Shown here piece by piece: positions 1-29,177 of a DNA stretch of 29,177 nt. Every line of letters begins with the position of its first letter. Positions within the stretch are counted from its first letter, which is position 1. The notes below the pieces were generated by a model. The model had not been told where the DNA came from and made no database searches. It saw nothing but the letters and a program-made list of their open reading frames with translations. This DNA comes from a virus: positions 1 through 29,177 of the IMG/VR virus record IMGVR_UViG_3300010885_006736. One strand, given 5' to 3'. Both the position numbers and the translations under genes were made by a program.

Positions 1-1412
1 ATCCAACTAGCTCCACCAGCAATAGCACTGCCAACAGCAGATGCTTTATTGCCTATCCAATCAGCACCAGCAGATGCTTTATTGCCTATCCAATCAGCAC
101 CAGATTTAATTCCACCCATAGCAGAAGCACCCATAGATTTAATTCCACCCATAGCAGAAGCACCCATAGATTGCATTGATTCCCAAATGCCAGTAGTTTT
201 AGCACCAGATGGAGATTGAGTGGCAGTAGCAGTAGTTGGAACTGGTTCTGGTGTAGATGAACCACCTTCAGTCTGTAACTTCATTCTCTTATTGTATTCT
301 TCAACATCAATTTTACCAGAAGCATAATCTTGCATGTTCTTTTGTTCTGGTGACATCTTTGCTGCTTTTTCTTGCTCTGTTTCACCAAAACCAAGCATAC
401 CTTTAATACCCTGATATGCTTTTACACCATATTTACCAGCAACGCCACCAATATATCCACCAGCCTTAGAACCCAACCAAGCACCAGCTGCAGTTCCAAG
501 TGGTCCAAGAGCAGATCCTAAAGCACCACCAATAAGTGCACCACCAGTAGTTCCCGCTGTATCACCAAGTGCTTCTCCCTGAAGTACATTACCTTGATCA
601 CGAGTTAATGCACCAGATTTAACATTGGCTTCAACTTCATTTGATTTGTCTATGTTGCCCATGACATCATTGACTACGTTGAAACCAGCAAGTCCTAAAC
701 CAACTGCTCCAGCTAATGGTCCAGCACCAGCTATAGCTGACATTCCTCTACTAACAAGTCCCGATGCACCTGGAGACATAGCAGCTAATCCTCTACCAAG
801 ACCCATTCCAACGCCACCACCTGGTGCAGCCATACCAGCTGAAAATGCTTCACGACCAGCAGTCATTCTGTTACCAATTGAATCAACTAATCCCTTACCA
901 CTAGTAGCAACTTTTTTAAGATTACTTTTAAGTCCACCAAAGAAAGTGCCATCAGAATTTTTAGCATTTTCCTTATATGATGTAATTAGTTTTCCCAATC
1001 CCTCATCGGTAGATTTTTTTAATCCAGAAATACCTTCAATAAGTTTATTGAGTAACACATGTTGTTCTTTATCGGAATCTGTTTTTTGTTTATCAGATTC
1101 TTGTTGATTTTCAGTTTCAACAGTACCAGATACTAATGCGGAGCCAGCATTTTTTGGTTGATTTCTTAAAGTTGCTGCTAAATTTAACTCAAGAGTTTTT
1201 GCTATACTACCCATGATATTTTTAATATCAACTAGAGTCTTTTCCATTGTCTCTTGACCAACTAATTGTTTAGTTCCTTTATCATCAAGCGATACTATGA
1301 CTCGCTGAAAATCATTTTCATTTGCAGCTGACTTGGCTGATGAATTAGCTGATGAAGATCTCTGTCTTTGTAAGACAGCATCATTAAAGGAAACTACATT
1401 AGTATTAGCCAT
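1..1412 (-). CDS. Probable tail tape measure protein (gp29-like), N-terminal part, runs off the window
   Basis: An open frame starts at the ATG at 1412-1410 and continues for 470 codons to the window edge without a stop, so the C-terminus is missing. The protein begins MANTNVVSFNDAVLQ. It has a polar, probably helical N-terminal third, then a long Gly/Ala-rich hydrophobic stretch (roughly residues 190-340), then short tandem repeats near residues 416-459. A Gly/Ala-rich hydrophobic region plus short repeats with regularly spaced aromatic residues is typical of tape measure proteins, which set tail length and fill the tube before DNA ejection. The gene directly follows gp26-gp51, where a tape measure would be expected behind frameshifted tail chaperones. 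Its start overlaps the end of the gp51 frame by 8 bases. I identify it by composition and position, not by a diagnostic motif; another hub or tail protein is possible. Confidence 0.55.
   Translation of the reverse strand, partial: MANTNVVSFNDAVLQRQRSSSANSSAKSAANENDFQRVIVSLDDKGTKQLVGQETMEKTLVDIKNIMGSIAKTLELNLAATLRNQPKNAGSALVSGTVETENQQESDKQKTDSDKEQHVLLNKLIEGISGLKKSTDEGLGKLITSYKENAKNSDGTFFGGLKSNLKKVATSGKGLVDSIGNRMTAGREAFSAGMAAPGGGVGMGLGRGLAAMSPGASGLVSRGMSAIAGAGPLAGAVGLGLAGFNVVNDVMGNIDKSNEVEANVKSGALTRDQGNVLQGEALGDTAGTTGGALIGGALGSALGPLGTAAGAWLGSKAGGYIGGVAGKYGVKAYQGIKGMLGFGETEQEKAAKMSPEQKNMQDYASGKIDVEEYNKRMKLQTEGGSSTPEPVPTTATATQSPSGAKTTGIWESMQSMGASAMGGIKSMGASAMGGIKSGADWIGNKASAGADWIGNKASAVGSAIAGGASW
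36..101 (-). repeat. Two perfect 33-bp tandem units (11-residue repeat)
   Basis: Positions 36-68 and 69-101 are identical. On the coding strand each unit encodes GADWIGNKASA. The unit length is a multiple of three, so the frame is kept. The single Trp recurs every 11 residues, a spacing reported for tape measure repeats. Confidence 0.9.
102..167 (-). repeat. Two perfect 33-bp tandem units (second 11-residue repeat)
   Basis: Positions 102-134 and 135-167 are identical and encode MGASAMGGIKS twice, directly before the other 33-bp pair. The sequence differs from that pair but the period is the same, so the whole block of residues 416-459 keeps an 11-residue periodicity. Confidence 0.9.
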
Positions 1413-1593
1413 ACTGTTTACTCTCTGCTCTTTGTTTTTCTTGTTCTAGATGTTGTAACAACATCGCAATATAAACTTCTCGTTCGAACGGTATCATATT
1501 TTCTAATTCCGTCAGGCTGTATTTGTGGTACTGCATCATCGCGAAATTCGTTTTATAATAGTTAGCCAAACTATCATGACAAAGCAGTACTAG
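1405..1593 (-). CDS. 51: gp51-like baseplate hub assembly protein, -1 frame extension of gp26
   Basis: In the -1 frame relative to gp26, 62 codons are open from the gp26 stop to a TAA at 1405-1407. The product contains YYKTNFAMMQYHKYS, then a segment reading LTELENMIPFEREVYIAMLL, then a charged helical tail. I recognise this pattern from the gp51 'baseplate hub assembly catalyst' of T4-like phages. The first in-frame ATG (1539-1537) comes 18 codons in, has no Shine-Dalgarno sequence, and would remove family-like residues lying before it. The simplest reading is a fusion made by -1 frameshifting at 1593-1599, giving a product of about 298 residues. Otherwise it is a separate 44-residue protein from 1539. 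The end overlaps the next gene by 8 bases. Gene identity is fairly sure; the expression mode is inferred. Confidence 0.75.
   Translation of the reverse strand, partial: LVLLCHDSLANYYKTNFAMMQYHKYSLTELENMIPFEREVYIAMLLQHLEQEKQRAESKQYG
1555..1577 (-). other. Predicted RNA hairpin downstream of the slippery site
   Basis: On the minus strand ATGATAGTT (1577-1569) pairs with AACTATTAT (1563-1555) around the 5-base loop TGGCT. This gives a 9-bp stem with one G-U pair. It starts 15 bases after the slippery heptamer, further than the usual 5-9 bases for a frameshift stimulator, so its role is uncertain. Confidence 0.45.
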
Positions 1594-2300
1594 AAAAAAT
1601 TTTGAACACCCTCCAGTATTGTTCTGTTATGTCCACCACATGCTTGACAATCAAACTCAACTACATGTTGAAACTTAGGCATTGTTGAAAAGAAAGATTC
1701 TAGTTTATCAAATTGTTCTTTGGTAAGATTTTCAACAAACTCTCTTAATTCTGCTTTAGTTTGTTCTTTCGCATGAAACAATTCAGTATCAGTATAAATT
1801 GTTTCAATGCAATCAATAATTATATCGATAACATTCTCTGGGTCATCAAATCCTTTATCGATTTTCTTTAAGATATCTAAATTTGGATACTTCATTATTA
1901 CGCCAACAGTATCAAAAAGATCAATCTTATTTGTATGATCTGAATTTTTAGTAACCTGTAGTTGAGAGACATCTAGACGTAAAGTATATTTGTTTTTCTC
2001 ATTAGCACAATGACCGCATGTAAACACTAGGTCAGAATATTCACCAACTGATTTAGCTCTAATTTGCGAAAAGATGTATTCTAAATCAAAAATTGCTAGG
2101 TTATTAACATCAACTTTATCTGTTACACATGATTGAATAACTGACTTCAAAGTGCTGAGCATTACATCTAAGTCTTCACTTTGCTGAGCAATCATTAATG
2201 CTTTTTCGTCTTTAACCAGAAATGGTCGATATTTAATTTCTTTCCCAGTTGAAGGTATAATCAACGAGTATAGTGGCGTGTTTTGTAATGGTAAACCCAT
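1590..2300 (-). CDS. 26: Baseplate hub subunit gp26-like (T4 baseplate protein family)
   Basis: The product has 236 residues, against 208 for T4 gp26. In T4, gp26 is needed for hub assembly. Two CxxC knuckles, C95/C98 (TCGHC) and C218/C221 (DCQACGG), look like the two halves of a zinc ribbon on either side of a helical middle. This is the pattern I know from gp26-like proteins of cyanophages. The start at 2300 is supported by GGAG about 9 bases upstream, inside the end of the small terminase gene. The stop TAG directly abuts a slippery heptamer, so two products are likely: gp26 alone and a gp26-gp51 fusion. By position and expression mode the pair resembles the tail-assembly chaperones (G and GT) of other long-tailed phages. 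Confidence 0.75.
   Translation of the reverse strand: MGLPLQNTPLYSLIIPSTGKEIKYRPFLVKDEKALMIAQQSEDLDVMLSTLKSVIQSCVTDKVDVNNLAIFDLEYIFSQIRAKSVGEYSDLVFTCGHCANEKNKYTLRLDVSQLQVTKNSDHTNKIDLFDTVGVIMKYPNLDILKKIDKGFDDPENVIDIIIDCIETIYTDTELFHAKEQTKAELREFVENLTKEQFDKLESFFSTMPKFQHVVEFDCQACGGHNRTILEGVQNFF
1593..1599 (-). promoter_or_regulatory. Slippery heptamer T TTT TTC for -1 ribosomal frameshifting
   Basis: On the minus strand the last sense codons of gp26 read AAT TTT TTC followed by TAG. This forms the canonical X XXY YYZ heptamer (U UUU UUC) in the correct phase and directly against the stop codon. After a -1 slip, translation continues as CTA GTA CTG into the gp51 frame. The stop next to the A-site codon would favour pausing. 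Confidence 0.75.
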
Positions 2301-2303
2301 AAT

Positions 2304-2726
2304 TTATTTCTCCTTATTCATATTCTGTATCATTTTTGCTAACTCACTAGTACTACCAACAAAGATAGCATTGTTTGTCACCTTAGTATCTTTATTCTTA
2401 GGTGCGTCTAATTTGGCTTTTTGTTGATGTAAGTCCATTAATTGCTGGTTTACATCAGCCAGTTGTTTCATAAGATTGCCCACAACTTCAAAAGCACGTG
2501 GGTGTTCAGATTGTTTAGCAACTTCCAGAGCATGCATTAATGCATTCTGACCAGTTGTTAATAATTCACGAAGATTACTGCGAGTTATATCGTAGTCATC
2601 TTCAATTTTTGTTTCAGATGACTCGATTATTTCTCCAGTCGCTGCATCAACAATTTCACCTTCAACAGAAGTCTTTGTTATGATTGGTGTATCAAAGACT
2701 TCAGACAATCTATCATCAATTTTCAT
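2304..2726 (-). CDS. 16: Terminase small subunit, gp16-like
   Basis: This 140-residue protein has an acidic N-terminus and a central helix-rich region (about residues 48-105) with an SEHPRAFEVVGNLMKQLADV segment. That segment is the family signature I know from T4-type gp16 small terminases (T4 gp16 is 164 residues). The C-terminus is basic and polar, ending NMNKEK. The small terminase forms a ring that recognises phage DNA and stimulates the gp17 motor and nuclease during packaging. gp17 is not in this window, so the small subunit is separated from its usual partner and sits between the holin and gp26. Its ATG overlaps the end of an ATAAATA string, which is too close to serve as its own promoter. 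Spacing is 2 bases to the holin and 3 bases to gp26. Confidence 0.75.
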   Translation of the reverse strand: MKIDDRLSEVFDTPIITKTSVEGEIVDAATGEIIESSETKIEDDYDITRSNLRELLTTGQNALMHALEVAKQSEHPRAFEVVGNLMKQLADVNQQLMDLHQQKAKLDAPKNKDTKVTNNAIFVGSTSELAKMIQNMNKEK

Positions 2727-2728
2727 AT

Positions 2729-3220
2729 TTATCCGTCGTTACGAGTATTTCTTGCGGGTGGATCATTAGGATCTAAACCAAATCCTCCACCAAATCCAGA
2801 TGCTGTGGCAATTGGTGTTGGTTTTGGTGCGCTAAAAGTTGGAGTTGTAATAGGGGCTGGGCTAGACGGGAAACCGAATCCTCCTGCTGGCGTAGGGCTA
2901 GGTGTTGAAGGGATGCTTGGTGATAAGTTTGCTCCGCCATTATTTGCTCCTGCTAATTTTTCTTGAGTACGACCCATAGCAGCGATACCAAGAACAGCAC
3001 CCATTGCTACGTGAAATAAACCAGCACCTTGTAGTGTTAATGGTTGCCATTGTGTTTGAACTGCACCATGGCTTAATGATTGTAAAAGACTCCACATTAC
3101 TGGAGCAAGTACGAAGTCAAAACAACAAACTCCCATGTACATCCAACCCATCATTGGACGCCATTTTGAGTTCATCCAATCTTCTTTCTTTTGTTCGCTT
3201 GCGCTAATGTTCTCTGACAT
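2729..3220 (-). CDS. Probable holin (GTA-holin-like, small membrane protein)
   Basis: This 163-residue protein begins with a short charged segment, then KWRPMMGWMYMG and two hydrophobic stretches (about residues 23-49 and 61-83). It ends in a long Pro/Ser/Gly-rich tail that is probably disordered. The 'KWRP..GW' entry into the first membrane helix resembles the three-transmembrane holins of gene-transfer-agent type, which make holes in the inner membrane to release endolysin. The start is supported by AAGGA 8 bases before the ATG. No endolysin gene lies next to it in this window. The holin role is inferred from family resemblance and topology; a virion membrane-interacting protein is an alternative. 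Confidence 0.55.
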   Translation of the reverse strand: MSENISASEQKKEDWMNSKWRPMMGWMYMGVCCFDFVLAPVMWSLLQSLSHGAVQTQWQPLTLQGAGLFHVAMGAVLGIAAMGRTQEKLAGANNGGANLSPSIPSTPSPTPAGGFGFPSSPAPITTPTFSAPKPTPIATASGFGGGFGLDPNDPPARNTRNDG

Positions 3221-3231
3221 TTTTAATTTCC

Positions 3232-3879
3232 TTAAGGATAGTTAAAGGCAATATTACCCATTTCGTCTGTATAGTTAGTGACAGTATTATTATATTCTAA
3301 TGTTTCTGGAAGAATCTGTTCTGCTGGGAATGATTTAACAGAAGGACGTTCTTGTTTCGATATAACTTCAGATTTCCAATGTTTATACATAAATGTAACA
3401 TTTAACTTCATTACATCTTTTTGATCATATCCCATTTGGACTGAAGAAAGATTTTTTGGATATGCTTCATATAATGTTACAATATATTTTGTTTCATCAT
3501 TTAAATCTTCTACACTTATTTTAACCTGATCGCTAATATAATCTTTGTAATAATTAAAATTTCTTGATGAACCACGTTGAATACTTTGGATCCATTGATC
3601 AAAGATTCCTTTAATAACCATATCACCATCTACATAAAAACTAAATTGAACTGGATCATAGTTAAATTCATAAGGCATTTCACGAATTTCTCCGAATGTT
3701 CTTATTTGCGCTGTATTAAGGTTTAATCCAGGAAGTTGAACATTTTCACATAACAATAACATTTTCCTATAATCATTATCAGTATAAGTTGTTGCTGGCA
3801 GTGACATTTCAATCGAATAACGATTTGATCTGGCAAGACCTGATTTTCCTATTTGTGTTACGAAATCTGATATGTTCAT
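3232..3879 (-). CDS. Tail-tube-fold protein, probably baseplate tail tube initiator (gp54-like)
   Basis: This 215-residue protein has the layout of phage tube proteins. It starts with an LARSNRYSIEMSLP strand, then a CENVQLPGLNL loop, VQFSFYVDGDMVIKGIFDQW (about residues 77-96) and a C-terminal strand region near residues 131-168 (TLYEAYPKNLSSVQMGYD, then FMYKHW). The T4 relatives are gp19 (tube) and gp54 (initiator, whose C-terminal half has this fold). Because it sits with baseplate genes rather than next to the sheath gene gp18, I favour gp54, but gp19 cannot be excluded. It is shorter than T4 gp54 (320 residues). Its ATG overlaps the preceding stop by ATGA, indicating coupled translation. 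Confidence 0.55.
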   Translation of the reverse strand: MNISDFVTQIGKSGLARSNRYSIEMSLPATTYTDNDYRKMLLLCENVQLPGLNLNTAQIRTFGEIREMPYEFNYDPVQFSFYVDGDMVIKGIFDQWIQSIQRGSSRNFNYYKDYISDQVKISVEDLNDETKYIVTLYEAYPKNLSSVQMGYDQKDVMKLNVTFMYKHWKSEVISKQERPSVKSFPAEQILPETLEYNNTVTNYTDEMGNIAFNYP

Positions 3880-4478
3880 ATGCTAGCCTGTGAGTCTTTC
3901 CATACTTTTTCTTTGGGTGCTTTTACGAAGCGTTCAACTGGGAGTAGCATTGCTGTTGCCCAATCATTAACATCCACTTTCTTAAAAGCAGTCTTTACAT
4001 GTGGTAAAAGATAATGTTTGATACATGGTTCTGCCATTTTAAATTTTGATACGCCAGCTATAATTGACCATGAATATTTCAATCTAGTAGTTCCATCCAT
4101 CTTATCATTATTCTTAAATACCATCAAACGATCTAGTAAACGAATGCGTAAAGGATAAGGTAGATAGTGCATATTCAAACCCATAAAACCACCAGGAGCA
4201 GTTGCATAGGGAAATACTAAAGGAAACCTGTCATAGTAAGGTAGGTCTGCTTTAGTCTTAGGGTCATAAACATACATATACAGGTTACCAGGAATAATAC
4301 GTGATTTAAGAGAAGAATTATCCTCTCTCATTAATCTCTGTGGAGTTATACCTTGCTTACTAAGAAGCAATACCTGTTGATTATACCATGCACGAGACTT
4401 TCTTGCTGCAGTTTTGAGATCGTATTTATTACGCTCAAACGTCTCATGCATAGATGGATTTTTAGTTGTGGTAGCCAT
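3876..4478 (-). CDS. Conserved T4-like virion protein, possibly DNA end protector gp2-like
   Basis: This 200-residue protein carries SRAWYNQQV, IIPGNLYMYVYDPK, LPYYDRFPLVFPY and GGFMGLNMHYLPYPLRIRLL. I know these segments from a conserved family next to gp4 in far T4-like phages, which I recall being annotated as the DNA end protector gp2. T4 gp2 is longer (274 residues) and protects packaged DNA ends from host RecBCD. The place directly after gp4 fits, since T4 has genes 2 and 4 adjacent. I could not confirm the gp2 assignment from a catalytic or binding motif. A CTAAATA late-promoter motif ends five bases before the ATG, so part of its mRNA may be leaderless. It overlaps the next gene by ATGA. 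Confidence 0.45.
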   Translation of the reverse strand: MATTTKNPSMHETFERNKYDLKTAARKSRAWYNQQVLLLSKQGITPQRLMREDNSSLKSRIIPGNLYMYVYDPKTKADLPYYDRFPLVFPYATAPGGFMGLNMHYLPYPLRIRLLDRLMVFKNNDKMDGTTRLKYSWSIIAGVSKFKMAEPCIKHYLLPHVKTAFKKVDVNDWATAMLLPVERFVKAPKEKVWKDSQASI

Positions 4479-4483
4479 TCAAT

Positions 4484-4490
4484 TATTTAG
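4484..4490 (-). promoter_or_regulatory. Late-promoter-like CTAAATA, leaderless spacing to the gp2-like gene
   Basis: On the minus strand CTAAATA (4490-4484) lies in the 13-base gap between gp4 and the gp2-like gene. Five bases (ATTGA) separate it from the ATG at 4478. With T4-type geometry (last A at about -6) transcription would start on the A of the ATG. Confidence 0.45.
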
Positions 4491-4491
4491 G

Positions 4492-4929
4492 TCATTTAAT
4501 ACCAAGTTCATGCTCGGTAATAATCTTAAATTCCCATCCACGATCTTTTGCATATTCGGTTGCTGCTTTCCATTTAGCCTGATTTTTAATAAAAGCCATA
4601 GACTCATTTAGATAACGCTGTGTTTGTCTACCAGGATATACTGGTGGTAGAGTTTGAGAAGCTGGTTTTACTTCAACCAGATAGGTTCTCAATAAACCTT
4701 CTTTATTTTTAATCTGAATCTGAAAGTCTACGAAATAACGATGGATTTTATCATCAGTCGGGCAACGATACGGTACTACTGTTTCTTCAGATTTCCACTT
4801 TACGACTGATGGATTTTTGTCACACCATGAGGCGAATTTAGTCTCCCAGGAACTACGCATAATTATACATGTAGGATCGCCTGAGTATTTTTCTGGAAAT
4901 GTAGGAACGAATCGTCTTTTATGGAACAT
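4492..4929 (-). CDS. 4: Head completion protein gp4-like, predicted nuclease fold
   Basis: The product has 145 residues, close to T4 gp4 (150). The sequence shows SSWETKF near residue 28, then YFVDF with D68, then LVEVKP with E86 and K88. D68-(17)-ExK is a PD-(D/E)XK-like nuclease arrangement. It continues with a YPGRQTQRY segment and a C-terminal helix typical of the family. In T4, gp4 acts late in head completion and makes filled heads competent to join tails. It is the first gene of the leftward operon, with a CTAAATA motif 30 bases before its ATG. No other in-frame start lies between that motif and the ATG, which supports the start. The active-site residues are inferred from pattern. Confidence 0.75.
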   Translation of the reverse strand: MFHKRRFVPTFPEKYSGDPTCIIMRSSWETKFASWCDKNPSVVKWKSEETVVPYRCPTDDKIHRYFVDFQIQIKNKEGLLRTYLVEVKPASQTLPPVYPGRQTQRYLNESMAFIKNQAKWKAATEYAKDRGWEFKIITEHELGIK

Positions 4930-4959
4930 AAATACTATAGGAAATAAATAATCACCTTT

Positions 4960-4966
4960 TATTTAG
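4960..4966 (-). promoter_or_regulatory. Late-promoter-like CTAAATA for the leftward operon
   Basis: On the minus strand CTAAATA (4966-4960) lies in the divergent gap, 30 bases before the gp4 ATG. It resembles the T4 late -10 element TATAAATA and the CTAAATA-type late motifs of T4-like cyanophages. Transcription would start near 4954. Confidence 0.55.
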
Positions 4967-4981
4967 ACTACTCCTGCGAGC

Positions 4982-4988
4982 CTAAATA
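4982..4988 (+). promoter_or_regulatory. Late-promoter-like CTAAATA for the rightward operon
   Basis: CTAAATA followed by ATA lies 28 bases before the gp48 ATG at 5017. It mirrors the motif on the other strand with 15 bases between them. A GAGAG purine run near 5004 could serve as ribosome binding site on the resulting leader. Confidence 0.55.
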
Positions 4989-5016
4989 ATATAATAAGCC
5001 ACCGAGAGAAAATAAT

Positions 5017-6162
5017 ATGGCAGAGAAATCTCAATTTATTCAAGATTCAGCTAAAAAACAATTAAGTCCAGCACGTGGGGGCAGTAGATTGAACGCAAAT
5101 GGAGATACCGTTCAAAATAGCGGGATGACTACTGCGTTCGAGAAAAACCGATACAATATCGGTAGTACTACTTACCCAGATGATTTATACAACAATAAAG
5201 CAGAATATGGTGGAAACTACGTTGTGTTTTATATTAACGTGGCAGATGATTCCAAATTGTTAACAGATAAAGCTGTTACTTCAATCATTGGAGATATTCC
5301 TCCTAGATTACGTGGCGATTTTATTGGGCAAAATTTAAATAAACTTGAAGCAACTGCGGGACAAGCACTTGGTGGAGCAATAACTGGTGCTGGAGGTAAT
5401 GCATTATTAAAAGGTAAAGTTGATGTTAACACTGCCATTGAAGGTGGGGTAGTTGGTGCAGCTGGAGGTGCAGCACAAGCGGGAATTGTTGCACTAGCAT
5501 CAAGTGGTATGGCTCGTCAACAAAAACGTATTACCGAAGCCATCGCATTACATGTTCCAAATCAGTTAAATATTCGTTACTCAATGGATTGGCAAACTGA
5601 AGATACATTTGCATTTCAAGCAGCTGCTATGGCTTCAAGAGAAGTAGCAAAAGCAGTTGCTACTGTTGGTGCAAAAAGTAATGTTATGGGAACTGCTGGC
5701 AGCATACTTACAAATGTGGCACTCAATGGACCAAATAGTGGTGCTTTATCTGTAGGATCTGGTCTTGCGGCAAATCCAAAGAAAGAACAGGTTTTTAAGA
5801 ATGTAGATTTCCGTACGTTTACATTTGATTACACATTCTCACCAAGAAGTGAATCAGAAGCAAGAGCTGTAAAGAAAATAATTAATACATTTAAGTTGCA
5901 CATGCATCCAGAATATAAAGATTTAAATAACTTTGTATTCATCTACCCATCTGAATTTGACATCTATTACTATCAGGGTGGAACAGAAAACTTAAATTTA
6001 CATCGTCACACATCATGCGTACTAAAAGATTTATCAGTCAACTATACACCAAATGGTGCATTCAATACTTTTGATGGTGGTATGCCAACACAGATTAACG
6101 TAACCCTTACATTCTTAGAATTGGCAATCTTGACAAAAGCACAAATTCAGGATAACTTCTAA
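5017..6162 (+). CDS. 48: Baseplate tail tube cap gp48-like
   Basis: The product has 381 residues, close to T4 gp48 (364). It has a polar N-terminus, a YNNKAEYGGNYVVFYINV strand, and a Gly/Ala-rich hydrophobic insert (about residues 114-165). The tube-like C-terminal domain includes FRTFTFDYTFSPRSESEA, FIYPSEFDIYYY and TQINVTLTFLELA. This end matches the gp48 family, which caps the hub and nucleates the tail tube together with gp54. It is the first gene of the rightward operon, behind a late-promoter-like motif, and overlaps gp53 by one base (TAATG). The Gly/Ala-rich insert is unusually hydrophobic for a virion ring protein; it might contact the tape measure, which is a guess. Confidence 0.75.
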   Translation: MAEKSQFIQDSAKKQLSPARGGSRLNANGDTVQNSGMTTAFEKNRYNIGSTTYPDDLYNNKAEYGGNYVVFYINVADDSKLLTDKAVTSIIGDIPPRLRGDFIGQNLNKLEATAGQALGGAITGAGGNALLKGKVDVNTAIEGGVVGAAGGAAQAGIVALASSGMARQQKRITEAIALHVPNQLNIRYSMDWQTEDTFAFQAAAMASREVAKAVATVGAKSNVMGTAGSILTNVALNGPNSGALSVGSGLAANPKKEQVFKNVDFRTFTFDYTFSPRSESEARAVKKIINTFKLHMHPEYKDLNNFVFIYPSEFDIYYYQGGTENLNLHRHTSCVLKDLSVNYTPNGAFNTFDGGMPTQINVTLTFLELAILTKAQIQDNF

Positions 6163-6665
6163 TGTCATATTTTAATTACCTACCAGAAATATTCTACAAC
6201 TTTCCTATTGGTGATAGCGAGAAAGTTGTAGTTGTTCGCGACATTACTGCAAACGTAAGAGTATTTAAAAACGTATTAGATAACGTAACTTTATATGATG
6301 AGTATGATATTGTTGATGGAGAAACGCCAGAAATAGTTTCTGAAAAACTTTATGGAACTCCAACTTTTCATTGGGCATTAATGATATTTAATGAACGATA
6401 TGATTATATAAAAGATTGGGTATTACCATATGAAAGATTAGTTCAATACTGTAAAGACAAATACGGTAATGATAATATCTACCAAATTCATCACTATGAA
6501 GATGAAAACGGATATGTAGTAAATGATGATTATCCTTTAGCAACTCCTATTGATAATATAACGTATGAAGAAGGTATCAATGAAGAAAAACGTAGAATAA
6601 AAATTGTTTCTAAAGCAATCATCCAACAGATGATGAATGAATTCCAAAAAATAATGAATCCATAA
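6162..6665 (+). CDS. 53: Baseplate wedge subunit gp53-like
   Basis: This 167-residue protein (T4 gp53 has 196) contains the family core: EIVSEKLYGTPTFHWALMI, then NERYDYIKDWVLPYERLVQY. T4 gp53 has the matching 'AIYGNPQLYWVLL...NDNYDPYYGW' segment. The C-terminal RRIKIVSKAIIQQMMNEFQ aligns by eye with the 'RQIKIIAKSDINSFMNDL' end of T4 gp53. gp53 clamps the inner wedge ring (gp6, gp7, gp25) and mediates wedge-to-hub contacts. It is translationally coupled to gp48 by TAATG and separated from the gp27 gene by 3 bases. Confidence 0.85.
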   Translation: MSYFNYLPEIFYNFPIGDSEKVVVVRDITANVRVFKNVLDNVTLYDEYDIVDGETPEIVSEKLYGTPTFHWALMIFNERYDYIKDWVLPYERLVQYCKDKYGNDNIYQIHHYEDENGYVVNDDYPLATPIDNITYEEGINEEKRRIKIVSKAIIQQMMNEFQKIMNP

Positions 6666-6668
6666 TTT

Positions 6669-7988
6669 ATGATTGATCCTAAAGCAGGAAGTTCAGAAAA
6701 TGTAAGGTTTGCTGGTGACATTAACGTCGCTGAAGTTACCATCACTTCTTTGATTACACAAAAGAAATTTAATGTATCAAACCAATTATTAACTATTCAG
6801 ATATTTGAAGATATGTTTTCACCATTCATATCTGGTTCTTTAATTTTTAAAGAATCTCTTGACTTTGCCAGCAATTTTCCATTCGTTGGTGAAGAAGTTA
6901 TTGATTTAAAAATATTCACACCAACCCTTGATAAAACTAAACCAAAAGATGGTGTTATAAAAGGTAGGTTTTATATCTACAAGATGGCAGATAGAGATTA
7001 TCTGGCAGAAAGAAGTCTAGTATACCAATTACATTTTATTTCAATTGAAGCTATTAATGATATTAATTCAAAGTTATCAAAAGGATTTGATGGTAAGATC
7101 TCTGATATAGCAAAGCAACTTATTGGAGAAGATGGACTTAATACAAATAAATACTCCAATGTTGAAGAGACTGGAAATAAAACAAAATATGTTTCTAACT
7201 TTTGGTCACCAGTAAGAAACTTAAATTTTATATGTAAAAAAGCACAGAATAAAAATAACTCACCAACTTATGTTTTCTTTGAAAATCGTGTAGGGTTTAA
7301 TTTTGTTTCTCTTGATAAATTAAATTCACAACAACCAATCCAATATTTTCAATACAATAATTCACAAGATACCGTTACTCCAGGTGGTAGTTCTAAACGT
7401 AATCTAGATATTGACTATCGAAGAATAACTGAACTTAATATCCCAATCACTCATGATTATATGGATAGAGTTACTGGTGGTGCTTATGGTTCTCAAATGC
7501 TTTTCATGGATCTTGCTAAGAAAGAATATTATAATTTAAAACACTCTTTCTTAGCAGGTTGGGGTGCTGATGAAACTCGATTAAATAAATTTCCTGTTGC
7601 ATCAAATCAAATCTATACCACATTCCGTGCTTCAATGTATAATGATACTATTGAGAATACTTTATTTACAGATTATGATGAAGTCTCTGATGTTAGAATT
7701 AGACAAAAACGTGTATCTCGTTTGAAGCAAGCAGAAGCATATAAAATTAATATCGTTGTTGCAGGAAGAACTGATTACACAGTTGGTCAGGTTGCCAATG
7801 TTAAAAGTTACAAAGCTGAACCAATTAAAGGTAGCGATAATGACGAAGATATTTTAGACAATATTCTTAGTGGTAATTATTTGATTTCCACAATTAACCA
7901 TGTAATTGATCGTGAGAAACATGAGTGTCATATTCAATTGATTAAAGATTCATTGATAGTAAATTTAGATAAGGCAGCAACCAAATGA
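6669..7988 (+). CDS. 27: Baseplate hub subunit gp27-like
   Basis: This 439-residue protein (T4 gp27 has 391) is mostly beta-rich. It includes LLTIQIFEDMFSPFISGSL near the N-terminus, a YQLHFISIEAINDINSKLSK segment, a central FWSPVRNLNFICKKAQN region, and a C-terminal part with YTVGQVANVKS and GNYLISTINHVIDRE. These fit the hub domains of gp27 and related phage hub proteins, whose trimer forms a torus adapting the sixfold tail tube to the threefold gp5 spike. The gene overlaps the gp5 gene by ATGA; genes 27 and 5 products form one complex, so the coupling makes sense. Assignment rests on this layout and context more than on a single motif. Confidence 0.7.
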   Translation: MIDPKAGSSENVRFAGDINVAEVTITSLITQKKFNVSNQLLTIQIFEDMFSPFISGSLIFKESLDFASNFPFVGEEVIDLKIFTPTLDKTKPKDGVIKGRFYIYKMADRDYLAERSLVYQLHFISIEAINDINSKLSKGFDGKISDIAKQLIGEDGLNTNKYSNVEETGNKTKYVSNFWSPVRNLNFICKKAQNKNNSPTYVFFENRVGFNFVSLDKLNSQQPIQYFQYNNSQDTVTPGGSSKRNLDIDYRRITELNIPITHDYMDRVTGGAYGSQMLFMDLAKKEYYNLKHSFLAGWGADETRLNKFPVASNQIYTTFRASMYNDTIENTLFTDYDEVSDVRIRQKRVSRLKQAEAYKINIVVAGRTDYTVGQVANVKSYKAEPIKGSDNDEDILDNILSGNYLISTINHVIDREKHECHIQLIKDSLIVNLDKAATK

Positions 7989-10900
7989 TTAACAAATTTT
8001 ATACAGGTTGTGTTGAAGGTAGAGATGATCCATTAAAACTTGGTCGTTGCCAAGTACGTATTGTTGGGTTACACACTGAAGATAAAACTACATTACCAAC
8101 TAAAGATTTGCCATGGGCATATCCTGTTTCACCAATAACATCTGCTGGTGTTTCTGGTATAGGTTCCACACCTATTGGTCCAGTTGAAGGTTCATGGGTT
8201 CTTATCATGTTCATGGATCCAGATGAACAGCTTCCGATTATGATGGGAACATTAAATGGTGTCGCGCAAATTGAGAATTCCACTGATGATCCAGGAAAAT
8301 TAAAAATTCAAAGTACTGATCCAGATGGTTCAGCTTCTGGATCACCAACTACTGGAACTCAACCAAATGTTAAAGATGGTAAAAATATTGATAACCCAGA
8401 TGAGATTGTTGGACCACTCGCTAAGTTAATTGCTAAAGGTGAATCTGGTTCAGCGGGATATGATGCATTTAATCGTGGAAGCAACGCACCAAAAGGTAGT
8501 GGCTCAATTGGTGGAGAGAAATTAACTCTCACTGATATGACGATTAAAGATGTTATGGAGAAACAATCATTGCCTCCAGGTAGTCCAGATAAACTATTTG
8601 CTGTTGGTAAGTATCAATGTATTCCTATTACGTTAAAGGCAGCATGTCAAGCACTTAATATTGACACTAATCAGAAATTTACACAACAAACACAAGACAT
8701 TATCTGTCAAGAGTATCTTGTTGCACGTAAACGTCCAAAGTTAGTTGCTTATTATAAAAACCCAAATAAAAATGATGAAACATTTTTAAAAGATGCTGGT
8801 CAAACTCTGGCTGCTGAGTTTGCTTCTATTGAAGATCCTTACTATCCAGGATTTCCGTATGGTGGACCAAATGGAACTTATGCCAAAGCTGGTAATAAAG
8901 TTCATACTAAATGGGAAACTATTAAAACGACATTAATTTCAGAGTGGGATTTTAGAAATAACCCAAAACAACCATCTCCTACTACAGCAATCGCTGATGG
9001 TGATAAAGTTGAAAAGGGTAGCGATTATACTGGTGTAAGAAAATATATACCAGCAGATGACTCAACTACAACTCCTCCAGAAGCATCTGCTGGTGGCGGT
9101 GGTGATGTTCCAGGAGATTTTCCAAATCCTGATGATCTCGGTGGATTAGCAGATATTGCTGGAGCAGGAGATTTGACTAATCTGGCGAATATTCCAGGAC
9201 TTGGTGATGTTGCTGGATCTCTTAGCAATTTTGGGGATCTTAACAATTTAGATTTAAATAATATTGGTGAACTTGGTGAACTTGGTAATGTAGTTAGTGA
9301 GTTGGGTATTAGTGGGCTTGGTAATTTAGATGCGTCTTTGTTATCTGGAATCACTTCAATCCAAACACAGTTTGCGGATTTAACAAAATCAATTAACTTA
9401 GATGGTGAAATCGGAAGTCTGTTGACAAGTGTCACAGGAAATTCAAATAGTATTCTAACACAATTTGGTGGTTCATTAACAGATATTACTCAAAACCTTG
9501 GTATTGAAAATCCAACTGGTTCGCTGAGTGGATTAGCTGCAAATCTCGGACTGCCATTATCTTCTTTAAATTCTGGAACACTCGTTAAAGAATTAGAAAA
9601 GATTGCTGGTTCTGATGTTGGTCAAGCCAGAGCATTAATGACTAAACTCCAAGGTGAGCCAACTCGCCCACAGCCAGTTCCTGTTGGTGAGAAACGTCCA
9701 GATGGGACTATTAGTAATGGTACTGATGTTGACCCAACAAAAGGATTCCAAGATCCAAATGGAAAATATCCAGCATATAAAAATGAACCAGATACAAACC
9801 GACTTGCGTATGGTAATAATCTTGGTAGAACAATTGTTACTGAAAAAGAAGCAACTAGAAAAACTGGCATAAGAATTGCCAATGGCGGCACATGGGATCA
9901 ATCACAAGTACCATACAATGCTGTATATCCTTACAATAAAGTGACCCAAACTGAATCTGGTCATATTGTTGAGTATGATGATAGTCCAGGTGCTGAGCGT
10001 ATTAATGTTCACCATAAGGCTGGTACTTTTAATGAGATTGATGCAAATGGTACTCAGGTAAACCGAATTGTTGGTGATGGTTTTGAGATTATGGAACGTA
10101 ATGGTTATGTTTATGTTAAAGGTGCATACAATGTAACTGTTGATGGTGCATTTAATCTTAGAACTGATAACGTATTAAATTTAGAAGTTTCTGGTGCAGC
10201 AAATATTAACATCTTTAATAATGCAACAGTGAATGTAAGCGGTAACGCAGATATGGCTGTTGGAGGAACATTTAATCTTAGAGCCAATAAAATTAATATG
10301 CAATCTGAAGGTCAGTTTAACATTAAAGCCAAGACTGGTTTGAATTTAATGGCTGGCGCAGATATGAATGTCTACACTGAAGGTAGTTTAATTGCTGAGG
10401 CTGATGGTAATATTAGTAATAAAACTAAAGGTGCTGTATTTATTGAAAGTGGAACTGATACTAATATCAAATCTGCAGCCCTTGTTAATATCCAAAGTGA
10501 AAGCCAAACTAATATTAAATCTGCTGATGCTCTTAATCTGGATGGTGCAGGAAATCTAAACTTAAAATCTGGAGCAATTGCTTCATTGAGTGGTAGTAGT
10601 TCTATTGATATTAATTCTGGTGGTGCTGTGGCAGTTGATGGTTCTTCTATTCAATTGAATGATGGCGCATCAAGTGCAGCTGGTGAGGCTGGAGAAGCCA
10701 AAGAAGCAAAACCAGCGAAACATGCTGGACAAGCAGATATTGAATTGCCAATTGAAACACGTGGTACTTCTGGTGTTTCTCAACTACCTACTCTACCGCT
10801 CAATACACGTAAATCTGAAGTTGCGTTTGAATCAAACAATGATAAGTCTGGTGACTTAAATGCATATCGTTCAAATCGTGTTCAAAATGGTGAGTTAAGT

Positions 10901-11563
10901 AATTCTAATGTTCAGAGTGGCGCATTCACGAAAGGTGAAGAAAGACCACAAGGATCTTCATCTCCATCTGGTATTGCATCTGATGTAAGTGGAATTTTAA
11001 ATATGTCTCCAGATGCATTTAATGCTGGTATGAGATTATCAAAGAACTTTACGCTTGGTGATTTAACTAAAGGTGGTACTCGTATTCCTAGAATGTCATA
11101 TCAGATGACTACTGGTGAAACTCTTGCACCACAGGATATTGTTGCTAATTTAAAACGTCTATGTGATAATATACTTGAACCCATTGCTGAAAAATATGGA
11201 AGAGATTCTTTTGTAATAACTTCTGCTTTCCGTAGACCTTCAACTGGACCAACAGATCCAGGTGACCTTGGAATTAAACTCGCTTCTGGTGGATATCAGA
11301 AAGAGGGTGGCGACCATGTGCGTGGTTGCGCATGTGACATTTCATTCAAAGATGGTAAAGCAGCAACTCATGCACGTGCAAGCGAAATTACCAAACTGAT
11401 AAAATCTTGGAATCAAATTATTATGGAATATGATAATGGCGGATCTTCTTTCTGGATTCACTGTGCTTATAAACCACAGGGCAATGCTGGTCATACATTT
11501 ACAATGGTTAATCATCAATTGTATAAACCAGGAAATCTAACACATGGATTCGTATTGGTATAA
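7985..11563 (+). CDS. 5: Spike protein gp5-like with lysozyme-like and M15 peptidase-like domains
   Basis: This is a 1192-residue protein, against 575 for T4 gp5. Domains in order: an OB-fold (residues 1-95, starting INKFYTGCVEG); a lysozyme/transglycosylase-like domain (about 145-320) with candidate catalytic E153 in KGESGSAGYDAFNRG and an AVGKYQCIP segment; a Gly/Leu-rich low-complexity linker (about 365-550); and the gp5/VgrG C-terminal region from about 645 (TESGHIVEYDDSPG), which becomes a triple-stranded beta-helix (about 690-895). An Ala/Lys/Glu-rich linker leads to a C-terminal domain (about 1010-1192) resembling peptidase M15, with H1111 and D1118 in HVRGCACD, E1148 in IIMEYD and H1159 in FWIHC. 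The trimeric spike should pierce the envelope and cleave peptidoglycan glycan and peptide bonds. The catalytic assignments are pattern-based. Confidence 0.85.
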   Translation: MINKFYTGCVEGRDDPLKLGRCQVRIVGLHTEDKTTLPTKDLPWAYPVSPITSAGVSGIGSTPIGPVEGSWVLIMFMDPDEQLPIMMGTLNGVAQIENSTDDPGKLKIQSTDPDGSASGSPTTGTQPNVKDGKNIDNPDEIVGPLAKLIAKGESGSAGYDAFNRGSNAPKGSGSIGGEKLTLTDMTIKDVMEKQSLPPGSPDKLFAVGKYQCIPITLKAACQALNIDTNQKFTQQTQDIICQEYLVARKRPKLVAYYKNPNKNDETFLKDAGQTLAAEFASIEDPYYPGFPYGGPNGTYAKAGNKVHTKWETIKTTLISEWDFRNNPKQPSPTTAIADGDKVEKGSDYTGVRKYIPADDSTTTPPEASAGGGGDVPGDFPNPDDLGGLADIAGAGDLTNLANIPGLGDVAGSLSNFGDLNNLDLNNIGELGELGNVVSELGISGLGNLDASLLSGITSIQTQFADLTKSINLDGEIGSLLTSVTGNSNSILTQFGGSLTDITQNLGIENPTGSLSGLAANLGLPLSSLNSGTLVKELEKIAGSDVGQARALMTKLQGEPTRPQPVPVGEKRPDGTISNGTDVDPTKGFQDPNGKYPAYKNEPDTNRLAYGNNLGRTIVTEKEATRKTGIRIANGGTWDQSQVPYNAVYPYNKVTQTESGHIVEYDDSPGAERINVHHKAGTFNEIDANGTQVNRIVGDGFEIMERNGYVYVKGAYNVTVDGAFNLRTDNVLNLEVSGAANINIFNNATVNVSGNADMAVGGTFNLRANKINMQSEGQFNIKAKTGLNLMAGADMNVYTEGSLIAEADGNISNKTKGAVFIESGTDTNIKSAALVNIQSESQTNIKSADALNLDGAGNLNLKSGAIASLSGSSSIDINSGGAVAVDGSSIQLNDGASSAAGEAGEAKEAKPAKHAGQADIELPIETRGTSGVSQLPTLPLNTRKSEVAFESNNDKSGDLNAYRSNRVQNGELSNSNVQSGAFTKGEERPQGSSSPSGIASDVSGILNMSPDAFNAGMRLSKNFTLGDLTKGGTRIPRMSYQMTTGETLAPQDIVANLKRLCDNILEPIAEKYGRDSFVITSAFRRPSTGPTDPGDLGIKLASGGYQKEGGDHVRGCACDISFKDGKAATHARASEITKLIKSWNQIIMEYDNGGSSFWIHCAYKPQGNAGHTFTMVNHQLYKPGNLTHGFVLV

Positions 11564-12153
11564 TGACTATTAAAATTACACAGTCTAATTTAAGTGGTTT
11601 TGGTTCAGTTGCAGGAGATGAGTTAATCTCTGCAATTGATCCAGAAACTGGTTTGATTCCTCAAACATATCTGCCAACAGTTTATGAAGCAATTCCATTT
11701 TCAATTGATTTAAAATTTGAAGGTGAATATTTAGATACAACAGATCCATTAGCAAATACCTTTGTTTATGCGGATGCTGTTAATAATTCATCTACTTATG
11801 ATTGGGCTTCTCTAGGTTTAACTTATACTAAACTTACTGCAAGTACTTGCAGAATATCTGGCTCCCACCAGAATCCGTTCCCTAATCAGTTTTATAGATT
11901 TGTTCTACCAGATTTAAGTTTGGCTGTTCTTCCAGGAAATACAACTACTGAATTTTATTCATTAGAAAAGTATCAAATGCCTTCTCCAGTTAGTATTATG
12001 AAATCTATGACTATTAGCGTAACAATCTCTCCAGATCCAACTTTAGGTACTGGTGGTGGCGTTCAAACTGTTACCATGGACCAGTGGGTTCATTGGTCAT
12101 ACCAAAGTGCTGTTGCAGCTATTGCAGCAGCCAGAGCACGAGGAATTAAATAA
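11563..12153 (+). CDS. Unrecognised virion-associated protein between spike and PAAR tip
   Basis: This 196-residue protein is not one I recognise. It starts MTIKITQSNLSGFGSVAGDE and is rich in Ser, Thr and Pro. It is probably beta-rich in the middle, with an YTKLTASTCRISGSHQNPF segment. It ends with a VHWSYQSAVAAIAAARARGI stretch that looks like an amphipathic Ala-rich helix. No signal peptide or membrane segment is visible. It is coupled by TAATG both to gp5 upstream and to the PAAR gene downstream, which suggests a product used in similar amounts in the central spike or hub. A role as spike accessory or loader is only positional inference. Confidence 0.5.
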   Translation: MTIKITQSNLSGFGSVAGDELISAIDPETGLIPQTYLPTVYEAIPFSIDLKFEGEYLDTTDPLANTFVYADAVNNSSTYDWASLGLTYTKLTASTCRISGSHQNPFPNQFYRFVLPDLSLAVLPGNTTTEFYSLEKYQMPSPVSIMKSMTISVTISPDPTLGTGGGVQTVTMDQWVHWSYQSAVAAIAAARARGIK

Positions 12154-12458
12154 TGGCTTCTGTAGCAAGAACTGGAGATAGCGTACTTTCTCCAGATGGA
12201 ACTGGATATAAATGTCGTATGCCTATGCAAACTTCTTGTGGGCAAGCTAATACCAAGAATGTTACAGCAAATGGTATTCTAATTGTAGTAAATGGTAACC
12301 TAGTCTCCCCACACCCAAAGTCTGGATGTATTCCTGACACATCTACTCTTTCTTCTAGTTCTACAGTAACAATAGGTGGATTGCCTTTAGGGAGAATCGG
12401 TGATTCTTATGGCGATAACGTAATTACTCAGGGATCTCCGAATGTTTTTGCAGGATAA
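12153..12458 (+). CDS. 5.4: PAAR-type spike tip protein, gp5.4-like
   Basis: This 101-residue protein is close to T4 gp5.4 (97 residues). It has the PAAR layout: MASVARTGDSVLSPDG, then NVTANGILIVVNGNLVSPH, then TVTIGGLPLGRIGDS and a C-terminal NVITQGSPNVFAG. C21, C29, H54 and C59 are candidate zinc ligands for the tip. PAAR proteins form a sharp cone on the gp5 or VgrG beta-helix and are the first part to touch the outer membrane. In this phage gp5 continues beyond the beta-helix with a peptidase domain, so the tip and that domain must share the needle end. It is coupled to the upstream gene by TAATG. Confidence 0.85.
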   Translation: MASVARTGDSVLSPDGTGYKCRMPMQTSCGQANTKNVTANGILIVVNGNLVSPHPKSGCIPDTSTLSSSSTVTIGGLPLGRIGDSYGDNVITQGSPNVFAG

Positions 12459-12461
12459 CTA

Positions 12462-12468
12462 CTAAATA
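12462..12468 (+). promoter_or_regulatory. Late-promoter-like CTAAATA, leaderless spacing to gp25
   Basis: CTAAATA lies in the 15-base gap after the PAAR gene. Five bases (AGTAT) separate it from the gp25 ATG at 12474, the same spacing as before the gp2-like gene. The gap has no clear Shine-Dalgarno sequence. A T4-type start would fall on the A of the ATG. Confidence 0.5.
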
Positions 12469-12473
12469 AGTAT

Positions 12474-12866
12474 ATGGCACGCAATACTAGAACTTTCACA
12501 GATTTAGACCTTAATTTCCTAGCGCACCCAGTTACTAAAGATGTAACTACTAAGATAGATGAACAGGCTATTAAGGCATCAGTTCGTAATTTGATACTTA
12601 CATCAAACTACGAAAAACCATTTCATCCAGAGATCGGTTCTCCGATAAAATCACTTTTATTTGAACCAGCAACCCCTTTATTGCCAGTTCTTATTGAAAA
12701 AGCAATTCACCAGACTATTGATAATTTTGAACCAAGAGTTCAGCTTATTAGTGTAAAAGCAAATTCAAGTGATGATTCAAACTCAATTTATGTGACGATA
12801 GAATTCGTTATAGTCAACACTACTAAACCAATCATTGTTGATTTAATACTTTCAAGAACGAGATAA
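12474..12866 (+). CDS. 25: Baseplate wedge subunit gp25-like
   Basis: The product has 130 residues, against 132 for T4 gp25. The family core is visible: an N-terminal TFTDLDLNFLAHPVTKDV, then NLILTSNYEKPFHPEIGSPI, SLLFEPATPLLP, and the conserved NFEPRVQLISV followed by YVTIEFVIVN. gp25 belongs to the 'gene 25-like lysozyme' fold family, shared with TssE of type VI secretion, but it acts structurally. It bridges the wedge (gp6) to the first sheath ring and transmits the contraction signal. The ATG is preceded by a CTAAATA motif rather than a ribosome binding site. It is followed 3 bases later by gp6. Confidence 0.9.
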   Translation: MARNTRTFTDLDLNFLAHPVTKDVTTKIDEQAIKASVRNLILTSNYEKPFHPEIGSPIKSLLFEPATPLLPVLIEKAIHQTIDNFEPRVQLISVKANSSDDSNSIYVTIEFVIVNTTKPIIVDLILSRTR

Positions 12867-12869
12867 CAT

Positions 12870-14720
12870 ATGGCCATCGACAGCAAAAGAATTCAGGTCA
12901 GCGAATTAGATTTTGACCAAATTAAAAATAATCTAAAGAACTTCATGAAAGGTCAGAATCAATTCTCTGACTATGATTTTGAAGGTTCTGGGCTATCTAC
13001 ACTTCTAGACGTCCTAGCTTATAATACTCACTATAATGCTCTTTACACTAACTTGGCTGTAAATGAGATGTTTTTAGATTCAGCTAGTAAAAGGGCAAGC
13101 GTAGTATCTATTGCTAAAACATTGGGTTATACACCAAAGTCTAAAACTTCTGCACGTGCATATATTAATATGGCGATTAATTCTCCAAATCAATCACCAT
13201 CGTCACTAACATTACCGCAATATTCACCATTTAATACAGTTATTAATGGTAGTAATTATACATTTTATACACCAGCTGAAGTTACAATTATTCCAAATAA
13301 TGGGTTGTATACATTTATTAATTTAGAAATACTTGAAGGCACTCCTCTTAATTTTAAATATGTTGTGGCTGATGGTCAACAATATATTATACCAAATGCA
13401 AATGCGGATATATCAACATTAAAAGTTCGTGTTCAAGAATCTTCAACTTCAGACACATTTACTACCTTTACAGAAGCATCTTCTTTAGTTCAACTTGCTT
13501 CTGATAGTAATGTTTATTTTATTAAAGAGATTGATGGTGGTTTGTATGAGATTGTTTTTGGTGATGGTATTATTTCCACTAGTCTAACTAATGGTAATAT
13601 TGTTCACTTAGATTATTTTGTTTCTAAAGGTTCTTTGTCTAATGGTGCTAGACAGTTCACTTATAATGGTTCTAGTTTAATTGGAGGTTCTCCATTAATA
13701 ACTACTACTAGTATTGCATCTGGTGGAGCTGAAATTGAAACAATTGATAGTATTAAGTATAATGCTCCACGTCTATATGCAGCACAGAATCGTGCAGTTA
13801 CGCCAGACGATTATAAAGCATTAATCTATGGAGCGTTTCCATATATTCAATCAGTTTCGGTTTGGGGTGGCGAGGATAATAATCCACCAGTTTATGGAAG
13901 AACATATATTTGTGCACGACCACGTGGAGCAAATAAATTAACTCTTCAACAAAAATCAGATATGACAACAACATTATTGGCATCACGTAGCGTGGTTTCA
14001 ATAACTCCTGTTATTGTTGACCCAGAATTCTTAAATATTGCTCTTGACGTAACTGTATACTTTAATGACAGAAAAACTACAAGAACTGCTTCTCAGATCG
14101 CTAGTCTAGTAACTGATACTATTTTTAGATACGATGATGCTAATCTACAAAGATTTGATGGAGTATTTAAATATTCACAATTAAGTCGTTTGATTGACAC
14201 TGCAGAACCAGCAATCGTTAGTAACATTACTACTGTTGTTATGCGTAGAAAAGTTGCACCTAGATATAATGTTTCTGCTGAATATACATTGAACTTAATT
14301 AACCCAATATTTACTGCTGGTGTTCCAGAAGGTGCTATTTCTTCAACTGGGTTTTATATTAAAGGCAGTGAAGAATTACATTTTATTCAGGATGACGGTC
14401 AGGGTTATATTCAATTGTATTACAATATCGCATCAAATACTACTGTGAATACATCTACTAAATTTATTGTAAATCCAAAAATTGGAACAGTTGATTATGC
14501 CAATGGTATAATGAATATTAAAAATTTAACAATTACTTCTTTAGGAGATGTTGATTGGGAAATAACATTTAAACCACAATCAAACGATATTGTTTCTGCA
14601 TACACTCAAATTGCTGAAATTGCACGTGATCATTTAACCGTAACAGCAATTGTTGATAAATCAGCAAATGGTGATTTACGTGCAGGTAAAAATTATACGT
14701 TTACTTCTAGTAGAAACTAA
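12870..14720 (+). CDS. 6: Baseplate wedge subunit gp6-like (Baseplate J-like)
   Basis: This 616-residue protein (T4 gp6 has 660) carries the wedge signature near the N-terminus: DYDFEGSGLSTLLDVLAYNT, then LAVNEMFLDSASKR and AKTLGYTPKS. The central baseplate-J-like part includes NRAVTPDDYKALIYGAFP and VSVWGGEDNNPP, followed by LTVTAIVDKSANGDLRAG near the C-terminus. In T4, gp6 forms the continuous ring of the inner baseplate that opens as the baseplate turns from dome to star. GAGAT lies 8 bases before the ATG. It overlaps the gp7 gene by TAATG, and the gp25-gp6-gp7 order matches the physical wedge core. Confidence 0.9.
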   Translation: MAIDSKRIQVSELDFDQIKNNLKNFMKGQNQFSDYDFEGSGLSTLLDVLAYNTHYNALYTNLAVNEMFLDSASKRASVVSIAKTLGYTPKSKTSARAYINMAINSPNQSPSSLTLPQYSPFNTVINGSNYTFYTPAEVTIIPNNGLYTFINLEILEGTPLNFKYVVADGQQYIIPNANADISTLKVRVQESSTSDTFTTFTEASSLVQLASDSNVYFIKEIDGGLYEIVFGDGIISTSLTNGNIVHLDYFVSKGSLSNGARQFTYNGSSLIGGSPLITTTSIASGGAEIETIDSIKYNAPRLYAAQNRAVTPDDYKALIYGAFPYIQSVSVWGGEDNNPPVYGRTYICARPRGANKLTLQQKSDMTTTLLASRSVVSITPVIVDPEFLNIALDVTVYFNDRKTTRTASQIASLVTDTIFRYDDANLQRFDGVFKYSQLSRLIDTAEPAIVSNITTVVMRRKVAPRYNVSAEYTLNLINPIFTAGVPEGAISSTGFYIKGSEELHFIQDDGQGYIQLYYNIASNTTVNTSTKFIVNPKIGTVDYANGIMNIKNLTITSLGDVDWEITFKPQSNDIVSAYTQIAEIARDHLTVTAIVDKSANGDLRAGKNYTFTSSRN

Positions 14721-16798
14721 TGATTAACAGACCTAAGTTATCTTCCCTGTTACCATCGCAGGTTCCTGAATTTATTAGGGAAGATTATAGTACATTCATA
14801 GATTTCTTAAAAGCGTATTATGATTTTCTTGAACAGAATTATGATACCGACATTGTAAAAGTCAGAGATCTAGATACAACACTTGATTCATTTATTGATC
14901 AATTCAAAAATGAATTGGCTCACAACATTCCCTATACTGTTGTTAATGAAAGATTTTTATTAGAAAAGATCAAAGATCAGTATCTCGCCAAAGGTTCTGA
15001 GGCATCATTTAAACTTCTTTTTAAAATTCTTTTCAATAAAAATGTAGTTGTTGATTATCCATCTAAACAAATTCTTCGTGCATCTGATGGACGTTGGAAT
15101 CAAGACGTTTCAGTATTTGCATATGTAAATGCTGGTAACCCAGAAGATATTGTTGGTAAATTAGTTGATGTTATTACGCCAAATAGAATTATTCGTATTC
15201 AGGTTGATAAACGCCAATATGTTGAGATTGAAGTTGATAATGCCGTTAAAATATCTGAGCATATTTATGAACTTTTTATTGATCGTAGATTCTTTGGTGA
15301 CATTAACATTGGCGATAAAATGCGTTACAGCGATGTCTTTGACGCCACTATTTTATCAACAACTTCCAAAGTACAGATTCAACGTGCTGGTAAGAAATTT
15401 AAAGTTGGTGAATTATATGAAATTAGAAACGGCGATGGTAAAGGTTCTATCTTAAAAGTATCTCGTGTTAATGAGATAGGTGGCATTGAAGCATTAGAAT
15501 TTGTTCGTTATGGTATTGGTTATACAAATGATTTTACTGCAAATTTATTACCATATGGTGGAACATCTGCAACACAGGCTGGAGCAACTGGATTAACAAT
15601 TTCTGGAGTTTCACCAAATACATCTATTGCATTCTCAGAAACTACTGATGGATTCTTTGAACAGGGTATCATTAATAGAACAGATTATAACGTAACAGAA
15701 TATTGGGATGGTACATATGTAGGTGAAACTGTTCGTGAATTCTTCGTTGATAATAAATACACAATTTTAGATCCAGAAGAGCCAGCAGTTGTTAAAATTA
15801 TTCTTGGTCCACTGACAAAATATCCAGGATATTATACAACCAACGATGGTTTCTTGGATGATGCTATTTTTATTCAGGATAGTAAATATTATCAGGCATT
15901 TGCCTATGTTCTTAAAATTGATGAGCGTCTAGAAAAATATCGTTCTGCAGTTAAGACACTTATTCATCCAGCTGGTATGGCACTGTTTGGTGAGTTTGAT
16001 ATTCGTAATGAATTTGATCTAGGCATATCATTAGAATTTGCACTTAAATATTTGGTTCTTTCTCTACAAGATGAAGTCCAAACTGAGGATAGTTCTTTTG
16101 TTAAATTAAGTTCAAAACGATTAGATGAAACTATTACTCCTTCAGAAACCCATGTAAGTTTAGTAAATAAATCGATTAATAATCATTATTTAAATAATGG
16201 CATTACACAGGATAATAATACAGTAACACCATCTGAACAGTTACAATTTAAGAATTTTGGTAAATATGTTGGTGCTACTCTTTTAAATGATGGTTTAACC
16301 TTAGATGATAATACAGTAACTCTTTCTGAGTCTACAATAAACTATGAATATAGTGAATTAACTCGTAGTGGTATTAGTACTGTAAATACAACTAAGATTT
16401 TAAATTCTGTAAATTATGACCATTTCTTAAATAATGGTGTTACTTTAGATACTGATTTAGTTGTTCCCAGTGATGATCTTGGAATAAAAGAAATTAGTAA
16501 AGCACTTAATATTCATAAACTTTATGATAATTTAACATCCGATACTAGTTCGGTAACAATGAGTGATACTACTGGAACTAATTCTACTAGAACTGTTCCT
16601 TATGTTGTCCTAAATAAATCATTAGCTACTCATTATCTGAATGATGGGACAACACCAGATACTAGTTCTGCTCGACCAACTGATAGTGGTGGTTCTTTAT
16701 GGTTAAATCCATATGCCGACCCTTATCCAATTAGCAGTTCATATTTCGCAAACGATAGTGGAAACTACACAGAGGGTGAATCCGCCTTTACAGGATAA
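14720..16798 (+). CDS. 7: Baseplate wedge initiator gp7-like, short form with repeat tail
   Basis: This 692-residue protein corresponds to the C-terminal part of T4 gp7 (1032 residues). LLPSQVPEFIREDYSTFIDF, AKGSEASFKLLFKILFNKNV and HPAGMALFGEF align by eye with T4 gp7 segments beginning at about residue 660. The large N-terminal beta domains of T4 gp7 are missing. Residues about 449-655 instead carry five or more degenerate repeats of the form HYLNNGITxDxNTVTPSE. gp7 forms the core trimer with two gp6 copies and starts wedge assembly. The repeat tail is not part of T4 gp7 and may reach the baseplate periphery. It is coupled to gp6 by TAATG. Confidence 0.75.
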   Translation: MINRPKLSSLLPSQVPEFIREDYSTFIDFLKAYYDFLEQNYDTDIVKVRDLDTTLDSFIDQFKNELAHNIPYTVVNERFLLEKIKDQYLAKGSEASFKLLFKILFNKNVVVDYPSKQILRASDGRWNQDVSVFAYVNAGNPEDIVGKLVDVITPNRIIRIQVDKRQYVEIEVDNAVKISEHIYELFIDRRFFGDINIGDKMRYSDVFDATILSTTSKVQIQRAGKKFKVGELYEIRNGDGKGSILKVSRVNEIGGIEALEFVRYGIGYTNDFTANLLPYGGTSATQAGATGLTISGVSPNTSIAFSETTDGFFEQGIINRTDYNVTEYWDGTYVGETVREFFVDNKYTILDPEEPAVVKIILGPLTKYPGYYTTNDGFLDDAIFIQDSKYYQAFAYVLKIDERLEKYRSAVKTLIHPAGMALFGEFDIRNEFDLGISLEFALKYLVLSLQDEVQTEDSSFVKLSSKRLDETITPSETHVSLVNKSINNHYLNNGITQDNNTVTPSEQLQFKNFGKYVGATLLNDGLTLDDNTVTLSESTINYEYSELTRSGISTVNTTKILNSVNYDHFLNNGVTLDTDLVVPSDDLGIKEISKALNIHKLYDNLTSDTSSVTMSDTTGTNSTRTVPYVVLNKSLATHYLNDGTTPDTSSARPTDSGGSLWLNPYADPYPISSSYFANDSGNYTEGESAFTG
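16184..16684 (+). repeat. Degenerate protein repeats in the gp7 tail
   Basis: Five copies of an 18-19-residue motif start at residues 489, 520, 568, 599 and 638. The pattern is hydrophobic-LNxG-T-D-(D/N/T)-x-(T/S)-VTxS-(E/D). Spacing varies from 31 to 48 residues. A possible older copy lies at residues 449-477. The copies are diverged at DNA level. Confidence 0.7.
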
Positions 16799-16809
16799 AC
16801 AATACTAAC

Positions 16810-16815
16810 AGGAGA
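16810..16815 (+). promoter_or_regulatory. Strong ribosome binding site AGGAGA
   Basis: AGGAGA lies 5 bases before the ATG at 16821. It is the closest match to the Shine-Dalgarno consensus in the rightward arm, where most genes rely on overlap coupling or weak purine runs. Confidence 0.6.
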
Positions 16816-16820
16816 TTCCT

Positions 16821-17264
16821 ATGAATTTACAAGAAAACTTAAAAGCACATGGTGAATTGACTATTTCTGTATTTGACAGAGATGGTAAATTAAAAGAAGC
16901 CAAAAAAGTACCCAACTTAGTTGTTACAGTTGGTAAGAATTATATTGCTAGCCGTATGGTTGGCACAGCATCGACAGTAATGAGCCACATGGCTATCGGT
17001 ACTGGTACTGGAACACCAATCGCTGGTGATACCACTTTGGGAACATCAGCTGGTCGTGTATCATTAAGTGCTTTCACTGCCTCAACTAATACTGTTACTG
17101 CAACTGCAACCTTTCCAGCTGGTACTGGTACTGGTGCAATTACTGAAGCTGGTATTTTTAATGATTCCTCATCTGGTACAATGCTTTGCCGCACAACTTT
17201 CCCAGTTGTTAACAAAGCAGCTGGTGACTCAATTGCTATTACTTGGGTTGTTACAGTAAGTTAA
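16821..17264 (+). CDS. Small virion structural protein, tail/baseplate decoration type
   Basis: This 147-residue, beta-rich and Gly/Thr-rich protein contains VVTVGKNYIASRMVG, HMAIGTGTGTPIAGDTTLGT and GTGAITEAGIFNDSSSGTML. I know this pattern from a small structural protein common in tailed phages (found near tail fibre or baseplate genes), without an assigned biochemical role. It follows gp7 by 22 bases with its own strong AGGAGA site, which suggests high copy number. It precedes gp8 by 16 bases. A peripheral baseplate or fibre-attachment role is inferred from position only. Confidence 0.6.
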   Translation: MNLQENLKAHGELTISVFDRDGKLKEAKKVPNLVVTVGKNYIASRMVGTASTVMSHMAIGTGTGTPIAGDTTLGTSAGRVSLSAFTASTNTVTATATFPAGTGTGAITEAGIFNDSSSGTMLCRTTFPVVNKAAGDSIAITWVVTVS

Positions 17265-17280
17265 TTAAAAGACGAGAAAA

Positions 17281-20200
17281 ATGACTACATCTTCTTTAAT
17301 GAAGACCACTCTGCATAATTCAGTTGCAGATGGCATCTACAACGAGGTTATTTCTAGATACACAAGATACTACTATTTCTTGGGTAAAACCCTCTCATGG
17401 GAAGATGAGTTAACTCCACCATTTCCAATTGACAGTTACGCTTATGAACTTTCTACTCGTAATGAAATTATTACGATGAAAGAAATTAAACCAACTGACC
17501 TTGCTTATGTTATTGAAAGAAGTAACTGGGTTGAGGGAACTGTATATGATCAGTTTGATGATCAATATTCTACTGAAGTTCAGGGTATTGATTTAGTTGC
17601 TGGTGGTTATAGTTATGGTTCTGCACCAAATGTTTATATTGGTTCTGAAGGTTCTGTTACATGGCGTGCATCTACTAATTATGTATATGGTACCATGATT
17701 AAAGTTAATGGTAGTTCAAAAGTGTATGTTGTTACCAATACTGGTGTTTCTGGAACTACTGCACCAACTCATACTACTGGAACTGAATTAAATGGAACTG
17801 TGTCATTAAAATATATCGCACATAATGATGCGAATGGTTCTGGTGCAACGGCAACAGCAACTGTTCTAGATGGTGCGGTTATTGATATTCAATTGACACA
17901 TCGTGGTTCTGGTTATACATATAGCCCTTCAGTAACAATTATTGGTGGTGGTGGTGCAAATGCTTATGGTGATGCTGTAGTTACTGTTGCGCCATCTGGT
18001 ACTCAGAAACTAGAAGATGCTATGTTTTATGTTGTTACTGATGAGTATAATGTATATCAATGTATTGATAACAATAATAGTGCGCCTTCTACAGAAAAAC
18101 CAACAGGAACTACTGTTGATGCAATTAAAACTAATGATGGTTATATTTGGAAATTTCTTTATAATATTCCAATTGCTTTAAGGAATAAATTTTTAACTGA
18201 TCAATACATGCCAGTTGTTACTGCACTACGTGATCAGTTTTACTCTGCTGGTAGTTTGAAAACTGTTCGTATTGATCAGGCTGGTACTGGTTATACTTCT
18301 GGTACAATTACTGTTCAGGGTGATGGATTTGCCACTGGTGAAGAGATATGGTTAACTGGATATTCTATTGATGATGTTGGTTCTGGATATATTGTAGCAA
18401 CTATTTCAATCGATCCTCCATTTAGTGGAGTATCTACATGGTTACCAAATCAAACTGCTTTGGTTAATCAAAAAATAACATTCCAAAATAACGTATACCG
18501 TGTTGCAGTTTCTGGCGTAACTGGTCCAGAAGCAACTTTATGGACAGCTAATACTGCAGTATCTAGTTCTGATCATCTTTATTATTCTGATAGATTATAT
18601 ACTGTTACTTTTGCTGGAACTACCAGTGCTGTTGCTCCAATTCATACAAGCGGAACTGCAACAAACGGAACTGCAACATTATTATACGTTGGAACTACCA
18701 GTGATGCTGGTCCAGTCCATAGAAAAGGTAATGTCAAAAACGGCACCACAGTTTTAGAATACATTGGAACTACTCCAACCGCAGAAGCAGTTATTGAAGA
18801 TGGTGAGATTACAAATCTCACGATATATGGTATGTTAAAACAGATACAGATTTTAACTGGTGGTTCTGGATATACTTCTCCACCAACTGTTAATATTACT
18901 GGTGGTGGAGGATTGGATGCGGCAGGAATAGCAATATTAAATGAAAACGGATCTATTATCCGAGTTGATATTACTGATCCAGGATATGATTATATTAGTG
19001 CACCAAATATTACGTTTGGTGATATCTGGACAGCTAGCACTGCAGTTAGTATTGGTGATCAACTTTATTATTCAAATAGATTATATACAGTTACTGGTGC
19101 AGGGAATACAGGTTCTTCCGCTCCAGTTCATCTATCTGGAACATCATTAAATGGAACTTCACAATTAACATATGTTGGTTCTACCGCAACTGCTGAAACT
19201 AGTATTAAATATGGTTCTGGTTATAACTCATATCCATCAATTACAATCAGCAGTGACTCTGGTGAAAATGCTTCTGCTAACTTTACTGGTGAAAAAACTG
19301 AAGCAAGTTTAATTCCAATTTTTGCATCAGATACTATTGGACAACAGTGGGAGCCAGAAACTTCGTATGGTGTTGGATTAAAAGTTTGGTATAATAATAA
19401 ACTATATACATGCACCACTGCTGGTATTAGTGGGGTTACTGAACCAACACATACAACTGCCACACAAATAAATGGCACTGCAAGATTTTTGTTTGAAGGA
19501 TATTTTGGACAGTTAATTGGAATTCAAATTAATGATCCAGGTGTAGGTTATACTTACGCCAACCTTAACGTAACTGGGGATGGTTACTCTGCAGCAGTTT
19601 CGGCAGATTTGTCTCCTGGAGATGTAAATACACTACAAGCAAATATTGAATTACTAACAGTTGATGGGCGTATCATGAACTGCCCAGTTATTTCTGGCGG
19701 TTATGGATACGGTAATGCAGTTATTACAATTACTGGCGATGGCACTGGAGCATCTGCAGAAGCAGTTTTATCCAATGGTAAGATTACAAAAATTAACATG
19801 ACCAACTATGGTGCTGGTTATCGTTGGGCAACAGTTACAATTACTGGTTCTGGATTTGGTGGAAAAGCACGTGCTATTATTGGACCATATGGTGGGTTTG
19901 GTAAAGAAGCATTAAATAATCTTTTTGCTCATACGTTAATGTTCTACAGTAATGTATCCCAAGACAAAAATCAGGGTTTTGATGTAAATAATGATTACCG
20001 TCAACTTGGAATTATTAAATCACCTAGACAATATGGTAATACATTACCATTAACATCTGTTCTAGCCTCAGGATGTTGGGCTGTTGCTGGTACTGCTAAT
20101 ATAACTTTATATCCTGTTGATTCTATATTATATAAAACTGATGATAATAAACAGTTTAGAATTGTTACTAATAATGGTAGTGCCCTTCTACTTCAGGCAT

Positions 20201-20388
20201 TAGATAATGCTGCAGTAGTTACAGGAAATAACTTTAGAAATGAGGCTGGTGACGTATTTACAGTATCTGCAGTAACTCCACCTTCAGTAGATAAATACTC
20301 TGGTGATCTAATGTTTATTGATAATAAACAAGCATTTACTCCAACAGCAGACGAAACAGTTACACTTAGAACAGTTTTAAGGTTCTAA
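17281..20388 (+). CDS. 8: Baseplate wedge subunit gp8-like, greatly enlarged by inserted repeats
   Basis: This 1035-residue protein (T4 gp8 has 334) shows both ends of gp8. Near the N-terminus YYYFLGKTLSWEDELTPPFP and SYAYELSTRNEI match T4 'IYITFGRSEPW...FAPPYPTDS'. In the middle DGYIWKFLYNIP matches 'DGYVWEYLFEIP'. At the C-terminus YSGDLMFIDNKQAFTP matches 'HSGEMIYMENRPPI'. Between these are two repeat families. One is a CBM-like module of about 52 residues at residues 127-179, 420-471, 582-633 and 689-739. The other is Gly-rich 'GSGYTxPPTVxITGGG' repeats scattered from about 101 to 865. gp8 links wedges to outer parts; here it may also bind surface glycans. The gp8 identity rests on these matches; the binding role is inferred. 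Confidence 0.75.
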   Translation: MTTSSLMKTTLHNSVADGIYNEVISRYTRYYYFLGKTLSWEDELTPPFPIDSYAYELSTRNEIITMKEIKPTDLAYVIERSNWVEGTVYDQFDDQYSTEVQGIDLVAGGYSYGSAPNVYIGSEGSVTWRASTNYVYGTMIKVNGSSKVYVVTNTGVSGTTAPTHTTGTELNGTVSLKYIAHNDANGSGATATATVLDGAVIDIQLTHRGSGYTYSPSVTIIGGGGANAYGDAVVTVAPSGTQKLEDAMFYVVTDEYNVYQCIDNNNSAPSTEKPTGTTVDAIKTNDGYIWKFLYNIPIALRNKFLTDQYMPVVTALRDQFYSAGSLKTVRIDQAGTGYTSGTITVQGDGFATGEEIWLTGYSIDDVGSGYIVATISIDPPFSGVSTWLPNQTALVNQKITFQNNVYRVAVSGVTGPEATLWTANTAVSSSDHLYYSDRLYTVTFAGTTSAVAPIHTSGTATNGTATLLYVGTTSDAGPVHRKGNVKNGTTVLEYIGTTPTAEAVIEDGEITNLTIYGMLKQIQILTGGSGYTSPPTVNITGGGGLDAAGIAILNENGSIIRVDITDPGYDYISAPNITFGDIWTASTAVSIGDQLYYSNRLYTVTGAGNTGSSAPVHLSGTSLNGTSQLTYVGSTATAETSIKYGSGYNSYPSITISSDSGENASANFTGEKTEASLIPIFASDTIGQQWEPETSYGVGLKVWYNNKLYTCTTAGISGVTEPTHTTATQINGTARFLFEGYFGQLIGIQINDPGVGYTYANLNVTGDGYSAAVSADLSPGDVNTLQANIELLTVDGRIMNCPVISGGYGYGNAVITITGDGTGASAEAVLSNGKITKINMTNYGAGYRWATVTITGSGFGGKARAIIGPYGGFGKEALNNLFAHTLMFYSNVSQDKNQGFDVNNDYRQLGIIKSPRQYGNTLPLTSVLASGCWAVAGTANITLYPVDSILYKTDDNKQFRIVTNNGSALLLQALDNAAVVTGNNFRNEAGDVFTVSAVTPPSVDKYSGDLMFIDNKQAFTPTADETVTLRTVLRF
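17659..17817 (+). repeat. CBM-like module, copy 1 (gp8)
   Basis: Residues 127-179 of the gp8-like protein. The pattern is W-x-A-S-T-x-Y-x-x-G, then VYVVTNTG, then APTHTTGTELNGTVSLKYI. It resembles small chitin-binding-type modules, which use a leading Trp and a 'Y..G..V...G..Y' core. Confidence 0.6.
18538..18693 (+). repeat. CBM-like module, copy 2 (gp8)
   Basis: Residues 420-471: LWTANTAVSSSDHLYYSDRL, then APIHTSGTATNGTATLLYVG. A partial extra copy (GPVHRKGNVKNGTTVLEYIG, residues 477-496) follows. It is similar to copy 3 at DNA level as well as protein level. Confidence 0.6.
19024..19179 (+). repeat. CBM-like module, copy 3 (gp8)
   Basis: Residues 582-633: IWTASTAVSIGDQLYYSNRL, then SAPVHLSGTSLNGTSQLTYV. 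Runs such as TGGACAGCTA and AGATTATATAC are shared with copy 2, indicating a relatively recent duplication. Confidence 0.6.
19345..19497 (+). repeat. CBM-like module, copy 4 (gp8)
   Basis: Residues 689-739: QWEPETSYGVGLKVWYNNKL, then EPTHTTATQINGTARFLFEG. This copy is closer to standard carbohydrate-binding modules in its W-x-x-x-T-x-Y-x-x-G start. Confidence 0.6.
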
Positions 20389-20394
20389 TAAATA
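20387..20394 (+). promoter_or_regulatory. Late-promoter-like AATAAATA before the giant DUF4815 gene
   Basis: AATAAATA overlaps the gp8 stop and differs in one base from T4 TATAAATA. The ATG at 20426 lies 31 bases downstream, with AGGATAGAG between as a possible ribosome binding site. The motif is weaker than the CTAAATA sites. Confidence 0.35.
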
Positions 20395-20425
20395 ATAAAG
20401 ATTACTTACAGGATAGAGATCAACA

Positions 20426-23400
20426 ATGTTAGATTTTAATACCGAACCATATAATGATGACTTTGATGAGAATAATAAATTCTATCGAATTTTATTCCGT
20501 CCAAGTTATGCTGTTCAGGCACGTGAACTCACTCAAATGCAGACTATTCTGCAGAATCAAATCAAACGCCATGGTGACCATGTATTCGCACAGGGTGCTA
20601 TGGTTATCCCAGGACAGATCTCTCTTGATACAAAATTTAATTACGTAAAATTAGCAGTATTTAACTCAGCTGGCGATGTAACAGAAACCTTTATTGCAAA
20701 TTTAGCAGGGAAAACTCTTCAGGGTACTTCTGGTGTAACTGCTCAAATATTAGCGATTGTTAATGCAGATGCGGAAGATCCTACAACTGTATATGTTCGT
20801 TATACATCAGCTGGTACAGATAATTTAACTAAAACATTCTCTAACTCAGAAGTATTAACTACAACTGATGGAGAATATACAATAACTGCAGCCTCAGCAG
20901 ATTCAGTTGGTATTGGTTCTGCTGCTATTATCGAACGTGGTGTTTATTACGTAAATGGTTATTTCGTTCTTTGCGACAATCAAACAATCGTACTTGACAA
21001 ATATACAAACTCACCTTCATATCGTGTTGGTCTAAAGGTTATTGAAAGCAAACTTACTCCAGAAGATACTGGATACGAAATGCTTCTCGATAATGCACAG
21101 AACAGCTTTAACTATGCTGCTCCAGGCGCACATCGTTATTTTATTGACCTTATTTTAACTAAGGTTGCTCCTGATTCTGTAGATGACGTAGATTTTATTG
21201 AACTATTATCTACTGATCAGGGTCAGGTTAAACGTGAAGTTACTAAAACAGCATACGCTGAAATAGAAAAAACATTGGCTCGTCGCACTTATGATGAGTC
21301 TGGTAACTATACAATTAAACCTTTTGCAATTGATATTCGTGAACATCGCAGTAATAATCGTGGTGCATGGAAAGAAAACACTTCTTATCTAATTGGTGAT
21401 GTAGTTACAAGTGGTAATTATACCTACGTTGCTAAAAACTCTGCAACTTCAGTTAATATTCCTCCAACACATTTAGAAGGAACATCCTATGATGGTGGTT
21501 CATCTACTGGTGTTAATTGGGAATATAATGAGAAACCACTTTATAATCGTGGCGTCTATACACCAGAAAATGGTGGAGATGAAGCTAAACTTGCCGTTGG
21601 TATGGAACCAGGTAAAGCATATGTTCAGGGTTATGAAATCGAAAAGATTGCCACTGAATATGTTGATGTTGCCAAAGCACGTGATTACGTTCAAACAGAT
21701 GATACGTATCTAACAACTCCGCTTGGTAATTTTGTTTATGTAACAAATATTAACTCTTTGCCACCATTCGATTCAACCAGTGGTTGCCCATCGATTACAA
21801 TTTACAATAGATTTACTACTTCGGTTGGTGTTGCTCCAGCAAGTGCTGTTGCAATTGGTACTGCTCGTATTCGTGGTATTGAATGGGACAGTGGAACTAT
21901 CGGAACACAAAATGCTGTTTATAAACTATACCTATTTGATGTTCAAATATCAACTGGGTATGACTTTGCACGTAATGCTAAATCTTTCTACTATAGTCGT
22001 AGTGATTCAAATCTTAACTTTACTGCTGATATAAATGCAATTACTACTAACATAGTTGGTTCTGGAACAACATATAGTTCTTATCCAGGAACTCGTGGTG
22101 CGTCAACTACAATCTATGGTGTTGGAACTGCATTCTCAAGTGGAACAACTACTAGCCCAGCACTTAAAGTTGGTGACTATATTTACGTAGGTTCTACTGC
22201 AAATCGTCGCAGAGTTGTTACAATTACAAATAACCAACAGATTGTTGTTGATACATCAGTAACTGTTGATGGTGGAATTATTAGTTTGATCACATCTTCT
22301 GTTCAAGAACCACAAAATGCTAGATTAGTTTATCCACTTCCAAATTATGCTATTAAATCTGTTCGTGATGCAAATTCTACTAAACAGATTATTTACTATG
22401 GCATGCAATATATTAGCGGAACTACTGGTTCTGGTGCTGGTGGTTCCTGTACTTTAACTATTAATACTACTGCTGGCGTATTTGCTGACTCTGCCGAAAA
22501 TGATAATTACATAGTTACATGGTATGATTCTGGATCTGGTGGTGTAACAATTAAACCAACTTCTATTAGTAGTGGTGGTTCTTCATCAATTAGTTTTACT
22601 TTACCAGATACATACGCTAATTCTAACTTTGTTGTAATGGCAACAGTTAAGAAAATTGGTTCTGATGGTGGTGAGAAAACTAAAACTCTTGGAACTGTAA
22701 CCCAGAATTATACAACTCAAGCAGCTGCGACTAAAGCGATCCTATCTCTTGGTAAATCAGACGTATTAAGAATTAAATCCATCATGATGGATACTGGTTC
22801 ATTTGCATCTCCAAGTGGCACTTATGGTATCAGTATTTACGATCGTTATGATTTCGATAATGGTCAACGTGATACGCACTATGACCTTGGTCGTTTGATT
22901 TTAAAACATTCATACTCTCCACCTTCGGCACCAATCTCTGTTGTGTTTGAGTATTTTGTTCACTCATCTGGTGATTACTTCAGTATTAATTCATATCCAG
23001 GAACTATTCAATTAGTTGATATTCCTTCATACAATGGTGTTTCTCTGCGTGATGTATTAGATTTCCGTCCTCGTATTAATGATACTGGAACTGCATTCTC
23101 TGGATCTGGTTCATCATTCGCAATGACACCAAAACGTGGACAAGACGTTACAGTTAGTTATTCATACTACCTATCTCGTAAAGACAAAATTGCAATTGAT
23201 TCTTCTGGTCGTTTCTTTGATCTTGCTGGTGTTTCTGCACTAGTACCAGGAGAACCACTTGATCCAACATTGGGTATGGTTCTTTACAAATTAACACTAG
23301 AGCCATATACTTTTGGTACATCTAACGCAAATATTGTTATTGATCAGGTTGATAACAAGCGTTATACAATGCGTGATATTGGTAAATTAGAAAAACGTAT

Positions 23401-26400
23401 TGATAATTTAGAATACTACACTTCTCTATCACTATTAGAGCAAGAAACAAAATCACTTACTGTTACTGATTCAACTGGTCTAGATCGTTTTAAGAATGGT
23501 TTTATTGTTGATTCTTTTACTGGTCATAATGTTGGTAACGTACTATCTCCAGACTACCTATGTTCTGTTGATATGCAGAAAGGTGAACTACGTCCATTCT
23601 ATGTAATGGACAACGTAAACTTAGTTGAAAGTTTATCTAGCGATAATGATCGTGCCACTGCTGGTTATCAGATATATGGTGATGTTATTACATTGCCAGT
23701 TATTGGTCATGAGCCATTAGTAACTCAACAATATGCTTCTCGTCTAGAGAATATCAATCCATTCGCTATCTTTACATTCCTAGGTGATGTTCGTTTAAAC
23801 CCATCTTCAGATGACTGGTTTGAAACTAAGTATGCGCCAGAAATAGTTCGTAACGTAGAAGGTAGTTTTAATACTATTGCTGCTCTTGCAACACAGGCTG
23901 GCATTCTTGGTACTATCTGGAATGCATGGCAGGTAAACTGGATCGGTCAACCAGTTCCAGTTGGTGGATCTTTGGTTCAGTATACAACTGGTTCTAACTG
24001 GGCAAATCAACGTGCGTTGGAAGAAGGTGCCACATATATTAACGTAGACGAATTTAATAATCGCTTCGGTGGTGGTTCTGGTGGCGGTCCAGCTCGTCAG
24101 GTTTATGTTTCTACTTCTGCTCAAACTGGTACTAGATCAAGGGTTGGTGTTAAATCAACTTTAGCCGTTCAGTTCGAACGCCAGATAGTTGATGATAAAG
24201 TTGTTTCAACTGCGTTGATTCCTTATATCCGCAGTCGTAATATTCTTGTTCAGGTTAAGAAATTAAAACCAAATACAAAATTCTATCCATATTTTGATAA
24301 TATTGATGTAGGTTCTTATTGTACTCCATCTTCTATCTTTACATATACGCTGCCTTCTGCAACTTCAACAGACTTTGAAACATCAAAGAATTCTGGTGCT
24401 CTTGCGCAAGAAGCTGCTCGTATTGTTAATAATATTTCTGGTGTATTAACTGCAGATGATTCTGGTAATATGTGCCTAAACGTAGGTGACGTAATTACTG
24501 GTGCATCTTCTGCTGCAACTGCTGTAGTTGTTGGTAAATTCTACGATCAAGAAAATAATATTCGTAAACTACATGTTATGAATATTAAGGGTACGTTTAC
24601 TACAAATGAAACTATCTCTGGATCAATCTCTGGTGCAACGGCAACTTTAACTGTAAAAGAAAATAATAGATCTCAGGGTGGTGCTCTTGTAACTAATTCT
24701 ATTGGTGACTTAAACTTTGTTTACCACATTCCAAATGAAGATGCTTTGCGATTCCGTACTGGTACTCGTGAATTTAAACTTCTTGACGTAAGCACAGTTA
24801 CTGGTCAACAAACCTCTTCTGCAAAAGTTCAATATGAAGCTACTGGTATTTTAACTACTCGTCAGCAAACTATTAACTCGATTCGTAATGCTCATATTAT
24901 TCAAGAGATTGTTAATGAGAACGATACTATTTCCAGAACTATTGAACGTGTTGCACGTGATACTGGTTGGTATGACCCGCTGGCTCAAACATTCTTGGTT
25001 AAATCTCCTGGTGGTGCATTCTTAAGTAAAGTAGACATTTTCTTTGCCACTAAAGATGCAAACATTCCAGTTACACTTCAGATTCGTGAAGTAGTAAATG
25101 GTTATCCTGGTAAGAAGATTCTACCTTTCTCTGAAGTAACATTAAACTCACATCAGGTTAATATTTCTTCAACTACTGTCGCCATGACTGATGGTTCTGG
25201 TGCAAACTATCCTAAGTACGACACACCAACTACTTTTACTTTCCCAAGTCCAGTATATGTTCAGGATGCAACTGAATATTGTATCGTTCTTGCTTCTGAC
25301 TCAAACAATTATAAAGTTTGGATCTCTCAGATGGGTGATCAGATTCCTGCTTCTGCAAGAACTATTTCTGAACAACCATATGCGGGTGTTCTGTTCAAAT
25401 CACAGAACGCATCGACTTGGACTGCAAACCAAGATCAGGATTTAAAATTTACCGTATATCGTGCTAAGTTTAACACTGACGTAACTGGTAGCGTTGTATT
25501 TACAAACGATGTTCTTCCAGTTAAAGTTATCGATACTGATCCTTTTGAAACTGTTTCAGGAACTAATAAAGTTCGTGTATGGCACACAAACCATGGTCTA
25601 TTCTTAAACTCTAAAGTATCGTTTGATAATTCAGATACAACAATATACGCTGGAACTACTTCTTCTGGTGGAACTATTACTTGTAACTCATCAAACACTA
25701 CTGTTACTGGTAGCGGAACATTGTTTATCGACGACTTTACTGCTTCTGGTGCTGCACTATTCCGTGCATCTGATGGTAAGTGTATTGGTATTGTTGACCA
25801 TGTAACTAATGATACTACATTAGTATTGAAGAACAATGCTTCTGTAACTATCGGTACTGGCGTTGCATACACTTACGCTCTTCCTGTGCATGGTATTCCT
25901 GTAACAGAAATTTACAAAAATACTCTTGGTGCAGCAATCGTACATAGTATTAGCGATGTTGATCTTGATTCTTATACTATTACCGTAACAACTAATGCAG
26001 ACATTACTGGTTACGCTGGTGGTGATACTGTTCGTGCTGGTCATAACATAATCTATGATATTGCTCAACCAAGTGTTCAGTCTTTAAGTTTTTCAGATAC
26101 TACTTGTGAATTCAAGTTTAAGAGTACTTCTGGTAAATCCGTAGATGGTTCTGAATCACCTTATATACTTGGTGAATATTATGGTGTTACTCCAAATGAT
26201 AGTAATTACTTATACAGCCCTGCAGTTATTGCATCTACTGTAAATGAAAATGCTTTTGTTAGTTCTAAGACTGCTTTCTTACAAGCAAATATCTCTTCAA
26301 CAAATAATGCACTTTCACCAATTATTGATACTCATAGAACTTCATTAATTACTATTTCTAATAAAATTAATAATCCACGTGAAGATAATATTAACGTGGC

Positions 26401-27238
26401 AGAATTAGATAATAGAACTCTATTTACTGGTGCCACTGGCGCATATTCCTTCGCCAATGCTGGAAGCGCATGGTCGGCAAGTGCGTCAAAAGCAGAAGGT
26501 GATCAGATCTATTACCTTGGTAATCTCTATAGAGTAACTACTGCTGGAACAACTGGTGCATCTGCTCCTACTCATACCACTGGTCTTGCTACTAATGGTA
26601 GTGCAATTCTTTTATATGTTGGTAATTCTGCAACGATTACTTCTTCTAACGCAACAGTTTGTGCTTTAATGCAGACAGTCGCTGTTGGTAAATATATCAC
26701 TATTTCTGGATCAACTACTAGTTCAAATAATGGTACTTACCTAATTACTGGGTTCGTTGGTAATGGTTCCACAACTGGTACTATTACTGTTCTTAAGGCA
26801 AATAACTTTACTGCTGAATCTGCGCTATCAGGAACTACTATTGCGCTAAGAACTCTATTCGTTGATGAAATTGCTCCAAAGGGAAGTTCTTCAGTTAATA
26901 AATATATCTCGAAAGCAGTAAAGTTTGCTAATCCTTCTAACTTCTTTAGAATTAGATTATCAACTAATTGTCCTGCTGAGTCTAATGTATTAGTCTACTA
27001 TAAGACTAATCCAGTTGGATCTACTCAAGATTTAGAATTGGTGAACTGGACACTAACTGGACCAGATGTTGCAATTAAGAAAGTTCAGAATGGCGATGAT
27101 ACATCGTTCTTTGATGTAGATTATTCTGAAGAAGGTTTGGCACCATTTGATTCAATGGCTGTTAAGATTGTACTTCAGTCTACTAGCAGCTCTGCCATTC
27201 CTCGTGTCAAAGATTTAAGAATCATAGCCTGTGCATAA
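20426..27238 (+). CDS. Giant DUF4815 virion protein, probable peripheral baseplate or tail fibre component
   Basis: This 2270-residue protein starts with the DUF4815 signature: MLDFNTEPYNDDFDENNKFY, then ILFRPSYAVQARELTQMQTI and HGDHVFAQGAMVIPG. DUF4815 proteins are large virion proteins next to gp8 in many far T4-like phages. Further conserved blocks are PYIRSRNILVQVKKLKPNTK (about residue 1265), GWYDPLAQTFLVKSPGGAFL with KVDIFFATKDANIPVTLQIR (about 1515-1560), and a C-terminal RVKDLRIIACA. CBM-like modules lie at about residues 314-367 and 2015-2066. No catalytic motif or transmembrane segment was seen. It lies where T4 has genes 9-12, so it may replace pins or short-fibre attachment; that is inference. 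The start fits AGGATAGAG upstream, and the end overlaps the next gene by 8 bases. Confidence 0.75.
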   Translation: MLDFNTEPYNDDFDENNKFYRILFRPSYAVQARELTQMQTILQNQIKRHGDHVFAQGAMVIPGQISLDTKFNYVKLAVFNSAGDVTETFIANLAGKTLQGTSGVTAQILAIVNADAEDPTTVYVRYTSAGTDNLTKTFSNSEVLTTTDGEYTITAASADSVGIGSAAIIERGVYYVNGYFVLCDNQTIVLDKYTNSPSYRVGLKVIESKLTPEDTGYEMLLDNAQNSFNYAAPGAHRYFIDLILTKVAPDSVDDVDFIELLSTDQGQVKREVTKTAYAEIEKTLARRTYDESGNYTIKPFAIDIREHRSNNRGAWKENTSYLIGDVVTSGNYTYVAKNSATSVNIPPTHLEGTSYDGGSSTGVNWEYNEKPLYNRGVYTPENGGDEAKLAVGMEPGKAYVQGYEIEKIATEYVDVAKARDYVQTDDTYLTTPLGNFVYVTNINSLPPFDSTSGCPSITIYNRFTTSVGVAPASAVAIGTARIRGIEWDSGTIGTQNAVYKLYLFDVQISTGYDFARNAKSFYYSRSDSNLNFTADINAITTNIVGSGTTYSSYPGTRGASTTIYGVGTAFSSGTTTSPALKVGDYIYVGSTANRRRVVTITNNQQIVVDTSVTVDGGIISLITSSVQEPQNARLVYPLPNYAIKSVRDANSTKQIIYYGMQYISGTTGSGAGGSCTLTINTTAGVFADSAENDNYIVTWYDSGSGGVTIKPTSISSGGSSSISFTLPDTYANSNFVVMATVKKIGSDGGEKTKTLGTVTQNYTTQAAATKAILSLGKSDVLRIKSIMMDTGSFASPSGTYGISIYDRYDFDNGQRDTHYDLGRLILKHSYSPPSAPISVVFEYFVHSSGDYFSINSYPGTIQLVDIPSYNGVSLRDVLDFRPRINDTGTAFSGSGSSFAMTPKRGQDVTVSYSYYLSRKDKIAIDSSGRFFDLAGVSALVPGEPLDPTLGMVLYKLTLEPYTFGTSNANIVIDQVDNKRYTMRDIGKLEKRIDNLEYYTSLSLLEQETKSLTVTDSTGLDRFKNGFIVDSFTGHNVGNVLSPDYLCSVDMQKGELRPFYVMDNVNLVESLSSDNDRATAGYQIYGDVITLPVIGHEPLVTQQYASRLENINPFAIFTFLGDVRLNPSSDDWFETKYAPEIVRNVEGSFNTIAALATQAGILGTIWNAWQVNWIGQPVPVGGSLVQYTTGSNWANQRALEEGATYINVDEFNNRFGGGSGGGPARQVYVSTSAQTGTRSRVGVKSTLAVQFERQIVDDKVVSTALIPYIRSRNILVQVKKLKPNTKFYPYFDNIDVGSYCTPSSIFTYTLPSATSTDFETSKNSGALAQEAARIVNNISGVLTADDSGNMCLNVGDVITGASSAATAVVVGKFYDQENNIRKLHVMNIKGTFTTNETISGSISGATATLTVKENNRSQGGALVTNSIGDLNFVYHIPNEDALRFRTGTREFKLLDVSTVTGQQTSSAKVQYEATGILTTRQQTINSIRNAHIIQEIVNENDTISRTIERVARDTGWYDPLAQTFLVKSPGGAFLSKVDIFFATKDANIPVTLQIREVVNGYPGKKILPFSEVTLNSHQVNISSTTVAMTDGSGANYPKYDTPTTFTFPSPVYVQDATEYCIVLASDSNNYKVWISQMGDQIPASARTISEQPYAGVLFKSQNASTWTANQDQDLKFTVYRAKFNTDVTGSVVFTNDVLPVKVIDTDPFETVSGTNKVRVWHTNHGLFLNSKVSFDNSDTTIYAGTTSSGGTITCNSSNTTVTGSGTLFIDDFTASGAALFRASDGKCIGIVDHVTNDTTLVLKNNASVTIGTGVAYTYALPVHGIPVTEIYKNTLGAAIVHSISDVDLDSYTITVTTNADITGYAGGDTVRAGHNIIYDIAQPSVQSLSFSDTTCEFKFKSTSGKSVDGSESPYILGEYYGVTPNDSNYLYSPAVIASTVNENAFVSSKTAFLQANISSTNNALSPIIDTHRTSLITISNKINNPREDNINVAELDNRTLFTGATGAYSFANAGSAWSASASKAEGDQIYYLGNLYRVTTAGTTGASAPTHTTGLATNGSAILLYVGNSATITSSNATVCALMQTVAVGKYITISGSTTSSNNGTYLITGFVGNGSTTGTITVLKANNFTAESALSGTTIALRTLFVDEIAPKGSSSVNKYISKAVKFANPSNFFRIRLSTNCPAESNVLVYYKTNPVGSTQDLELVNWTLTGPDVAIKKVQNGDDTSFFDVDYSEEGLAPFDSMAVKIVLQSTSSSAIPRVKDLRIIACA
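21365..21526 (+). repeat. CBM-like module, copy 5 (DUF4815 protein)
   Basis: Residues 314-367: AWKENTSYLIGDVVTSGNYT, then IPPTHLEGTSYDGGSSTGVN. It has the same W-x-x-x-T-x-Y-x-x-G-D-V core as the gp8 copies. It is diverged in the second half. Confidence 0.6.
26468..26623 (+). repeat. CBM-like module, copy 6 (DUF4815 protein)
   Basis: Residues 2015-2066: AWSASASKAEGDQIYYLGNL, then SAPTHTTGLATNGSAILLYV. It is closer to gp8 copies 2 and 3 than to copy 5 of its own protein, suggesting exchange of modules between the two genes. Confidence 0.6.
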
Positions 27239-27473
27239 TATATATATAAAAGTTGAAGGAAATACTGATTTAGTTAGGGATACTGAGACTATGGCAATCC
27301 TAAATACTAATAGAACAGATTATGAGAATTACCTTAGAAAACGAGACTCTATCCTGTCAGACAAGCAACAAATTCAGGTTCAGGCAGAAGAAATAAATAA
27401 CTTAAAAGAAGATTTGAGTGAAGTCAAACAGATGCTTACCGCATTACTTAAAGATCGCATAAAGGATAAGTAA
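27231..27473 (+). CDS. Small coiled-coil virion protein, GTG start
   Basis: This 80-residue protein is read from GTG at 27231, overlapping the preceding stop by 8 bases. It has an IKVEGNTDLVRDTETMAILN head and a YENYLRKRD segment. The heptad-rich C-terminal helix runs from about residue 40 (QVQAEEINNLKEDLSEVKQM) and is probably a coiled coil. The 'KVEGN..LVRD..T.AI.NTN' head is a pattern I have seen in small proteins next to structural genes of T4-like cyanophages, with no known function. An ATG at 27291 would cut off this head, so I prefer the GTG start. It is followed 3 bases later by the tail fibre gene, so a trimerisation or fibre-attachment role is possible but unproven. Confidence 0.6.
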   Translation: MHNIYIKVEGNTDLVRDTETMAILNTNRTDYENYLRKRDSILSDKQQIQVQAEEINNLKEDLSEVKQMLTALLKDRIKDK

Positions 27474-27476
27474 AAA

Positions 27477-28745
27477 ATGTCAACAATAACCTTAAGATCG
27501 ACAAAAGGTTCTCCGCTAACCAATACAGAAGTCGATAATAACTTTAGTAACTTAAACACAGATAAACTGGAAAGCACCTATTCTGGTGCCATGAACAGTT
27601 TAACTGGTGGTTCATCGATTACTACTGTTAGCTCGACTACTGGTATTACTACTGGTGCTTGGAAAGCATCTGTAATTGGTGCAGCATATGGTGGTACTGG
27701 TGTTGCCAATGGAGCGACCAGCACGATTACTTTAGGTGGAGCAGTTACTTTTAGTGGTGCTTATACTTTTGGTGCTACACTATCAGCTAATACTGCAGTA
27801 ACTTTCCCTACTACTGGAACATTGGCCACCCTTGCTGGTTCAGAAACATTAACCAATAAAACATTAAGTACAAGTTCTACTTGGAACGGTAATACTATTG
27901 GTACTGGATACGGTGGTACTGGACTTACATCATTCACATCTGGTGGTGTAGTTTACGCATCTAGTTCAAGTGCATTGGCTACTGGCTCGGCATTAACTTA
28001 TGATGGAACTACTTTCCAACAATCAGTATCTGGTTTATATCCATTAATTTCTGTTGCTTCTTCTGGTAATAATGCTATTCTTGGTTATAGAATTAATAAC
28101 ACTGGTACTGGTGGTGTTGACTGGCGCATGGAAGAAGGTCGTTCTGCAGTTGGTGAATTCAACATCACTAACATCACTCAAAGTAATGCTGTTGTTTTTA
28201 AACTTAATGCTATTGGTACAAATGCAACTTTTGCAGCATCAGTAACTGGTTCTCAATTTTTACCAACAAGTAGTTCTGTTCCTTCCAATGGTTTATATCT
28301 ACCAGCAACCAATGCTATTGGTTTAGCCACTAATAGCACTAATGCACTTTACATAGATTCATATCAGAACGTAGGTATTGGGACTACTTCTCTTGACTCT
28401 GTTGGTAGTACCACAACTTTGACTATTGATAAGACCAGCGGTAATGGCCAATTGTCTTTGGCGGCAAATGGAACTGTTCGTGGTCGTATATTTGCAGATA
28501 ACAGTACTAGCGAATTTAGAATTGGAAATCCAACGTCTAATCCTGTTATGTTTTTTACTGCAAACACAGAACGCATGCGTATTACTTCTGCTGGTGGTGT
28601 ATCATTCGGTGCAACTGGTACTGCTTATGGTACTTCTGGACAGGTTCTAACATCAAATGGTAATGCTGCACCATCATGGCAGACAGCATCAAGTGGCGTA
28701 ACAACTGGTAAAGCGATTGCAATGGCAATGGTCTTTGGCGGATAA
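27477..28745 (+). CDS. Tail fibre protein
   Basis: This 422-residue protein begins with the fibre N-terminal motif ITLRSTKGSPLTNTEVDNNF, which attaches many phage fibres to the virion. It continues with fibre-shaft motifs: AAYGGTGVANG and TGYGGTGLTS, TTGTLATLAGSETLTNKTLS, and later GIGTTSLDSVG. It ends TGKAIAMAMVFGG, with no intramolecular chaperone or peptidase S74 domain. The composition is Gly/Ser/Thr/Ala-rich and beta-structured. It probably forms a trimeric fibre for receptor binding. AAGGATAAG precedes the ATG as ribosome binding site, inside the end of the small coiled-coil gene. The short length and missing adhesin domain suggest a shaft or accessory fibre, possibly with another tip protein beyond the window. 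Confidence 0.75.
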   Translation: MSTITLRSTKGSPLTNTEVDNNFSNLNTDKLESTYSGAMNSLTGGSSITTVSSTTGITTGAWKASVIGAAYGGTGVANGATSTITLGGAVTFSGAYTFGATLSANTAVTFPTTGTLATLAGSETLTNKTLSTSSTWNGNTIGTGYGGTGLTSFTSGGVVYASSSSALATGSALTYDGTTFQQSVSGLYPLISVASSGNNAILGYRINNTGTGGVDWRMEEGRSAVGEFNITNITQSNAVVFKLNAIGTNATFAASVTGSQFLPTSSSVPSNGLYLPATNAIGLATNSTNALYIDSYQNVGIGTTSLDSVGSTTTLTIDKTSGNGQLSLAANGTVRGRIFADNSTSEFRIGNPTSNPVMFFTANTERMRITSAGGVSFGATGTAYGTSGQVLTSNGNAAPSWQTASSGVTTGKAIAMAMVFGG

Positions 28746-28767
28746 TTTTAAAAGAGGATAATTAAAA

Positions 28768-29172
28768 ATGGCAGCTCCAAATATTGTAAACGTAGCAACT
28801 ATTACTGGTTCTACAGCATACCAATCACTAACTAATACCAACGATAACGCATTAATTAACAATGCAGCTTCTTCTGGTAAAGTTCTAAAAATCAACAACA
28901 TCTTTGTTTCTAACGTAAATGGTGTTTCAGCAGCAACTGTTACTCTATCGTATCGTTCTGCAGCAAACGCTGTAACTGATGGTACTTTGGCAACAGCTTC
29001 TAGTGGCACTGCGTATCGTATTGCTTATCAGATTTCTGTTCCAGCAAATACGACTTTGATGCTTCTTGATAAAGCTGGTTCAATCTATCTACCAGAAAAT
29101 GCATCACTATCAATTCAGGCTGGTACTGCATCTTACTTAGAAGTAGTTGCTTCATACGATCAGATTTCTTAA
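28768..29172 (+). CDS. Small beta-rich virion structural protein
   Basis: This 134-residue protein starts MAAPNIVNVATITGSTAYQS and is Ala/Thr/Ser-rich with alternating hydrophobic residues. It includes KVLKINNIFVSNVNGVSAAT and a C-terminal IQAGTASYLEVVASYDQIS. The beta-sandwich-like pattern resembles small decoration or fibre-associated proteins found near tail genes of marine T4-like phages, but no function is known to me. GAGGAT lies 9 bases before the ATG. It follows the tail fibre by 22 bases and ends 5 bases before the window edge, so it is complete. Confidence 0.55.
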   Translation: MAAPNIVNVATITGSTAYQSLTNTNDNALINNAASSGKVLKINNIFVSNVNGVSAATVTLSYRSAANAVTDGTLATASSGTAYRIAYQISVPANTTLMLLDKAGSIYLPENASLSIQAGTASYLEVVASYDQIS

Positions 29173-29177
29173 TTTTA

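Follow-up and report, generated by a model that had tools for sequence, protein, structure and literature searches.

Our analysis of the window, by which we mean the whole 29,177-nucleotide stretch of DNA, indicates that gp26 and the reading frame called gp51 are very probably parts of a single gene subject to programmed -1 ribosomal frameshifting, which would give a short (TAC-N) and a long (TAC-NC) tail-assembly chaperone.

Reading frames at the end of gp26

As listed in Table 1, gp26 lies on the minus strand, and its 3' end reads CAA (1604-1602) AAT TTT TTC TAG (1592-1590). An earlier note on this DNA had read T TTT TTC as an in-phase -1 slippery heptamer flush with the gp26 stop, and this is what the sequence contains, with the heptamer in the X_XXY_YYZ phase and abutting the stop codon. 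Past the heptamer the -1 frame is open for 62 codons up to a TAA at 1407-1405, a stop overlapped by the beginning of the next gene, whose ATG is at 1412; the product of the -1 frame in the window is FFLVLLCHDSLANYYKTNFAMMQYHKYSLTELENMIPFEREVYIAMLLQHLEQEKQRAESKQYG*. The note had described such an open frame of gp51-like character and a fusion of about 298 residues; the conceptual gp26-gp51 fusion indeed has 298 residues, and the -1 frame matches phrog_634. The gp26 part scores 201.4 bits against PF12322, above the Pfam gathering cut-off of 24.5. The first ATG of the -1 frame (1539-1537) is without a Shine-Dalgarno-like sequence ahead of it, and so is a TTG at codon 10.

Table 1. Features at and around the gp26-gp51 junction (window coordinates).
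Feature	Position	Strand	Evidence or remark
gp26 (short tail-assembly chaperone, TAC-N), 236 aa	1590..2300	-	PF12322 T4_baseplate E 2e-59; phrog_150 E 1.5e-60; AlphaFold N-terminal domain nearest HK97 TAC 2ob9
Internal Shine-Dalgarno-like GGAGGG	1609..1614	-	GGAGG ends 10 nt before heptamer
Nearly invariant stretch in the window's clade	1514..1603	-	only position 1570 varies
Slippery heptamer T_TTT_TTC	1593..1599	-	sequence; kept in 34/38 clusters, 170/192 loci
-1 frame, putative C-terminal domain of long chaperone (TAC-NC), "gp51" in relatives' annotation	1405..1599	-	phrog_634 E 9.4e-28; homologous to T4 gp51 200-245
TAG stop of short product	1590..1592	-	sequence
Predicted stem-loop 2 nt past heptamer	1528..1590	-	z -2.2; pairing probability 0.93-1.0; unchanged in all six sequences
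Next gene, putative tape measure protein	3..1412	-	position and size; cut by window's end

Conservation of the junction and the T4 genes

Alignment of gp26-gp51 junctions from many distant T4-like phages had been proposed as a check. We fetched 80 relatives from IMG/VR, 79 of which cover the junction, and cultured phages together with further scans brought the number of junctions to 192, forming 38 clusters at 70% protein identity. Both the heptamer and the -1 frame residues across the stop proved to be conserved. All 79 IMG/VR relatives carry T TTT TT(C/T) either next to the gp26 stop or with one codon in between, and their -1 frame encodes FFLxxLxHESLxNYYKxNFALMQYHKYSL or a near variant of it. 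In the clustered set, T_TTT_TT(C/T/G), together with a conserved -1 frame, abuts the stop or lies one codon ahead of it in 34 of the 38 gp26 clusters, which span Kyanoviridae, Schizotequatrovirus, Ceceduovirus, Pootjesviridae and Menderavirus. Across these 34 clusters the Phe codon TTT and the preceding NNT codon are more frequent than the codon usage of the respective gene would predict (log10 P of -7.8 and -11.0, respectively), and the joint probability of TTT plus NNT is about 10^-19, a figure that treats the clusters as independent and, given their shared ancestry, is approximate and a guide only.

The coding constraint extends over the junction. Four residues of the -1 frame (F1, F2, N18 and F19) do not vary at all, and H8 and L11 are almost as constant. 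All six are among the most conserved and lie ahead of the first ATG in the window, confirming that gp51-like residues begin before an ATG that has no ribosome binding site of its own. In addition, upstream of the heptamer the -1 frame is often closed by a stop codon only a few codons away, which rules out an upstream start in those cases.

Of the four clusters without the heptamer, two are Ackermannviridae-like, one is a T4-type phage in which the genes are separate, and one is Vibrio phage K452. The Ackermannviridae-like loci (L090 and L178-L195) keep the -1 frame after gp26 (FHLIFEIDLLSYFVMCDELK), their gp26 genes end in GAR ATT TTC ATY TAA, without an X_XXY_YYZ heptamer, and L193-L195 have a TAATG stop-start overlap where the other loci have TAATT. 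In phage K452, gp26 ends near position 3073 with CTT TTT GCG TAATGATG; this is not a classic heptamer, an ATG overlaps the stop, and the -1 frame is conserved, and here stop-start coupling may possibly take the place of a frameshift. A scan of genome contigs with the K452 gp26 found no relative.

In profile comparisons, the gp26 relatives match T4 gp51 residues 13-197 (E 4.5e-9), and the -1 frame matches residues 200-245 (E 1.5e-7; 3e-6 in pairwise BLASTP), which implies that T4 gp51 corresponds to the long form in one open reading frame, and T4 gp26 to the short form. T4 gp51 is a single continuous protein with about 48 extra residues, and PF12322 is matched by both T4 gp51 (177.5 bits) and T4 gp26 (215.6 bits), against the cut-off of 24.5. 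T4 gp26 thus resembles the window's short form, as both carry PF12322, and gp51 resembles the long form along almost the whole of its length; unlike the window, however, T4 has two paralogues, encoded on opposite strands, and no heptamer. The heptamer is absent from T4-type gp26 genes, whose -1 frame does not code for the gp51 domain. In Aeromonas phages, tblastn placed the window's -1 ORF inside a continuous gp51. On a 236-kb contig, changes at the T run place gp26 and gp51 in frame with each other (locus L146, 1201-2091); either the short form has truly been lost there, or this is a sequencing error. The separate T4 genes and the frameshift of the relatives are a clean case, already published, of recoding swapped for gene duplication. 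The proposal in the earlier note that T4-type gp26 and gp51 are the same system as G/GT is supported, with the correction that T4 itself has two genes and does not frameshift.

It could be argued that gp51 is a separate short protein made from an internal start (ATG 1539 or the TTG at codon 10), by initiation of its own or coupled to gp26, since annotations list gp26 and gp51 as distinct genes and an ATG overlaps the gp26 stop in L086, L087, L093 and L094. We regard this as very improbable, because the first ATG of the window follows the conserved F1-F19 and lacks a Shine-Dalgarno sequence, the first ATG in several clusters comes only at codon 33-35 or later, and a separate gp51 leaves both the conserved heptamer and the two-part single chain of T4 gp51 unexplained. 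The run of six to eight T residues at the site would also be compatible with transcriptional instead of ribosomal slippage, giving a long mRNA. The chance of this is very small in our judgement: most sites have six T followed by C, which is short for polymerase slippage, the X_XXY_YYZ register relative to the codons is always kept, and the Shine-Dalgarno-like element and, in the window's clade, the downstream stem are as expected for slippage of tandem tRNAs. Hence, a programmed -1 ribosomal frameshift is the reading that we follow below.

Candidate RNA elements around the slippery site

Upstream of the heptamer, a match of at least 4 nt to the anti-Shine-Dalgarno sequence is present at the place of GGAGGG in 31 of the 34 clusters, compared to 8.5% at other gp26 positions; the same nucleotides double as codons of a conserved Leu-Glu-Gly.

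Downstream, the window and its five close relatives differ at a single position over about 90 nt starting at the heptamer, and a scan with a DNA pattern for more near relatives returned only the five known contigs. In this clade synonymous differences amount to 3% in -1 codons 1-25, compared to 38% in gp26 and 29% further down, and the synonymous suppression past the heptamer has a combined p of 7e-8 over two independent pairs; in other clades the suppression is mostly weaker. This near invariance suggests an RNA stimulator. The predicted stem, which is stronger than the 9-bp hairpin discussed below, combines 7 bp (GUACUGC/GCAGUAC, 1590-1584 with 1534-1528) and an inner 5 bp (1582-1578 with 1540-1536), and its distance of 2 nt from the heptamer is nearer than the usual spacing of a stimulator. 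Rfam gave only chance-level matches for the element, and no structure of fixed shape common to all clades was found, with folding energies varying around a mean z of -1.2. We consider it about an even call that a dedicated RNA element drives the frameshift in the window's clade; this element would start at the slippery site, span some 90 nt and have a 12-bp composite stem and possibly loop contacts, and it would be under nucleotide-level selection stronger than in other T4-like groups. The conserved stretch could also stem from recent recombination, which would compete with the stimulator only and not with the frameshift. There are few haplotypes, and the window and L002 are identical at synonymous sites in -1 codons 1-58; in other pairs, however, the stretch runs from the heptamer to about +80 nt, and codons 28-58 and gp26 differ, making recombination a rather doubtful source. 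The stretch is the new detail here, as no description of it was found in what the citing papers relay of Vladimirov et al. 2022.

Two other candidate structures were rejected. The 9-bp hairpin pointed out in the earlier note does exist (1577-1569 with 1563-1555, one G-U pair, -5.7 kcal/mol), but it is probably not the stimulator, as it lies 15 nt past the heptamer, which is the wrong spacing, and a T-to-C change at 1570 disrupts it in four of the five near relatives. A pseudoknot with the downstream UGACGGA was discarded since the partner is not conserved.

The probable tail-assembly chaperone and its relatives

G/GT-type chaperones are encoded directly upstream of the tape measure, and their two products are made in a fixed ratio, are essential for assembly, and are absent from the virion. 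Xu, Hendrix and Duda reportedly described these G/GT chaperones of lambda-like phages in 2004, and the earlier note had likened the layout in the window to theirs. This likeness is supported by the conserved in-phase heptamer, the conserved -1 frame, the one-frame versions in T4 gp51 and L146, and the possible TAC-like fold described below. The lambda gpG/gpGT heptamer differs from the T TTT TTC of the window, and the window's gp26 is larger than lambda gpG and has Cys-rich, zinc-ribbon-like segments; no sequence similarity between the two is claimed. We infer that most ribosomes would stop at TAG 1592 and release the 236-residue short chaperone, while a minority, slowed by the upstream GGAGGG and the folded RNA downstream, would slip by -1 on U_UUU_UUC and read on into the 298-residue long chaperone, whose C-terminal domain is predicted to be helical. 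If the roles follow those of lambda gpG/gpGT, the short part would cover the tape measure protein, and bringing in the tail tube would fall to the C-terminal part.

AlphaFold modelled the window's gp26 with a pLDDT of 86 and the L146 fusion with a pLDDT of 91, the latter with a helical C-terminal domain. A structure comparison with gpG-type chaperones, as had been suggested, ranked the HK97 tail-assembly chaperone 2ob9 first among solved structures, although the match covers gp26 residues 1-85 only, and its Z of 7.7 (rmsd 4.0, 84 residues) is under the tool's clear-match level of 8, so that a TAC-like fold of the modelled gp26 N-terminus is supported, not proven. The next match was 3fgx, with 3klu added when the fusion was the query. 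Both are reportedly tail-assembly chaperones as well (Pell et al. 2013). Sequence searches against solved structures gave no match.

That the next gene encodes the tape measure fits its position and the size of the products at this place in relatives (736-832 aa), but no sequence match to known tape measures was found, and we call it a putative tape measure by position. The counterpart in Vibrio phage PVA23 has a weak match to a tape-measure family (E 2.8e-7), and in HTVC008M a gene annotated 'putative tail tape measure' lies close downstream. Elsewhere in the window, two putative large tail proteins (17281-20388 and 20426-27238) share a repeat of about 40 aa (LYTVTxAGTTGxxAPTHTSGTAxNGTAxLxYVG-like).

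Vladimirov, Gautam and Davidson reportedly found frameshifting in several T4-like groups, and genes 26 and 51 in T4. As cited by PMC10885494 (PRFect) and PMC12846349 (phage Adele), Vladimirov, Gautam and Davidson 2022 (Virology 566:9-15) identified the chaperone genes of T4-like phages, with poly-T -1 signals in TAC-N genes and, in some phages, one short and one fused long gene. The earlier note was unsure whether the arrangement had been described for T4-like phages; going by these two citing papers it had, in 2022, and the frameshift arrangement is real and widespread, and not new. The window shares with these systems, as relayed there, the same genes, a poly-T -1 signal and the logic of a short and a long chaperone, and differs in belonging to an unannotated, uncultured virus and in its clade-specific invariant RNA stretch. 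A passage of Atkins et al. 2016 (PMC5009743) calls G-T frameshifting widely conserved 'except T4', and one of Sullivan et al. 2010 (PMC3037559) reports that the gp51 of cyanophages reaches only about 20% of the normal length and that Aeh1 lacks gp51. A frameshift would explain both the short marine gp51 and the 'missing' one. In Aeromonas phage Asswx_1 (L089), an unannotated -1 ORF with T TTT TTC GCA TAA follows position 4205, and probably accounts for the gp51 missing in the related phage Aeh1.

Taken over a wider and mostly uncultured sample, these data confirm that T4-type gp26 and gp51 are the tail-chaperone pair of other long-tailed phages, and suggest that in hundreds of records the separate entries for gp26 and gp51 ought to be combined.
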